Positions 1 to 64,000 of a stretch of DNA of 64,000 bases are shown piece after piece. Location: the NCBI RefSeq assembly GCF_011046895.1, contig NZ_CP049250.1:1345501-1409500 (forward strand), written 5' to 3'. The stretch comes from Rhizobium rhizoryzae. Lineage in GTDB: Bacteria > Pseudomonadota > Alphaproteobacteria > Rhizobiales > Rhizobiaceae. The notes beneath the pieces are model-generated. The model saw only the letters and a program-made list of their open reading frames with translations, did not search any database and was not told where the DNA came from. The position numbers and the translations under genes are program-made. How positions within the stretch are numbered: position 1 is the stretch's first letter; every line of letters starts with the position of its first letter.

Positions 1-918
1 TTCTTCATTGCTTTGGCCGGTGCTGGTCATTTCGGTCGCGCCGCGGAGGAGTGTGGGGTCTCCCAGCCCACACTCTCGGCGGCCATTCGCCAGCTTGAAG
101 ACCAGCTGGGCGTCATTCTTGTCGTGCGCGGTTCCCGCTATCAGGGCCTTACACCCGAGGGACAGCGCGTGCTGGAATGGGCGCGACGGATCGTCAGCGA
201 TACCCGCACCATGCGCGAAGAGATGCGGGCCGCGCGGAAAGGTCTCGCCGGTCATATCCGGCTTGCCGTCATTCCCACTGCGCTGGCCATGGTGCCACGC
301 CTCACGGAGCCATTTCAGGCGCGCCATCCGGCAGTTACGTTCTCTGTCACGTCGCGCACGTCACTCCTGGTGCTCAGTCAGCTGGAAAATCTCGAGATCG
401 ACGCCGGCATCACATACCTCGACAATGAACCGCTTGGCCGCGTGACGACGGTTCCGCTCTATTCGGAGCGGTATCACCTGATTGCCGCAACAGGAACGCC
501 ACTGGCAGACCAGGAATCGGTGACCTGGAAAGAGGTTTCCGCTCTTCGGCTTTGCCTATTGACGCCGGATATGCAAAACCGCCGCATCATCAACAAGCAC
601 ATGGCAGAAGCTGGTGTCTGGGCCAAGCCAACGCTTGAATCGAATTCGATGATCGTGCTGTTTTCCCATATCAGGACCGGTCAATGGGCGTCGATCATGC
701 CGCGTAACGTCGCGGAATCCTTTGGTTTTCCGGAACAGATCCGAATGGTTCCGATCGTCGAGCCAGATGCCGAACATCTGGTTGGGCTGGTCGCAACGCA
801 TCGCGAACCACATACTCCGCTGGTCTCTGCCCTGCTGCACGAGGCGCGATTGCGCGCTGCAGCATTGGATTTCGATAGAAATCTCCTATCGAGCGACGGA
901 AAGCCGTTATTGACCTAG
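1..918 (+). CDS. LysR-family transcriptional regulator, 5' truncated (probable fds operon regulator)
   Basis: The reading frame is open from the first base, so the true start lies upstream of the window; 305 residues are visible. The N-terminal part is a typical LysR winged helix-turn-helix (AAEECGVSQPTLSAAIRQLE, then the LGV...R...LTPEGQ wing), followed by a substrate-binding domain of the periplasmic-binding-protein type. Almost the whole protein is present; only the first few residues are missing. It lies on the same strand and 120 bp upstream of fdsG. In several bacteria a LysR protein (FdsR in Cupriavidus) sits directly before the fds operon and controls it, so the same role is inferred here. 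The effector, probably formate or a related small acid, cannot be read from sequence. Confidence 0.9.
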   Translation, partial: FFIALAGAGHFGRAAEECGVSQPTLSAAIRQLEDQLGVILVVRGSRYQGLTPEGQRVLEWARRIVSDTRTMREEMRAARKGLAGHIRLAVIPTALAMVPRLTEPFQARHPAVTFSVTSRTSLLVLSQLENLEIDAGITYLDNEPLGRVTTVPLYSERYHLIAATGTPLADQESVTWKEVSALRLCLLTPDMQNRRIINKHMAEAGVWAKPTLESNSMIVLFSHIRTGQWASIMPRNVAESFGFPEQIRMVPIVEPDAEHLVGLVATHREPHTPLVSALLHEARLRAAALDFDRNLLSSDGKPLLT

Positions 919-1038
919 TGTCGGCAAATTCGCCATTCTTCGCAAAAGACAAATATACGTCGTCGCAGATGAGCGAGCCGACTTAACAGGAAGCTCTCTG
1001 GAGCGACCTGGGTCTTGTCGGTTTGGGAGGACTGACTG

Positions 1039-1518
1039 ATGAACATTCGTGCCGTTGCCGTCGATGAGGCAACACGGGTTTCCGAGATCGTTGAAAGCTG
1101 TCGCCATCTGGAAGGGCCGCTTCTTCCTGTTCTTCATAAGGTGCAGGCTGAATTCGGTTTCGTTCCCGAGAGTGCAAAGCAAATCATCGCCAAAGCTCTC
1201 AACCTGTCACGGGCCGAGGTTCACGGGGTCGTCACCTTCTACCACGATTTTCGCGATCATCCTGCCGGACGGCATACGCTGAAGCTCTGTCGCGCCGAGG
1301 CTTGCCAGTCGATGGGCTGCGAGTCTCTGGCGGAGCAGATCAAGGCAAAGCTGGGCGTTGATTGGCATGGGACGACTTCGGACGGTGCGATCACGCTTGA
1401 GCCGGTCTTCTGTCTTGGCCTTTGTGCGCAGGCGCCTGCCGCGATGCTGGATGGCGATGTCTATGCCCGCCTGGACGAAGACTGTCTTGGCGAAATCCTG
1501 ACGGAGGCGCGCCGATGA
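1039..1518 (+). CDS. fdsG: NAD-dependent formate dehydrogenase gamma subunit FdsG
   Basis: This 159-residue protein is homologous to NuoE of complex I. It carries a thioredoxin-like [2Fe-2S] domain whose four cysteine ligands are visible as C84-x4-C89 and C125-x3-C129. It passes electrons between the FdsA iron-sulfur chain and FdsB in the soluble, cytoplasmic, oxygen-tolerant molybdenum formate dehydrogenase (formate + NAD+ to CO2 + NADH). The ATG follows a strong ribosome binding site (GGGAGGA) by 9 bases. Its stop codon overlaps the start of fdsB (ATGA), so the two are translationally coupled. Order fdsG-fdsB-fdsA matches the known operon. Confidence 0.95.
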   Translation: MNIRAVAVDEATRVSEIVESCRHLEGPLLPVLHKVQAEFGFVPESAKQIIAKALNLSRAEVHGVVTFYHDFRDHPAGRHTLKLCRAEACQSMGCESLAEQIKAKLGVDWHGTTSDGAITLEPVFCLGLCAQAPAAMLDGDVYARLDEDCLGEILTEARR

Positions 1519-3071
1519 GTGTCACCGTTTTCGTTCCTCGCGATGCTGCCGCCCTGGCTGTTGGTGCTGACAGGGTTGCTGCGGCAATCGAGAAGGAAGC
1601 TGCCGCGCGCGGCGTGGATGTCCGCATCGTCCGCAACGGTTCGCGCGGCATGCTGTGGCTGGAAGTTCTGGTGGAGGTTCGCACTTCCAAGGGCCGTATA
1701 GCCTATGGACCGGTGAAAGCTTCCGATGCCGCATCTTTGTTCGATGCGGATTTTCTGAGTGGCGGCGATCACCCGCTTTGTCATGGGCTGACCAAGGAAA
1801 TCCCGTTCCTCAAAAGCCAGACGCGGCTGACATTCGCCCGCTGTGGTGTGACGGATCCATTGTCGCTCGAAGACTACCGGCATTACCAGGGCATGAAGGG
1901 TCTGGCCAACGCGCTTGCCATGGCGCCTGCAGATATCGTGAAACAGGTGACCGATAGTGGCCTGCGTGGTCGAGGTGGTGCAGGCTTCCCGACCGGTATC
2001 AAGTGGAAGACGGTTGCAGATGCTGTCGGCGACCAGAAATACATCGTTTGCAATGCAGACGAGGGTGATAGCGGCACGTTCGCAGACCGGATGATCATGG
2101 AAGGGGACCCCTTCGTCCTGATTGAAGGCATGGTGATCGCGGGCATAGCGGTCGGAGCGACCAAGGGTTACATCTATACCCGGTCCGAATATCCGCATGC
2201 GATTGCGACCATGAGCGAGGCAATCGAGGTCGCCCGCCGGGAAGGCATTCTTGGCTCGTCGGTGTTAGGATCTGCTTACGCATTCGACATGGAGGTGCGC
2301 GTTGGGGCCGGTGCCTATGTCTGCGGTGAGGAAACATCCCTGCTGAACAGCCTGGAAGGCAAGCGAGGCGTCGTACGTGCCAAGCCTCCATTGCCAGCGC
2401 TTCAGGGCCTGTTCGGCAAGCCCACTGTCGTCAACAATGTTATGTCCCTTGCATCGATCCCGGTCATCATGGATCGGGGCGCCGCCTTCTATCGTGACTT
2501 CGGCGTCGGTCGTTCACATGGGACGATCCCGATCCAGCTCGCCGGTAACCTGAAGCATGGCGGGCTTTACGAGACCGCGTTTGGCCTGCCGCTTGGCCAG
2601 CTGATCAACGAAATCGGTGGCGGCACGATCTCCGGGCGTCCGGTCAAGGCCGTTCAGGTCGGCGGGCCTCTGGGCGCCTACTTCCCGCCTTCGCTCTTCG
2701 AGACAATTTTCGATTATGAGGCTTTTGCGGCGGCAGGCGGCCTGATCGGTCATGCTGGTGTCGTGGTTTTCGATGATACGGCGGATATGCTCAAGCAGGC
2801 GCGGTTCGCCATGGAGTTCTGTGCGGTCGAAAGCTGCGGCAAGTGCACGCCCTGCCGCATCGGCTCGACGCGTGGCGTCGAGACGGTCGACAAGATCGCG
2901 CGCGGCATCGAGCCGGAGAAGAACAAGGTGCTGCTGGAAGATCTCTGCAACACCATGAAGTTCGGTTCGCTCTGTGCACTTGGCGGCTTTACGCCTTACC
3001 CGGTCATGAGCGCGCTGACACATTTCCCGGAGGATTTCGCACCTGCACCGGTGAGGGAGGCGGCAGAATGA
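1515..3071 (+). CDS. fdsB: NAD-dependent formate dehydrogenase beta subunit FdsB
   Basis: A NuoF-like diaphorase subunit of 518 residues that binds FMN, NAD(H) and a [4Fe-4S] cluster and reduces NAD+ with electrons from formate. Visible signatures are the glycine-rich nucleotide motif RGRGGAGFPTGIKWK, ADEGDSGTFADR, and the cluster motif ESCGKCTPCR near residue 440. The start chosen is the ATG overlapping the fdsG stop codon (ATGA). A longer open frame upstream runs inside fdsG and is not credible. Its own stop overlaps another ATGA, but that ATG now opens a short interrupted frame rather than fdsA (see the repeat element that follows). Confidence 0.95.
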   Translation: MSVTVFVPRDAAALAVGADRVAAAIEKEAAARGVDVRIVRNGSRGMLWLEVLVEVRTSKGRIAYGPVKASDAASLFDADFLSGGDHPLCHGLTKEIPFLKSQTRLTFARCGVTDPLSLEDYRHYQGMKGLANALAMAPADIVKQVTDSGLRGRGGAGFPTGIKWKTVADAVGDQKYIVCNADEGDSGTFADRMIMEGDPFVLIEGMVIAGIAVGATKGYIYTRSEYPHAIATMSEAIEVARREGILGSSVLGSAYAFDMEVRVGAGAYVCGEETSLLNSLEGKRGVVRAKPPLPALQGLFGKPTVVNNVMSLASIPVIMDRGAAFYRDFGVGRSHGTIPIQLAGNLKHGGLYETAFGLPLGQLINEIGGGTISGRPVKAVQVGGPLGAYFPPSLFETIFDYEAFAAAGGLIGHAGVVVFDDTADMLKQARFAMEFCAVESCGKCTPCRIGSTRGVETVDKIARGIEPEKNKVLLEDLCNTMKFGSLCALGGFTPYPVMSALTHFPEDFAPAPVREAAE

Positions 3072-3217
3072 GTGACGGTTCTACTTCGTCATCCTCGGGC
3101 CTGTCCCGAGGATCTACCGAGCTTTCCACGCGGGTAACGTTCCCGGCTGAACCGGCTTTCAATATTCAGACGCAGCAGATCCTCGGGACAAGCCCGAGGA
3201 TGACGGCGGAAAGGTAA
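3068..3217 (+). other. Short 49-codon frame coupled to fdsB stop, probably a relic of the original fdsA start region
   Basis: The ATGA at the end of fdsB opens a frame of 49 residues starting MSDGSTSS that ends six bases before the fdsA start used now. Most of it is made from the palindromic repeat element described separately, so it is probably not a functional protein. In relatives fdsA usually begins directly after fdsB. A likely reading is that the repeat inserted at this junction, put the old coupled start out of frame, and left fdsA to use its present ATG. Translating ribosomes could still cross the element through this frame and reach fdsA. Confidence 0.4.
3087..3205. repeat. RIME-like palindromic repeat element between fdsB and fdsA
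   Basis: Two 29-bp arms (3087-3115 and 3177-3205) are reverse complements of each other with one mismatch. Each arm is itself a hairpin: ATCCTCGGG, a five-base loop, CCCGAGGAT. The whole resembles the small intergenic palindromic elements of rhizobia (RIME type), which are scattered, non-coding and presumed mobile in the past. Here it lies inside an operon, where it could form two hairpins or one long stem in the mRNA. Confidence 0.75.
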
Positions 3218-3222
3218 GCGCC

Positions 3223-6105
3223 ATGCCCCTCGTTCCTGAAATCGATTACGGTACACCCGCATCCAGATCCAGAGAGATGGTAACGCTGACCATCGATGGT
3301 TGCGAGGTCACGGTGCCAGCCGGAACCTCCATCATGCGCGCCTCCATGGAGGCCGGTATCCAGGTGCCTAAACTCTGCGCGACCGACATGGTCGATGCAT
3401 TCGGATCCTGCCGCCTCTGTCTCATCGAGGTGGAGGGCCGCAACGGCACCCCCGCCTCCTGCACGACGCCCGTTGCTGCCGGACTTGTGGTTTACACGCA
3501 GACGGAGCGGCTGAAGGCGATCCGCAAGGGCGTGATGGAGCTCTATATCTCCGACCATCCGCTGGACTGTCTGACCTGCGCCGCCAATGGTGATTGCGAG
3601 TTGCAGGATATGGCGGGCGCTGTGGGTCTTCGCGACGTGCGCTACGGCTATGAGGGTGAAAATCACGTCAAGGCGCGCTCGGCGGTGGGCGAGGTCAACG
3701 CGCAATGGATGCCGAAGGACGAGAGCAATCCTTATTTCACCTATGACCCTTCCAAGTGCATCGTCTGCTCTCGCTGCGTTCGCGCCTGCGAGGAAGTCCA
3801 GGGTACGTTTGCACTGACGATTGAAGGTCGCGGCTTCGATAGCCGCGTCTCCCCCGGCGCACATGAGGCGTTCCTATCGTCGGAATGCGTATCCTGCGGT
3901 GCCTGCGTACAGGCTTGCCCGACGGCGACGCTGACCGAAAAATCGGTGATCGAGATCGGCCAGCCGGAACATTCGGTTGTGACCACCTGCGCCTATTGCG
4001 GTGTAGGCTGCTCCTTCAAGGCTGAAATGCGTGGCGAGGAACTGGTGCGCATGGTGCCGTGGAAGGACGGACAGGCCAATCGCGGTCACTCCTGCGTCAA
4101 GGGTCGGTTCGCCTATGGTTACGCAAGCCACAAGGACCGTATCCTCAACCCAATGATCCGAGAGAAGATCTCTGATCCTTGGCGCGAAGTGACATGGGAA
4201 GAAGCCTTTGCCCATGTGGCGTCCGAATTCCGTCGTATTCAGTATCAGTACGGCCGCGAATCCATTGGTGGCATCACATCGTCGCGCTGCACGAACGAGG
4301 AAACGTACCTCGTTCAGAAGCTGATCCGCGCCGGTTTCGGCAACAACAATGTCGATACTTGCGCCCGTGTCTGCCATTCGCCAACCGGTTATGGTCTGGG
4401 CCAGGCCTTCGGTACATCGGCGGGCACGCAGAATTTCGACAGCGTCGAGCATACGGATGTTGTGATCGTCATCGGCGCCAACCCAACAGACGGTCATCCG
4501 GTTTTCGGTTCGCGCCTCAAGAAGCGCCTTCGTCAGGGCGCGAAGCTGATCGTCATCGATCCGCGCCGTATCGATCTCGTTCGCTCTGCGCATATCGAAG
4601 CCTCCTATCACCTGCCGCTGAAACCCGGTACCAATGTGGCAGTGCTGACGGCGCTTGCGCATGTCATCGTCACCGAAGGCCTGTTTGAAGAGCGGTTTAT
4701 TCGCGAACGCTGCGATTGGTCCGAGTTCGAGGATTGGGCAGCCTTCGTCTCCGAAGCGCAGCATTCTCCGGAAGAGACAGAGAAATTCACTGGTGTGCCG
4801 GCAGAAGACCTGCGTGGAGCCGCGCGTCTTTATGCCAAGGGTGGCAATGGCGCGATCTATTACGGTCTCGGCGTGACTGAGCACAGCCAGGGCTCAACCA
4901 CCGTCATGGCGATTGCCAACCTTGCCATGGCCACGGGCAATATCGGTCGTCCGGGCGTGGGCGTTAACCCGCTGCGTGGCCAGAACAATGTGCAGGGCTC
5001 CTGCGATATGGGCTCCTTCCCGCACGAGCTTCCCGGTTATCGCCACATCTCGGATGATGCAACCCGCGAGACCTTCGAAAAGCTCTGGGGCGTTACGCTG
5101 AACAACGAGCCGGGCCTGCGCATTCCGAACATGCTGGATGCCGCCGTCGAAGGCACGTTCAAGGGCATCTATATCCAGGGCGAGGATATTCTTCAGTCTG
5201 ACCCGGATACCAAGCATGTGTCTGCCGGACTGGCGGCCATGGAATGTGTCGTCGTGCACGACCTTTTCCTGAACGAGACCGCCAACTATGCGCATGTCTT
5301 CCTGCCGGGTTCGACCTTCCTGGAAAAGGATGGCACATTCACCAATGCCGAACGTCGTATCAACCGCGTACGCCGAGTAATGACGCCAAAGAACGGCTAT
5401 GCGGATTGGGAAGTAACCCAGAAGATGGCTCAGGCCATGGGCTTGAAATGGGCCTACAGTCACCCGTCTGAAATCATGGACGAGATTGCGGCCACCACGC
5501 CAAGCTTTGCCGGTGTCTCCTATGCCTATCTGGAGGAAAAGGGCTCGGTCCAATGGCCTTGCAATGAGAAGTTTCCCAACGGTTCCCCTATCATGCATGT
5601 GGACGGATTTGTGCGCGGGAAAGGTAAGTTCATACGAACGGAATATGTGGCGACGGATGAACGCACCGGCCCGCGTTTCCCGCTGCTTCTCACCACCGGC
5701 CGCATTCTCTCGCAGTACAATGTCGGTGCGCAGACGCGGCGTACGGCCAATGTCGTCTGGCATGAGGAGGACCTGCTGGAGATCCATCCGCATGATGCCG
5801 AACAGCGTGGCATCAAGGATGGTGACTGGGTCAAGCTTGCCAGCCGTGCAGGCGATACTACGTTGCGGGCGCTGATTACGGATCGTGTTGCGCCGGGCGT
5901 CGTCTATACCACCTTCCATCACCCGACAACGCAGGCCAATGTCATCACCACCGATTTCTCGGACTGGGCAACGAACTGTCCAGAATACAAGGTCACGGCA
6001 GTGCAGATCTCGCCGTCCAACGGGCCAACGGAATGGCAGGAGGAATATGAGGAACTCAGCCGCAAGTCACGCCGGATTGCCGGCAAGCTGGAAGCGGCGG
6101 GGTAA
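3223..6105 (+). CDS. fdsA: NAD-dependent formate dehydrogenase alpha (catalytic) subunit FdsA
   Basis: The 960-residue molybdopterin subunit oxidises formate to CO2. Domains in order: an N-terminal ferredoxin-like [2Fe-2S] domain (cysteines around residues 50-85), a NuoG-type cysteine cluster (LDCLTCAANGDCELQ near 115-128), two ferredoxin [4Fe-4S] motifs (CIVCSRCVRAC near 178, CVSCGACVQAC near 221), the FDH [4Fe-4S] motif CAYCGVGC near 255, and the bis-MGD domain. The expected molybdenum-ligand cysteine followed by histidine is seen in ARVCHSPTGYG near residue 382. The start MPLVPEIDYGTPA aligns with the usual FdsA N-terminus. The enzyme needs FdhD for sulfuration, encoded next. Confidence 0.96.
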   Translation: MPLVPEIDYGTPASRSREMVTLTIDGCEVTVPAGTSIMRASMEAGIQVPKLCATDMVDAFGSCRLCLIEVEGRNGTPASCTTPVAAGLVVYTQTERLKAIRKGVMELYISDHPLDCLTCAANGDCELQDMAGAVGLRDVRYGYEGENHVKARSAVGEVNAQWMPKDESNPYFTYDPSKCIVCSRCVRACEEVQGTFALTIEGRGFDSRVSPGAHEAFLSSECVSCGACVQACPTATLTEKSVIEIGQPEHSVVTTCAYCGVGCSFKAEMRGEELVRMVPWKDGQANRGHSCVKGRFAYGYASHKDRILNPMIREKISDPWREVTWEEAFAHVASEFRRIQYQYGRESIGGITSSRCTNEETYLVQKLIRAGFGNNNVDTCARVCHSPTGYGLGQAFGTSAGTQNFDSVEHTDVVIVIGANPTDGHPVFGSRLKKRLRQGAKLIVIDPRRIDLVRSAHIEASYHLPLKPGTNVAVLTALAHVIVTEGLFEERFIRERCDWSEFEDWAAFVSEAQHSPEETEKFTGVPAEDLRGAARLYAKGGNGAIYYGLGVTEHSQGSTTVMAIANLAMATGNIGRPGVGVNPLRGQNNVQGSCDMGSFPHELPGYRHISDDATRETFEKLWGVTLNNEPGLRIPNMLDAAVEGTFKGIYIQGEDILQSDPDTKHVSAGLAAMECVVVHDLFLNETANYAHVFLPGSTFLEKDGTFTNAERRINRVRRVMTPKNGYADWEVTQKMAQAMGLKWAYSHPSEIMDEIAATTPSFAGVSYAYLEEKGSVQWPCNEKFPNGSPIMHVDGFVRGKGKFIRTEYVATDERTGPRFPLLLTTGRILSQYNVGAQTRRTANVVWHEEDLLEIHPHDAEQRGIKDGDWVKLASRAGDTTLRALITDRVAPGVVYTTFHHPTTQANVITTDFSDWATNCPEYKVTAVQISPSNGPTEWQEEYEELSRKSRRIAGKLEAAG

Positions 6106-6111
6106 GCTTTG

Positions 6112-6936
6112 ATGGTGGGAGAGACGAGCCGCAGGATAGGCGCATTGAGCTTCCGGCAGGGGCGGCTTTCCGAAGCCTCCCGTCTGGTGCCTGAGGAAGT
6201 TCCGGTTGCCTTTTCCTATGGCGGATCCACCCATGCGGTCATGATGGCGACCCCGTCCGATCTGGTGGATTTCGCCTACGGTTTTTCGCTGGCGGAGGAG
6301 ATCATCCGCTTAAGCGAGGACATCGTCGCCGTCGAGAGTGTCGAAGCCGGTGCTGGCATCGATGTCCAGGTCACCCTGAAGGACAGCACTGCCGATGCGC
6401 TGACCGCGCGCCGGCGCAAGATGGCGGGCCCGGTTGGGTGTGGTCTGTGCGGCATCGAATCCATAGAGCAGGCTGCGCGGCAGGTCGCGAAGGTTCCGGA
6501 ACCCTTGCCATGGCTGTCCGCCGATCATGTTGCCTTGGCAGTGCGAATGCTTGGCGACGCCCAGAAACTCAACCGCGGAACACGCGCAGTGCATGGTGCG
6601 GGTTTCTATCGCCCGGCTCGAGGATTGATAGCGTTGCGGGAGGATGTCGGTCGGCATAATGCGCTCGACAAGCTTGTTGGTTCCATCGTCCGCGAAGGCG
6701 AGGCGGCGCGCGATGGCGCCGTGGTGGTGACCAGCCGTCTGTCGGTGGAAATGGTGCAGAAGACGGCCATTCTTGGCTGTCCGGTTCTCATTGCGATTTC
6801 CGCGCCCACAGCGCTTGCAATCGATACGGCAAATGAAGCGGGCATGACCCTGATTGGAATTGCCCGGGGAGATGAATTCGAAGTGTTTACGAGGCCCGAT
6901 CGTTTCATGTCCGGGGAGGCTGCCCATGTCGCTTAA
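6112..6936 (+). CDS. fdhD: Formate dehydrogenase accessory sulfurtransferase FdhD (FdsC)
   Basis: FdhD moves sulfur from a cysteine desulfurase to the molybdenum cofactor, and formate dehydrogenase is inactive without it. The protein has the conserved CxxC pair (GPVGCGLCGIESIEQA, near residue 110) and the C-terminal nucleotide/Moco-binding part with DVGRHNALDKLVG. It follows fdsA by six bases. A TTG lies one codon upstream of the ATG used here; either could start translation. In fds operons this gene is also called fdsC. Its end overlaps the start of fdsD. Confidence 0.93.
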   Translation: MVGETSRRIGALSFRQGRLSEASRLVPEEVPVAFSYGGSTHAVMMATPSDLVDFAYGFSLAEEIIRLSEDIVAVESVEAGAGIDVQVTLKDSTADALTARRRKMAGPVGCGLCGIESIEQAARQVAKVPEPLPWLSADHVALAVRMLGDAQKLNRGTRAVHGAGFYRPARGLIALREDVGRHNALDKLVGSIVREGEAARDGAVVVTSRLSVEMVQKTAILGCPVLIAISAPTALAIDTANEAGMTLIGIARGDEFEVFTRPDRFMSGEAAHVA

Positions 6937-7270
6937 TCACACCGATGAAAAGCTGGTTCGGATGGCGAACCAGATCGCGACCTTCTTCCTGTCGCAGCCG
7001 GAAGAGGTGCGGGTGGATGGCGTTGCCACCCACATCAACAAGTTCTGGGAACCGCGTATGCGCCGCCGGTTCTTCGAGATGATCGACCAGGGCATTGGCG
7101 GATTTCTTCCGCTCGTCGTCCAGGCCTCCTCGAAGATCAAGCGGCCAAACGCTGCCACTACAAATGCTGTCGGCCTCGGCCAGGATGCGGCTCATGGCGC
7201 ACCTGGAGGTCGCGGACCGATTGCCGGCGAATCCCTGTCGGAACCAAGTATTCCGGCGGGCTCTACCTGA
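6926..7270 (+). CDS. fdsD: Formate dehydrogenase delta subunit FdsD, with a C-terminal extension
   Basis: A small protein of 114 residues. The first ~75 residues match the FdsD family (MANQIATFF, DGVATHINKFWEPRMR, VVQASSKIKRP). FdsD is needed for a fully active FdsGBA complex, probably as an assembly or stabilising subunit. The start overlaps the fdhD stop by 11 bases, indicating coupling. After about residue 75 the chain becomes Gly/Ala/Pro/Ser-rich and does not resemble the family, which usually ends there. That tail may be read-through after loss of the ancestral stop. Confidence 0.85.
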   Translation: MSLNHTDEKLVRMANQIATFFLSQPEEVRVDGVATHINKFWEPRMRRRFFEMIDQGIGGFLPLVVQASSKIKRPNAATTNAVGLGQDAAHGAPGGRGPIAGESLSEPSIPAGST

Positions 7271-7369
7271 CTTTTCCCTGGTGATATCCGCAGTGGGGAT
7301 TGCGGATCGGGGAGCAGGCTTCCGAAGCCATAGACGAGCAACGTAGTGCGTATCGTCACATCATCCGAA

Positions 7370-7391
7370 CCGGCGCACGGGCGTGTGCCGG
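7370..7391. other. Imperfect palindrome upstream of the OFA permease
   Basis: CCGGC-G-CACG-GG-CGTG-T-GCCGG forms a hairpin 43 bases before the permease start. No T-run follows, so it is not a convincing terminator. It could be an operator or an mRNA structure in the leader. The rest of the 160-bp gap between fdsD and the permease shows nothing clear. Confidence 0.3.
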
Positions 7392-7433
7392 ATCGATATT
7401 CTTTGTTCTGACATTGCAAGGGAGGTTTTCGCA

Positions 7434-9086
7434 ATGGCGGTAGCAGGCGTAACTGGCGGAGGCGTGGCGCAGGCCGGTCTTCTTGATCGCGAGCGGATCA
7501 TCGCTCAACCGGGTTTCAATCGATGGCTGGTTCCGCCAGCCGCTCTGGCCATTCATCTTTGCATCGGAATGGCCTACGGCTTCAGCGTCTTCTGGCTGCC
7601 GCTCAGCAAGGCGCTACCGACGACCGATCCAAGCTGCTCGACGCTGACCTTGGCCGGAGCGCTATTCACCACCGCCTGCAACTGGCGCGTAGCTGATCTT
7701 GGCTGGATCTACACGCTGTTCTTCGTGCTGCTCGGCTGCTCGGCCGCTATCTGGGGTGGCTGGCTGGAACGAGTCGGTCCGCGCAAGGCGGCCTTCGTAT
7801 CGGCCTGCTGCTGGTGTGGCGGCATTCTGGTTGCTGCCATGGGCGTCATGTTCCATCAGCTATGGCTCATGTGGCTTGGTGCCGGTGCCATCGGCGGCAT
7901 TGGCCTCGGTCTTGGCTACATTTCGCCGGTGTCCACTCTCATCAAGTGGTTCCCTGATCGGCGTGGCATGGCGACCGGTATGGCGATCATGGGTTTCGGC
8001 GGCGGCGCGATGATTGGCGCACCCTTGGCCAACCTGCTGATGGCCTATTTCAAGACGGATGGTTCAGTGGGCGTCTGGCAGACCTTCGTCGTCATGGCCC
8101 TTATCTATTTTGTCTTCATGATGGGCGGCACGTTCGGATATCGTATTCCCCCGGCTGGCTGGCGTCCTGAGGGCTGGACCCCGCCGGTGGCAAAAAGCTC
8201 GATGATCACGACCCGCCACGTTCACCTGCGTGATGCACACAAGACCAAGCAGTTCTGGCTCATCTGGGCCGTGCTCTGCCTCAATGTGTCGGCAGGCATC
8301 GGCGTTATCGGCATGGCTTCTCCCATGCTGCAGGAAATCTTTGCGGGTTCCCTGATCGGTCAGCCAGGTGTTGCGTTCGCCCAGCTCGACGCGGCGCAGA
8401 AGGCGCAGATTGCCGCAATCGCCGCGGGCTTTACCGGTCTTCTCTCGCTCTTCAACATTGGCGGTCGCTTCTTCTGGGCCTCGATGTCCGACAAGATCGG
8501 TAGAAAGAACACGTATTTCTGCTTCTTCATTCTCGGCATCGTGCTCTATGCACTGGCTCCCACGCTGGCCATGATGGGCTCCAAGGCGCTGTTCGTTCTT
8601 GCCTTCGGCATCATTCTGTCGATGTATGGCGGCGGTTTCGCAACCATCCCCGCCTATCTTGCCGATATCTTTGGAACGCAGTTCGTTGGCGCAATCCATG
8701 GACGCCTCCTGACCGCCTGGGCGACGGCCGGCATCGTTGGTCCGGTCGTGGTGAACTACATCCGTGAAGCGCAGATCGCCGCTGGCGTGGCACCGGGTCC
8801 GGCGCTCTACACCAGCACCATGTACATCCTCGCAGGCATGCTGGCACTCGGCCTCGTAGCCAATGCCTTTGTCAAGCCACTGTCTGACAAGTGGTTCATG
8901 TCGGATGAGGAAGTCGCATCGCTTCAGGCGAAGTCGGCGGCAGCCAATGCTGGCCCCACCGGCTCCTTCGGGATTGGCAAGGGCGGGCTGGATGCCAAGG
9001 CCATGCTTGCCTGGGCGGCGGTTGGCCTTCCGCTTCTGTGGGGTGTTTGGGTAACGCTGAGAAGCAGCTTCGCGCTGTTTGGATGA
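7434..9086 (+). CDS. OFA-family (oxalate/formate antiporter-like) MFS transporter
   Basis: A 550-residue integral membrane protein of the major facilitator superfamily with about 12 hydrophobic segments. It contains the OFA features, including the N-terminal segment around AIHLCIGMAYGFSVFWLPLS and the loop-2-like motif GWLERVGPRKAAF. OFA members exchange or import small carboxylates such as oxalate and formate. Lying directly after the formate dehydrogenase genes on the same strand, it probably supplies formate or removes a related acid; the substrate is inferred from context only. The start chosen has a good ribosome binding site (GGGAGG, 9 bases upstream). The in-frame extension upstream has no such site. 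Confidence 0.88.
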   Translation: MAVAGVTGGGVAQAGLLDRERIIAQPGFNRWLVPPAALAIHLCIGMAYGFSVFWLPLSKALPTTDPSCSTLTLAGALFTTACNWRVADLGWIYTLFFVLLGCSAAIWGGWLERVGPRKAAFVSACCWCGGILVAAMGVMFHQLWLMWLGAGAIGGIGLGLGYISPVSTLIKWFPDRRGMATGMAIMGFGGGAMIGAPLANLLMAYFKTDGSVGVWQTFVVMALIYFVFMMGGTFGYRIPPAGWRPEGWTPPVAKSSMITTRHVHLRDAHKTKQFWLIWAVLCLNVSAGIGVIGMASPMLQEIFAGSLIGQPGVAFAQLDAAQKAQIAAIAAGFTGLLSLFNIGGRFFWASMSDKIGRKNTYFCFFILGIVLYALAPTLAMMGSKALFVLAFGIILSMYGGGFATIPAYLADIFGTQFVGAIHGRLLTAWATAGIVGPVVVNYIREAQIAAGVAPGPALYTSTMYILAGMLALGLVANAFVKPLSDKWFMSDEEVASLQAKSAAANAGPTGSFGIGKGGLDAKAMLAWAAVGLPLLWGVWVTLRSSFALFG

Positions 9087-9151
9087 GGTTCCGAAGACAC
9101 GTCGTGCCAGCGAGACCGAGCAATCGCTTGCTGGCATGCCTGGATCGCAGC

Positions 9152-9183
9152 AAAAGGGCGTCTTCAATGAAGGTGCCCTTTTT
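9152..9183. terminator. Bidirectional intrinsic terminator between the MFS permease and asparaginase
   Basis: AAAAGGGC and GCCCTTTT form a stem around a 15-base loop, flanked by A- and T-runs, so it works in both directions. It lies between two convergent genes. Confidence 0.75.
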
Positions 9184-9202
9184 GCATAGCCGCAGGATGA
9201 TG

Positions 9203-10051
9203 TCAGTTCAGCCAGAGCTTGATCAGAGCCGCTTCCGGCGTTTCATCGCCACCATTTTCGACGCCGATATCCCAAAGTGCTGCACCGGCTGCGAAATAGC
9301 CCGGAATGATGCCGCCATTCTGTGACTGGCTCACCGCCCGGATGCGCTTGCCGTCGGCAATGGCCTGTTTGATCGCGTCGAGGACAAGCGGATTTGCCAT
9401 GACGGTGCCGGATCCGAAGACTCGCAGCACCGCTCCGTCCAAGGTTGCAAGCGCAGCAGACAGGAAATCTGCCGGCATTCCGGGTGTCAGTGTCAGGATC
9501 GCCAACCGCCGTTCCGGGAAGGTCCGAAACCGGGGAGGATCGAGCTTTTCATTCTGCTTGGTGCGAAGAGAAACGGTATCCTGGCTTTGATGCTTTACCA
9601 GTCCATCGGCAGTCAGAAGCTTGCCACCGAAAGCAAGAAAGACGCCGTCCCCTTCCTGCGTGGCAGCGTCAATCGCCAGTGTCAGGTTTGCTTCCGCATC
9701 GCCATCTTCGCCAAGTGGTACGACTGATCCACACAGGATCACCCGTCTGCCTTCGTCCACCAGAGCCTGGGAAAGGGCGGCGACGGTGAACGACATGGTG
9801 TCTGTGCCGTGGGTAATGATGACCGGCAATCCGGGATGGGTACGGATCGCCTCCAGCATGGCATTCCAGTGAATGGGGCCGACATTCGCGCTATCGAGCA
9901 GCGGGCTGAAAACATTGGCAACCAGCTTCATATCGGCTGGAAGCCGAGCGCTGAGTGCGCTTTCGACGAGCCCCCGCATCGGCGTCAGCCCTTTGGGGCC
10001 TGGAGCCATTCCGATCGCGCCACCGGTATGAATCAGAAGCAGTTTGCTCAA
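9203..10051 (-). CDS. L-asparaginase (type I/II family)
   Basis: A 282-residue asparaginase/glutaminase-like enzyme, expected to hydrolyse L-asparagine to aspartate and ammonia. The two catalytic threonine motifs are present: HTGGAIGM (Thr9) and HGTDTM (residues 81-86, Thr83-Asp84). No signal peptide is visible, so it is probably cytoplasmic. The family normally has about 330 residues; this one is short at both domains but has all catalytic elements. It is transcribed alone, convergent with the upstream permease. Confidence 0.88.
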   Translation of the reverse strand: MSKLLLIHTGGAIGMAPGPKGLTPMRGLVESALSARLPADMKLVANVFSPLLDSANVGPIHWNAMLEAIRTHPGLPVIITHGTDTMSFTVAALSQALVDEGRRVILCGSVVPLGEDGDAEANLTLAIDAATQEGDGVFLAFGGKLLTADGLVKHQSQDTVSLRTKQNEKLDPPRFRTFPERRLAILTLTPGMPADFLSAALATLDGAVLRVFGSGTVMANPLVLDAIKQAIADGKRIRAVSQSQNGGIIPGYFAAGAALWDIGVENGGDETPEAALIKLWLN

Positions 10052-10140
10052 CGGATCATCCTCCTGAACTCAGGAGTTACGTATCCAACGCTCTTGGTAA
10101 TATCAACACATTGTTTACCAAGTTTAAAATAACCTTAATA

Positions 10141-10170
10141 ATAAAAGGCAGCTACAAGGCTGCCTTTTAT
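10141..10170 (-). terminator. Intrinsic terminator for the cheW gene
   Basis: A perfect 12-bp stem, ATAAAAGGCAGC and GCTGCCTTTTAT, around loop TACAAG. On the minus strand it lies just after the cheW stop and ends in a T-rich arm. Confidence 0.8.
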
Positions 10171-10188
10171 ACTTTCGGTAATTCTAAA

Positions 10189-10665
10189 TTAGGCTGCCAG
10201 ATCGTCGATTTCACTGCCCTTAAACATCTTGGAGAGGTTCAGGAAGCAGATCATGCCACTCTCCGATGCAATGATGCCTTCGGAGAAGGACTTGTCGAAG
10301 GAGGCGGAGACTTCCGGGACAGGCTGGATCTGGTTGGAGGAGATCGTCAGGATGTCGGATACGCGATCAACCAGCATGCCGATGACCATATTGTGAACCT
10401 CGGTGACGACAATCGCGGAGCGCTCGTTGGCAACAGTGCTCTTCATGCCAAGCTTGTAGGAGAGATCGATGATTGGAATGACCGAGCCACGCAGGTTCAT
10501 GACGCCGATGACATCTGCCGGAGCGTGCGGGATCGGCGTGGAGGGAGCCCAGCCGCGAATTTCGCGGATCGTCGTCGTCTTCACGCAGAATTCCTGATCG
10601 TGAAGGCGGAATGCGATGATTTCGAGAGTGTCGCCGCTGAAGCTGTTGGAAGTGATCGTCGCCAT
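10189..10665 (-). CDS. cheW: CheW-like chemotaxis coupling protein
   Basis: A single CheW domain of 158 residues. CheW links chemoreceptors (MCPs) to the CheA kinase at the cytoplasmic side of the membrane. Visible features include IAFRLHDQEFCV, the NLRGSVIPIIDL segment and the VDRVSDI region typical of the family. The start MATITSN is chosen because the frame upstream is not CheW-like and crosses a GC-variable leader. No cheA or receptor gene is adjacent, so it is an orphan copy here; rhizobia often keep an extra cheW away from the main che operon. Confidence 0.92.
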   Translation of the reverse strand: MATITSNSFSGDTLEIIAFRLHDQEFCVKTTTIREIRGWAPSTPIPHAPADVIGVMNLRGSVIPIIDLSYKLGMKSTVANERSAIVVTEVHNMVIGMLVDRVSDILTISSNQIQPVPEVSASFDKSFSEGIIASESGMICFLNLSKMFKGSEIDDLAA

Positions 10666-10859
10666 TCCGGATGTCCTTAAGCGTTGCTGCAAGTCTGCAC
10701 CCACCCCTCGCGAGTACAGCAAGCTGTTAAATTGATCGCCTCAAGCGCGACGGATCTCTGTCTCGCGAAGGCGTTTCGTTAAAATTATAGGAAGATAGTT
10801 TCTTAATGCTGAATCCGGACACGGAAAGCTTGTCCGAGCGGCGCGTAGATGCGCCCCCT

Positions 10860-13800
10860 TCAATATTCTTTTTCGTAGAAGATGCCGGCCGAACCGCCAC
10901 CGCTCCCGGCGGAGCCCTTGAGCTTCACGCCACGGCCCACATCCAGGTTGATGCTGGCCTTGGCTCCGCTGCTGCCGCCCTGTTCTACCTGGAAGTAGGT
11001 CTTGTCATTCAGGCGCCGTCCCAGTGAGACACTGGTCTGGCCATTGTCATCGGTCTTCAGGTCAAGATCGTCCACACCAAGCTTGCCGCGCAGGGTCTGG
11101 AACAGCGAACTATCTCCACCGCCCGCAAGCTGGCTGACGGCATCCGCCAATTGGGCAATCTGAAGGGCCGAAAGACGCGACATGGATTGGCCGAAAATCA
11201 GCCGCGCCAAAACCTCGTCTTGCGGAAGGGAGGGCGAGGAGGTGAAGGCAATGTCCGGATCGTTGGCGACACCGGTCACAGTAATGGTGATGGTCGTCTG
11301 GTTCGAACTTGTTTCGGCGGCCATGTCCAGGACAGGGATCAGACTGCCGCCAAAGGTAATCTTGCCGCTGGTGAAATCGAGGCGCTTGCTGAGGATGACG
11401 ATACGCCCGCGGCGCATTTCAAAGCCACCGGCGACGACAGGGTCTGACGCTGAGCCACGAATGGTGAGATTGCCACCAAGTTCCGCATCGATCCCGCGCC
11501 CTCGCACGAAGATACCGTTCGGAGCATTCAGAACCAGATCGAGGGAAAGATTGCTTTTTGTGCCTTCGCCGCCCTTCGGCGCCAGTGCAGCAAGAAGAGC
11601 TCGCACATCAGGCGGGGTGTTGCGATGCTTGACGTTGATTTCCGCAAGCGAGGCCGGAAGCTTTGCAGGAACCGTAATGTTTGCGCGTGTGAGGGTCACG
11701 GTCCCGCCAAGCGACGGATTTTGCAGCAAAGGACCGGTCACCGTCAGATTGCCGTTGGCGGTGGCGTTGAACAAGGTTCCATCTACATAGGTGGCGTTGT
11801 TCAATGCAATGCGCAGGTCTGCGGAAAAGCCGTCCGTCAACCCAACGCTGCCCTGTGCTGAAATCGTGCCGCCCGTCGACAGCGACGCAGAGATTGTCGC
11901 GATCTCTGCGCGATCGCGATTGAAATTCACCTGGGCATTGATGTTGTTGAGAGCCAGATTGCGCCGAACATCGATGAGGCGGGCTCCGCTGGTGGAAGCG
12001 TTGCCGGTTATCTGGGGTGCTGAGGCAGTTCCAGAGACCGACACGTTTATGGTGCCCGTGCCTTCCGGAACGAAGCCCTGTGCTGAAAGCTGGCTTGCCA
12101 GAAGGCCAAAGGGCAGCCTGCCCTGAAAGCGCAGATCCAGCGGCTTTGCACCGGCCAGTCCCACGCTACCGCCGCCGGACAGGTTCAATCCGCCAGCGCC
12201 GCCAAGCGTCGTCTGGAAGTTGAGGCGGTTGTCGGCGAACGTGCCGTCCGTGGTGATGCGGAACCCTTGCAGCCCTGCGCTTCTGGTCTGTGCAAGCGAT
12301 GCATCATTCCAGGCAAGATTGAACCGGGCGCCCATGCCGCCATTGCCAAGCGCGGAAACCTTGCCTGAAATAATCCCGGAAGCGCCGAGGTTCGGCACAA
12401 AGGCATTGGCAAGATTGGCAGGCAGCGCATTGATGTCGGCGTTGAGGTTGAGGGCAGGGGCTCCCTGACCGCCCTGCGGCAGCGATACATCACCGCTAGC
12501 GGTAACCGAAAGACCGCTGGGGCCAGTGAGGCGCGTTGTGCCAAGTGTCAGGCGGTTGTTTGAGAAGGAGCCTTCTGCCCGCAGATTAAGAGGCCCGACT
12601 GCGGCGTCACCCTGGCGCCGGATTGCGCCGTCAGCCCACTGAACGTCATAGCGGACGGACGGCGAGGCGACAGTTCCGGCAATGTTTGCCGAACCGGACA
12701 CCAGGCCGGATGCCTGCACGCCTGGAAGAAATGCATTGGCGAGGCTTGCTGGAAGTGCGGCAAGCTGAGCGGTCAGATCCAGCGGACGCTCGCCTGCGAG
12801 GCCTATCGTACCCTTCGCCGACGCCGATAGTCCCTGCGGCCCCGTCAGTTGCACATCATTCAGGCTCAACATTCCTTCGGCCAAGCGTCCGTCGGCGTCG
12901 AGGTTCAGTCCTGCAAGGCCAGCTGTGCGTGTTTGTGCCGTTGCGACATCTGCCCAGCGCAGCTTGAAGTTCGCAATCGGTGCTTCCGGGGTGCCGGTCG
13001 AGGAAACAGTGCCGGAGATGATCCCACCGGCATCAAGGCCGGGCGCAAATGCATTCGCCAAGGCTGCAGGCAGGGCAGCGATCGATGCGTTCACGTCAAT
13101 GGCCGGTCCCTGAGTGCCAGTGACGACGACGCGCCCCTTGGCATTGACGGAAAGGCCTGAAGGATCGGTCAGGGATGTATCGCCGAGGGTAAGAGTACCA
13201 TTCTCGAAGCTGCCGGTAGCGCGCAAGGTCATGTCGCGGACGCCGGTCTGGCGGCTCTGGGCAATTGCAAGGTCGGAACCTTGCAACTGATATTGAACCG
13301 CGGGTGCATCGGTGCGGCCGGACAGCGTGATGGAGCCGTTCAACAGGCCCCCGGCCTGTAGACCCGGACGCAACACATCGGCGAGTGAAAGCGACAAATT
13401 GGCTATATTTGCCGTCATATTGAGCGCCTTGTCGCCGGCCAATGCTGCCGTGCCTGAGGCTGTCAGGGAGAGCCCGTTCGCACCGGTGAGGCTGACGTTC
13501 GACAGGTTGAGAATCTGGTTCTCAAGGCGTCCGCTTGCGGTCACGCCAAGCGGTGTCATTCCAGCATCGCGTGTCTGCTTGAGCGTCAGGTCTTTCACAG
13601 CCATCTCAAAGACAGCGGCAGGCGTGCTCAATGAACCGCTTGCGTTGATCGTCCCGGACAGAACCCCCTCTGCGCCGATGTCAGGGCGCAAGGCATTCAA
13701 AAGGCTGGCCGGAATTGCATTCAGCTTTGCCTGGAGCCCCAAGGCATTGCCATTGCTCACGGCAATCGTGCCACTCGCTTCCGCCGAAAGGCCCTGCTCG

Positions 13801-16800
13801 CCAGTCACGGATAGCCGGTCGATCGTTACGCTATTGCCGGAGAAGCGACCCGAGAGATCGGAATCGATACGGTCTATCTTGGCAGCACGCGTTTGAGCCA
13901 CCGAAGCATTGGCGAGCTTTGCCTGAAAGGCGGCTTCAGGAGCGCTTATCGAGCCTGAAATCGTGACGGTGCCCGTCAGTTGACCACGTGCGTCGAGATC
14001 GGCGACAAAAGCATTGGCAAGGCTTGCGGGTACCGAAACCAGATTGGCGCGGATATCGAGACTCTGCGGCGTCGTGGTCCCCACCGTTCCACCCGCATTG
14101 ATGGAAAGACCATCGCGGCCGGTCAATGTCGTCTGTTCCAGCGTCAGCGTGCCGTTCTGGAAACGTCCTCGGCTGGAGATCGAGAGTGCGCCGATGCCGC
14201 GCGCCTTCGTTTCGGCAATTTGTGCGTTCTGCCATCCGAGGCTGTATCGAATGACGGGGCTGGACGCCGCACCGGAGACTGTGACTGCGCCACCGATCAT
14301 GCCTTCCGCGCCGAGGCCCGGACGGAACTCGTCCCCGATGGCAGCGGGCAAGTCGCTCAGCCGGAGCGCCATATTCAACTGTGGACCCGCACTGCCCTCG
14401 ATGACGAGACGGCCACCGCCTGCGTTCAGGACGATACTGCCGAGATTTGCCACACCATCAGAAATTGTCACCCGCGCCGGGTTTGCCAGTGCGAGATTCA
14501 ATCCAGAGGGCTTTGCCTCGAGACGATCCAGCGCAAGTGTCATACCGTCCGGATGAGAGCGATCGAAGGTGCCGGTCATGACGAGCGGCGCGTCGGAATA
14601 ACGGCTTGCGAGATTGAAGCCGAGAATGCCAGACCTGTCAGCGAGCGTCAGCGCCGTGTCGGCCAGCACTTGTCCGCCTGCGTTCAGCTTGGCCGCGCGA
14701 ATGACACCATCGACCGACAGTCCAAGCAGATCCTTGCTCGTGATGTTGAGAGCAGGACCCTCGATCACCGTCGTGCCGTAAGAAACGGATTGACCCGTCG
14801 CGTTGATCGTCGCGGAGATCTTGCCGTTCGACTGGCCGAGGCTCAAGGAGCCGCGAAGGTCGCCGCCCGCCTGTTGGCCTGCCAGTGAAGCAAGAAGACC
14901 GATATCCGGCCAATCGAAAGCCAGTTGTCCCTGCGGCAGGAAATCAGGAGAAAATGCCAGGTTTCCACTCAGCCGGTTCGCGCCCGCATCCAGCGCCAGC
15001 CTCGGTAGACGAATGGTCCCGTTTTCGCGACGGACTTCTGTATCGAGTTTCAGCGGCTTGCCGTCCACGCGGCCCGATATGAGCGCCATGCCACCAATGG
15101 AAGACGTGCCGACCGTACCGTCAAAGCGGGCGCTGACGGCCTCCAGCGTCCGGCCGCTATAGCGGGCTTCCGCGGAGTTTACGACCGCCTTGACGCCGAT
15201 CGCGTTCAGAGGGCCGTCCAGTACGACGTCATAGCCTGCTGCGCCCTTGGCATCAGGCTGGAAACGTCCGATCTCTGGCACGCGCCCGGCCAGATGCGCA
15301 TTGAGTTTCGTGCCGTCCCACAGCACATTGCCGTGGCCTTCGATCGTGCTGGATTTGACGACGAGGTTTTCGAGGCTGATCCGGCCGCCGATGACGCCAT
15401 CGACATAGCCTTCGACACCGATCCCGTCATCGAAGTAACGCGCCGCGGCACTCGGCAACCCGGTCGGGTTCAACGATATGCGGATATTGCCTGTGACCGA
15501 TTGTTTTGCCGTGTTGAAGGCGCCACTGATCGTGCCGGATGCCTTGCCGCTTTCAAAGGTCGATGCGTCGAGACCGATTGCAGGCGGGGCGAGCCTGATA
15601 GGGGCGTCCAGCCGGATCGGTCCCTGGACCAGACGGTCCAGATCCGGATTTTCAAAATCCGCCTGGGCGATGCTGAGCCGTGTGCGAACGCTGCCAGATT
15701 GCTCGACCAGGTTCAGGTCTTCGCTTTCCGCCTGAAGCCGCACCTGAGCCAGTGAAGCTCCTGCTGCATTGATAGACTTCAGCGCCGCCGTCGCATTGAA
15801 ACGCGATCCTTCAGCCGGTCCGGTCAGTGTAAAGTTCAGGTTATCGATCGCAAAGCGCGCGGCTTGCGGCTGCATAGGCCATTCGAGATTGATCGAGCCA
15901 TTGGTCGCGGTCGCGCTGCCGGTCAGGCTGTTGTCACCGGAAGGATCCAGCGCTCCCGACGCCTGCACCTTCATGGAGCCGGTTGCCAGTTCGCCCTTCT
16001 TGATTTCGATCCGCCCACTCTGGCTGATCAGGGCGCCCAGATTGACATCCGTTCGACCGATGAAAAGCGGACGAAATGCCGGGGGCAGAAGTTCGGAAAG
16101 CTGGCCGCCGCCATGGATCTGAAGCTGATGAACACCCTGAGCAGACAATTCGTGCCGACCATCGATGCTGATCACCGGCTTGTTGTCCACCGTGCCACGC
16201 AACTGCCCGGACCAGTTGGACAGCGGTCCCTGTCCATCCAGCGCCAGCGCCAGCGAAGGTGCGCCCGGCAAATGCAGGAGTCGCGCCAGCAGTCCGCCCT
16301 GCGGTTCCGAAACAAGGGCCTGAAGTTTCAGTTCGTTCTGCTGCGGCGCGAAGACGAGGTCGGTCTTTGCAAGTGCGTTTGGTACATCCTTGCGCCTCGC
16401 GGCAAGCTGCAGTGCCACGCGTTCGCCGGTCGCGTTTGCAGCGCCCTCTGCGGCAAGCTCGAAGCGACGCCCGGTAATCGCAGGCTCAAGTTCGATATCC
16501 GGCAAGGCGAAGCGATCGATTTCGATTGCCACAGGTAAGGAGAAGCCGCTATTGCCGGAGCTTGTTGCGGGCTGCTGCTGCGCCGGAACCGGAGGGCGAA
16601 TTGCCTTCAATTCGGCGATTTCGATCCGGTCCGCGTGAAAAGTGCGGCGCAGAAGCGAAAGCGGAGACCAGTCCACCAGGATATTGCTTGCCTCGGCATA
16701 AACGCCATTGCGATCGGATAGCGCGATACGGTCGATTTTCAGGTGGCCCGTCAGCAGCCCCTGCGGCGCTGATACGGAAATGGATTGGTCGGGCGAGGAA

Positions 16801-16952
16801 ATTGCGGAGGAGATCAGGTTTCCGGCCAAGCGGCTGCCCGCAGGAACGAAGCCAAGGAACAGCACGAAGCCGATGATACCGACGAGCAGGATCGTCACCA
16901 CGGCAAGCGCGGTGCGCAATATCCAGCTTCTGGCACGCGATGACGATGTCAT
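10860..16952 (-). CDS. tamB: TamB, inner-membrane-anchored translocation and assembly protein, with expanded repeats
   Basis: At 2030 residues this is an AsmA-like/TamB (DUF490) protein: an N-terminal membrane anchor (residues ~10-35), a very long beta-rich periplasmic body, and the conserved TamB C-terminal domain ending with GIFYEKEY. TamB spans the periplasm, works with TamA in outer-membrane protein assembly, and this family is linked to phospholipid transport. From about residue 870 to 1610 the sequence consists of about seven repeats of ~105 residues, each with a LPASLANAF.P-like block followed by SG...I.G and a later LTG..GLS..A.G block. It is considerably longer than the ~1260-residue E. 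coli protein. It follows tamA by 64 bases on the same strand. Confidence 0.93.
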   Translation of the reverse strand: MTSSSRARSWILRTALAVVTILLVGIIGFVLFLGFVPAGSRLAGNLISSAISSPDQSISVSAPQGLLTGHLKIDRIALSDRNGVYAEASNILVDWSPLSLLRRTFHADRIEIAELKAIRPPVPAQQQPATSSGNSGFSLPVAIEIDRFALPDIELEPAITGRRFELAAEGAANATGERVALQLAARRKDVPNALAKTDLVFAPQQNELKLQALVSEPQGGLLARLLHLPGAPSLALALDGQGPLSNWSGQLRGTVDNKPVISIDGRHELSAQGVHQLQIHGGGQLSELLPPAFRPLFIGRTDVNLGALISQSGRIEIKKGELATGSMKVQASGALDPSGDNSLTGSATATNGSINLEWPMQPQAARFAIDNLNFTLTGPAEGSRFNATAALKSINAAGASLAQVRLQAESEDLNLVEQSGSVRTRLSIAQADFENPDLDRLVQGPIRLDAPIRLAPPAIGLDASTFESGKASGTISGAFNTAKQSVTGNIRISLNPTGLPSAAARYFDDGIGVEGYVDGVIGGRISLENLVVKSSTIEGHGNVLWDGTKLNAHLAGRVPEIGRFQPDAKGAAGYDVVLDGPLNAIGVKAVVNSAEARYSGRTLEAVSARFDGTVGTSSIGGMALISGRVDGKPLKLDTEVRRENGTIRLPRLALDAGANRLSGNLAFSPDFLPQGQLAFDWPDIGLLASLAGQQAGGDLRGSLSLGQSNGKISATINATGQSVSYGTTVIEGPALNITSKDLLGLSVDGVIRAAKLNAGGQVLADTALTLADRSGILGFNLASRYSDAPLVMTGTFDRSHPDGMTLALDRLEAKPSGLNLALANPARVTISDGVANLGSIVLNAGGGRLVIEGSAGPQLNMALRLSDLPAAIGDEFRPGLGAEGMIGGAVTVSGAASSPVIRYSLGWQNAQIAETKARGIGALSISSRGRFQNGTLTLEQTTLTGRDGLSINAGGTVGTTTPQSLDIRANLVSVPASLANAFVADLDARGQLTGTVTISGSISAPEAAFQAKLANASVAQTRAAKIDRIDSDLSGRFSGNSVTIDRLSVTGEQGLSAEASGTIAVSNGNALGLQAKLNAIPASLLNALRPDIGAEGVLSGTINASGSLSTPAAVFEMAVKDLTLKQTRDAGMTPLGVTASGRLENQILNLSNVSLTGANGLSLTASGTAALAGDKALNMTANIANLSLSLADVLRPGLQAGGLLNGSITLSGRTDAPAVQYQLQGSDLAIAQSRQTGVRDMTLRATGSFENGTLTLGDTSLTDPSGLSVNAKGRVVVTGTQGPAIDVNASIAALPAALANAFAPGLDAGGIISGTVSSTGTPEAPIANFKLRWADVATAQTRTAGLAGLNLDADGRLAEGMLSLNDVQLTGPQGLSASAKGTIGLAGERPLDLTAQLAALPASLANAFLPGVQASGLVSGSANIAGTVASPSVRYDVQWADGAIRRQGDAAVGPLNLRAEGSFSNNRLTLGTTRLTGPSGLSVTASGDVSLPQGGQGAPALNLNADINALPANLANAFVPNLGASGIISGKVSALGNGGMGARFNLAWNDASLAQTRSAGLQGFRITTDGTFADNRLNFQTTLGGAGGLNLSGGGSVGLAGAKPLDLRFQGRLPFGLLASQLSAQGFVPEGTGTINVSVSGTASAPQITGNASTSGARLIDVRRNLALNNINAQVNFNRDRAEIATISASLSTGGTISAQGSVGLTDGFSADLRIALNNATYVDGTLFNATANGNLTVTGPLLQNPSLGGTVTLTRANITVPAKLPASLAEINVKHRNTPPDVRALLAALAPKGGEGTKSNLSLDLVLNAPNGIFVRGRGIDAELGGNLTIRGSASDPVVAGGFEMRRGRIVILSKRLDFTSGKITFGGSLIPVLDMAAETSSNQTTITITVTGVANDPDIAFTSSPSLPQDEVLARLIFGQSMSRLSALQIAQLADAVSQLAGGGDSSLFQTLRGKLGVDDLDLKTDDNGQTSVSLGRRLNDKTYFQVEQGGSSGAKASINLDVGRGVKLKGSAGSGGGSAGIFYEKEY

Positions 16953-17016
16953 TGGTGCGGGTTCATCCTTGGCACGGTCCCGGATTCCTTATCCTGATCC
17001 TCGTTGTTTGGCGACA

Positions 17017-18933
17017 TCAGAATGATTGTCCAATGCCAGCGTAGATACCGTATTGGCTTCCGCCCGGATAGCGGTTCAACGGCAATGCGATGTCTAACCG
17101 CAGAGGGCCGAACGGAGTTGCGTAGCGAACCCCGATTCCGGCGCCCATGCGGATATCGGAGAAATCGGGCGCGATTTCGGTGGAAACGGTTCCAACGTCA
17201 AAAAATGGCACAATTCCGATCTTGTCGTTGATTTTGACGCGCGCCTCCAGGTTCGCCACCGTATAGGAGCGGCCACCGAGCGCACGATTTTGCGCATCAT
17301 AGGGCGAAATTTCCCGGAAGGTGTAGCCACGCACCGATCCGCCGCCACCCATGTAGAAGCGCCTGATGGTCGGAATATCCTGCAGATTGTCGGTGCCGAC
17401 GATCGTGCCCGCCGACAGCCTGCCTGCCAGAACGACCCGGTTCTCTTCGCCCAGTCCCAGATATCCGGAAATCGACCCCTCGAAGGACGAGAATATTGAG
17501 CCGCGATAGGTCTCGTAGCTTGGTTTTGCCGATGCGGTCAGGCGATAGCCTTCGGTCGGTTCCAGCTTGTTGTCGCGAGCGTCACGTTCGAACTCGATGG
17601 GCAGCGAAAAGGTCAGGTAGCGGTTGCGGCCAAACGCGTCTTCGCTCTCGCTCCAGGCAATTTCGCCGCCACCCTTCACCTTGTCCTGCTCGCTCAGTTC
17701 GTAGGTCAGGGTCGCAAGTGCGGTAATCGTGTTGGCAGTATAGACATCCGGCGTCTCGCGCTTTGCCCGCAGGCTCGCATCGAAGGTCATCTCCGGAATC
17801 TTGAAACCAGGTTCGGAGTAGATGATGCCCGCGGAGTAATCGAAGGTATTGAGGTCGGTGGTCGCACCAATGCCGGAAACCTGTCCCTCGATCCGCAGCG
17901 ACTCCGCCTGGCCGAAGAGATTACGATGTCCCCAGTAACCGGAAACGCCCGCGCCATCGATGGAAGAGAATTCGGCACCGAAACCGAAGTAGCGGAACTT
18001 TCCGTCAGCAACCTCGATGCTGAGCGGCAGTGAACCATCCGGCGCCAGAGCATCGGCCTCGCGTATGGTCACGCTCGAGAAAACGCCGAGTTCCCGCAAT
18101 CGGTCACCAGCCTTCTTGAGTTGTTCGGGGGAATAGGTCTCGCGTCTGTCGAGGCGAGAATAGCGGCGAATGAAATCCTGATCGACGCCCTCGGAGCCTC
18201 GTACAGTCACGGTACCAAAGGGTGCGACAGGCCCGCTTGTAGCGCTGATTGTCACCGCGACGGTGTTCGTCGCATGATCGGCGATGACGTCGCGCTTGCC
18301 AATCTTCGAAAGCGGCCTTCCCTGCTTTTTGAGGTCGCGAACGATCCGCTCGCCCGCCTGGATGATCGATACGGAGCCCGCCTTGTTGCCCGGTTCCAGG
18401 CCTACGGATTCCGGATCGATCCCGGCTGCATCGCCCTCGAGCGTTACCTTGCCAAGTGCAAACTCGGGTCCGGGCTCGACCGTCACGACAACAGGGACGG
18501 GTTGGCTATGGTCGAACACGGGAACCGGCGGAAGCCTGTCGATCTCCTGGCCCGCAATCGTTATGCGCACGACGGCGCCATAACGTGCCTCTTCATAAAG
18601 AACGGCCACAAGCCTGTCGCGATCTTCGCGCGCCTTGATGACGAGGCCGAGATCGCCCGAGACCGGCTGCTTCTCATCCGACTTGAGAGCACTCGTCGTC
18701 TCCAGCCGATCCTTCAGGTCGCCGGTTGCCGTCGTCAGGTTCAGGGTGGTGCTGTAGCGGACGGGATCGATGACGTCGGCGGCTTCTTCCTCGTCGCTGC
18801 CGAAGAGATTGATCCCGAAGAGCTTGAAGGCATGGGCGGGTTCCGCAGAACCCACAGTCATGGCTACTCCCGCCGCCAGAAGAACTGCGAGACTTCTTTT
18901 CCGATACGCCATCATGCGGACCGGTACGCACAT
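17017..18933 (-). CDS. tamA: TamA, outer-membrane Omp85-family assembly protein
   Basis: An outer-membrane beta-barrel protein with a signal peptide (RKRSLAVLLAAGVAMTVGSA...AHA), N-terminal POTRA domains and a C-terminal Omp85/BamA-type barrel ending in phenylalanine (GIYAGIGQSF), as required for barrel insertion. The RRFYMGGGGSVRGY motif corresponds to the conserved loop-6 region of Omp85 proteins. With TamB it helps place outer-membrane proteins. Several start codons are possible: the GTG at 18966, the ATG used here, or ATGs at 18915 and 18912. All leave the signal peptide intact. Confidence 0.92.
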   Translation of the reverse strand: MCVPVRMMAYRKRSLAVLLAAGVAMTVGSAEPAHAFKLFGINLFGSDEEEAADVIDPVRYSTTLNLTTATGDLKDRLETTSALKSDEKQPVSGDLGLVIKAREDRDRLVAVLYEEARYGAVVRITIAGQEIDRLPPVPVFDHSQPVPVVVTVEPGPEFALGKVTLEGDAAGIDPESVGLEPGNKAGSVSIIQAGERIVRDLKKQGRPLSKIGKRDVIADHATNTVAVTISATSGPVAPFGTVTVRGSEGVDQDFIRRYSRLDRRETYSPEQLKKAGDRLRELGVFSSVTIREADALAPDGSLPLSIEVADGKFRYFGFGAEFSSIDGAGVSGYWGHRNLFGQAESLRIEGQVSGIGATTDLNTFDYSAGIIYSEPGFKIPEMTFDASLRAKRETPDVYTANTITALATLTYELSEQDKVKGGGEIAWSESEDAFGRNRYLTFSLPIEFERDARDNKLEPTEGYRLTASAKPSYETYRGSIFSSFEGSISGYLGLGEENRVVLAGRLSAGTIVGTDNLQDIPTIRRFYMGGGGSVRGYTFREISPYDAQNRALGGRSYTVANLEARVKINDKIGIVPFFDVGTVSTEIAPDFSDIRMGAGIGVRYATPFGPLRLDIALPLNRYPGGSQYGIYAGIGQSF

Positions 18934-19054
18934 CGTCTTGCTCGTAATCAGTTCGGCTCTTCCCACCCGTTCAGACGCGAGCGTCTATACTCAATTTTTC
19001 TAATGTAACCGCAAACGGCGTCCCAGGGTACCGTTTATATGCCACACTGTCAGC

Positions 19055-19080
19055 AAAAAGCCCCGGATCGAGTCCGGGGC
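19055..19080 (-). terminator. Intrinsic terminator after the glycine-zipper lipoprotein gene
   Basis: On the minus strand a GCCCCGGA/TCCGGGGC stem with a short loop is followed by a run of five T. It lies 35 bp past the lipoprotein stop. Confidence 0.8.
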
Positions 19081-19114
19081 CAATCTTTTGTTCAACGAGC
19101 TTCCGCTGAAGAAC

Positions 19115-19378
19115 TCAGTAGCCGCGCGGGCAGGCGTCCACATAGCGACGGCCATAGCGGTCGCGGTAGTAGCACTGGCCAGGCTGCTCGGAAACAGAGC
19201 CGATGACAGCGCCCGAAAGGCCGCCGATCGCAGCGCCCACGGCAGCGCCGCGAACATTGCCGGTCGCCAGGCCGCCGATGACGGCACCTGCGCCCGCGCC
19301 AATGCCGGCGCCACGTTCTGTGGCGGTGCAGCCTGCGAGGGTCGCGCCCACCATGAGAAGCATCATTGCCTTCTTCAT
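19115..19378 (-). CDS. Glycine-zipper outer-membrane lipoprotein
   Basis: An 87-residue protein starting MKKAMMLLMVGATLAGC with a clear lipobox (LAGC), so it is expected to be lipidated and sorted to the outer membrane. The middle is a glycine zipper (GAGIGAGAGAVIGGLATG... AAIGGLSGAVIG), as in YMGG-like/OmpA-associated small lipoproteins. The C-terminus CYYRDRYGRRYVDACPRGY is rich in Tyr and Arg with two cysteines. Similar short lipoproteins are common in Rhizobiales and their exact role is not known. The longer upstream frame lacks signal features. Confidence 0.85.
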   Translation of the reverse strand: MKKAMMLLMVGATLAGCTATERGAGIGAGAGAVIGGLATGNVRGAAVGAAIGGLSGAVIGSVSEQPGQCYYRDRYGRRYVDACPRGY

Positions 19379-19644
19379 TACTCTCTCCAACTTTGAACGA
19401 TCGTTTCCAGCTCTTCGGCCGGTCCCGTCTAGGCTAACACCAGCCAAGATTAACCCAGCTTGAACGGGAGGATATGACTCAAATCCAGGAAGTCTAGAGC
19501 TTGCCCGAAGAAGTTTCATTGATCCTCATTGATTTGATGTCGCAGGAAAAAACTATCTGTTGCTCACTGCTAAAAAAAGACCAATGATGCACACCACGTG
19601 TTTGAGGAGACACGTTCCCTGTTCGGGGATTTTGGGAGGAAATC

Positions 19645-20136
19645 ATGGCGAAAGTGACGTTGACGGTGAATGGCCGGACGATGTCGGGTGAGTGCGACGA
19701 TCGCACTCTGCTCGTACACTTCATCCGGGATAGGCTGGGCCTGACCGGCACCCATGTGGGATGTGATACGACCCAATGCGGTGCCTGCGTGGTGCATATG
19801 GATGGTAAATCGGTGAAGAGCTGTTCCATCCTGGCGGTGCAGGCCGCAGGTTCCACCGTCACCACCATTGAAGGCATTGCATCTCAGGGCGAATTGCATC
19901 CGGTCCAGGCGGCGTTCAACCAGCACCACGGGCTTCAGTGCGGCTTCTGCACGCCTGGCATGGTGATGACCGCAGTCGACATGATCAATCGTCACGGCGG
20001 TCATCTGGACGAGCAGACGGTTCGGCACGAGCTGGAGGGCAATATCTGTCGCTGCACCGGCTACCACAATATCGTCAAGGCCGTGCTCTCCGCCAATGAA
20101 GAGATGCATGGCGCATCGCGCCAGGCTGCCGAGTAG
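19645..20136 (+). CDS. coxS: Small [2Fe-2S] subunit of a CO-dehydrogenase-like molybdenum hydroxylase (CoxS)
   Basis: At 163 residues it matches the CoxS/xanthine dehydrogenase small subunit. It has a plant-ferredoxin [2Fe-2S] domain ([15 protein letters not shown]...C, residues ~45-65) and a second [2Fe-2S] helical domain (CGFCTPGM near 103 and CRCTGY near 135). It carries electrons from the molybdenum site in CoxL to FAD in CoxM. A strong site, GGGAGGAA, precedes the ATG. It begins a three-gene set in S-L-M order, the order seen for form II enzymes. Confidence 0.93.
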
Positions 20137-20235
20137 ATTTCGAACCGGCATCCGGCGGATCTTTCCTGCCTCTGATGGCAGCTTTCGCCGTGGCCTTTCA
20201 ATGCTGTTCTATCGCTTTCATCTGGAGGAGATGAC

Positions 20236-22599
20236 ATGGGTATGGAAGGGATTGGTGCGCGCGTTGCTCGCAAAGAGGACAAGAGATTCCTCACGGGCAA
20301 GGGTCGCTACACTGACGATATGGTCGTTCCGGGCATGAAATATGCCTATTTCGTGCGTAGTCCGCACGCGCATGCGAAGATTACCGGCATCAATGTTTCA
20401 GCGGCCAAGGCCATGCCGGGTGTCATTGATGTGCTTGATGGCAAGCAGTTGCAGGCCGACGGGATCGGCAACCTGATCTGTGGCTGGATGATCCATTCCA
20501 AGGATGGGTCTCCGATGAAAATGGGCGCCTGGCGTCCGCTGGCCGTGGATACGGTGCGCTATGTGGGCGATGCCATCGCCATCGTGGTGGCCGATTCGGT
20601 TGCTGAAGCGCGCGACGCGGCGGAAGTCGTGACGGTCGATTATGAGGAACTTCCCGCTGTCATCACGTCCGTAGCGGCACTCGAAGCAGGTGCGCCACAG
20701 ATTCATCCGGAAGCACCGGGCAACCTGATCTTCGATTGGCAGATCGGCGACGGAGCGGCGACCGACAAGGCCATTGCCGAAGCGGCGCATGTCACCGAAA
20801 TCGAGATCCTCAACAACCGTCTATCGCCCAACCCGATGGAGCCGCGCGCGGCGCTCGGCGTCTATGACGAGGCGGAGGAGCATTACACCTGCTACACCAC
20901 CAGCCAGAACCCGCATGTGGCGCGTCTGGTCATGAGCGCCTTCTATAATGTCGCGCCGGAAAACAAGCTGCGCGTCATTGCGCCTGACGTGGGCGGCGGT
21001 TTCGGCTCCAAGATCTATATCTATCCGGAAGAAATCGTCTGTCTCTGGGCCTCGAAAAAGACCGGCGTTCCGGTGAAATGGACATCGGATCGTACCGAAG
21101 CCTTCCTCACCGATGCGCATGGCCGCGATCATGTGTCCAAGGTCAAGATGGCCTTCGACAAGGATCACCGGATCATCGGCCTGAAGGTGGATACGATCGC
21201 CAATCTCGGCGCCTATATGTCGCTCTTCTCGTCGGCGGTGCCGACCTATCTCTATGCGACGTTGTTGTCGGGCCAGTACGCCATTCCCGCCATCCATGCC
21301 AATGTCCGCACGGTCTACACCAATACGGTTCCGGTCGATGCCTATCGCGGGGCGGGGCGTCCGGAAGCGACGTACTTGCTGGAGCGCACCATGGAAGTGG
21401 CGGCGCGCGAGCTTGGCGTTTCTCCCGCAGAGCTTCGCCGCAAGAACTTCATTCGCAGCTTCCCGTACCAGACCCCTGTCATCATGAACTACGACGCGGG
21501 CGACTATGACGCATCCCTGACAGCGGCGATGGACGCTGCTGATTGGAACGGCTTCCCCGCGCGTCGTGCCGAGGCAGAAGGGCGCGGCAAGAAGCGCGGC
21601 ATCGGCATGAGCTGCTATATCGAGGCCTGCGGCATCGCACCCTCGCAGGCGGTTGGTTCTCTTGGTGCCGGTGTCGGCCTCTGGGAATCGGCGGAAGTGC
21701 GGGTGAATGCCGTTGGCACAATCGAGGTTCTCACCGGCTCGCATAGCCATGGGCAGGGCCACGAAACCACCTTTGCCCAGCTGGTTGCGGATCGCCTCGG
21801 CGTACCGCTCGCCAGCGTCAATATCGTTCATGGCGATACCGACAAGGTGCAGATGGGCATGGGCACCTACGGCTCGCGTTCCGGTGCCGTCGGCATGTCG
21901 GCCATCGTCAAGGCGCTCGACAAGGTCGAGATGAAGGCGAAGAAGATCGCGGCCCATCTGATGGAAGCCGACGAAAGCGACATCGTCATCGAAAATGGCG
22001 AGTTGAAGGTGGCGGGCACGGACAAGACGCTGCCCTGGTTCCAGGTGGCACTCGCCGCTTACACTGCCCATAACCTGCCTTCGGGCATGGAGCCGGGCCT
22101 GAAGGAAACCGCGTTCTATGATCCGTCCAACTTCACCTTCCCGGCGGGTTGCTACATTGCCGAGGTGGAAATCGATCCCGATACCGGCAAGACGGAGATC
22201 ATCCAGTTCGTAGCTGCCGATGACTTCGGCAACATCATCAACCCGATGATCGTCGAGGGACAGGTGCATGGGGGCTTGGCGCAAGGTATTGGTCAGGCGC
22301 TCCTGGAAGAGGTGCGCTATGACGAGGTGAGCGGCCAGCTTCTGACGGCAAGCTACATGGATTATGCCATGCCGCGGGCCGACGATCTGCCTTCGTTCAA
22401 GCTCTCGCACCAGAACACGCCGTGCCCCAGCAATCCGCTTGGCATCAAGGGCTGTGGCGAGGCAGGTGCCATCGGTTCGCCACCAGCGCTCATCAATGCC
22501 ATTACCGATGCCATCGGTGTGGAGATCACCATGCCAGCAACACCGCTCAAGGTGTGGCAGGCGCTTCAATCCGCCCAGCCGCGCATGGCTGCCGAATAA
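20236..22599 (+). CDS. coxL: Large molybdopterin subunit, form II CO-dehydrogenase-like (CoxL)
   Basis: The 787-residue catalytic subunit has the VGGGFGSK motif near residue 253 and the C-terminal GEAG (near 739) that carries the active-site glutamate. The diagnostic active-site loop reads AYRGAGR (residues ~369-375). True aerobic CO dehydrogenases (form I) have AYxCSFR there, with the copper-binding cysteine. AYRGAGR defines form II (BMS clade), for which CO oxidation is doubtful and the substrate is uncertain. The start has a strong site GGAGGAG. A 99-base gap separates it from coxS. Gene order and loop agree on the form II assignment. Confidence 0.92.
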
Positions 22600-22614
22600 G
22601 AGGAGGGATCAAGC

Positions 22615-23412
22615 ATGTATGATACCAATTACCACCGCGCCTCCTCGGTCGAGGAGGCCGTTCAATTGCGGTCGTCGCAGGACGAGGCCCGCTATCTTTC
22701 CGGCGGCATGACGCTGATCGCCACCATGAAGCAGCGGCTTGCCGCGCCTTCGGATCTGGTGGATCTGCGGCATGTGGCCAGCATGAAGGGGATCTCGGTC
22801 GAAGGGCGCAAGGTGCGTATCGGAGCCGCCACGACCCATGCAGAAGTCGCTTCGTCGTCGGCGCTTCGGGCCGTATGCCCCGCTATCTGCCATCTGGCCG
22901 GCATGATCGGTGATCCGCATGTGCGCCACATGGGCACGATCGGCGGTTCCGTTGCCAACAACGATCCGGCAGCCGATTATCCGTCCGCCGTGCTGGCACT
23001 CAATGCAACGGTCGTGACGGATCGCCGGGAGATCGCGGCCGACGATTACTTCCAGGGCATGTTCGATACGGCACTGGAAGAGGGCGAGTTGATCACGGCC
23101 ATCACCTTCGAAGCGCCGGAAAAAGCTGGCTATGCCAAGTTCCCCAATCCGGCCTCGCGCTATGCCCTGACCGGCGTGTTTGTCGCCAAGCATGCTTCCG
23201 GCGTTCGTGTTGCGGTTACGGGGGCGGGCTCCAATGGCGTGTTCCGCGTACAGGATCTGGAGGCTGCACTTTCGGCAAACTGGTCTGCCGAATCAGTGTC
23301 GTCTGTCAGTGTCGATGCGAGCCAGATGATGGAAGATATGCACGCCACGCCGGACTATCGCGCCAATCTCGTCAAGGTCATGGCGAAGCGGGCGGTGCAT
23401 GCCGCGGGGTAA
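22615..23412 (+). CDS. coxM: FAD-binding medium subunit of the CO-dehydrogenase-like enzyme (CoxM)
   Basis: A 265-residue FAD subunit of the molybdenum hydroxylase family. It shows the two FAD pyrophosphate-binding motifs: YLSGGMTLIATMK near residues 24-37 and the TIGGS..NNDPAADYP motif near 105-120. It receives electrons from CoxS. It follows coxL by 15 bases with a GGAGGG site and closes the operon, which ends in a perfect intrinsic terminator. Confidence 0.92.
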   Translation: MYDTNYHRASSVEEAVQLRSSQDEARYLSGGMTLIATMKQRLAAPSDLVDLRHVASMKGISVEGRKVRIGAATTHAEVASSSALRAVCPAICHLAGMIGDPHVRHMGTIGGSVANNDPAADYPSAVLALNATVVTDRREIAADDYFQGMFDTALEEGELITAITFEAPEKAGYAKFPNPASRYALTGVFVAKHASGVRVAVTGAGSNGVFRVQDLEAALSANWSAESVSSVSVDASQMMEDMHATPDYRANLVKVMAKRAVHAAG

Positions 23413-23433
23413 TTTCTTCGCTTAAAACCACTT

Positions 23434-23459
23434 GGGGCGGTGAAAACCGCCCCTTTTTT
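23434..23459 (+). terminator. Intrinsic terminator of the coxSLM operon
   Basis: A perfect 8-bp stem, GGGGCGGT and ACCGCCCC, with a GAAA tetraloop followed by six T. Confidence 0.9.
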
Positions 23460-23467
23460 ATCTCTGC

Positions 23468-23481
23468 TTGATGTGAATCAA
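23468..23481 (+). promoter_or_regulatory. FNR/FixK-type anaerobox upstream of hemA
   Basis: TTGATGTGAATCAA is a perfect match to the FNR/FixK consensus TTGAT-N4-ATCAA. It lies 149 bases before the hemA start. A weak -10-like CATAAA at 23502-23507 would place the box near -41, the usual activating position. Rhizobial and Rhodobacter hemA genes are known targets of FnrN/FixK/FnrL. Confidence 0.7.
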
Positions 23482-23629
23482 TTTTTTCTTATGACAGCTT
23501 TCATAAATTCATATTGGAATGATTCAAAAAAATGCGCCAAATGCCGCAGGTGGCATGGAATCGCGGGTTGCAGGCTTGACGGGACAAACCTCAACACCCA
23601 AAACGGGGTGCAGGTTCTGGAGTGTAAGA

Positions 23630-24844
23630 ATGGATTTCGAGGCATTTTTCAAGGGCGAGCTGAACAGCCTTCATCAGGAAGGCCGCTATCGCGTGTTCGC
23701 CGATCTCGAGCGTCACCGTGGAAACTTTCCGCGGGCAACGCGCCACACTCCGGAAGGCAAACGCGATGTCACCGTCTGGTGTTCCAACGATTATCTTGGC
23801 ATGGGCCAGCATCCGGCTGTGATTGCAGCCATGCATGAGGCGATCGATCACTGTGGCGCGGGTGCTGGCGGCACCCGGAATATTTCTGGAACCACCCACT
23901 ATCACGTTCTGCTGGAGCAGGAACTTGCCGATCTGCACGGCAAGGAAGCGGCTCTGATCTTCACCTCGGGCTATGTGTCGAACTGGGCAACGCTCGGTAC
24001 GCTGGGTGCGAAGATTCCGGGTCTCATCATCTTCTCGGATGCTCTGAACCACGCTTCGATGATCGAAGGCATTCGCTTCGGCAAGTGCGAACGCGTCATC
24101 TGGAAGCATAATGATCTGGATGATCTGCGCGCCAAGCTGGCCGCTGCGGATCCGAAGGCTCCGAAGCTCATCGCATTCGAGAGCGTCTATTCCATGGATG
24201 GCGATATCGCGCCGATCAAGGAAATCTGCGATCTGGCCGATGAATTCGGGGCCATGACCTATCTGGACGAAGTGCATGCCGTTGGCATGTACGGTCCGCG
24301 CGGCGGTGGCATTGCCGAGCGCGAAGGCCTTATGGATCGCATCACCATCATCGAAGGTACGCTGGGCAAAGCCTTCGGCGTCATGGGTGGTTACATTACG
24401 GGCTCAAACGCCGTGTGTGATTTCATTCGCTCGTTTGCATCTGGCTTCATCTTCACGACGGCTATTCCGCCAGCGCTTGCTGCCGGTGCGGTCGCCTCCA
24501 TTCGTCACCTGAAGAACAGCCCGTTCGAGCGCGCTCGTCATCAGGATCGCGTCCGAAAGCTGCGCGCTTCGCTGGATGCGCGTGGCATTCCGCACATGAT
24601 GAACCCGAGCCATATCGTGCCGGTCATGGTGGGTGATGCGGCCAAGTGCAAGTGGATCTCGGATCTGCTGCTCGATCACTCGGACATTTATGTTCAGCCG
24701 ATCAACTACCCGACGGTGCCACGCAAAACCGAGCGTCTGCGCATCACGCCGACACCGTTGCATTCAGATGCTGATATCGAGCACCTGGTTGGCGCATTGC
24801 ATCAGCTCTGGTCGCGTTGCGCACTGGCGCGTGCGGTGGCCTGA
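23630..24844 (+). CDS. hemA: 5-aminolevulinate synthase HemA
   Basis: The 404-residue PLP enzyme condenses glycine and succinyl-CoA to 5-aminolevulinate, the first step of heme and cobalamin synthesis in alphaproteobacteria. The N-terminus [20 protein letters not shown] and the PLP-lysine motif [18 protein letters not shown] (near residue 245) are typical, and the length is that of the family. The start chosen is the ATG at the beginning of this conserved block; the in-frame extension upstream is not conserved in kind. A perfect anaerobox lies upstream, so low-oxygen induction is likely. Confidence 0.96.
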
Positions 24845-24867
24845 GCATTCGAAGATCTGAAATTCAG

Positions 24868-24898
24868 AAGCGGATCGTGGCAGCGCGGTCCGCTTTTC
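24868..24898. terminator. Hairpin between convergent hemA and the ScfR-type regulator
   Basis: AAGCGGA and TCCGCTT form a stem followed by TTCGTTT on the plus strand. It is placed at the 3' ends of two convergent genes and could serve hemA best. Confidence 0.5.
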
Positions 24899-24901
24899 GT
24901 T

Positions 24902-26311
24902 TCACACAATCCGATACGGCACGATCGAACGGTTGTCGTGATCGACCGTCAGCCTGCTTTTGAGCGGGGGCATGGCCCTTTGCGGGCAGTTGTGGCGCTC
25001 GCAGATGCGGCAGGATATGCCGATGGGCTCGAAGGCGGCGCGGCTGTCGAGATCCAGATCGTCCGCATAGACGAAGCTGTCCGCATAGGAAATCTCGCAG
25101 CCCAGAGCCAACGCATAGCGTGGCTGCACGGCGCGAAAGCCGCCGCTGCCCTTGGTAATCTGGGTGGCGAGACAGAGGTATCGCACCCCGTCAGGCGTTT
25201 CCGCCAGTTGCCGGATAATGCGGCTTGGCATCTCGAAAGCCTGATGCACATTCCATAAGGGGCAGGCGGCACCGAAGCGGGCGAACTGAAGCTTGGCGGC
25301 GCTGTGGCGCTTGGTGATGTTTCCTGCCCGATCCACCCGTGCGAAGAAAATGGGAATGCCCTTCTGCCCCGGTCTTTGCAGCGTGCTCAACCGGTGGCAG
25401 ATCTGTTCCAGGCTCGCGCCGAAATGGGCGGAGAGCAGGTCGAGATCATGGCGCAGGTCGCGGGCGCGTTTCAGGAAGCTTTCGTAGGGGAGAAGAAGGG
25501 CGCCGGCGAAATAGTTCTGTAAGCCAATGCGACAGATTTCCACCGCTTCGGTTGTCCGAAAACCGGCCTCGCGGGCGGCGCGATCAATGGGTTCTGCGGC
25601 GAAAAGCTGGGCAATCTGAAGCGCCATCTGGAAATCGCGAGTGGCGGGCGTCGCATAGGCGTTCAGCGAGAGACGACGGGAGGCTGGATCGAAGCTGCGG
25701 ATGAGTTCATCCTTCAGGGAGGTGCGCTCTACGCGCACACCAAAACGGTTGAGCAGAAAGTGCTGCAAGGCCGAGTGGTTGTCCCCGCCGCCAAGGCCGA
25801 TCTCGGCCGCCAGACGCTCGGCCAGGATATCCAGTTCGTGAATGTAGTTGTCCACGAAATGGAAGTAGTCGCGCACCTCGTCGTAAGGTGTGGTCTCGCT
25901 CAGCGCCGCGCGACCCAGCCGGTCATCCATGCTGGCCAGTTGTTCGCTAGAACGGCGATAGGCCTGATGCGCGGCAATCAGCGCATGGGCAATGGCAGGT
26001 GCGTTCTGCGTCACCAGCTTCAGATCCTGCAGGCTGCCCGTGTAGCCTTCAAACAACGGATCGGAGAGGGCTTCAGACAAGGCGGAAAGAAGACGGTCCC
26101 CTTCGCCGGAAGAGAGATCAGCAATGCTGACACCGAATTTTTCCGCCAGCGCCAGCAGAACGGCAGCGGATACGGGACGCTGGTTGTTCTCAATCTGGTT
26201 CAGGTAGCTGGTCGAGATCCCGAGCCGTTCTGCGAACTGGCTTTGTGTGGCACGGGCCGCCTCCCGCACATCCCGAACTTTTCGACCGATATAGAGCTTG
26301 CCAATCGCCAT
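24902..26311 (-). CDS. Short-chain fatty acyl-CoA transcriptional regulator (ScfR family, PccR-like)
   Basis: At 469 residues it has an N-terminal XRE helix-turn-helix (residues ~8-62, TQSQFAERLGISTSYLNQIE), a middle IrrE/ImmA-like peptidase-related domain, and the C-terminal ScfR domain with the conserved cysteine motif CRICERHNCPQRA near residue 440. The family includes RamB, PrpR/MccR and PccR, which sense short-chain acyl-CoA. PccR of Rhodobacter controls pccB. Divergent placement 131 bp from pccB makes it the likely regulator of propionyl-CoA assimilation here. The start MAIGKLYIGRKVR is chosen since the frame upstream crosses the promoter region. Confidence 0.9.
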   Translation of the reverse strand: MAIGKLYIGRKVRDVREAARATQSQFAERLGISTSYLNQIENNQRPVSAAVLLALAEKFGVSIADLSSGEGDRLLSALSEALSDPLFEGYTGSLQDLKLVTQNAPAIAHALIAAHQAYRRSSEQLASMDDRLGRAALSETTPYDEVRDYFHFVDNYIHELDILAERLAAEIGLGGGDNHSALQHFLLNRFGVRVERTSLKDELIRSFDPASRRLSLNAYATPATRDFQMALQIAQLFAAEPIDRAAREAGFRTTEAVEICRIGLQNYFAGALLLPYESFLKRARDLRHDLDLLSAHFGASLEQICHRLSTLQRPGQKGIPIFFARVDRAGNITKRHSAAKLQFARFGAACPLWNVHQAFEMPSRIIRQLAETPDGVRYLCLATQITKGSGGFRAVQPRYALALGCEISYADSFVYADDLDLDSRAAFEPIGISCRICERHNCPQRAMPPLKSRLTVDHDNRSIVPYRIV

Positions 26312-26314
26312 GAG

Positions 26315-26344
26315 TTTGCAACTTCGCAAAATGCAGTTTGCATA
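26315..26344. promoter_or_regulatory. Cluster of TTTGCAAA-like half-sites in the regulator/pccB divergent region
   Basis: Three octamers resemble TTTGCAAA: TTTGCAAC at 26315, TTCGCAAA at 26323 and TTTGCATA at 26337. TTTGCAAA-type sites are bound by ScfR-family regulators such as RamB and PccR. They lie just upstream of the regulator's start codon, so autoregulation together with control of pccB is plausible. The spacing differs from a simple two-site repeat. Confidence 0.5.
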
Positions 26345-26442
26345 TTTATAGATTACACATTGCCACCTCTTCAACCAAAATCCATGTTTCGCCTGCATGG
26401 TCAACGCGATACAAGAGCAAGACAAATTCAGGGGAGGCATCA

Positions 26443-27975
26443 TTGCGCGCAGTTTTGAGCGAAGTGGAAGCACGGCGGGCAGAGGCACGCCTTGGTGGCG
26501 GCCAGAAGCGCATCGACGCGCAGCACGCCAAGGGGAAGCTGACGGCGCGCGAGCGTATCGAGGTGTTGCTTGATGAAGGCTCCTTCGAAGAATACGATAT
26601 GTATGTCACGCATCGTTGCGTCGATTTCGGCATGGAAAGCCAAAAGGTAGCCGGCGATGGCGTCGTTACCGGCTGGGGCACGATCAACGGTCGGCAGGTC
26701 TACGTTTTCTCCCAGGATTTTACCGTTCTTGGCGGATCGCTGTCTGAAACCCATGCGCAAAAGATCTGCAAGATCATGGATATGGCGGTTCGTGTCGGCG
26801 CGCCGGTCATCGGCCTGAATGATTCGGGTGGTGCCCGCATTCAGGAAGGCGTGGCGTCGCTGGCCGGTTACGCGGAAGTCTTCCGCCGCAATGCGGAGGC
26901 CTCTGGTGTCATTCCGCAGATCTCGGTCATCATGGGGCCTTGCGCGGGTGGCGCTGTTTATTCGCCTGCCATGACGGATTTCATCTTCATGGTGCGCGAT
27001 AGCTCCTACATGTTCGTCACCGGCCCCGATGTGGTAAAAACGGTCACGAACGAAATCGTGACGGCGGAAGAGCTGGGCGGCGCTTCCACCCATACGAAGA
27101 AGTCTTCCGTGGCCGATGCGGCCTATGAAAACGATATCGAGACGCTGGAAGCAGTACGCCAGCTGTTCGATTTTCTGCCGCTCAACAATCGCGAAAAGCC
27201 GCCGGTGCGTCCCTTCTTCGATGATCCGGCGCGAGTGGAAATGCGGCTCGATAGCCTGATCCCGGATTCGCCTACCAAGCCTTACGACATGAAGGAACTC
27301 ATCTACGCGATTGCTGATGAGGGTGACTTCTTTGAAATTCAGGAAGCCTTTGCAAAGAACATCGTCACCGGCTTCATCCGTCTGGAAGGACAGACGGTGG
27401 GCGTCGTCGCCAACCAGCCAATGGTGCTGGCGGGCTGCCTCGATATCGATGCCTCGCGTAAGGCAGCGCGTTTCGTGCGCTTTTGCGATGCTTTCTCGAT
27501 CCCGATCCTGACGCTGGTGGATGTGCCGGGCTTCCTGCCGGGTGTGGCGCAAGAATATGGCGGCGTGATCAAGCACGGCGCAAAGCTGCTGTTTGCCTAT
27601 TCGGAAGCCACCGTGCCGATGGTGACCCTGATTACCCGCAAGGCCTATGGCGGTGCCTATGACGTGATGGCTTCCAAGCACATTGGCGCTGACGTGAACT
27701 ATGCCTGGCCGAGTGCGGAAATTGCCGTCATGGGAGCCAAAGGGGCAACCGAAATTCTCTATCGTTCCGAGCTTGGCGATGCGGACAAGATCGCGGCACG
27801 CACCAAGGAATATGAGGAGCGGTTTGCCAATCCCTTCGTGGCGGCGGAAAGGGGCTTCATCGATGAGGTCATCATGCCGCATTCGTCGCGCCGCCGCATT
27901 GCGCGGGCTTTCGCCTCTCTGCGCAACAAGCAGATTACCACCCATTGGAAAAAGCACGACACGATCCCGCTTTGA
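26443..27975 (+). CDS. pccB: Propionyl-CoA carboxylase beta chain (carboxyltransferase) PccB
   Basis: The 510-residue carboxyltransferase subunit moves CO2 from biotin on PccA to propionyl-CoA, giving methylmalonyl-CoA. Visible are the [25 protein letters not shown]-terminus, the acyl-CoA site GGARIQEG and the biotin-side motif [17 protein letters not shown]. The start is a TTG ([12 protein letters not shown]...), chosen because GGGGAGG precedes it by five bases and because it gives the family length of 510. The only upstream in-frame starts run into the regulatory region. It heads a gene set that includes pccA. Confidence 0.95.
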
Positions 27976-28064
27976 GGCTCGCGTATCCAGTGTGAACACT
28001 TATATCTTGCGGGTTACGCCCTTCCTCCACGGCGTCAGCCTCTTGAAACAAGGATTTCAATTCC

Positions 28065-28958
28065 ATGAGTGATTCCAAATTTCCGCCGGAAAAGAACCTG
28101 CCAGCCGGCTATGAACCGCCCAAGGTCTGGACCTGGGAGCCTGGCAATGGTGGCGCCTTTGCCAGCACCAATCGACCCATCGCCGGGTCCACGCATGAGC
28201 AAGAACTGAAGGTCGGCAAGCATCCGCTGCAGCTTTACTCACTGGGCACACCCAACGGCCAGAAGGTTACGATCCTGCTGGAAGAACTGCTGGAAGCGGG
28301 TCACGCGGTTGCCGAATACGATGCCTGGCTCATCAATATCGGCAAGGGCGATCAGTTCGGTTCCGGCTTTGTTGGTGTCAATCCGAATTCCAAGATCCCG
28401 GCTTTGATGGATCATCAGCCGACGGGCGGTGGTGAGCCTGTGCGCTTGTTCGAATCCGGCTCCATTCTCGTCTATCTGGCGGAAAAGTTTAGCGCGTTTC
28501 TGCCCGGCGATCTGCGGGCCCGTGCCGAGGCCATGAACTGGCTGTTCTGGCAGATGGGTTCAGCGCCTTTCGTCGGCGGCGGTTTCGGCCACTTCTTTGC
28601 CTACGCGCCGATGAAAATCCAGTACGCCATCGATCGCTACGCCATGGAGACCAAGCGCCAGCTGGATGTGCTGAACCGGCAGTTGGCCGAGAATGAGTTC
28701 GTTGGCGGTCGCGAATACACCATTGCCGATATGGCGATCTGGCCCTGGTATGGTCGCCTTGCACTGGATTCCTCCTATCCGAATGCAGGCGAATTCCTGT
28801 CAACCGCTGAATACGAACATGTGGTGCGCTGGGCCAAGCAGTTGGCGGCGCGTCCCGGTGTCAAGCGCGGCGGCATCGTCAACAAGGCCTCGGGCGATCC
28901 GGGTTCCTTCCTGCCTGAGCGTCACGATGCGTCCGACTTCAACGGTCTGAACGTCTGA
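28065..28958 (+). CDS. yghU: Glutathione S-transferase family protein, YghU-like disulfide-bond oxidoreductase
   Basis: A 297-residue member of the Nu-class GST/YghU group. A family-specific N-terminal extension (PPAGYEPPKVWTWEPGNGG-like) is followed by a thioredoxin-fold domain (LYSLGTPNGQKVTILLEE) with the glutathione-binding ESGSILVYLAEKF, and an all-alpha C-terminal domain. YghU reduces disulfides using two glutathione molecules. It lies 89 bases after pccB on the same strand, before the two small paralogues and pccA. Its link to propionate metabolism is unclear and may be chance. Confidence 0.88.
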   Translation: MSDSKFPPEKNLPAGYEPPKVWTWEPGNGGAFASTNRPIAGSTHEQELKVGKHPLQLYSLGTPNGQKVTILLEELLEAGHAVAEYDAWLINIGKGDQFGSGFVGVNPNSKIPALMDHQPTGGGEPVRLFESGSILVYLAEKFSAFLPGDLRARAEAMNWLFWQMGSAPFVGGGFGHFFAYAPMKIQYAIDRYAMETKRQLDVLNRQLAENEFVGGREYTIADMAIWPWYGRLALDSSYPNAGEFLSTAEYEHVVRWAKQLAARPGVKRGGIVNKASGDPGSFLPERHDASDFNGLNV

Positions 28959-29031
28959 TCATACACATCGGCCTGCCTCTTCCTCGGAACGGGCAGGCCG
29001 TCGACACATAAGAATAAACTGGAGACTGCCC

Positions 29032-29409
29032 GTGGCCAACCTGCCGGAAATGACGAAACACCGAGGCTTTCCAGGAGGAATGCCGGGCACCGGCGTGCAG
29101 TTCACCATTCGTCGTGCCAACCCGAAGGGCGTGACACCGCTCAAGGCTATTCCACGCAAGGCCCGTCCCGGCACCAAGGAACACCGCATCGATGCGGCCT
29201 TCCTGCATGCACTGTGGCATCATTTCGGCGACCAGCCATTTGAGCGCGGCAATCTGGATGCCGCCCGCCTCAGCCTGCTGTTCGGGCGCGAAGTGGTGCC
29301 TGTCGACAAGGATTTCGATCCGCAATCCTACGAGGCGCTGCTGCAGATCAATGAACGCGTAGCGCGTCAGAATTTCCCTGAATCCTTCGAAGATGTGTTT
29401 GAGGTCTAG
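29032..29409 (+). CDS. Uncharacterised small protein, first of two tandem paralogues in the pcc locus
   Basis: I do not recognise this family. The 125-residue product starts at GTG after a GGAGA site, has no signal peptide or membrane segment, and is slightly basic. It shares the framework HRGFP.G.PGT, RRAN.K.VT, PFERGNLD..RL..LFGREVV, FDP.SY.ALL.IN, AR.NFP..FED with the next gene, at roughly half identity. It ends four bases before the start of that gene, which in turn ends four bases before pccA. This packing suggests co-translation with pccA. No catalytic or metal-binding motif is obvious. Confidence 0.75.
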   Translation: MANLPEMTKHRGFPGGMPGTGVQFTIRRANPKGVTPLKAIPRKARPGTKEHRIDAAFLHALWHHFGDQPFERGNLDAARLSLLFGREVVPVDKDFDPQSYEALLQINERVARQNFPESFEDVFEV

Positions 29410-29413
29410 AGCC

Positions 29414-29788
29414 ATGGCCAAGACCCCTGAAATGCCAAAGCATCGCGGTTTTCCGCTGGGGCTTCCCGGAACCCAGTGGCAGTACACACTGCGCCGCGCC
29501 AATTCCAAGGTGACCAAACTCACGGCCATGCCGCGCCATCGTACCATGGACCAGACAGTGGCTCTGGCGGATGCCGGTTTCCTGCAAGCGCTGTGGCAGT
29601 TTTTCGGAGCGGAACCCTTCGAGCGCGGCAATCTGGATGGCGAGCGGCTTGGCCGTCTGTTCGGACGGGAAGTGGTTGCCGCAGAACGCGGCTTCGATCC
29701 CTCATCCTATACGGCGCTGTTGAAGATCAACGAGGCCGCCGCGCGGAAAAATTTCCCGAGTGCTTTTGAAGATTTAGGTCAGGGGTGA
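29414..29788 (+). CDS. Uncharacterised small protein, second of two tandem paralogues in the pcc locus
   Basis: A 124-residue product, MAKTPEMPKHRGFP..., homologous to the preceding gene across its length. The most conserved segment is PFERGNLD-x3-RL-x2-LFGREVV, near residues 70-90. A variable linker after RRAN differs in charge between the copies. The gene is separated by four bases from both neighbours, the paralogue and pccA. Possible roles include a carboxylase accessory or assembly protein, by analogy with the small extra subunits of some actinobacterial acyl-CoA carboxylases, but there is no sequence similarity to support that. Confidence 0.78.
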   Translation: MAKTPEMPKHRGFPLGLPGTQWQYTLRRANSKVTKLTAMPRHRTMDQTVALADAGFLQALWQFFGAEPFERGNLDGERLGRLFGREVVAAERGFDPSSYTALLKINEAAARKNFPSAFEDLGQG

Positions 29789-29792
29789 CACG

Positions 29793-31805
29793 ATGCCGAT
29801 CCAGAAAATCCTGATTGCCAACAGAGGCGAAATCGCTTGCCGCGTCATTCGCACGGCGAAGAAAATGGGCATCAAGACGGTCGCCGTCTATTCGGATGCC
29901 GATTCGAATGCGCTGCATGTGCGTGAGGCCGATGAAGCGGTGCATATCGGTCCGGCACCGTCGTCGCAGTCCTATATCGTCATCGACAAGATTATGGATG
30001 CAATCCGCCAGACCGGTGCCGATGCCGTGCATCCCGGTTACGGCTTCCTGTCGGAAAATCCGCTGTTTGCAGAGGCGCTGGAGAAGGAAGGCGTAACCTT
30101 CATTGGCCCACCGGTCGGTGCCATTCAGGCCATGGGTGACAAGATCACCTCGAAGAAGATTGCAGCTGAAGCAGGCGTTTCTACCGTTCCCGGCCATATG
30201 GGGCTGATTTCCGATGCGGATGAGGCGGTGAAGATTTCCGCAGCCATCGGTTATCCGGTCATGATCAAGGCCTCTGCTGGAGGTGGCGGTAAAGGCATGC
30301 GCATTGCCTGGAACGATGCGGAAGCCCGTGAAGGCTTCCAGTCTTCCAAGAACGAGGCGAAAAGCTCGTTTGGCGACGACCGCATCTTCATCGAGAAATT
30401 CGTCACCGAACCACGCCATATCGAGATCCAGGTGCTGGGCGACAAGCACGGTAACTGCCTTTATCTGGGTGAGCGCGAATGCTCCATCCAGCGCCGTAAC
30501 CAGAAGGTTATCGAGGAGGCTCCGTCGCCGTTCCTCACACCTGAGACCCGTCGCGCCATGGGCGAACAGGCCGTGGCTTTGGCGAAAGCTGTCGGTTACC
30601 ACTCGGCAGGTACGGTGGAATTCATCGTCGATGGCAAGGCCAACAAGTTCTACTTCCTCGAGATGAACACCCGTTTGCAGGTGGAGCATCCGGTGACCGA
30701 ACTCGTCACCGGCATCGACCTTGTGGAACAGATGATCCGCGTTGCCTCGGGCGAAAAGCTGGCGCTCGCTCAGGACGACGTGAAGCTGAACGGCTGGGCC
30801 ATCGAAAGCCGCCTATATGCGGAAGATCCGTTCCGCAACTTTCTGCCCTCCATTGGCCGTCTCAGCCGTTACCGCCCGCCTGTCGAGGGTGAGCAGGCTG
30901 AGGGCACGGTGGTGCGCAACGATACCGGCGTCTATGAGGGCGGCGAGATCTCGATGTATTACGATCCCATGATCGCCAAGCTTTGCACCTGGGGTGAGAC
31001 CCGCGAGGTGGCAATCGATGCCATGCAGGCGGCGCTCAATGATTTCGAGGTGGAAGGCATCGGTCATAACCTGCCCTTCCTCTCTGCCGTCATGGGGCAG
31101 GAGCGCTTTCGTTCCGGCAAGCTGACGACAGCCTATATCGCGGAGGAATTTCCCGATGGCTTTTCCGGTGTCACGCCGGATGCCGCCGCTTCGCAGAAAC
31201 TGGCCGCCATTGCTGCTGTCATCAATGCCCATGTGCAGAGCCGTGCGGCGCAGATTTCCGGCACCATCGGCAACCATGCCCGCAAGGTGGGCAAGGACTG
31301 GGTGGTGCAGCTGGGCGATGTCAGCCATGCCGTTTCGCTTTCAAGCGGTGCGGATGCGCAGGTCGTCACGTTCAACGAAGGTGGCGAAAGCGTCACGGTC
31401 GCCGGTTCCTGGCATCCGGGCCAGACGCACGCGCATTTCCTGCTGAACGGGCAAAAGCTGGGCGTGAAGGTGGATCTCGTCGGATCTGCTATCCGCCTGC
31501 GCGCCAACGGCATGGATGTGTCGGCGCGTGTGCGTAGCCCACGTGTGGCGGAACTGGCAAAGCTTATGCCGGTCAAGCTGCCGCCGGATACCTCGAAGAT
31601 GCTGCTCTGCCCCATGCCGGGCGTCATTACCGGCGTCGCGGTGAAGGTGGGTGACACGGTGGAAGCCGGTCAGACGCTCGCCACCGTCGAAGCCATGAAG
31701 ATGGAAAACGTGCTGAAAGCCGAGCGTCGTGGCGTGGTGAAGCGTGTTGCCGCCAGTGCCGGTCAGAGCTTGGCGGTGGACGAACTGATCATGGAGTTCG
31801 AGTAA
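29793..31805 (+). CDS. pccA: Propionyl-CoA carboxylase alpha chain (biotin carboxylase and biotin carrier) PccA
   Basis: A 670-residue protein with a biotin carboxylase domain (residues ~1-450; ATP-grasp glycine loop KASAGGGGKGMRIAW, and FLEMNTRLQVEHPVTE), a linking BT domain, and a C-terminal biotinyl domain with the acceptor lysine in VEAMKMENVLKAE near residue 635. It carboxylates biotin with ATP and bicarbonate and partners PccB. Propionyl-CoA comes from odd-chain fatty acids, valine, isoleucine and propionate. The 753 bp after it, before the mutase gene, hold a toxin-antitoxin pair in the opposite direction. Confidence 0.96.
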   Translation: MPIQKILIANRGEIACRVIRTAKKMGIKTVAVYSDADSNALHVREADEAVHIGPAPSSQSYIVIDKIMDAIRQTGADAVHPGYGFLSENPLFAEALEKEGVTFIGPPVGAIQAMGDKITSKKIAAEAGVSTVPGHMGLISDADEAVKISAAIGYPVMIKASAGGGGKGMRIAWNDAEAREGFQSSKNEAKSSFGDDRIFIEKFVTEPRHIEIQVLGDKHGNCLYLGERECSIQRRNQKVIEEAPSPFLTPETRRAMGEQAVALAKAVGYHSAGTVEFIVDGKANKFYFLEMNTRLQVEHPVTELVTGIDLVEQMIRVASGEKLALAQDDVKLNGWAIESRLYAEDPFRNFLPSIGRLSRYRPPVEGEQAEGTVVRNDTGVYEGGEISMYYDPMIAKLCTWGETREVAIDAMQAALNDFEVEGIGHNLPFLSAVMGQERFRSGKLTTAYIAEEFPDGFSGVTPDAAASQKLAAIAAVINAHVQSRAAQISGTIGNHARKVGKDWVVQLGDVSHAVSLSSGADAQVVTFNEGGESVTVAGSWHPGQTHAHFLLNGQKLGVKVDLVGSAIRLRANGMDVSARVRSPRVAELAKLMPVKLPPDTSKMLLCPMPGVITGVAVKVGDTVEAGQTLATVEAMKMENVLKAERRGVVKRVAASAGQSLAVDELIMEFE

Positions 31806-31833
31806 GATGGGATCTAACGGTTTGGAAAAGTGG

Positions 31834-32193
31834 TCAAGCGTCGCCGAACGTTTTGCCAAGCCGTTTGAGGATGTGCTTCTCGTGGTCTTGGCCACGGAAA
31901 AATACCGCCAAGACCTTCACTTCCTGCCTTGCTTCATCGACTTTAAAATAGAAAATCGTGCGATTCTTGGTCACCTGTCGCAATCCAGGCGAAATCTGAT
32001 GCCGCAGACTCCCCTGGTGCGGAGCACGAACAAGCGCCAGCATATCACTGTCTATAGCTTTCAAGCGCGCTGCAGCACGCTCAACGGCGTCGTGCAAGTC
32101 ATCTCCGAGAGAGAGATAGGACTCGACAAGATGCTCGAAAATCAGGTTGAGGTCTTGGTCCGCTGCAGGGGCCCGGAACAGCTCAAAAACCAT
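31834..32193 (-). CDS. parE: ParE/RelE-superfamily toxin
   Basis: A 119-residue protein starting MVFELFRAPAADQDL, matching the RelE/ParE toxin fold (LIFEHL, RLKAI, the central GLRQVTKNRTIFYFKV strand pair, VLAVFFRGQDHEKHI). ParE toxins poison DNA gyrase; RelE relatives cut mRNA on the ribosome. Which applies cannot be told from sequence, though the ParD-type partner favours ParE. Its start overlaps the antitoxin gene by 11 bases. A start eight residues upstream is possible but lies deeper in the antitoxin frame. Confidence 0.85.
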   Translation of the reverse strand: MVFELFRAPAADQDLNLIFEHLVESYLSLGDDLHDAVERAAARLKAIDSDMLALVRAPHQGSLRHQISPGLRQVTKNRTIFYFKVDEARQEVKVLAVFFRGQDHEKHILKRLGKTFGDA

Positions 32194-32452
32194 ATTCTGC
32201 TTTCTTGCGTGCAATCAACGCATCAATACGGCGGCTGCTTTCCTCCGCATTCAAGAAAGGCCCCTTGCTTCTCTCTTCGATTAGTTCCCGCAGAGCCGCC
32301 AATTCCGCTTCCTTCATCTCCGTCTGCTCGCGCAGCAGCTCCAGCCCCTGCTGCACTACGGCGCTCACGCTTGAATAGCGGCCTTCTTCAACCAGTCGGC
32401 GGGCAAAGGCGTCTTGCTGGTCGGAAATGGATACGGATGCTTTTACGGTCAT
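32183..32452 (-). CDS. parD: ParD-family antitoxin
   Basis: An 89-residue type II antitoxin. The N-terminus is a ribbon-helix-helix DNA-binding domain (MTVKASVSISDQQDAFARRLVEEGRYSSVSAVVQQGLELL-type pattern); the charged C-terminal half wraps the toxin. The family normally represses its own promoter, and a palindrome lies in the predicted promoter just upstream. The pair runs against the flanking propionate genes and probably entered the locus as a unit. Confidence 0.87.
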   Translation of the reverse strand: MTVKASVSISDQQDAFARRLVEEGRYSSVSAVVQQGLELLREQTEMKEAELAALRELIEERSKGPFLNAEESSRRIDALIARKKAEYGF

Positions 32453-32481
32453 GGCTCAAGGCTCCCGTGAAAAATGCGCTC

Positions 32482-32510
32482 AATATGCTACTGAGTAGCA
32501 ATTTCGTCAA
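32482..32510 (-). promoter_or_regulatory. Predicted parDE promoter with an operator palindrome in its spacer
   Basis: On the minus strand TTGACG (-35, 32505-32510) and CATATT (-10, 32482-32487) are separated by 17 bases. The inverted repeat TGCTACT-G-AGTAGCA (32486-32500) fills most of the spacer, an ideal place for a ribbon-helix-helix antitoxin to block RNA polymerase. The predicted transcript starts about 23 bases before the parD ATG. Confidence 0.6.
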
Positions 32511-32558
32511 TCTCAACGCCGCGCTGACTGTGATGTCGGCCTCTGGAGGATCAGCCCG

Positions 32559-34697
32559 ATGAGCAAGAAAACCGTTGCCGACTGGCAGGTGCTGGCCGAG
32601 AAGGAACTAAAAGCATCACCGGACAAGCTCATCTGGAACACGCCGGAAGGCATTCCGGTGAAGCCGCTCTACACGGCGGAAGATCTTGACGGCGTCGAGC
32701 ATCTGGAAAGCCTGCCGGGCTTCAAACCCTTCGTGCGCGGTCCTCGCGCCACCATGTATGCGGGGCGCCCCTGGACGATCCGCCAATATGCGGGCTTTTC
32801 GACCGCTGAGGAAAGCAATGCGTTTTATCGCAAGGCGTTGGCCGCCGGTCAGCAGGGTGTGTCCGTCGCCTTCGATCTCGCCACCCATCGCGGTTACGAT
32901 TCCGACCATCCGCGTGTGGTCGGCGATGTCGGCAAGGCGGGCGTAGCGATCGACTCGGTCGAGGATATGAAGATCCTGTTCAATGGCATTCCCTTGCAGG
33001 ATATCTCCGTTTCCATGACCATGAACGGCGCGGTCATTCCGATCCTCGCGAACTTCATCGTGACGGGGGAGGAGCAGGGCGTTTCGCGGGATCTTCTCTC
33101 GGGCACCATTCAGAACGATATTCTGAAGGAGTTCATGGTTCGCAACACCTACATCTATCCGCCGGAGCCTTCCATGCGGATCATTGCGGATATCATCGCC
33201 TATACGGCCAAGGAAATGCCGCGCTTCAACTCCATCTCGATTTCCGGCTATCACATGCAGGAAGCGGGCGCGACGCTGGTGCAGGAGTTAGCCTTCACGC
33301 TGGCGGATGGTCGGGAATATGTACGGGCCGCTCTGGCACGTGGCCTGAACGTCGATGAATTTGCCGGGCGCCTGTCCTTCTTCTTCGCGATCGGCATGAA
33401 CTTCTTCATGGAAGCAGCAAAGCTTCGCGCTGCGCGCCTGCTTTGGTCGCGCATCATGGAAGAGTTCGAGCCCAAGAAGCCCGGCTCGCTGATGCTGCGC
33501 ACCCACTGTCAGACCTCGGGCGTCTCGCTTCAGGAGCAGGACCCATATAATAACGTCATCCGTACGGCCTATGAGGCGCTGTCGGCGGTGCTGGGCGGCA
33601 CGCAGTCTCTCCATACCAACGCGCTGGATGAGGCGATTGCCCTGCCGACGGAATTTTCAGCGCGCATTGCCCGCAACACGCAGCTTATCCTTCAGCATGA
33701 AACGGGTGTGACCAAGGTGGTCGATCCGCTGGCGGGCTCCTATTACGTCGAGAGCCTGACCAAGGAACTGGCAGACAAGGCCTGGGCGCTGATCGAAGAG
33801 GTCGAGGCCCTGGGCGGCATGACCAAGGCTGTGGCTGATGGTCTTCCCAAGCGCTTGATCGAGGAGGCGGCAACCCGGCGGCAGGCGCGTGTGGATCGTG
33901 GCGAGGAGATCATCGTCGGCGTCAACAAGTACCGGCTGGAGAATGAAGAGCCGATCGATATTCTCGACATCGACAACACCGCTGTCCGCAATTCGCAGAT
34001 CAAGCGGCTGGAGCAGATCCGCCGCCAACGCGATCCGAAACGCGTTGAGGAAGCACTGGCAGCGCTGACCAAGGTCGCTGAAACCGGAGAGGGCAATCTC
34101 CTGGAGAAGGCGGTCGAGGCTGCCCGCGCCCGCGCAAGTGTCGGTGAAATTTCCGATGCCATGCGCGCCGTTTTCGGAGATCACTCTGCCGTGCCGGAAG
34201 TGGTGAGCGATATCTATGGTCCGGCCTATGCGGATGATCCCGAATATCAGACGCTGACCGGGCGTCTCTCGGAATTTGCCAAGGCAACGGGCATCAAGCC
34301 GAAGATGCTGGTCGCCAAGCTCGGTCAGGATGGCCATGATCGCGGTGCGAAGGTCATTGCCTCTGCATTCGGCGATATCGGCTTTCAGGTGATTGCCGGT
34401 CCGCTGTTCCAGACACCGGAAGAGGCGGCATCGCTTGCCGTATCCGAAAAGGTGCAAGTGGTCGGCATGTCATCGCTGGCGGCCGGTCACAAGACGCTGG
34501 CGCCGCAGCTCGTCGAGGCCTTGAAGGCGAAGGGGGCGGAAGAGGTGATTGTCGTGGTGGGCGGCGTCATTCCCCGGCAGGATTACCAGTTCCTGCTGGA
34601 TTCCGGCGTTGCTGCAGTCTTCGGTCCCGGCACCAATGTGCTGGATGCCGCCCGCGCCATTCTCGACCTGATGGAAGGGCGGCGGCGCAACGCCTGA
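32559..34697 (+). CDS. scpA: Methylmalonyl-CoA mutase, adenosylcobalamin-dependent
   Basis: A 712-residue single-chain mutase that converts methylmalonyl-CoA to succinyl-CoA and so joins propionate breakdown to the TCA cycle. The N-terminal TIM barrel begins with the substrate-binding region ([20 protein letters not shown]). The C-terminal B12 domain has [11 protein letters not shown] (the DxHxxG base-off motif, near residue 590), [11 protein letters not shown] and the VVVGGVIP segment. A GGAGG site precedes the start. The S. meliloti orthologue is called bhbA. Epimerase and the mutase chaperone are not in this window. Confidence 0.96.
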
Positions 34698-34713
34698 AGT
34701 TGCTCTGTTTGAC

Positions 34714-34757
34714 GCATTTCCAGACGGAAAACCGGGTGCCACTTTTCCTGGAAATGC
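34714..34757. repeat. Rhizobial palindromic intergenic element at the scpA/dxr convergence
   Basis: GCATTTCCAG and CTGGAAATGC flank inner GGAAAA and TTTTCC arms, giving a 44-bp interrupted palindrome. Elements of this shape (GCATTTCC...GGAAATGC) are scattered in Rhizobiaceae intergenic regions. It abuts the dxr stop codon and may also end transcription of both convergent genes. Confidence 0.65.
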
Positions 34758-35924
34758 TTAAGGCAACTTCGCCTTCGCCCGGTGGCGCGCTTCCAGATCG
34801 GCAGCAAACACATCGTCCATGGTTGTGGCTGGTGGTAGTTGTGCCAGCTCGTCCATGACGGCTTCGGTAATCTCCGCCATGGCGAGGAAGGGAAGCTCGC
34901 CCGCAATGAAGGCCTCCAGCGCCACTTCCTTTGCACCGTTCAGCACAGCGCCCTGCACCCCGCCGCGTGTCATGGCAAGCCGCGCCAGCCGGAGCGCCGG
35001 AAAGCGGGTCTCATCGGGCGCTTCGAAATCCAGTCGAGAGAGCTTGGCGAAATCCAGCCGCTCCACCGGCAGCTTCCCGCGGCGGGGATAATGCAGGGCA
35101 TAGCCTATGGCGTGGCGCATATCCGGGCAGCCAAGCTGGGCAAGAACGGAGCCATCCGCATAACCTACCATGGAATGAATGATCGATTGCGGATGAACGA
35201 TCACCTCCACCTGTTCCGGCGAGAGGCCGAAGAGGTGTTTCGCCTCGATCATCTCCAGCGCCTTGTTGAACATGGAGGCACTGTCGATCGAAATCTTCAG
35301 GCCCATGGACCAGTTGGGGTGCGCGCGTGCTGTCTCCACTGTCACGCCCGCCATCTGTTCGCGCGTAAAGGTGCGGAACGGCCCGCCGGATGCGGTGAGA
35401 ATCACGCGCTCGATGGCGTGGCGCTGGTTCTCCTCCAGCACCTGAAAAATGGCATTGTGTTCGCTGTCGACCGGCAGCAGACGACCGCCACCAGCTTTGA
35501 CGGCTGAGATGAACAGGTCACCAGCAGAAACGAGGCATTCCTTGTTGGCGAGCGCGATGTCTGCGCCGCGTTTGGCCGCCGCCAGCGTGGGGCCAAGCCC
35601 TGCCGTGCCGACGATGGCGGCCATCACCATGTCCGCTTCGGCGCTTGCCGCCTCCAGGAGGCCGGTCTGGCCAGCGGCCACTTCAATACCGGTGCCGGAC
35701 ATGAGATCGCGCAGCGCCACATACTGGCTTTCATCGGCGGTGACGGCGAGCTTTGCGCGATGCGCCTTTGCCTGCTCGGCCAGAAGCTCGATGTTTCCGG
35801 CGCCCGTCAGGGCGACAACCTCGAAACCGTCCGCCTCATCGAGGTGCGTCAGCACATCCAGCGTATTGGTGCCGATGGAGCCCGTCGAACCCAAGATGGA
35901 AATGCTGCGTCTGGCAGAAGTCAT
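34758..35924 (-). CDS. dxr: 1-deoxy-D-xylulose 5-phosphate reductoisomerase
   Basis: A 388-residue enzyme of the MEP isoprenoid pathway that converts DXP to methylerythritol 4-phosphate with NADPH and a divalent metal. Seen are the NADPH motif ILGSTGSIGTNTLDV at the N-terminus, LANKECLVSAG, the metal/substrate block LPVDSEHNAIFQVL, TASGGPF, and HPNWSMGLKISIDSASM. It stands alone, convergent with the mutase gene, and is not in the uppS-cdsA cluster used by many bacteria. The start MTSARRSISILG is chosen because the long in-frame extension upstream is not enzyme-like. Confidence 0.95.
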   Translation of the reverse strand: MTSARRSISILGSTGSIGTNTLDVLTHLDEADGFEVVALTGAGNIELLAEQAKAHRAKLAVTADESQYVALRDLMSGTGIEVAAGQTGLLEAASAEADMVMAAIVGTAGLGPTLAAAKRGADIALANKECLVSAGDLFISAVKAGGGRLLPVDSEHNAIFQVLEENQRHAIERVILTASGGPFRTFTREQMAGVTVETARAHPNWSMGLKISIDSASMFNKALEMIEAKHLFGLSPEQVEVIVHPQSIIHSMVGYADGSVLAQLGCPDMRHAIGYALHYPRRGKLPVERLDFAKLSRLDFEAPDETRFPALRLARLAMTRGGVQGAVLNGAKEVALEAFIAGELPFLAMAEITEAVMDELAQLPPATTMDDVFAADLEARHRAKAKLP

Positions 35925-36061
35925 TCTTTCCCGTTCCTCATTCACCTGCCCGTTTACAGGCGGCGCCTGTCCCTCACAAGAGCTTATCAAGTCGCATTGA
36001 ATTTCCCCTGTTTCATTGCCAGATGGCAGAGTCGGGTCGCAAGCGAATCGGGAGATCATGC

Positions 36062-37285
36062 ATGGTGGAAAAAGTTCTGAACACATCCTGCGCCATCGCA
36101 GGTGGCGGTCCGGCTGGCCTCATGCTGGGGCTTCTTCTGGCGCGTGCCGGGGTCGATGTGACCGTTCTCGAAAAGCACGATGATTTCCTGCGCGATTTTC
36201 GCGGCGATACGATCCACCCGTCTACGCTGGAGGTGATCTACGAACTGGGCCTTGAAGAGGAATTTCTCAAGCTGCCACACACGCGTGCGCCGAAACTCAT
36301 GGCCGAGATGGGCGGCCAGACGATCACCATGGCGGATTTCTCGCGCCTGCCCGTGCGCAATCGCTTCATCGCCTTCATGCCGCAATGGGATTTCCTGAAT
36401 TTTCTCGCAAGCCAGGCCGCGCGCTATCCCAACTTCCGCTTGCTGACAGGCGCAAGGGTCACAGAGGTGCTGGAGGAGGGACATCGGGTTCAGGGCCTCA
36501 AGGTCGAAACCGCGGAAGGCACGTTGATGCTGCGGAGTGATCTGGTCGTTGCCGCCGATGGTCGCAATTCCGTGGTTCGGGAAAAGGCAGGTCTGGACGT
36601 GGAAAGCTTCGGCAGTCCCAGCGAAGTCGTCTGGATGAAGCTGTCCAAACAGGAGGGCGACCCGGCGCAAACCATGGGCCATGCAGGTCCGCGACAGGGC
36701 TTCGTGCTGATCGATCGCGGCGATTACTGGCAGTGCGGCTATATCGTTCGCGGCGAAACATTCGAAGAGATCCGGCAGCGCGATCTGGAAGAATTCCGCA
36801 ACAAGGTGCGTGCTGTTTCTCCCTTGCCAGCCGAGCGGATGGATGAAATTCAAGGCTGGTCAGATGTCAGCCTGCTGCAGGTGCGTATCGACCGGCTGAA
36901 GCAGTGGTGGAAACCCGGGCTGATTGCGATTGGCGACGCGGCGCATGCCATGTCTCCCATTGGCGGGGTAGGTGTCAATCTTGCGATTCAGGACGCGGTG
37001 GCTGCTGCCAACATTCTCGCGGAGCCGCTGGCAGGACATCGTTTGCGTGATGAGCATCTCGCGGCTGTGGAGAAGCGCCGTCTCTTCCCCACGAAAGCAA
37101 CCCAGAAACTGCAGTTGATGATGCGCTCCAATCGCCGCAAGGAGTTGGTGCATGAGGAGCGGAAAAAGGGCCCTCCTGCCTTCATCCGTAATATTGCCCG
37201 CTTTCCATTGTTGGCTCATCTCGCAGGTCGCTTGATGGGCCTCGGCTTTCGAATGGAGCACGTACGAACCAAGTCGTTACTTTGA
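36062..37285 (+). CDS. FAD-dependent aromatic-type monooxygenase (UbiH/PHBH superfamily)
   Basis: A 407-residue flavoprotein of the p-hydroxybenzoate hydroxylase fold. The N-terminal dinucleotide motif is CAIAGGGPAGLMLGLLLARAG, the DG motif is VVAADGRNSVVREKAGL (near residue 160), and the GD motif is IAIGDAAHAMSPIGGVGVNLAIQDA (near residue 290). The substrate is not evident. Relatives hydroxylate aromatic acids, quinone precursors or carotenoid-like compounds. It is divergent from dxr with about 137 bp between, and no catabolic genes are nearby, so function stays open. Confidence 0.85.
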   Translation: MVEKVLNTSCAIAGGGPAGLMLGLLLARAGVDVTVLEKHDDFLRDFRGDTIHPSTLEVIYELGLEEEFLKLPHTRAPKLMAEMGGQTITMADFSRLPVRNRFIAFMPQWDFLNFLASQAARYPNFRLLTGARVTEVLEEGHRVQGLKVETAEGTLMLRSDLVVAADGRNSVVREKAGLDVESFGSPSEVVWMKLSKQEGDPAQTMGHAGPRQGFVLIDRGDYWQCGYIVRGETFEEIRQRDLEEFRNKVRAVSPLPAERMDEIQGWSDVSLLQVRIDRLKQWWKPGLIAIGDAAHAMSPIGGVGVNLAIQDAVAAANILAEPLAGHRLRDEHLAAVEKRRLFPTKATQKLQLMMRSNRRKELVHEERKKGPPAFIRNIARFPLLAHLAGRLMGLGFRMEHVRTKSLL

Positions 37286-37394
37286 ATTGTACAATCTTGG
37301 GGCGCTTTGATTTAAAATAAAACGAGCAGTGGTGGCGAAGATGTTTTATTCCGATACGGGAATCACTTCGTTTAGACCTCTGGATAGTATGTTA

Positions 37395-37423
37395 TTGACA
37401 TAATCCCCTTTTGTAATACTAAT
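37395..37423 (+). promoter_or_regulatory. Candidate sigma-70 promoter upstream of the small hypothetical gene
   Basis: A perfect TTGACA (-35) is followed after 17 bases by ACTAAT (four of six to TATAAT) in an AT-rich stretch that stands out from its surroundings. It would give a leader of about 150 bases that includes a small hairpin, AAGAGG...CCTCTT (37444-37465). Confidence 0.4.
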
Positions 37424-37578
37424 ATTTTTCCGAATTTTTTACCAAGAGGTAAAATGGTGCCTCTTAATCGTCTTGCCCTCTTTCTTGTGAAGGTGGGCGG
37501 GAAGCGAGAACTGAAGCAATGAAAGGCTTCAAACGTGGATGTGTTTTCGATTTGCGTAATCCATGCTGAGGGATTTCA

Positions 37579-37926
37579 ATGAGCGTAGATCATTTTGATG
37601 GCGCGCTGGTTCGCCAACTCGTCGCTTCGTGTGACCTTCAGGATGCTGCCCATATTCCCAAGGCTCTGTTTTCCTATATCAGCTCTGTCCTCAGCAGCCG
37701 GGAGCCGAATGTCTACCTCATTGACCTCCTCCCGTCATTGAGTGCGGCAGTACAGGCGTTTCTGACAGGCATTGGTGCCTTCAACCGTAGCCCAATGCCC
37801 GAGTTGGAGGTTGCCCGCCGGCGTGGACGTCTTCTGGAATGTCTTGATGCATTCATGGATGAGGCGCGATTGAGCCAACAGAGCATGGCCTTCATGGAAG
37901 CGTTGCGCGCCAGCGATCGATCTTGA
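37579..37926 (+). CDS. Hypothetical protein, 115 residues
   Basis: No family recognised. The product is MSVDHFDGALVRQLVASCDL..., soluble and helix-rich with alternating hydrophobic and charged residues; no signal peptide or membrane segment is seen. A GAGGGA site lies seven bases before the ATG, codon use is like that of neighbouring genes, and a predicted promoter is upstream. It stands alone between the monooxygenase and the ExoD-like gene, and context gives no clue to role. Confidence 0.6.
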   Translation: MSVDHFDGALVRQLVASCDLQDAAHIPKALFSYISSVLSSREPNVYLIDLLPSLSAAVQAFLTGIGAFNRSPMPELEVARRRGRLLECLDAFMDEARLSQQSMAFMEALRASDRS

Positions 37927-38049
37927 CGTCGGCCGTGTTAGCGCTGTCATTTCAGATGTAGCTGTCGAGGGCGCCGTCGCCTCTGGCGGATTGCCGTGAG
38001 CGACACTACATCGCTGCCATGAAGAGATACTTGCCCCCGCGTACCCGCT

Positions 38050-38075
38050 CAAATGCGTCAGGCCTGACGCATTTG
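38050..38075. promoter_or_regulatory. Perfect 26-bp palindrome upstream of the exoD-like gene
   Basis: Positions 38050-38075 read identically on both strands: arm CAAATGCGTCAGG and its exact complement, with no spacer. It ends about 30 bases before the exoD-like start. Such symmetry fits an operator for a dimeric regulator or a strong mRNA/DNA hairpin; no T-run follows, so it is not a standard terminator. The regulator is unknown. Confidence 0.5.
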
Positions 38076-38106
38076 GATTCTCTGGCAAACTGGACGGAAT
38101 TTGATC

Positions 38107-38739
38107 TTGTCTGATGGACACAAGCCAATTTCCGTTGTCCTGGCAGATCTGATTGCGGCTTTCGACGGACGAAACGTCACGCTGGGCGACCTTCTGGACC
38201 GGTTGGGCCACCAGGCTACGGCGGTGGTTCTTGTGATATTCGCCATTCCGGCGATCATTCCGACGCCGGGTATCCCGGCGGGAATGATCTTTGGAAGCGC
38301 ACTTGCCGTGTTTTCCCTGCAACTTGTTGCCGGCGGGCGTGAGTTCCTGCTGCCAAAAAGGCTGGCGAGAACCGCCCTTCCTCAAGGCCTTCTGCAGCGC
38401 ATGCTGGCGTGGCTGGTGCCGAAACTTGCCTGGCTGGAGAGCTGGATGCGGCCCCGTATGGCGTGGTTGTCGCGCGATGGTGCCCTGCGGCTGCACGGAT
38501 TGTTCGTGTTCGTCATGGCGGTTCTGATCGCGCTTCCCATCCCGTTCGGCAACGTGCTTCCGGGACTTGCCATCTTTCTCATCGGCATAGGTCTGGCGCA
38601 GCGGGACGGGGCAACCGTGCTCATCGGCTGGGGATTCGGCCTGGGCGCCTTGGCCTTTACCGCGTTCCTGTTCCTGGGCGGCTGGTGGCTGATCAGCGAT
38701 TGGTTCGGCTGGGGCGGCGCATCGCGACCGCCAGCTTGA
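38107..38739 (+). CDS. exoD: ExoD-family exopolysaccharide synthesis-related membrane protein
   Basis: About 210 residues with several membrane segments (AVVLVIFAIPAIIPTPGIPAGMIFG-type hairpin, and hydrophobic stretches near residues 130-205). The N-terminal ADLIAAFDGRNVTLGDLLDRLG and the PTPGIPAG motif mark the ExoD family. In S. meliloti exoD is needed for normal exopolysaccharide, alkali tolerance and nodule invasion; its biochemical action is unknown. No ATG fits. A TTG eight bases after GGACGGA is chosen; another TTG six bases earlier is too close to that site. Confidence 0.85.
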   Translation: MSDGHKPISVVLADLIAAFDGRNVTLGDLLDRLGHQATAVVLVIFAIPAIIPTPGIPAGMIFGSALAVFSLQLVAGGREFLLPKRLARTALPQGLLQRMLAWLVPKLAWLESWMRPRMAWLSRDGALRLHGLFVFVMAVLIALPIPFGNVLPGLAIFLIGIGLAQRDGATVLIGWGFGLGALAFTAFLFLGGWWLISDWFGWGGASRPPA

Positions 38740-38781
38740 TCGAGCACATCAGGCTTCGGTACCTTCTCTCTTTTGGGGAAG

Positions 38782-38858
38782 TGGCGTCCACGAGAGGATT
38801 CGAACCTCCGACCCCAGGATTAGGAATCCTGTGCTCTATCCTGCTGAGCTACGTGGAC
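38782..38858 (-). tRNA. tRNA-Arg (anticodon CCT)
   Basis: Read on the minus strand the 77 bases fold as a tRNA. The acceptor stem is GTCCACG/CGTGGAC with discriminator G and encoded CCA, there is a standard D-arm, and the anticodon stem CAGGA/TCCTG holds loop TTCCTAA (anticodon CCT). The T-arm has GGTTCGAATCC. It decodes AGG. Confidence 0.97.
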
Positions 38859-38922
38859 ACGCTCTTTCGTCATACCGCAGCCTATTCCCGGGAACAAGCC
38901 CGGATTGAGGCTGCGCGGGAGC

Positions 38923-40086
38923 TTATGCCGCAAGGCGTTGTTCGGTCAGCTTTACCCAATAGGAAATTCCGTAGGCAATCGCTTCGTCGTTGAAATCGTA
39001 GGCGGGGTTGTGGAGTGCTGCCGTATCGCCATTGCCGATCATGATATAGGCGCCAGGACGGGCCTGCAGCATGAAGGCGAAGTCCTCGCCCGCCATGCTG
39101 GGATCGACTTCCGTGTTCACATTCGTCTCGCCGACGATATCGATTGCCGCCCGCGCGGCATGGACGGTCTCTTCCGGATGGTTGACCGTCACAGGGCATG
39201 AACGCTCGTAGTCAACCTCGGCAATCGCATCACTGGCGACCGCGATACCTTCCGCGATCTGGCGGATCCGCTTTTCGGCAAGATCACGTACCTGCTCGTC
39301 CAGGCTGCGAACGGTTCCGGTGAGATAGGCTTCCTCGGGGATGATGTTGTGCGTGGTTCCGGCATGGAACTGCGTGATGGAAACCACGACAGAGCGCAGG
39401 GGATTGGCATTGCGTGCCGCGATCATCTGCAAGCCATTGACGATCTGCGATCCGATCACGATCGGATCCGCCGTGCGATGGGGCTCTGCCGCGTGACCGC
39501 CGCGGCCGGTGATCTTGATCGAAAACTTGTCCGGGGCCGCCATGATGCCACCCTTGCGGATTGCGAAGGTTCCAAGCGGCATGCCCGGCATATTGTGCAT
39601 GCCATAGACTTCCCGAATGCCGAAGCGCTCCATCATGCCGTCCTCGACCATGGCCAGCGCGCCACGGCCGCCTTCCTCGGCAGGCTGGAAGATGAGAGCG
39701 ACAGAGCCTGCGAAGTTGCGGGTCTCTGCCAGATATTTGGCCGCTCCCAGCAGCATGGCCGTATGTCCATCGTGACCGCAGGCGTGCATCTTGCCGGGCA
39801 GTTTCGATGCATAGGGTTTGCCGGTAATTTCCTCCAGCGGCAGCGCATCCATGTCGGCTCGGAGCCCGATCACGCCGTCACCGGTATGACGCCCGCGAAT
39901 GATTCCCACGACGCCGGTGCGTCCCAGGCCTGTCACAATCTCGTCAACGCCGAATGCCCGAAGCTGGGCTTCCACGAAAGCCGCAGTTTCCTCGACCTCA
40001 TAAAGAATGCCAGGATTTTCATGAATATGGCGGCGCCATTCGGTAACTTCGTGCTGCAGTTCGGCTGCTCTATTGAGAACGGGCAT
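38923..40086 (-). CDS. M20D-family amidohydrolase (hippurate hydrolase/aminoacylase-like)
   Basis: A 387-residue metallopeptidase-fold amidohydrolase of the M20D group. It has the metal ligand motifs ACGHDGHTAMLLGAA (near residue 105), QPAEEGGRGA (near 137), the lid domain with GRGGHAAEPHRTADP, and the C-terminal MAGEDFAFM. Members cleave N-acyl amino acids, hippurate or indole-acetyl conjugates. The substrate cannot be told. It starts 150 bp from a divergent carboxypeptidase gene. Confidence 0.9.
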   Translation of the reverse strand: MPVLNRAAELQHEVTEWRRHIHENPGILYEVEETAAFVEAQLRAFGVDEIVTGLGRTGVVGIIRGRHTGDGVIGLRADMDALPLEEITGKPYASKLPGKMHACGHDGHTAMLLGAAKYLAETRNFAGSVALIFQPAEEGGRGALAMVEDGMMERFGIREVYGMHNMPGMPLGTFAIRKGGIMAAPDKFSIKITGRGGHAAEPHRTADPIVIGSQIVNGLQMIAARNANPLRSVVVSITQFHAGTTHNIIPEEAYLTGTVRSLDEQVRDLAEKRIRQIAEGIAVASDAIAEVDYERSCPVTVNHPEETVHAARAAIDIVGETNVNTEVDPSMAGEDFAFMLQARPGAYIMIGNGDTAALHNPAYDFNDEAIAYGISYWVKLTEQRLAA

Positions 40087-40237
40087 TACGCTTCCTGTAG
40101 GACTTTGACGATAGTATCGAAGTGCGCATATTGCGCCGCGGAATTGACGGAATCAATCATCTTTGCCATTGCTAGGCCTCATTCACGCGTTCCAAGCGAA
40201 GACGTCGCACGCGTAGTCCCAGACGAGGTCTGATCCC

Positions 40238-41350
40238 TTGCCGAACCGGTCCACTCGCCTTCTTCGTTTCCCGAAGCCAATTTCCCTGATGCTGTCGCTG
40301 GTTCTCTCGACCTGCATTGCCAGCACGCAGGCGCTCGCCAACCCCAAGATCGTGGTGGATGTGCGCAGTGGCCGCGTGATCTCGCATCAGGATGCTTTCC
40401 GAAAATGGTATCCCGCTTCGCTGACCAAGCTGATGACGATCTATGTCACCTTCAAGGCCATCAAGTCGGGCAAGGTGGCCATGGATACCCCAGTCGTCTT
40501 CAGCAAGAAGGCGGCGGACCAACCGCCCAGCAAGCTGTTTCTGAAGCCGGGGTCATCCATGACGCTGGATGCGGCGCTGAAGATCCTGATGGTGAAGTCG
40601 GCCAATGACGTCGCGGTCGCGGTTGCGGAAACCGTCGGTGGTTCCAACGATCAGTTCGTCGCCATGATGAACGCGCAGGCACAACAACTGGGCATGCGTT
40701 CAAGCCGCTTCGTCAATCCGCACGGACTTCCCGGTCAGGGCCAGTACACGACGGCGCGCGACCTTGCTGTGCTGACGCTGCAGTTGAAGCGCGATTTTCC
40801 GGAATACCAGAGCTATTTCTCGCTGGAAGGTGTGACGACCGGTGCCAAGGAATATCCGAACTTCAACATGCTGATTGGCCGTTTTGACGGTGCCGACGGT
40901 ATGAAGACAGGCTTCATCTGTGCATCGGGCTTCAATCAGGTCTCGTCCGCCACCCGCAATGGCCGCAGCGTGATCTCGGTCGTGCTGGGATCCGACAGTC
41001 TGGGAGGACGGGCTGACGATTCCGCCGAGCTTTTGCAGGCGGGGCTGACGGCGCCTGCCAACGAGGGGGTGCCGCTGGCATCGCTTGCTCCCTATGGGCC
41101 GGATCAGGATCAGGTTGTGGACATCAGTGCGCAAATCTGCAATCCGAAGGCGGCAAAGGTGCGCAGTGAAGGGCGTGATGATGCCGGTCGCATGGTTCTG
41201 CATTCGCCCTATGTGCACGAGATGACACGTCCGCCGCAGTTCACTTTTGCAGGCGTTGTGCCAGTCGTGGAGCCCGAGAAGCCTGCAAAAGGCGCGAAGG
41301 GTCAGCCTGCCAGCGTACCTGTTCCCATTCCCCGTCCAGCCGCGCTGTGA
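40238..41350 (+). CDS. D-alanyl-D-alanine carboxypeptidase (S11 family penicillin-binding protein)
   Basis: A 370-residue periplasmic DD-carboxypeptidase that trims peptidoglycan pentapeptides. The signal peptide is basic then hydrophobic (RLLRFPKPISLMLSLVLSTCIAS...ALA). The three active-site motifs are present: SLTK (near residue 60), SAN (near 122) and KTG (near 222). The start is a TTG with GAGG nine bases upstream; an ATG at 40289 would shorten the signal peptide. The C-terminal part is Pro/Ala/Lys-rich. The stop overlaps the next gene's possible GTG start. Confidence 0.93.
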   Translation: MPNRSTRLLRFPKPISLMLSLVLSTCIASTQALANPKIVVDVRSGRVISHQDAFRKWYPASLTKLMTIYVTFKAIKSGKVAMDTPVVFSKKAADQPPSKLFLKPGSSMTLDAALKILMVKSANDVAVAVAETVGGSNDQFVAMMNAQAQQLGMRSSRFVNPHGLPGQGQYTTARDLAVLTLQLKRDFPEYQSYFSLEGVTTGAKEYPNFNMLIGRFDGADGMKTGFICASGFNQVSSATRNGRSVISVVLGSDSLGGRADDSAELLQAGLTAPANEGVPLASLAPYGPDQDQVVDISAQICNPKAAKVRSEGRDDAGRMVLHSPYVHEMTRPPQFTFAGVVPVVEPEKPAKGAKGQPASVPVPIPRPAAL

Positions 41351-41373
41351 CGGTGTTCCAGAAAGACTTGCCG

Positions 41374-42570
41374 ATGTCCTCCCCGCGTCAACCTATTCCG
41401 GTCTCCATTCTCACAGGGTTTCTCGGCGCGGGAAAATCCACGCTGCTGAATCGTATCCTGAAGGATCCGGCTGCGTCCGATACGGCCGTCATCATCAACG
41501 AGTTCGGCGAAGTCGGTATCGACAACTTCCTGGTGGAGTCTTCGGGCGATACGCTGCTTGAACTGTCGAACGGATGCCTTTGCTGCACGGTGCGCGGTGA
41601 ACTGGTGGAAACGCTGGCCTCGCTGGTGGATCAGATTCAGACCGGTCGCCTGAAGCCTATCCGCCGCGTCGTGATCGAAACGACTGGTCTTGCCGATCCC
41701 GCCCCCGTCATGCAGGCGGTCATGGGCAATCCCGTCATCGCGCAAAGCTTCAGCCTTGATGGTGTCGTGACCGTTGTGGATGCGGTGCATGGCGTTTCCA
41801 CGATCCAGCGCCATCCCGAGGCGGTGAAGCAGGTGGCGGTCGCCGACCGGCTCGTTCTGACCAAGAAGACGCTCGCGGATGCTGCGGCCATTTCTGCTGT
41901 TCTGCGCCGTCTGAACGATCTCAATCCACGGGCGCAGATTCTCGATGGCGATCTGCCAGCCGCAAGCACCATCGATCTCCTCGTCAACGGCCTCTACGAT
42001 CCCGAAAGCAAGGTGCCGGATGTTGCCCGCTGGCTGCAGGAGGAGCGGGAGCACGGCGACGAGCATCATGACCACCACGAGCATGAGCACGACCACGACC
42101 ACGATCACGATCATGGTGATCACGCTCATGAGCACGGGCACGGCCATGAACATGGCCACGGGCATCATCACCATCATGATGTGAACAGGCATGGCGCGGA
42201 TATCCGCTCTTTCTCGATCCTCCATGATGAGCCGATCGACCCCCTAGCGGTTGAGATGTTCGTGGATCTGCTGCGCTCCGCGCATGGGGACAAACTCCTG
42301 CGCATGAAAGCCATCGTTCAGCTTTCCGACAATCCGGAGCGTCCGCTGGTCCTGCATGGCGTGCAGAGCATCTTTCATCCGCCGCAGCGGCTTGCCGGCT
42401 GGCCGGAAGGGGCAGAACGGCGCACGCGGATGGTCCTGATCACGCAAGGATTGCCGGAGGAATTCGTTCAGGATCTTTTCGCGGCCTTTACGGGCCAGCC
42501 GAAGATTGACCGGCCGGATCGCGCAGCGCTTGAGGATAATCCGCTTGCTGTGCCTGGAATGCGCTTCTGA
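41374..42570 (+). CDS. CobW/COG0523-family GTPase with a histidine-rich metal-binding tract
   Basis: A G3E GTPase of 398 residues. It has the P-loop GFLGAGKSTLLN, the zinc-binding CxCC motif in NGCLCCTVRGE, and a C-terminal CobW domain. Between the two domains lies a tract of 47 residues in which 24 are histidine, mixed with Asp/Glu/Gly, typical of zinc, cobalt or nickel chaperones. Members deliver metal to client enzymes or support cobalamin synthesis; no Zur site was recognised to decide. A GTG at 41347 overlaps the preceding stop (GTGA) and would add nine residues. Confidence 0.9.
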   Translation: MSSPRQPIPVSILTGFLGAGKSTLLNRILKDPAASDTAVIINEFGEVGIDNFLVESSGDTLLELSNGCLCCTVRGELVETLASLVDQIQTGRLKPIRRVVIETTGLADPAPVMQAVMGNPVIAQSFSLDGVVTVVDAVHGVSTIQRHPEAVKQVAVADRLVLTKKTLADAAAISAVLRRLNDLNPRAQILDGDLPAASTIDLLVNGLYDPESKVPDVARWLQEEREHGDEHHDHHEHEHDHDHDHDHGDHAHEHGHGHEHGHGHHHHHDVNRHGADIRSFSILHDEPIDPLAVEMFVDLLRSAHGDKLLRMKAIVQLSDNPERPLVLHGVQSIFHPPQRLAGWPEGAERRTRMVLITQGLPEEFVQDLFAAFTGQPKIDRPDRAALEDNPLAVPGMRF

Positions 42571-42606
42571 TCGTCCAGGTCGGCAGACGGGACAGTCGGC
42601 TATCGA

Positions 42607-42831
42607 TCAGGCCTTGCGGATAATGAAGCGATGGCCGCCCTCGGTCCGCTCGGTCGAGAGCAGGATGTGACCGTCTTCGCGGCAGAAATGCGGGATGTCG
42701 ATCCCGGCCAAGGGATCCGTGGTGTCAACGATGAGTTCGCTGCCACTTGTCATGCGTAAGAGTTTCTTGCGGGCCTTGAGAACCGGGAGCGGGCATTTCA
42801 GCCCGCGCAGATCGTAGATCTCTCCCGGCAT
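42607..42831 (-). CDS. tusA: TusA-family sulfur carrier protein
   Basis: A 74-residue protein with the family's CPxP motif in LRGLKCPLPVLKARKKL near residue 13; the cysteine carries persulfide sulfur. TusA proteins feed sulfur to tRNA thiolation, molybdenum cofactor or other pathways. It starts eight bases after the L,D-transpeptidase gene on the same strand, so the two may be co-transcribed, though no functional link is evident. Confidence 0.92.
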   Translation of the reverse strand: MPGEIYDLRGLKCPLPVLKARKKLLRMTSGSELIVDTTDPLAGIDIPHFCREDGHILLSTERTEGGHRFIIRKA

Positions 42832-42839
42832 CGAGGTGC

Positions 42840-44237
42840 TTACCAGAACTTCCAGAACGGCTTCTTGGCGTCTTCCTGCGTGGCCGTCTGCTGAACCGAG
42901 GCATAGGCCATCGGGTTCTGAGCTGGAACCGGCACCTGGCCTGCGGACCTGGCGGCGGCGTTACCAGACGATTGTCCGGCACCCGGCTGCTTCTGCATGG
43001 AGGCAAACTGTGCGTTAGACGGTGCGTTTGCCGGTGCGCTGACCGCTATCGGGCCTGCCACTTGCGGTGCAGTTCCGGTGCCCATGGCGCTCGCTACGCT
43101 CATGGTGGAGCGCTGGCCGGGAACCGAACCGGTCATCGTCACGCGGCCCTGCTTTGCTGCAGCCCCGCCCGGCTGGGCAGAAGCAAGCATCGTGCCCGGT
43201 GCAGGCTTGGCTGCCTTGTTCAGGCGAGCGGCCATCAGCACATCAAACTCTTCCTGCTTGACCAGCTTTCCGGCCGCAAGCGATGTGCCGGTCGGCGCAT
43301 AGGCGATATCCTTGCCCTTGCGCTTGTCTGCAACCACGGCCTTGCGTTCTGCTTCCGTCGGCTCGTACCACACCATGCCGTCAAGCTTTTCGACCGCCTT
43401 GGCATAGGCCAGTTCATACTGCTTTTCGTAAGCCGACAATGCCGCAGACAGGGCAGGCGGGGTCGACATTGGCGGGCAGGCGGCACCGGCAGACGGCGTT
43501 CCCTGCATTTCCTGGTTGAAGACGTATTTCTTGCCGCAGACGCCCACGTCCGGCGGACGCTTGGTCACCTCGAAATTGTCGTAGCCAACCTTCAGCATCT
43601 TCCAGAAATCATAATTCTCGCTGGTGCGATGCCGCGCCATGTTTTCCGCCGTCATGCGGAAGGGGAAGGCCTGCAACTGCACGCTGGACTGGCCGCCCTT
43701 GAAGGCATCGCGCGCGAAGGCGTAGATCTCGAGGATCTGCGCATCGGTCATTGAATAGCAGCCTGAAGACGAGCAGGCGCCGTGGATCATGAGGTTGGAA
43801 CCGGTGCGGCCATTGGCTGCATCGTAACGGTTCGGGAAGCCGGTATTGATCGCGAGATAGTATTTGGAATTCGGATTCAGATGCGCAGGCGTCAGGTTGT
43901 AGAAACCTTCGGGCGCCTGCCGGTCGCCTTCCTTCACCTTGGGGCCCAGCTTGCCGGACCAGGCACAGATGTCGTAATCGGTGATCTTCTCGAAGCGGTT
44001 GTCGGCGCGCGCCTTCCAGATCTCCATCTTGCCTTCTTCCTTGAAGACACGAATCATGATGGGAGAATTGCGCGGCATGTTGCGCTTCTGCATTTCCGCA
44101 ACGAGGCGGTCGGGCAGAGGCTGCTCCGTCTTGTTCTTGACCTTCGACAGGTCAATGGTGGCCGTATCGATCGTATCGTTACAACCAGCCAGCGCGGTGG
44201 CCATCAGGAGAATGTAGGCGATATGTTTCAAGCGCAT
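42840..44237 (-). CDS. L,D-transpeptidase lipoprotein (YafK-like YkuD domain)
   Basis: A 465-residue lipoprotein with signal MRLKHIAYILLMATALAGC. The catalytic domain (residues ~50-220) has the YkuD active-site motif IHGACSSSGCYSMTD, with catalytic His and Cys. The C-terminal half is low-complexity, rich in Ala, Pro and Gln, and probably extends through the periplasm. Such enzymes form or cut 3-3 peptidoglycan links, or attach proteins to peptidoglycan. The YafK/DpaA group instead removes Braun lipoprotein in E. coli. Which activity holds here is unknown. Confidence 0.88.
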   Translation of the reverse strand: MRLKHIAYILLMATALAGCNDTIDTATIDLSKVKNKTEQPLPDRLVAEMQKRNMPRNSPIMIRVFKEEGKMEIWKARADNRFEKITDYDICAWSGKLGPKVKEGDRQAPEGFYNLTPAHLNPNSKYYLAINTGFPNRYDAANGRTGSNLMIHGACSSSGCYSMTDAQILEIYAFARDAFKGGQSSVQLQAFPFRMTAENMARHRTSENYDFWKMLKVGYDNFEVTKRPPDVGVCGKKYVFNQEMQGTPSAGAACPPMSTPPALSAALSAYEKQYELAYAKAVEKLDGMVWYEPTEAERKAVVADKRKGKDIAYAPTGTSLAAGKLVKQEEFDVLMAARLNKAAKPAPGTMLASAQPGGAAAKQGRVTMTGSVPGQRSTMSVASAMGTGTAPQVAGPIAVSAPANAPSNAQFASMQKQPGAGQSSGNAAARSAGQVPVPAQNPMAYASVQQTATQEDAKKPFWKFW

Positions 44238-44328
44238 CGGAACTGATCACGTCAATCGGGCTACAGGTACAGGTTCATCCTAATACCCAGTATTTTCACG
44301 ATAATAAAGCGGTAAGCTTTACATTCTC

Positions 44329-44350
44329 TTAACCGCTTCAGCACGGTTAA
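44329..44350. other. Small inverted repeat between accA and the L,D-transpeptidase gene
   Basis: TTAACCG and CGGTTAA are separated by eight bases. It lies past the end of accA and before the L,D-transpeptidase gene. With no T-run it is a weak terminator and might be an operator. Confidence 0.3.
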
Positions 44351-44425
44351 GTGTGCTGACATGCTTGCAAGCTGCGCCCGGTCAGGGCGAAAGACCCGGA
44401 TTTCCCGGATCTTTCCGATATTTCA

Positions 44426-45379
44426 TCAGAGATTGCGGCCAATAGCCAGAAATTTCTCGCGGCGTGCTTTTCGTACGGCTTCGGGCGAAAGCTTGCCAAG
44501 ATCAGCGAGAGCAGCCTTGATCACGTCACCCGTCGCATCGATTGCGGCTTCCGGATCACGATGTGCGCCGCCCAGCGGCTCCGGGATGATGTCATCGATC
44601 ACGCCCAGCGCTTTCAGATCCTGCGCGGTAATCTTCATGGCCGTTGCCGCTTCGCGGGCGCGGGTTGCATCGCGCCATAGGATCGAGGCTGCACCTTCCG
44701 GCGAGATGACGGAATAGATCGCGTGTTCCAGCATGTAGACCTTGTTGGCCGCGGCAATGGCGATTGCGCCACCGGAGCCGCCTTCGCCGATCACGACGGA
44801 GACCATCGGCACCTTGATGCCAAGGCACATCTCGGTCGAGCGGGCGATGGCTTCCGCCTGTCCGCGCTCTTCCGCACCGACGCCCGGATAGGCGCCAGCC
44901 GTATCCACCAGCGAAATCACCGGAAGGCCGAAGCGGTCCGCCATCTCCATCACGCGGATTGCCTTGCGGTATCCCTCCGGACGGGGGCTGCCGAAATTGT
45001 GCTTGATGCGCGATTTCGTATCGTTGCCTTTTTCCTGGCCGATCACCGCAACGGGCTGGCCGTGGAAACGGGCAAGGCCTGCCTGGATGGCTGCGTCTTC
45101 GCCGAAGGAGCGGTCGCCGGCCAGGGGCGTGAATTCCGTGAACAACCGGCTCGCATAGTCCAGAAAATGCGGACGGCGGGCCGTACGGGCCACCATCGTC
45201 TTCTGCGCCGGCGTCAGCTTGGAGTACACGTCGCGTGTCGCTTCCTGGATGCGTTGTTCCAGGCGCTGAACTTCTTCGGACGTATCGATGCTCTCATCTT
45301 CCGCCGCAAGCTTCTTCAGCTCGTGGATCTTAGCCTCCAGGTCGGAGATGGGCTTTTCGAAGTCGAGATCGTTATGCAT
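44426..45379 (-). CDS. accA: Acetyl-CoA carboxylase carboxyltransferase subunit alpha AccA
   Basis: The 317-residue subunit, with AccD, transfers CO2 from biotin to acetyl-CoA in the first step of fatty-acid synthesis. The sequence [33 protein letters not shown], the substrate region [18 protein letters not shown] and [15 protein letters not shown] are characteristic. Length matches the family. It lies downstream of xerD on the same strand with about 50 bp between, a common arrangement in rhizobia. Confidence 0.96.
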
Positions 45380-45429
45380 GAGCTCCGTTTTCCGATCGTT
45401 TGGCGGCCGTGCCGCGCTCCGCCCGGGCT

Positions 45430-46377
45430 CTAATCAGGGTTTTTCGCGCCTTTTGCAAGAGGGTGATGCGTTTCAACCACTTCTCTGAGCCGTTCTTCCA
45501 GTACATGGGTATAGATTTGCGTGGTTGAAATATCAGAATGTCCAAGGAGTTCCTGTACCACGCGCAGGTCGGCACCGTTTTGCAAAAGATGGCTGGCAAA
45601 AGCATGGCGCAGTACGTGGGGCGAGATCGTCGCGGCCCGGATGCCTGCCCGTCCGGCCAGGCTCTTCAGGTCGCGGGCGAAGACCTGGCGCGGCAGGAAG
45701 CCCTGTTCGCTGCTGGCGGAGAATAGCCACGGGCTGTCGATATCACCGGCTGCGATTGCCGCGCGCCGCGCGTCCGCATAGTCTGCCAGCGCCTTCATGG
45801 CGGATCGCGACAGCGGAACCAGACGTTCCTTGTTGCCCTTGCCGCGGATGATGAGGAAGCGGCCCTCCTGATCCAGCACCTTTGCCGGCAGCGACACCAG
45901 TTCGCTCACGCGCATGCCCGTGGCATAGAGAAGTTCCAGAAGCGCCAGCATCCGAAGTCTAAGCAGCCTTCCCGGTCCCTCTTCGGATGCTTCTGCCTGC
46001 GCCCGCTCCAGAAGGCGGCTCACATCGGCTTCGCTCAGGATTTTCGGGATGGACTGCGGTTTTTTCGGCGCATCGAGAATGGAGCTCGGGTCGTCGCCGC
46101 GAATGTTTTCCGCAAACAGAAACTTGTAGAACTGCCGTATGGCCGAGAGCCGTCGCGCCTGAGATGAAGCGGCGAAGCCTTGTTTGGCGAGGTGGGCGAT
46201 GTAGGCGCCAAGATCGTTGCTGTCTGCTTTCAGAAGAGAGGTCTTCTTCTCGGAGAGAAACGAGGAGAGATCATCCAGATCGCGTTCATAGGAAGACAGC
46301 GTGTTTTCAGCCGAGCCACGCTCGGCGCTCATCATTTCCAGAAAGGCTTCCAGATGCGCGTGGGAGCGATCGCTCAT
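45430..46377 (-). CDS. xerD: Site-specific tyrosine recombinase XerD
   Basis: A 315-residue tyrosine recombinase with the N-terminal SAM-like core-binding domain and C-terminal catalytic domain. Catalytic residues are seen in TGMRVSELV (Arg), the [10 protein letters not shown] motif (His-x-x-Arg), [14 protein letters not shown] (His and the nucleophile Tyr). XerD acts with XerC at dif to resolve chromosome dimers. The absence of integrase-like flanks and the housekeeping setting support XerD over a mobile-element integrase. Its ATG overlaps the stop of the small membrane protein gene upstream. Confidence 0.92.
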
Positions 46378-46565
46378 GGTGAACCTGTGGCGGGCGTTGC
46401 CGGTGCCGCAGGTGGCGTCTGGGCAGGGTTCAGCCGCTCCGAGGGAATTCGCACCGTCACGTCACGTTCGCGCGGTTCCACGAAGATCGCCAGTGCGAAA
46501 AGTCCCGCATAGACGAGTCCGACAATGACGCCAATGGTGAACAGGAAGCGGAAGAGTGTTGGCAT
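46374..46565 (-). CDS. Small conserved membrane protein upstream of xerD
   Basis: A 63-residue protein, [25 protein letters not shown]..., with one N-terminal membrane segment, then [19 protein letters not shown] and a Pro/Ala/Thr-rich tail. Similar short proteins precede xerD in other rhizobia as far as I recall; function unknown. The stop overlaps the xerD start (ATGA), so translation is coupled. An upstream start adding nine residues is possible. Confidence 0.75.
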
Positions 46566-46739
46566 GGAGCGCTCCGGATTGTCGCCGCGCATTTATCGGC
46601 ATTGATGCCCAAAGGTGCAAGGCCACATGCAAGATATGAGAGTTTTGGCGTGATTATGGTCTGAAGCCCTGTGCCGGTGCTTGACGCTGAACAATCATTT
46701 GTCGATAGGGTTCTGATCTTGTGGACTATTGAGAGGCCC

Positions 46740-47339
46740 ATGCCCAATTCGATGCCCGATATCACGAAGCCTGCCCTCGGCATCAATCCGCTGGTCGAGC
46801 AGGCGCGCGCGGCTCTCGGTCGTCGCAATCTCATTTTCATCGGCTTGATGGGAGCTGGTAAGTCCGTCATCGGGCGGATGGTCGCCCAGCAGTTGTCGCT
46901 GCCCTTCATCGATACTGACGTGGAAATCGAACGCGTTTCGCGCATGACGATTTCCGAATTGTTTGCGAGCTATGGCGAGCCGGAGTTTCGCGCGCTGGAA
47001 ACCCGCGTCATCGAGCGGCTGCTGAAAGGCGGACCGCGGGTCATCTCGACGGGTGGCGGCGCCTTCATCAATGAGCGGACGCGTGGTGTCATCAAGCGCG
47101 GTGGCGTTTCCGTCTGGTTGCGAGCGGATCTCGACATTCTCTGGGAGCGTGTCAACAAGCGCGATCATCGCCCGCTGCTGAAAACCGAAAATCCGAAGCA
47201 GACGCTGGAAAACCTGATGAACCAGCGTTACCCGATCTATTCCGAATCCGATCTGACGGTGGAATCGCGCGATGTGCGCAAGGAAATCGTTGCGAATGAA
47301 GTGCTGGCGGCGGTTGCGTCGCTGGGCGAGGGGCGTTGA
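46740..47339 (+). CDS. aroK: Shikimate kinase
   Basis: A 199-residue kinase that phosphorylates shikimate in the aromatic amino acid pathway. The P-loop GLMGAGKSVIGRMVA, the substrate-binding DTDVEIE, ISELF..YGEPEFR and the STGGGAF loop are all present. A short N-terminal extension before the P-loop is common in alphaproteobacteria. It is followed three bases later by aroB, forming the usual aroKB pair. A longer in-frame upstream start is not supported by a binding site. Confidence 0.94.
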   Translation: MPNSMPDITKPALGINPLVEQARAALGRRNLIFIGLMGAGKSVIGRMVAQQLSLPFIDTDVEIERVSRMTISELFASYGEPEFRALETRVIERLLKGGPRVISTGGGAFINERTRGVIKRGGVSVWLRADLDILWERVNKRDHRPLLKTENPKQTLENLMNQRYPIYSESDLTVESRDVRKEIVANEVLAAVASLGEGR

Positions 47340-47342
47340 GAA

Positions 47343-48476
47343 GTGACTGTGACATTATCGCGTGAAAACGAGCGTGTGGTTCATGTGCCATTGGGAGATC
47401 GGGCTTACGATATCCTGATCGGGCCGGATCTCATCAGTCATGCCGGTGGTGAAATCACGTCGCGCCTTAAGGTTCGCAAGGCAGCCATCGTGACGGATGA
47501 GAATGTCGCAAGCCAGTATCTGGACCGGCTGGTGGACAGCCTCCAGACCGATGGCGTCGAGACTGTCTCGCTGACATTGCCGCCGGGTGAAAAGACCAAG
47601 AGCCTTGAGCCGCTGGCCGCCGTCTGCGACATGGCGCTCTCGGCCCGCATCGAGCGCAACGATGCCATCATCGCGCTGGGTGGCGGCGTGATCGGTGATC
47701 TTGCGGGCTTTGCGGCGGGCATCGTGCGGCGCGGTGTTCGCTTCGTGCAGATCCCGACTTCGCTTCTGTCGCAGGTGGATTCGTCCGTCGGCGGCAAGAC
47801 CGGCATCAATTCGCGCCACGGCAAGAACCTGCTGGGTGTCTTCCATCAGCCGGATCTCGTGCTGTCGGATACGAGTGCACTCGATAGCCTCAGCGAGCGT
47901 GAATTTCGCGCCGGTTACGCCGAAGTTGCCAAATATGGTCTCATCGATCGGCCGGACTTCTTTGAGTGGCTGGAAAAGAACTGGCGCGACGTCTTCGCGG
48001 GCGGACCTGCGCGGGCGGAGGCAATTGCCATCAGCTGCCAGTCCAAGGCGGATGTCGTCGTGGAGGACGAGCGCGAAACTGGCCGTCGCGCGCTGCTGAA
48101 CCTTGGCCACACTTTCGGCCATGCGCTGGAAGCGGCCACGCAGTATGACAGCAGCCGTCTCGTGCATGGCGAGGGTGTCGCCATCGGCATGGTTCTGGCA
48201 CATCGTTTTTCGGCACGCCTCAATCTTGCCAGCACCGATGACGCCAAGCGCGTGGAAGCACATCTGAAGGCCGTGGGGCTGCCGACGGAGATTTCAGATA
48301 TTCCGGGCGAACTGCCGCCGACGGAGGTGCTGATGGATGCGATTGCGCAGGACAAGAAGGTCAAGAGCGGCAAGCTCACCTTCATCCTGACCCATGGGAT
48401 CGGCCAGAGTTTCGTGGCCAATGATGTTGCGGCATCGGAGGTCGAGCTCTTCCTGAAGGAGACCTTGGCGCGGTAA
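47343..48476 (+). CDS. aroB: 3-dehydroquinate synthase
   Basis: The 377-residue NAD- and metal-dependent enzyme turns DAHP into 3-dehydroquinate, the second shikimate-pathway step. Visible are the NAD motif ALGGGVIGDLAGFAAG, PTSLLSQVDSSVGGKTGIN, and the metal ligands in NLGHTFGHALE and HGEGVAIGM. The start is GTG, three bases after aroK. The stop shares a base with the next start (TAATG), so aroK, aroB and the CorC-like gene form one coupled unit. Confidence 0.95.
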   Translation: MTVTLSRENERVVHVPLGDRAYDILIGPDLISHAGGEITSRLKVRKAAIVTDENVASQYLDRLVDSLQTDGVETVSLTLPPGEKTKSLEPLAAVCDMALSARIERNDAIIALGGGVIGDLAGFAAGIVRRGVRFVQIPTSLLSQVDSSVGGKTGINSRHGKNLLGVFHQPDLVLSDTSALDSLSEREFRAGYAEVAKYGLIDRPDFFEWLEKNWRDVFAGGPARAEAIAISCQSKADVVVEDERETGRRALLNLGHTFGHALEAATQYDSSRLVHGEGVAIGMVLAHRFSARLNLASTDDAKRVEAHLKAVGLPTEISDIPGELPPTEVLMDAIAQDKKVKSGKLTFILTHGIGQSFVANDVAASEVELFLKETLAR

Positions 48477-49780
48477 TGTTTGACCAGCTGTATGGCTTCC
48501 TCGCGGAATACTGGTTGACGCTGATCTCGATCCTGTTGCTGATCGGGTTCTCGGCGTTTTTTTCCGGCTCCGAAACGGCACTGACGGCGGCGTCCCGTTC
48601 CCGCATGCATACGCTGGAAGCCAATGGCGACGAACGCGCAGGGCTGGTGAGCCGGTTGATCGAGCGACGCGACCGGTTGATCGGTGCGCTTCTGATCGGC
48701 AACAATCTTGTCAATATCCTGGCCTCGTCGCTGACGACCAGCCTGTTCCTAGGTATTTTGGGTCAGTCAGGCGTGGCGATTGCCACTATCGTGATGACCG
48801 TGCTGCTGGTGATCTTCTCGGAAGTGCTGCCGAAGAGCTGGGCGATTTCGGCGCCAGACCGGTTTGCCATCACCGTTGCGCCTGTCGTGCGTCTTTTCGT
48901 TGCAGTCGCGGGACCGCTTTCCAGCGCCGTCAATGCCATCGTCCGTTTCATTCTATCTCTGTTCGGTGTCAATCTCTCTCGCGAGGAGTCGATGCTGACG
49001 GCGCATGAGGAACTGCGCGGCGCTCTCGACCTCCTGCATCGCGAGGGCTCGGTCATCAAGGCTGATCGTGACCGGCTGGGTGGATTGCTCGATCTTGAGG
49101 AACTGGAAGTTTCTGACGTCATGAAGCACCGCACGGTGATGCGGGCGATCAACGCGGATGATCCACCGGAAGTCATTGTGCGCACGGTGCTGGAAAGTCC
49201 GTTCACGCGCATGCCGCTCTGGCGCGGCTCCACGGAAAACATCATCGGCATTGTTCATGCCAAGGATCTGCTGCGCGCGCTCGCCGAACCGAACATGGAG
49301 CCGCGTGACCTCGACGTAGGCAAGATCGCTCAGAAGCCGTGGTTCGTGCCCGATACGACCAGCCTCAAGGACCAGCTGAACGCCTTCCTGCGCCGCAAGA
49401 TGCATTTTGCTGTCGTGGTGGATGAATACGGCGAGGTTCAGGGCATCGTGACGCTGGAGGATATTCTGGAGGAAATCGTCGGCGACATTGCCGATGAGCA
49501 CGATCTGGAAATCCAGGGCGTTCGTCAGGAAGCAGACGGATCGATTGTCGTCGATGGTTCGGTGCCGATTCGCGACCTCAACCGGGCGCTCGACTGGCGT
49601 CTGCCGGATGAGGAGGCGACGACAATCGCCGGTCTCGTCATCCACGAATCAAAGCTGATCCCGCAGGAGCGGCAGACCTTCACCTTCCACGGCAAGCGCT
49701 TCATCATCATGAAGCGCGAGAAGAACCGCATTACCAAGCTGCGCATCCGGCCGGCGGAAGATCTGCCCCCCGGCCAGTAA
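48476..49780 (+). CDS. CNNM/CorC-family membrane protein (HlyC/CorC transporter family)
   Basis: A 434-residue protein with an N-terminal DUF21 membrane domain (about four segments, residues 1-180), a CBS-domain pair (residues ~200-340, with VVVDEYGEVQGIVTLEDILEEIVGDI) and the C-terminal CorC_HlyC domain. CNNM relatives export magnesium or resist cobalt; older annotation calls them hemolysins without good reason. The ATG overlaps the aroB stop by one base. Confidence 0.9.
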   Translation: MFDQLYGFLAEYWLTLISILLLIGFSAFFSGSETALTAASRSRMHTLEANGDERAGLVSRLIERRDRLIGALLIGNNLVNILASSLTTSLFLGILGQSGVAIATIVMTVLLVIFSEVLPKSWAISAPDRFAITVAPVVRLFVAVAGPLSSAVNAIVRFILSLFGVNLSREESMLTAHEELRGALDLLHREGSVIKADRDRLGGLLDLEELEVSDVMKHRTVMRAINADDPPEVIVRTVLESPFTRMPLWRGSTENIIGIVHAKDLLRALAEPNMEPRDLDVGKIAQKPWFVPDTTSLKDQLNAFLRRKMHFAVVVDEYGEVQGIVTLEDILEEIVGDIADEHDLEIQGVRQEADGSIVVDGSVPIRDLNRALDWRLPDEEATTIAGLVIHESKLIPQERQTFTFHGKRFIIMKREKNRITKLRIRPAEDLPPGQ

Positions 49781-49794
49781 TCACCGTCGCATTG

Positions 49795-50076
49795 CTACCA
49801 GCGGGTCGCTTCACCCGGTGCGGCAGGCTCAACCGCCAGCGCATGCAGGCCCGCATCCAGCTCCGGCTTCAGAAGCTCGTTCACCAATCGGTGCCTTGCA
49901 AGGCGGGTCATGCCCGTGAAACGATCCGAGATCACCCGCACCCGCATATGCGTTTCTCCAGTACCGGTGATGTCCGGCTGGTGACCTGCGTGATGATGGC
50001 TTTCGTCGATCACTTCCAGCCGCTGGGGAGCGAGGTTTTGCGTGAGAACGGCTTCAATTCGGGCGCGAACGGACAT
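49795..50076 (-). CDS. bolA: BolA-family protein
   Basis: A 93-residue BolA domain, MSVRARIEAVLTQNLAPQRLEVIDESHHHAGH..., with the conserved histidines of the SHxHxGH region (here ESHHHAGH) and the C-terminal VNELLKPELDAGLHALAVE. BolA proteins bind monothiol glutaredoxins and [2Fe-2S] clusters and affect iron homeostasis and cell shape. It ends 14 bases from the converging CorC-like gene. The start in front of SVRARIE is chosen over an unrelated upstream extension. Confidence 0.92.
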   Translation of the reverse strand: MSVRARIEAVLTQNLAPQRLEVIDESHHHAGHQPDITGTGETHMRVRVISDRFTGMTRLARHRLVNELLKPELDAGLHALAVEPAAPGEATRW

Positions 50077-50183
50077 GATCCAAAACCTCGTGTGAACGTA
50101 CAAAAAGGGCGGTCCAAAAAGCAGCAACAAAGGGGTTTGTCAATTCTTGTTCTGACCCGTCCCGCACCCCATAATGTGGCCAT

Positions 50184-50807
50184 ATGAAACTCGATTCCAA
50201 ATATTTCGACCGCATCCGGACGCGCCGGAAACGTGAGCAGGATGCGGCGCCGCAAACGCCGACCTGCCAGTGGGACGGGTGCGACAAGCCGGGGGCTCAC
50301 CGTGCACCCGTGGGACGCAACGCCGAGAACCAGTTCTTTCTGTTCTGCTTCGAGCATGTAAAGGAATACAACAAGGGCTACAACTATTTCTCCGGCCTGT
50401 CGGACAGCGAGATTGCGCGCTACCAGAAGGAGGCGATCACCGGCCATCGCCCGACCTGGACCATCGGCGTCAACAAGGCGGCGAAGGATGCGCCACGCCA
50501 TGCGTCCACGCGATCCGGGTCTGCGGCCAGCTTCAACCGGGTGAAGGATCCGTTTGGTTTCGTACGTGACGGCGGTGCGTCTGCGGGTGCGCAGACCGCG
50601 GTTCGCAAGGTAAAGACGCTGGAAGCGAAAGCTTTCGACACAATGGGCTTGACGGCAGCCGCAACAGCGGCAGAAATCAAGAGCCGCTACAAGGAACTGG
50701 TCAAGAAGCACCATCCGGACGCGAACGGCGGCGATCGCGGTTCGGAAGAACGATTTAGGGCTGTGATACAGGCCTACCAATTGTTAAAGCAGTCCGGTTT
50801 CTGCTAA
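50184..50807 (+). CDS. DnaJ-domain (J-domain) protein
   Basis: A 207-residue protein whose C-terminal ~60 residues form a J domain with the HPD motif in YKELVKKHHPDANGGDRGSEERF. The N-terminal part has a CxxxxC...C pattern (TCQWDGCDKPGAHRAP...FCFEH) that could bind zinc. The J domain stimulates a DnaK partner. Being placed before cobS is a recurrent rhizobial order, but a direct link with cobaltochelatase has not been shown to my knowledge. Confidence 0.9.
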   Translation: MKLDSKYFDRIRTRRKREQDAAPQTPTCQWDGCDKPGAHRAPVGRNAENQFFLFCFEHVKEYNKGYNYFSGLSDSEIARYQKEAITGHRPTWTIGVNKAAKDAPRHASTRSGSAASFNRVKDPFGFVRDGGASAGAQTAVRKVKTLEAKAFDTMGLTAAATAAEIKSRYKELVKKHHPDANGGDRGSEERFRAVIQAYQLLKQSGFC

Positions 50808-50879
50808 GCCGTTCTGGTGCAAGGCAACATGACAGAGAGGATTGCGACCGGACCTTAGCCGGTTCGGCGTGGAGTGGTG

Positions 50880-51872
50880 ATGAGCAAAATCGATCTTGAT
50901 ATAACCAATCTTCCGGATACCACCGTTTCTGTCCGGGATGTCTTCGGCATCGACACGGACCTTCAGGTTCCCGCCTATTCGAATGGCGACCCTTACGTGC
51001 CGGAACTCGATCCCGACTATCTCTTCGACCGGGACACGACTCTGGCAATTCTGGCCGGTTTTGCTCATAACCGACGCGTCATGGTGTCCGGCTATCACGG
51101 CACCGGCAAGTCCACCCATATCGAACAGGTCGCCGCGCGCCTCAACTGGCCGTGCGTGCGTATCAACCTCGATAGCCATGTCAGCCGTATCGATCTCGTC
51201 GGCAAGGACGCAATCGTTCTGAAGGATGGCAAGCAGGTTACCGAGTTCAAGGACGGCATCCTGCCCTGGGCCTATCAGCACAATGTGGCGCTGGTGTTCG
51301 ATGAGTATGATGCGGGCCGTCCCGATGTCATGTTCGTCATCCAGCGCGTTCTGGAAAGCTCGGGCCGCCTGACGCTTCTCGATCAGAGCCGCGTCATCCG
51401 TCCTCACCCCGCCTTCCGCATTTTCGCAACCGCCAATACGGTCGGCCTCGGCGATACCACGGGCCTCTATCACGGCACGCAGCAGATCAACCAGGCGCAG
51501 ATGGACCGCTGGTCGATCGTCACCACGCTGAACTATCTGCCGCACGACAAGGAAGTCGATATCGTCGCCGCCAAGGTCAAGGCGTTCGGTGGGTCGGCGC
51601 AGGGTCGCGAAACCGTATCCAAGATGGTGCGGGTGGCGGACATGACCCGTTCTGCCTTCATGAACGGCGATCTTTCCACGGTCATGAGCCCGCGTACGGT
51701 CATCACCTGGGCGGAAAATGCGGCGATCTTCGGCGACGTCGCTTTCGCGTTCCGCATCACCTTCCTCAACAAGTGTGATGAGCTGGAACGGACGCTGGTG
51801 GCAGAACAGTATCAGCGTGCCTTCGGTGTCGAACTGAAGGAAAGCGCCGCGAACATCGTTCTCGGGGCTTGA
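50880..51872 (+). CDS. cobS: Cobaltochelatase subunit CobS
   Basis: A 330-residue AAA+ ATPase of the aerobic cobaltochelatase CobNST, which inserts cobalt into hydrogenobyrinic acid a,c-diamide. The Walker A motif [15 protein letters not shown] is near residue 78 and the Walker [14 protein letters not shown] near 138, with sensor [14 protein letters not shown]. The ATG at [12 protein letters not shown] is preferred; two GTG codons lie just upstream in frame. cobT follows after 35 bases. The product supports the B12-dependent mutase encoded elsewhere in the window. Confidence 0.96.
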
Positions 51873-51907
51873 GTGCCGAGAGGCAGGTAGCGCAGGCAGC
51901 AAGGTAG

Positions 51908-53815
51908 ATGAGCATGGCAGGCCGCGGCGACAACACCAAGGCGAAGACTGGCGGACCGGTGGATACCGAGCCGTTGCGTCGCGCGATCACCGGTTGCGTG
52001 CGCTCCATCGCAGGCAATGGCGAGGTGGAGGTTTCCTTCGCCAATGAACGTCCGGGCATGGCGGGAGATCGTATCCGCCTTCCCGAACTTTCGAAGCGGC
52101 CTACCGCGCATGAACTGGCCGTGACCCGTGGCCTGGGCGATTCCATGGCGCTCCGCCTTGCCTGCCATGATACGAGCGTGCATGCGGCCATGTCGCCGCA
52201 GGGCACGGATGCGCGCGCCGTGTTCGATGCCGTCGAGCAGGCTCGCGTTGAATCCATCGGCTCGCTGCGGATGGAAGGCGTTGCCAGCAACATCAACAGC
52301 ATGAATGCCGAGAAATATTCGAAGGCGAATTTCTCCGGCGTGCAGCGGCAGGAAGATGCGCCGATCGGCGAAGCCATGGCCATGCTGGTGCGCGAAAAGC
52401 TGACGGGCACCGCTCCGCCCGCGTCCGCTGGCAAGGTGCTGGATCTCTGGCGTCCGTATTTTGAGCAGACGATTGCGGGCGATCTCGACAATCTCAAAAC
52501 GGTCATCGACGACCAGCAGGCCTTCGGCAAGCTGGTGCGCCACATGTTGTCCTCCATGCAGATGGCGGAAGACTATGGCGACGAGGAAAACGATCCGGAA
52601 CAGATGGAAAATCCGGATGATGAAGAGCAGCCGCGCAGCAACGAGACCGAGAACGAAGAGGTAGAGGAAGACGCTGGTTCCGATGCCGCCCCGGCCGAGG
52701 AAAGCCAGGCCGCGGAGGAGCAGCTCGACGAAGGCGAAATGGACGGCGCGGAAATCTCCGACGACGACATGACCGACGACGATGCGGACCAGTCGGAAAC
52801 GCCCGGAGAAACCAAGCGCCCGAACCTGCCCTTCGACGATTTCAACGAGAAGGTGGATTACAACATCTTCACGCAGGAATTCGACGAGGAAATTACGGCG
52901 GAAGAACTGTGCGACGAGGCGGAACTCGACCGTCTGCGCGCTTTCCTCGACAAGCAGCTTGCCCATCTGCAGGGCGCTGTGGGGCGCCTGGCAAACCGGC
53001 TGCAGCGCCGCCTGATGGCACAGCAGAATCGCTCGTGGGAATTCGACCTGGAAGAGGGCTATCTCGATCCGGCGCGTCTTGTGCGTCTGGTGATCGATCC
53101 CATGCAACCGCTTTCCTTCAAGCGCGAGCGTGATACGAAATTCCGCGATACGGTCGTTTCGCTGGTCATCGATAATTCCGGCTCCATGCGTGGACGTCCC
53201 ATTACCGTTGCCGCAACCTGCGCCGATATTCTGGCGCGCACGCTGGAGCGTTCGGGCGTCAAGGTGGAAATTCTCGGCTTTACGACGAAGGCGTGGAAGG
53301 GTGGCCAGAGCCGTGAGCAGTGGCTGGCCAGCGGCAAGCCGCCGACGCCTGGCCGTCTCAACGATCTGCGCCATATCGTCTACAAGTCGGCGGATGCGCC
53401 ATGGCGTCGTTCGCGCCGCAATCTCGGCCTGATGATGCGCGAAGGTTTGCTGAAGGAAAACATCGATGGCGAAGCGCTGATGTGGGCGCATAATCGTCTG
53501 ATCGGTCGTCCCGAGCAGCGCAAGATCATGATGATGATTTCGGACGGCGCCCCGGTGGATGATTCTACGCTGTCGGTCAATCCGGGCAATTATCTGGAGC
53601 GCCACCTGCGGGCCGTCATCGAGCAGATCGAGACGAAGTCGCCGGTCGAGCTTCTGGCCATCGGCATCGGCCACGATGTCACACGCTATTACCAGCGCGC
53701 GGTCACCATCGTGGATGCAGACGAGCTGGCCGGTGCCATGACCGAGCAGCTGGCGGCATTGTTCGATGAAAATTCCGGACGTGGACGTGGTCGCGGCGTG
53801 CGCCGTGCAGGCTAG
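51908..53815 (+). CDS. cobT: Cobaltochelatase subunit CobT
   Basis: A 635-residue partner of CobS. The N-terminal domain is followed by a very acidic linker (about residues 215-300, mostly Glu/Asp), and then a C-terminal von Willebrand A domain with the MIDAS motif [12 protein letters not shown] near residue 420. CobS and CobT form a ring complex that drives CobN, as ChlI/ChlD do in magnesium chelatase. Length fits the family. The gene's last 50 bases overlap the next gene in another frame. Confidence 0.96.
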
Positions 53816-54827
53816 GACGAAGCGCGGGTTGCGCCCGCTCGCTCTTCTGGCCGGTTTGCTGGCTTTGGTTCCCCCGCTGGCAGGGCAGGCGGCGGAAGCG
53901 GTGGATGCGCCGGTGCAGGTGCGCCAGATCGCGACGTTCAAGCCGGGATCGACCGAGACGCGCTTTGGCGGCCTTGAATTCGTCGGCGGTCTGGAGTTCA
54001 CCTCGCAGGAATACCTGCTGGGTTCCATATCCAGCATCCGTTTTCGCCCGGATGGCAAGAGCTTCGTCTCCGTCCTCGACACGGGCCATTGGCTGACGGG
54101 TGAACTGGATCATGACGCGAATGGTCGGCCTTCCGGATTATCCAGTCTGAAAATTACTGCGATGCGGGACGCGAGCGGTGACGAGCCCTCCGGCAAAGGC
54201 GATATCGATGCCGAAGGCGTAACGCTTCGGGATGGCCAGGTTATCGTCAGTTTCGAGCGAAGGCACCGCGTCGATATCTATCCTGATCCCGGTTTTGAAG
54301 CGGCGAAACCGTCTCGCACGCTCGACATTCTCATCCCCAAAGGTGAATTGCGCGGCAATGGCTCTCTGGAAACGGTTGTCGTGGCACCGGAGCCAAGTCC
54401 GCTCAAGGGCGCCGTTCTGACGATTGCCGAGCGCAGTGTGGACAAGCAGGGCCGTCTTTACGCCGCCATCCTTGAAGGTCCATTGAAGGGGCAGTTCAAG
54501 GTGAAGCGCGATGAGCCTTGGGATGTCACGGATGGCGCATTTCTGCCCGGCGGTGATCTGCTGCTTCTGGAGCGGCGGTTCAGTTTCATCGGTGGTGTCG
54601 GCATGCGCATTCGCCGCATTGCGGGCGATAGCATCAGGCCCGGTGCCGTTATCGATGGGCCGGTGCTTCTGGAGGCCGATCAGAACGACCAGATCGACAA
54701 TATGGAGGGGCTCGATGTGGTCACCGGCCCGGATGGCCGCCCACATCTGATCCTGATTTCGGACGATAATCACTCCATCCTCCAGCGCAATCTGCTTCTG
54801 GAATTCCGGTTGGCCGAACAGGGCTGA
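53766..54827 (+). CDS. Esterase-like activity of phytase family protein, exported
   Basis: A 353-residue protein with the phytase-like beta-propeller domain called esterase-like (PF13449 type): [61 protein letters not shown]. An N-terminal hydrophobic segment ([25 protein letters not shown]) acts as a signal peptide, so it should be periplasmic. The natural substrate is unknown. The start overlaps the cobT end by 50 bases, which is long; a start at an internal codon nearer the signal peptide is possible. Confidence 0.85.
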
Positions 54828-55059
54828 CAGGGCTGAGAGGGAAACGACCCCGGTCAATTGCGGGCAGCAGAATTTCGCCTTCCAGACCCTCTGCCTTTGG
54901 CACAGTGACAACCGGCCTTTTTCTGGTGCGAACAGAAGGCAGAAGTTTCAAAAGAGCCAGACAGAAGGCAGGTGGTATGATCACCAGCAACGCCTTGATG
55001 ATATCTGGCGAGGCTCGGAAAGTGGCCAGAAGGTCGGCAGCGAGATTGTAATCGTTCAT
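54721..55059 (-). CDS. Small putative membrane protein, 112 residues
   Basis: The product begins MNDYNLAADLLATFRASPDI, followed by a hydrophobic segment (IIKALLVIIPPAFCLALLKLL) and then a polar, proline-rich tail that looks less like normal coding sequence. A GGGAGG site lies about 10 bases before the ATG. The first ~45 codons have local codon preference; the end overlaps the phytase-like gene on the other strand by 107 bases. The 3' part may be degenerate through an old frameshift. No family assigned. Confidence 0.45.
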   Translation of the reverse strand: MNDYNLAADLLATFRASPDIIKALLVIIPPAFCLALLKLLPSVRTRKRPVVTVPKAEGLEGEILLPAIDRGRFPLSPVSPVRPTGIPEADCAGGWSDYRPKSGSDVGGHPGR

Positions 55060-55220
55060 GGCTTTGACGCCTCCCGGTCTGCGCGTCTTCAAGGCGTGGA
55101 GCGCGGGCAGCCGGTGAACGATCAAAAGCCCGCCCACCGACACGCCGCATCGTGTAACACGCAGTGTTTGAAACGGAGGAGAAGGCACGCCAAAGGCCAA
55201 GTCACTTGGAAGCCTCTGGC

Positions 55221-55307
55221 GGCCGGGGAGTTCGAAAATCGCGTACGTACGACTGCCCTGACCTTTAGGTGCAAGCACCTTGGACATGCGTCAGGGCCTC
55301 CCCAGCC
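55221..55307. ncRNA. Candidate structured RNA or leader with nested inverted repeats
   Basis: Nested arms pair in order: GGC/GCC and GGGGAG (55225-55230)/CTCCCC (55298-55303), then GCCCTGAC (55255-55262)/GTCAGGGC (55290-55297), then AGGTGC (55267-55272)/GCACCT (55275-55280) with loop AA. A large one-sided bubble separates the outer and middle stems. A second hairpin follows at 55344-55367. The rod-with-bubble shape is reminiscent of regulatory RNAs, but no known family was recognised and the strand is undecided. Confidence 0.3.
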
Positions 55308-55584
55308 ATAGAAGGTGGAGAGCTTATAAGCCAAGCTCAAGCGCTCAGCCACCAATCGGTGACTGAGAGGACATCTCGTTTAGCGGATGCCAGCTGTTCT
55401 CGGAGGGGTTTTCGACGCCCCGGAACCGGCCTGTTACTTCCGGTTCCGCGGTCAGTCTATGCCGCCAAGGTTGCATCTGCAATTGCAAGATGTAGGGGAT
55501 TTATTCCGTGCATGCGCATGCAATCAGCCGCTTTACCTTTGGAAGTAAGTTCGGGCGATGCCCATAGGGCGCGGACGCCGCATA

Positions 55585-55630
55585 CCCCCCTCTGTCCTGC
55601 CGGACATCTCCCCCTTGAAGCGGGGGAGAT
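55585..55630 (-). repeat. GC-rich palindromic repeat, copy 1 (inverted)
   Basis: Reverse-complement version of the two later copies; holds the CTCCCCC...GGGGGAG hairpin and the TCCTGCCGGACA block. Confidence 0.75.
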
Positions 55631-55643
55631 CGGCAGAACGGCT

Positions 55644-55949
55644 GATGCTCGCACACTATCTCCCGTCGATGGAGTTTTGCTAAGCACGACAGGGCAAGAT
55701 CTGGAGCCAAGGGCTAACCACGAATCGATCTCCCCCCTTGAGGGGGAGATGTCCGGCAGGACAGAGGGGGGGAAGCCCCGGATAAAGACTGTGCGAGATG
55801 CTCGCGCACCATCTCCCGTCGATGGAGTTTTGCTAAGCACGATAGGGCAAGATCTGGAGCGAAGGGCTAACCACGGATCGATCTCCCCCCTTGAGGGGGA
55901 GATGTCCGGCAGGACAGAGGGGGGTTAAGCCCCGGATAGAGACTGTGCG
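55644..55949 (+). repeat. Tandem duplication of a 153-bp unit
   Basis: Two units (55644-55796 and 55797-55949) match with only a few substitutions. Each starts GATGCTCGC and ends near GACTGTGCG. Each contains one copy of the GC-rich palindrome (55728-55772 and 55881-55924), a hairpin of CTCCCCC and GGGGGAG with the TGTCCGGCAGGACA arm. Confidence 0.85.
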
Positions 55950-56602
55950 TCTGGTACTCAGGTCCGATCGGTCACGCCGCAGCCTAAAAAAACTTGGTCT
56001 TCCCAAATTTTTTCGCCCCTCACTCCGCCACCCCCTCGCACTCATGTTTCAATTCCCTCGTTCCGCAACGGTTACACCAGCAGGCGTACTGGCGATGCGG
56101 AGCCGGCGCGGGCGTGAAGGGCAAGACGCAAAACCTTCACCTCCGGGTTCGCGGAAAATGGTCTCCCTCTGGCGACACGGGGGAAATGGAAGGGCGTCGG
56201 ATCTAACCCTCCATTTCATCTCCGAACTGGCGCGTCAGGCGTGCCTGTGTGGCACACATGGGGAATGGTGTCGGGAAGGTCTGTCGGTTCAATCCGCCGG
56301 ATCACCGGGAGCCGATAGGTTTCAACAAACCTTTCCGGCAGCCATTCCAGGCAGAGAGACCGAAGTCGCGGGCATAAACCGCTGAACGGGGCGCTGAGAG
56401 GTGTCACCTTCTACTACCATATCGAGGCAGCTTTCAGTGCCCCGACCGAATACCCCGTATCCCGACACGATACGGCCCGAACTGACCTTCACACCACGGG
56501 CAGGTTCTGCCGCGTGAATACGAGAACGTGCCCGAAATGGACGCGGGTTCTTAGACAACAGATCCAAAAGCCATTCCGAAAATACGGAATCGCCAGTTCT
56601 AT

Positions 56603-57238
56603 TCACACAGTCTTTGCCGGCGGCATGGGCTTCAGGACGCTCATCAGGGCGCCATAGGGCAGGAGCATCAGGAGCCCGACGATTAGCTTCACGGCAAAGT
56701 CACCTATGGCCCAGGAGATCCAGCGCGGTGCTTCCGTGGCAAAGACGCCCAGAATCGGCGCGGAGCCGATAGCGAAGTCATCATTCGCGCCCAGAAAGCC
56801 GAAGACCGGCGCAAAGGAGAGCGAGAAGAACAGCAGCGTATCCAGCGCCGAACCCAACATGGAACCGGCCAGCGGCGCCTGCCACCAGCTTTGACGGCGC
56901 AGCTGGTTGAACACGGAGATATCCAGCAATTGCCCGACCAGATAGGCAGTGCCGGATGCCATCGCGATACGGGGCATGGATGTGTAGAAGGAGAGTGCAA
57001 CACCGACCACGAAACCGGCGAACACGACGCGGCGGGCAATCTTTGGCCCGAACTGGCGGTTCGTCAGGTCTGTGACGAGGAAGGCGGCGGGGTAGGTGAA
57101 GGCGCCCCAGGTCAGAAGGTCGCTCAGATTGATGCCGAACACTGTGCCGGGCATAGGAAACTGGACGAGATAATTCGACGAGACGACGACAAGCGTCATC
57201 AGGGCAATGTAGATGGAGGTCGCGCGCAGATACTGCAT
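56603..57238 (-). CDS. Queuosine precursor transporter (YhhQ/QPTR family)
   Basis: A 211-residue integral membrane protein with about six hydrophobic segments. The family signature is seen in SNYLVQFP, WGAFTYPAAFLVTDLTNRQFG, and the C-terminal AIGDFAVKLIVGLLMLLPYG. Family members import preQ0/preQ1 for tRNA queuosine. The start MQYLRATSIY is chosen; upstream in-frame residues are not family-like. It lies 115 bp downstream of rpmB on the same strand. Confidence 0.9.
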   Translation of the reverse strand: MQYLRATSIYIALMTLVVVSSNYLVQFPMPGTVFGINLSDLLTWGAFTYPAAFLVTDLTNRQFGPKIARRVVFAGFVVGVALSFYTSMPRIAMASGTAYLVGQLLDISVFNQLRRQSWWQAPLAGSMLGSALDTLLFFSLSFAPVFGFLGANDDFAIGSAPILGVFATEAPRWISWAIGDFAVKLIVGLLMLLPYGALMSVLKPMPPAKTV

Positions 57239-57352
57239 TTTTTTACCCTGGGTGATGCCACCAGCTGGAGGACGACAATAGACAACAGAAAAGGCCTGCA
57301 CGGACGAGCCGCCAAGCCTTCACTGAAATTCGGACGCTATCGCGAACGTGAA

Positions 57353-57643
57353 TTAAGCGGCTTCAGCCGTCTTCTTCACGATCTGGCGGCGCAGCAGGCG
57401 AGCGCGCATGGACAGCTCGGTCTCGTCAGCCTTCAGAAGGAAAGCGTCGAGGCCGCCACGATGCTCAACAGAGCGCAGGGCATGAGCAGAAACGCGCAGA
57501 CGGTAACGCTGGCCGAGAGCATCGGAAATCAGCGTAACGTGGCACAGGTTCGGCAAGAACCGACGCTTCGTCTTGTTGTTGGCGTGGCTGACATTGTTGC
57601 CCGACTGGACGCCCTTACCGGTCAATTCGCAAACACGGGACAT
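57353..57643 (-). CDS. rpmB: 50S ribosomal protein L28
   Basis: A 96-residue ribosomal protein: [62 protein letters not shown]. Binds 23S rRNA in the large subunit. Length and sequence match alphaproteobacterial L28, which is longer than the ~78-residue E. coli protein. The much longer in-frame upstream extension is not real. Confidence 0.97.
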
Positions 57644-57832
57644 GGGTACACCTTTGTTCTTCTTTGCAATTGAATGGGGTTTCGGACAAAGTCCGGCCTG
57701 CCGATCCAACTGGTCCTGATTGGAAAGTTGCGGTTCTATAGTCAGTGGGGGCGGTGCCGTCAAGTCATTCCTGGGCACAAACATCCTTAAATGACTCAGA
57801 AATCCGGCACTTGGCCGCTTCGCTTCGCTATT

Positions 57833-57861
57833 TTGTTGCCACAGTGCAAAGGTTATAGAAT
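57833..57861 (+). promoter_or_regulatory. Candidate sigma-70 promoter for the DUF3108 gene
   Basis: TTGTTG and TAGAAT are 17 bases apart and end 32 bases before the gene's ATG. Confidence 0.4.
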
Positions 57862-57893
57862 TGTTAACATCATCCGTTTTTGAAGAGTAGACC

Positions 57894-58670
57894 ATGCTCA
57901 AGCAAGGCCGAAGCATTCTCATCCTGACTGTCGCTGCCTTGGGTCTGGCTGCGCAACCGGCGGTGCCCGCCTCCATCCGCCATGTCAGCGAATACGACAT
58001 CTCGCTTGGCCTGCTGCCGATCGCCACTGCGTCTTTCGCCAGCGAATTCAACGCGAAAGACTACAAGATCGCCGGATCCTTCAAGTCTGCGGGGCTCGTC
58101 AATCTATTCAGCCGCATCTCCGCCGATACCGATGTGACGGGGGTTGTGCAGGGCAAGAAGCTGCAGACCGGCAGCTACAAACTCACCTATACGCGTGGGA
58201 AGAAAACCCGCATCTACACCGTGGGTTACCGCAACGGCGATGTGGTCTCCACCTCCATTTCGCCTGAACCGGGCACGCGCCCGGCCAGTTGGGTGCCGGT
58301 CACCGAAGCGGATCTTCGTTCGGTCATGGACCCGATTTCGGGTCTGATTTTCCCGGATGGCGCCTCTGTCTGCCCATCGCGCATGCAGGTTTATGACGGT
58401 GAGTCGCGCATGGATCTCGTGCTTTCGCCAAAGGGTTCGAAGCCGTTCTCGACCAAGGGTTTCAAGGGCGATGCGCTGGTTTGCGAGGTGCGCTATGAAC
58501 CAAAAGCCGGCTATCGCAAGGGGCGCAGCGATATCGAGTTCCTGAAGAAGCAGCGCATGGAAGTGTGGTTTGCAAAGGCAGAGGGCGCTAATGTATATGC
58601 TCCCGTCTATGCACGTATTCCGACCAAGGTCGGCGATGTCTATGTCACGGCGACGAAATACGGCGGTTAA
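57894..58670 (+). CDS. DUF3108 domain-containing exported protein
   Basis: A 258-residue protein with a signal peptide ([24 protein letters not shown]) followed by a DUF3108 domain ([17 protein letters not shown]..., [30 protein letters not shown]). Two cysteines near residues 161 and 200 could form a disulfide in the periplasm. The family is of unknown function. It is divergent from rpmB, with a predicted promoter between, and precedes an exporter gene by about 50 bases. Confidence 0.85.
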
Positions 58671-58718
58671 CGGAGCCTGTGCCCGTTCCGCCTGATGGGG
58701 CAGATCGAAGGGGCGGGG

Positions 58719-59609
58719 ATGAAGGTTCGGGGAACGCTGATCGGCTTTACGGCCATTCTCATGTGGTCGCTGCTGGCGCTGATGACTGCCGCCTCCGGCA
58801 CCATGCCACCGTTTCAGCTGGCTGCAATAACCTTTGCCATCGGCAGCCTGCCAGGCGTCTTGCTGCTGGCGGTCAAGCCGGAACGCATCAAGCTTTTGAG
58901 GCAGCCGCCAAAGGTCTGGCTCATCGGCATTGGCGGTCTGTTCGGCTATCACGCGCTGTATTTCACAGCCTTGCGAAATGCCCCGGCGGTCGAAGCGGGT
59001 CTGATCGCCTATCTCTGGCCGCTGCTGATCGTGGTGGGTTCGGCGCTTTTGCCGGGTGAACGCCTGCGCTGGTTCCATGTGGCCGGTGCGATTGCCGGTC
59101 TTGCCGGAACCTTCGCCATCATTTCCCGCTCGGGCCTCAATTTTGATCAGGCCTATCTCTTGGGCTATGGTGCGGCCTTTCTCTGCGCCTTCACCTGGTC
59201 CGGCTATTCGCTGTTGACCCGGCGTTTCGAGGCGGTTTCCACCGATGTCGTGACCGGCTTCTGCCTCGCCACATCAGCGCTTTCTTTCCTCTGCCATCTG
59301 GCTCTGGAAACGACCGTCTGGCCTGCCAATGGCAGCGAATGGGCCGCCGTGATCGGTCTTGGCCTGCTGCCGGTCGGCGCTGCGTTCTACGCCTGGGATT
59401 ACGGCGTGAAAAACGGCGATATCCAGATTCTGGGTGCAGCCAGCTATGCAGCACCGCTGCTCTCGACCCTCATCCTCACGCTCTTCGGCTTTGCGGAACC
59501 AAGTCTCAGGATTGGTCTCGCCTGCCTGCTGATTACCGGTGGTGCCATGCTGGCGGCAAAGGAGATGATCCGGCGGAAGCCTAAGCGAAGCGAAGCCCCC
59601 GCTGAATAA
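58719..59609 (+). CDS. EamA/DMT-family exporter (YddG-like)
   Basis: A 296-residue drug/metabolite transporter with ten predicted membrane segments in two EamA repeats. The second repeat holds AYLLGYGAAFLCAFTWSGYSLLTRRF. The closest well-known type is YddG, an aromatic amino acid exporter, but the substrate is inferred. The ATG used here follows AAGGGG by five bases; an ATG eight codons upstream is also possible. Confidence 0.85.
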   Translation: MKVRGTLIGFTAILMWSLLALMTAASGTMPPFQLAAITFAIGSLPGVLLLAVKPERIKLLRQPPKVWLIGIGGLFGYHALYFTALRNAPAVEAGLIAYLWPLLIVVGSALLPGERLRWFHVAGAIAGLAGTFAIISRSGLNFDQAYLLGYGAAFLCAFTWSGYSLLTRRFEAVSTDVVTGFCLATSALSFLCHLALETTVWPANGSEWAAVIGLGLLPVGAAFYAWDYGVKNGDIQILGAASYAAPLLSTLILTLFGFAEPSLRIGLACLLITGGAMLAAKEMIRRKPKRSEAPAE

Positions 59610-59612
59610 ACG

Positions 59613-60035
59613 TTATGTGCCCGGCTCCCAGCCGGGTTCGGCCATCTCGAATTTCGAGAATTCGAAGCCGGGTGAAACGGTGCAGCCGACGAGGGTGAAG
59701 GCACCCATGGGTTCGGCCGACTGCCATTCATTGGCCTCGACGATGACCTGCGGTCTCTGGCCCTGTTGCAGATCCGGACCGAGAATGGCTTCACGCGGGT
59801 TCTCGCTATCCTTTGCCAGCCGAAGCTTCAACGGATAGCCCGCATAGAAATGCCAGACTTCGACTGCGTCCGTGACCCGATGCCAGTGAGAACGCTCACC
59901 CTGTTCCAGCAGATAGTAGATGGCAGTCGAGTGTCCGCGCTGCCCGCCATTCGTGTCGCGGAAGGTTTCGACATACCAGCCACCTTCCGGGTGACGCTGC
60001 ATGCCGAGTGTCTCTATGATCTCGGCTGCTGTCAC
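59613..60035 (-). CDS. DUF985 cupin protein
   Basis: A 140-residue protein of the cupin superfamily (DUF985/Cupin_5 type): [55 protein letters not shown]. Conserved histidines in [14 protein letters not shown] are the likely metal site. The function of the family is not settled. It overlaps the gloB stop region by four bases (ATGA), so the two are co-translated. Confidence 0.88.
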
Positions 60036-60805
60036 TTGAAGTTGTCCTTGCGCTTGCGCAGTTCGGCGAAAACATCCTCATTGGTGGCGCCTTCCATGAC
60101 CAGATGGCGGCGGATGTCAGGATCTGCCACGCGCAGGAAAGGATTGGTTTCCTTTTCCAGCCCCATCATGGTGGGTATCGTGAACTTGCCTTCGGCGCGC
60201 AATTCATCGATCTGGCGGGCGCGTCGCTGAAGCACTTCGTTGCTACCGTCCACGCTCAGCGCAAAGCGGGCATTGGATTGCGTATACTCATGGCCAAAGT
60301 AGATGGCCGTCTCATCCGGCAGTACGGCCAGTTTCTGGAAGGAATGCCACATATCGGCGGCGGTTCGCTCAAACAGGCGCCCACAGCCCAGCGCGAAAAG
60401 CGTATCGGCGGCAAACAGGATCTTGTCTTCAGGGAAATGGAAACAGATGTGGCCCGCGGTGTGCCCCGGCGTTTCGAACACCCGAACCGGATGTTCGCCG
60501 AACTGAAACTCATCGCCATCCCCGACCGTACGATCAAGGCCCGGAATGGCAACCGCTTCGTTGATCGGGCCGATGATCTCGCAGCCATAGCGCTCCTTCA
60601 GCGCCAGATTGGCCTCGACGTGATCGGTGTGGTGATGGGTGGTGAAAATATGGGTAATCTTCCAGCCGCGCTTTTCCGCTGCCGTGACGATCGGCCCTTC
60701 CTCGGGAGCATCGATGCAGGCCGTCAATCCGCTTTCGGGATCGTGGACCAGAACGCCATAATTATCGCTTCGGCATGTAAAGACTTCGATTTCCAGAGGT
60801 TTCAT
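60032..60805 (-). CDS. gloB: Hydroxyacylglutathione hydrolase (glyoxalase II)
   Basis: A 257-residue metallo-beta-lactamase-fold enzyme that splits S-lactoylglutathione to lactate and glutathione, the second glyoxalase step. It has the metal motif THHHTDH (residues ~56-62), [26 protein letters not shown] and [13 protein letters not shown]. Start [17 protein letters not shown] matches the family. It is divergent from the methyltransferase gene. Confidence 0.95.
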
Positions 60806-60893
60806 TCGCCAGACCCGTTGCGCTGCACTGTTTGCGACACAATGTAGAGACAGACGACTTGAAGTCCAACCTCCCATCGGTCAGGTTTGGGAA

Positions 60894-61637
60894 ATGCACG
60901 CCGATATTGTCGATCTCAGAGAATTCTATCATTCGCCGCTGGGTGCCTTTGCCGAGCATTCCATCGGTATGGCCCTGAGTTCGCTCTGGGCGCGGCTTCC
61001 GGAAGAGCGGCTGGTGGGGCTGGGCTATGCCGTTCCCTATATCGAGCGCTTTAAGGCTGATACGGAGCGCACATTTGCCTTCATGCCGGCAGGGCAGGGG
61101 GCGGTAAACTGGCCGGTCGGCGATCTTTCCTCGACGGCGCTGGTGTTCGAGGAGGAGCTGCCGCTGCCGGATTCCTCCATCGATCGCATCCTGATGGTGC
61201 ATTCGCTGGAATTTGCCGAAAATCCGCGCGAGACCCTGAAAGAGATGTGGCGGGTGCTGGCGCCGGGTGGGCGGCTGGTCATCGTCGTGCCGAACCGGCG
61301 CGGGGTCTGGGCGCGCATGGAGCATACGCCCTTCGGTTCCGGACGGCCCTATTCACGCCGGCAACTGACGAACCTGCTGCGGGAGACAAATTTCACCCCC
61401 GCCGCCAGCGCGGAAGCGCTGTTCTTTCCGCCGTCGAAGGTGCGGGCCGTCCTCAAGCTTCGTCACGGGCTGGAACGCGTCGGTCGAAGGCTTTGGCCTG
61501 CCTTTTCGGGCGTTCTTATTCTGGAAGCGCAGAAGCGCCTCTATCAGGGGCTTCCCGTTGCGGCACGCGCATCCCGTCGCGTCTTCGTGCCCGTGCTTGG
61601 CGCACAGGGCGTTCCGACGACCAGAAGCCGCAGTTGA
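60894..61637 (+). CDS. Class I SAM-dependent methyltransferase
   Basis: A 247-residue methyltransferase of the type-11 group. The N-terminal motif I is atypical (GLGYAVPYIERF), followed by the central VHSLEFAENPRETLKEMWRVLAPGGRLVIVVPNRRG segment. The substrate is unknown. It is divergent from gloB with 88 bases between, and this pairing is often seen in Rhizobiales as far as I recall. The product ends in a basic, serine-rich tail. Confidence 0.82.
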   Translation: MHADIVDLREFYHSPLGAFAEHSIGMALSSLWARLPEERLVGLGYAVPYIERFKADTERTFAFMPAGQGAVNWPVGDLSSTALVFEEELPLPDSSIDRILMVHSLEFAENPRETLKEMWRVLAPGGRLVIVVPNRRGVWARMEHTPFGSGRPYSRRQLTNLLRETNFTPAASAEALFFPPSKVRAVLKLRHGLERVGRRLWPAFSGVLILEAQKRLYQGLPVAARASRRVFVPVLGAQGVPTTRSRS

Positions 61638-61740
61638 GGTCATGCCTGAGTTGAAGTCGGCCCCGGCCTCGTCTGGCCTCGACAAAAGCGGCTGACCGGA
61701 TTAAGGGCGAAGGGTCTAATTTATGGAAGGTTCCTGTCCC

Positions 61741-62847
61741 ATGGATACAGCCGTGCTGAAGCCCGTTCCCCGCCCCGGAATCATGGATATCGCCGCCTAC
61801 GTGCCGGGTAAGGAACATGCGCCGGGCGTGGCCCGCGTGTTCAAGCTTTCCTCCAACGAGACGCCGCTGGGTGCCAGCCCAAGCGCCATCGATGCATTTC
61901 GTCAGACAGCGGGTCATCTGGAAATCTATCCGGACGGTCAGGCGAACCAGTTGCGCGGCGCGATTGCCGAAACGCACGGCCTGAACCCGGCGAACCTGAT
62001 GTGCGGCAACGGCTCGGACGAGCTTCTGGGCCTGCTGTGCCACGTCTATCTGGGCCAGGGCGATGAGGCGATCATCACCGAGCACGGCTTTCTCGTCTAC
62101 AAGATCCAGATCATGGGTGCCGGTGCCACGCCGGTCACGGTGAAGGAGAAAGAGGCCCGCGTTGACGTGGACGCCATTCTCGCAGCCGTCACGCCGAAGA
62201 CGAAGATGGTGTTTATCGCCAATCCCGGCAATCCGACCGGTACCTATGTTCCTGCTGCGGAAGTGCGCCGTCTGCATGCGGGCCTTCCGAAGAACGTGAT
62301 CCTGGTTCTTGATGCCGCCTATGCCGAATATGTGCACGAGCATGACTACGAAGCGGGTATCGAGCTCGTTTCGTCCAGCCAGAATGTTGTGATGACCCGT
62401 ACCTTCTCCAAGGCTTACGGTCTGGCCGCACTGCGCGTGGGCTGGATGTACGGCCCTGCCGATATCCTCGATGCACTGGACCGTATTCGCGGGCCGTTCA
62501 ACATGAATGCGCCTGCCATTGCCGCAGGGTCCGCTGCCATGCGCGATCAGGCATTCATTGCCAAGGCTGTCGCTCACAACGATGAATGGCTGGCCAAGCT
62601 CACCAAGGCCTTCGAGGAAATGGGGCTGACTGTTACGCCGTCGGTGACCAATTTCGCTCTCATCCACTTCCCGGATGTCGATGGCAAGCGCGCGCCGGAC
62701 GCCGATGAGTTCCTCACCAGCCGCGGCTACATCCTGCGCGCCGTAAAGGGCTATGGTTTCCCCAATGCGCTGCGCATGACGGTGGGTTCGGAAGAAGCCA
62801 ATCTCGGCGTGATTGCCGCAATGCGCGAATTTCTGGGCAAGGCATGA
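61741..62847 (+). CDS. hisC: Histidinol-phosphate aminotransferase
   Basis: A 368-residue PLP enzyme of aminotransferase class I/II. Visible are [15 protein letters not shown], the NPGNPTGTY motif (near 162), and the PLP lysine in [15 protein letters not shown] (near 224). It transaminates imidazole-acetol phosphate in histidine synthesis, and the group also acts on aromatic amino acids. The ATG at MDTAVLK is preferred, with GGAAGG upstream; another ATG six codons earlier is possible. The stop overlaps tyrC (ATGA), suggesting a role in tyrosine and phenylalanine synthesis too. Confidence 0.93.
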
Positions 62848-63773
62848 GCGGCATTCTGTTTGACCGGATCGCGCTGATCGGCATCGGTCTGATTGGCTCA
62901 TCGATTGCGCGCGACATCAAGGCGCTGGGTCTGGCGGGCGAAGTGGTGATCTCCACCCGCAGCCCCGAAACGCTGAAGCGCGCCGAAGAGCTTGCACTTG
63001 GCGATCGCTACACGACCTCAGCGGCAGAGGCGGTTCGCGATGCGGATCTCGTTATCGTTTCGGTTCCGGTCGGTTCTTCCGGCCTCGTGGCGGAGCAGAT
63101 CGCGCCGAACCTGAAGCCCGGTGCGATCCTGACAGATGTCGGCTCGACGAAAGCCTCCGTGATCGCGCAGATGGCACCGCATGTGCCGGAAGGCGTTCAC
63201 TTCATTCCGGGCCACCCGCTGGCGGGTACGGAAAAATCCGGTCCGGACGCCGGTTTCGAAGGCCTGTTTCGCGGACGCTGGTGCATTTTCACGCCTCTGC
63301 CGGAAACGGATGAGGCAGCTCTCGGTCGTCTGCGGAATTTCTGGATCGCGCTCGGTTCCAAGATCGACGAGATGGACCCGCAGCATCACGACAAGGTGCT
63401 GGCGATCGTCTCTCACCTGCCGCACATCATCGCCTACAATATCGTGGGCACGGCGGACGATCTGGAGACCGTGACGGAATCGGAAGTCATCAAATATTCC
63501 GCGTCCGGTTTCCGTGACTTCACCCGTCTGGCGGCGTCAGACCCCACGATGTGGCGGGATGTGTGCCTGCATAACAAGGATGCCATCCTCGAAATGCTGG
63601 CGCGGTTCTCCGAGGATCTGGCCTATCTGCAGCGGGCAATCCGGTGGGGCGAGGGCGACAAGTTGTTCGAATTGTTCTCGCGCACCCGTACCATTCGCCG
63701 TTCCATCGTTCAGGCGGGCCAGGACGTGGACGCGCCCGACTTTGGTCGCCACGCGCTGGACCCGAAGGCCTGA
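62844..63773 (+). CDS. tyrC: Prephenate/arogenate dehydrogenase family protein TyrC
   Basis: A 309-residue dehydrogenase for tyrosine synthesis. The N-terminal Rossmann motif is [18 protein letters not shown]; substrate-binding [15 protein letters not shown] is near residue 127 and the conserved SHLPHIIAY near 190. Whether prephenate or arogenate is preferred cannot be read. It is coupled to hisC by ATGA, forming an aromatic amino acid pair. Confidence 0.93.
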
Positions 63774-63788
63774 CGAGATACGAAGCCG

Positions 63789-64000
63789 TTATAGCGGCGG
63801 GATCTCGCCAATTGCGATGAAGCCGCCGAGGATGACCTTGCCGTTGTTCAGGGTCAGGTCGATGGCGGCCCTGTCGCCGCCGCCGGTCATGGCAGAGAGC
63901 ATTTTCGTGGCCGTGTCGACCGTCTTGGCCAATTGCGGGGCGCTGGCCTTGATCTGGTCACGCCAGGCGCTCAGCTTGTCGACTTCCACCCGCAGTTTTC
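63789..64000 (-). CDS. DUF2125 family protein, C-terminal fragment (cut by window end)
   Basis: Only the last ~70 residues are visible; the start is beyond the window. The ending LTLNNGKVILGGFIAIGEIPPL resembles the C-terminus of DUF2125 proteins, which follow tyrC in rhizobia. The family consists of exported proteins of unknown function. Assignment rests on this short end and the context. Confidence 0.7.
   Translation of the reverse strand, partial: KLRVEVDKLSAWRDQIKASAPQLAKTVDTATKMLSAMTGGGDRAAIDLTLNNGKVILGGFIAIGEIPPL

Follow-up and report, generated by a model that had tools for sequence, protein, structure and literature searches.

Two adjacent genes within the propionyl-CoA carboxylase (PCC) cluster of Rhizobium rhizoryzae, in the 64,000-nucleotide stretch of DNA analyzed here (the window), encode members of a family of small proteins that matched no known domain and whose genes lie mostly beside those for the two PCC subunits, pccB and pccA. 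Across the genomes sampled, the family appears to be near-universal in f74, a family taken to be the Rhodobacteraceae (NCBI's Paracoccaceae), patchy in the window's own family, the Rhizobiaceae, and hardly found elsewhere. The link to PCC is, as far as conserved gene order can indicate, well supported, and the proteins quite possibly serve as small accessory proteins of the PCC system or pathway.

The gene pair and the pcc cluster of the window

On the forward strand, the order of genes was pccB, yghU, copy 1, copy 2, pccA, and mcm, with a ScfR-type regulator upstream on the reverse strand. The features of the cluster were as follows.

24902..26488, - strand: ScfR-type regulator (PccR/RamB group), divergent from pccB; Pfam PF09856 (ScfRs, 7.5e-67), with NCBIfam NF038139 under its cut-off
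26338..27975, + strand: pccB, carboxyltransferase subunit, ORF as listed; Pfam PF01039, with PDB 3n6r_B aligned from residue 32
28065..28958, + strand: yghU, glutathione-dependent disulfide-bond oxidoreductase, between pccB and copy 1; NCBIfam NF008731 above cut-off
29032..29409, + strand: copy 1, GTG start, 125 aa; putative ancestral-type member
29414..29788, + strand: copy 2, the duplicate; 124 aa counted from the ATG at 29414
29793..31805, + strand: pccA, biotin carboxylase/BT/BCCP subunit of propionyl-CoA carboxylase; Pfam PF00289, PF02786, PF02785, PF18140 (PCC_BT), and PF00364, with best PDB match 3n6r_A
31834-32452, - strand: ParD-type antitoxin (89 aa) and a ParE-like frame, between pccA and mcm; ParD above the TIGR02606 cut-off, the ParE-like frame below threshold
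32559..34697, + strand: mcm (scpA), methylmalonyl-CoA mutase, downstream of pccA; NCBIfam NF006944 above cut-off

The true start of pccB probably lies some 30 codons downstream of the start of the listed ORF. The genome that holds the window (G000) is about 5.0 Mb in size and is near Rhizobium lemnae, in which copy 2 is 99% identical. ScfR look-alike genes were also seen by eye near pccB in three f74 loci (L074 to L076), as expected for PccR, and a ParD gene occupies the equivalent place in Agrobacterium vitis (L136, annotated) and in one further locus (L078, by eye).

Two adjacent, related genes of about 125 residues, joined to each other and to pccA by gaps of only four bases, had been described in an earlier note on this DNA, and that description was confirmed. 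Copy 1 ends at 29409 and copy 2 starts at 29414, copy 2 ends at 29788 and pccA starts at 29793, and the proteins of 125 and 124 aa are 58% identical over their full length. The shared sequence blocks that the note had listed are real, except that the first of them has two, not three, residues between PFERGNLD and RL. A longer ATG frame for copy 2 in the ORF listing, from 29393, would overlap copy 1. By eye, GGAG was found 7 nt 5' of the copy 1 GTG and GAGG 9 nt ahead of the copy 2 ATG, within the 3' end of copy 1.

Ratios of dN/dS against four relatives ranged from 0.015 to 0.076 for copy 1, 0.017 to 0.065 for copy 2, 0.047 to 0.139 for pccA, and 0.035 to 0.105 for yghU. The values for the copies were below that for pccA in seven of eight comparisons, the exception being copy 2 versus L006 (0.065 versus 0.061). 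Because these ratios are low and mostly below those of pccA, both copies are real, constrained genes, and purifying selection on the two is strong in the lineage of the window.

A scan with copy 2 as the query, a choice that favors copy 2 and hence loci with the pair, yielded 44 loci at one genome per species, all of them Rhizobiaceae or Rhizobiales by title. The pair and a pccB match were present in all 44 (copy 1 being broken in one, L041), and a pccA match was present within the DNA fetched in 41. The gap between copy 1 and copy 2 was 3 to 5 nt in 34 of the 44 loci, and 2 to 919 nt separated copy 2 from the beginning of the pccA match, with 8 nt or less in 9 of 41. Two details of the window, the tight spacing between copy 2 and pccA and the pair itself, fail to generalize. 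At L041 (Rhizobium sp. RCAM05350), where pccB was matched only in part and the matches to both copy 1 and mcm are interrupted, sequence error seems likelier than decay of the genes. The yghU gene stands in the pcc cluster in 39 of the 44 loci.

In a tree of 134 members, which rests on few columns and leaves many forks open, genes of the copy 2 type formed one clade (37 rows; SH-aLRT, 97), to which the lone copy of genome G094 was sister. Copy 1 grouped with the single-copy members (57 rows; SH-aLRT, 96), with the exception of copy 1 of Metarhizobium album. Since the copy 2 clade is single and copy 1 falls among single-copy members, a single old duplication most likely gave rise to copy 2, with copy 1 being of the ancestral type. 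In genome G094, a copy-2-type gene was the only member found, and its locus (L083) showed no pccA or yghU match within the 17 kb examined. The tandem arrangement is the least general part of the observation: the pair is a lineage trait, or local elaboration, and the family is the finding.

Distribution and location of the family

Genomes were searched with a profile built from both copies (A1) and with a broader profile (A2). Scores were computed only for the top candidates from an initial pass (for example, 29 of up to 68 per genome in the Rhizobiaceae sample), and some absences may be misses. With A1, a member was found in 49 of 151 Rhizobiaceae genomes, 47 of which had one match each; in 3 of 297 genomes of the order sample, namely, G000, G047 (the window's own genus), and the distant G275; and in 4 of 289 genomes of the class sample (G000 and three of f74). 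With A2, a member was found in 139 of 149 f74 genomes (one match each in 137), 14 of 249 genomes of the phylum sample (G000 and 13 of f74), and 3 of 186 genomes of a second class sample. Among 61 genomes of the family to which G275 belongs, A2 gave one strong and two weak partial matches. A stop codon fell inside the matched stretch in about 20 f74 matches; in the one that was traced (G594), it was the gene's own end.

Plasmid records with a match numbered 34 and were from Ensifer, Sinorhizobium, Rhizobium, Shinella, Agrobacterium, Neorhizobium, Paracoccus, Paroceanicella, and one "Roseateles." In the annotated plasmid records, the member was designated a hypothetical protein. The assignment of f74 to the Rhodobacteraceae was made because Paracoccus and Paroceanicella members share the f74 gene order and a Paracoccus row falls among the f74 rows in the tree. 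The member on NZ_CP084753.1, a plasmid named Roseateles sp. XES5, is 85% identical to copy 1 and ranked among Shinella records, and the organism name may be wrong.

All 49 Rhizobiaceae genomes with a member contained pccA, versus 88 of 102 without one, and the gene was thus lacking from 88 of 137 pccA-bearing genomes of this family. This co-occurrence arises partly from reduced genomes, because 8 of the 14 genomes without pccA are 2.0 Mb or less in size. In f74, pccA was matched at an E value of 1e-220 or better in 134 of 139 genomes with a member and also in 8 of 10 without, so that its presence does not predict the gene there.

The surroundings of the gene were examined at 60 of the 139 f74 loci, 20 each from near the top, the middle, and the bottom of the score list. 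At 57 of the 60, the gene was accompanied by one or both of pccB and pccA in the same orientation and, within the reach of the stretch, followed pccB and preceded pccA; neither subunit gene was found within the stretch at L170, L189, or L209. With three first-found f74 loci and two plasmids added, 62 of 65 loci had the gene in a pcc cluster, and pccB, the gene, pccA, and mcm were complete in 55. Of the 49 member-bearing Rhizobiaceae genomes, 40 carry the gene no more than 1 kb upstream of pccA, in the same orientation. The earlier note had said that its proposal would fail if homologues lay mostly outside pcc loci; these counts place most of them inside. The distant G275 member, from another family of the order and 40% identical to copy 1, also sits between pccB and pccA.

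The remaining arrangements in the Rhizobiaceae were few. In G113, the gene is inverted and 3 kb from pccA, with yghU next upstream in the gene's own orientation. Eight genomes (G009, G017, G020, G071, G075, G094, G106, and G120) carry the gene away from pccA. In seven of these, what comes next upstream, again in the same orientation, is yghU, at up to 190 nt in six and at 750 nt in G020. A second member was not found at the pcc loci of these eight genomes, and no member was near pccA in 30 inspected Rhizobiaceae genomes that have pccA and were scored as member-free.

On a PccA tree of 72 genomes, whose counts cannot give the root or separate gain from loss, the presence and absence of the gene required at least 13 changes, compared to a mean of 23.2 after shuffling. 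Three f74 PccA rows fell in an 11-row set (SH-aLRT, 97) whose other eight rows are of the window's family, six of them with the gene, and this placement suggests that the operon may have been transferred together with the gene.

Of the 65 loci, 56 gave clear matches to both subunit genes, and the ORFs of these 56 were clustered. Two other small genes proved common between pccB and pccA in f74, one for a small glycine-zipper lipoprotein (42 of 56) and one for a secreted protein (48 of 56), both named by eye (L158 to L217). Profiles of the two, built without L074 to L076, recovered three of three and two of three of those held-out f74 loci, respectively, and matched nothing at an E value of 0.01 in 121 other loci (120 of the window's family). 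Of the three small genes, only the 125-aa gene is therefore common to both families. The f74 cluster accepts passengers without an obvious propionyl-CoA tie, and membership in it is by itself weak evidence.

Sequence features and predicted structure

The earlier note knew of no family for these proteins and had named a known unrelated domain as evidence that would count against its proposal. None was found: neither copy had a credible match in Pfam, NCBIfam, or PHROGs, and fold comparison gave no convincing known fold. Pfam at E values up to 10 (with HMMER's filters) returned no epsilon-subunit family for P0001, P0002, and nine relatives, and Pfam and NCBIfam scans of the family's proteins contained no biotin carboxylase, biotinyl, or carboxyltransferase domain. 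A PDB profile search found no credible member chain beyond one doubtful match, to the R3H domain of SPAG7 (PDB 2cpm; E value, 0.02), which was taken as probably chance: the matched stretch misfits the predicted elements, helix 77-83 of the copy 1 model falls inside it, and no other chain stood among the matches listed. Three further candidates were set aside as sub-threshold or too weak for use: PF25660 (E value, 0.3; L073 only among the nine relatives), DUF2293 (E value, 0.0005; 20.5 bits versus a cut-off of 25; L133 only among the nine relatives), and GrpE for copy 1 in NCBIfam (E value, 0.18).

In the broad alignment, 16 columns show no variation, among them H10, D54, the R-G-N-L-D block (72-76), R79, R86-E87, and P116. 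Cysteine is absent from both copies, and the proteins of the family are probably soluble. The AlphaFold model of copy 1, from 61 rows, had a mean pLDDT of 91.6 and a pTM of 0.87 (the five models spanned 74.1 to 91.6), and that of copy 2, from 24 rows, had a pLDDT of 76.8 and the same elements minus a last short helix. A compact fold is thus predicted in a confident model, without a convincing known fold. Foldseek gave no significant match (best E values, 1.2 in the PDB and 0.2 in the viral set, BFVD). Phage or viral relatives were rejected on that BFVD value, with no PHROG for copy 1 or copy 2 and one weak row (E value, 0.035) for a relative. The best Z scores from a second structural aligner were at background level, 4.3 for copy 1 (3.8 A over 73 residues) and 3.8 for copy 2 (77 residues). 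Many of its rows are winged-helix proteins (MarR, ArsR, CzrA, Orc5, cullin, and FoxP3), and the weak likeness spans roughly the C-terminal 80 residues in both models. To such domains (MarR, ArsR, cullin, and VPS25) there was no sequence match, and the Z scores are too low for a shared fold to be claimed.

This likeness bears on a reading in which the family would regulate the operon, as a small nucleic-acid-binding protein with a basic N-terminal arm and a winged-helix-like C-terminal part that acts with the divergent ScfR/PccR or on the pcc message. Residues 1 to 52 carry a net charge of +9 in copy 1 and +7 in copy 2, compared to -8 and -3 for the remainder; many structural rows for both models are winged-helix proteins; and a ScfR regulator stands beside the window's cluster. 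However, a best Z of 4.3 is common background, and no HTH family appeared in Pfam scans of the family's proteins. The known regulator of such operons, moreover, is PccR (PMC12632250), and a regulatory role is considered improbable.

Candidate roles in propionyl-CoA metabolism

A role as a carboxylase accessory, assembly, or specificity factor had been proposed in the earlier note. The PCC link in that proposal is backed by synteny, whereas its assembly or specificity role is limited by the absences and the displaced copies. Under the accessory reading, the family protein would bind PCC (PccA or PccB), and binding would promote assembly, biotin loading, stability, or activity of the enzyme on induction of the operon. 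It would be a conditional helper and not a core or catalytic subunit, because many PCCs do without the gene. Copy 2 would derive from one duplication and would probably be made by coupled translation from the message of copy 1; the two copies may form a pair, or copy 2 may act under a second condition.

The action envisaged would resemble that of the unrelated epsilon subunit of actinobacterial acyl-CoA carboxylases, the gene for which adjoins the carboxylase genes. The gene studied here likewise adjoins carboxylase subunit genes (57 of 60 f74 loci and 40 of 49 Rhizobiaceae genomes). In Haloferax mediterranei, an archaeon, a small extra gene of PCC, PccX, is reportedly needed for activity. The epsilon protein (AccE/PccE) is a small extra protein of the carboxylase complex with more than one per genome, and carboxylation is strongly dependent on the epsilon subunit AccE2 (PMC13118682). 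It comes from a different phylum, and the window's family has no Pfam epsilon match; the two are alike in kind, not in sequence. MeaB is an accessory factor in the same pathway, but its target is the mutase and not PCC, and it acts there as a chaperone for insertion of the cofactor (PMC12632250).

Against an essential subunit stand the 88 absences among 137 genomes, the PCC holoenzymes in the PDB without a family chain, and the eight displaced genes. The requirement for at least 13 changes on the PccA tree, together with those absences, indicates that PCC can work without the gene. The closest solved PCC holoenzyme to both window subunits, 3n6r, contains alpha and beta chains. It is reportedly a Ruegeria/Roseobacter enzyme that was active after production in E. 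coli, which would mean that activity in vitro does not need the gene. No PccA or PccB column clearly tracks the presence of the gene: the eight PccA columns with the highest raw scores are in or beside the BT domain (476-565), but shuffling, which was run for PccA only and did not remove kinship, brought mostly different columns to the top, scattered over the protein. In a check for a tie to the ethylmalonyl-CoA pathway, crotonyl-CoA carboxylase/reductase (TIGR01751) was matched in none of 151 genomes at a limit of 1e-150, a too strict limit. A stronger form of the accessory reading, in which the PCC of Rhodobacteraceae and many Rhizobiaceae would be a complex with a third subunit of an unrecognized family, missing from the alpha/beta holoenzyme structures and split in one Rhizobium lineage into two cotranslated nonidentical partners, is considered unlikely.

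The protein might instead act on a neighboring step (methylmalonyl-CoA mutase, the epimerase, or a bridge between PCC and the mutase) and not on PCC itself. The mcm gene follows in 56 of 65 scanned loci and in many Rhizobiaceae loci, and MeaB provides a precedent for a maturation factor in the pathway (PMC12632250). The gene sits between the PCC genes, however, not beside mcm, and the mutase is already served by MeaB; we rate this reading about as improbable as a regulatory role. A conserved passenger that rides with the operon, without a functional tie to propionyl-CoA, would fit the other f74 cluster genes that have no obvious tie and the absence of the gene from most pcc operons of the Rhizobiaceae. 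It is considered improbable nevertheless, since the gene has stayed between pccB and pccA in two families, and in one distant member as well, under strong purifying selection, which is more than co-transport would give. Also improbable is a partnership with YghU in thiol/disulfide or peroxide chemistry, in which the two genes would form a unit whose home is the pcc operon. In its favor, yghU accompanies copy 1 in 39 of the 44 related loci; it is next upstream in seven of eight displaced-gene genomes, in G113, and in an annotated Ensifer plasmid; and it is present in 45 of 49 genomes with the gene versus 35 of 102 without (not corrected for kinship). Against it, no yghU match above 150 bits occurred in 65 scanned loci (63 from f74 and two from plasmids), of which 62 carry the gene in a pcc cluster; several Rhizobiaceae loci have the gene and pcc without yghU; and the window's two proteins lack cysteine.

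RSP_2190, which we take to lie between pccB and pccA in Cereibacter sphaeroides, was the subject of no paper found in the literature searched. The papers listed there included no study of a family protein, and a text search of PMC9007349 gave no hit. The small genes between pccB and pccA were not mentioned in the parts of PMC12632250 that were examined. In Paracoccus denitrificans PD1222, pccA is Pden_3684 and pccB is Pden_3688 (PMC10370305), a numbering that leaves room for three genes between them. Streptactin purification of Dshi_1135-Strep from Dinoroseobacter shibae enriched PccA, PccB, and a conserved hypothetical protein, Dshi_1084 (PMC10890935, Table 2); the authors attribute the enrichment of the carboxylases to binding of biotin to the column (PMC10890935).

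PCC has a central place in how alphaproteobacteria such as C. sphaeroides assimilate propionate and, together with the ethylmalonyl-CoA pathway, acetate (PMC12632250). Transposon mutants of C. sphaeroides at these loci were propionate/bicarbonate negative; pcc mutants were only compromised on acetate, and mcm mutants were acetate negative (PMC12632250). Genes of such metabolism have been deleted or disrupted in Paracoccus and Cereibacter, which are organisms of laboratory use (PMC10370305 and PMC12632250). The genetics and structure of PCC are well studied, and a gene carried by 139 of the 149 genomes searched from one family, inside the pcc cluster at 57 of 60 loci and without a Pfam or NCBIfam model, is a clear gap.
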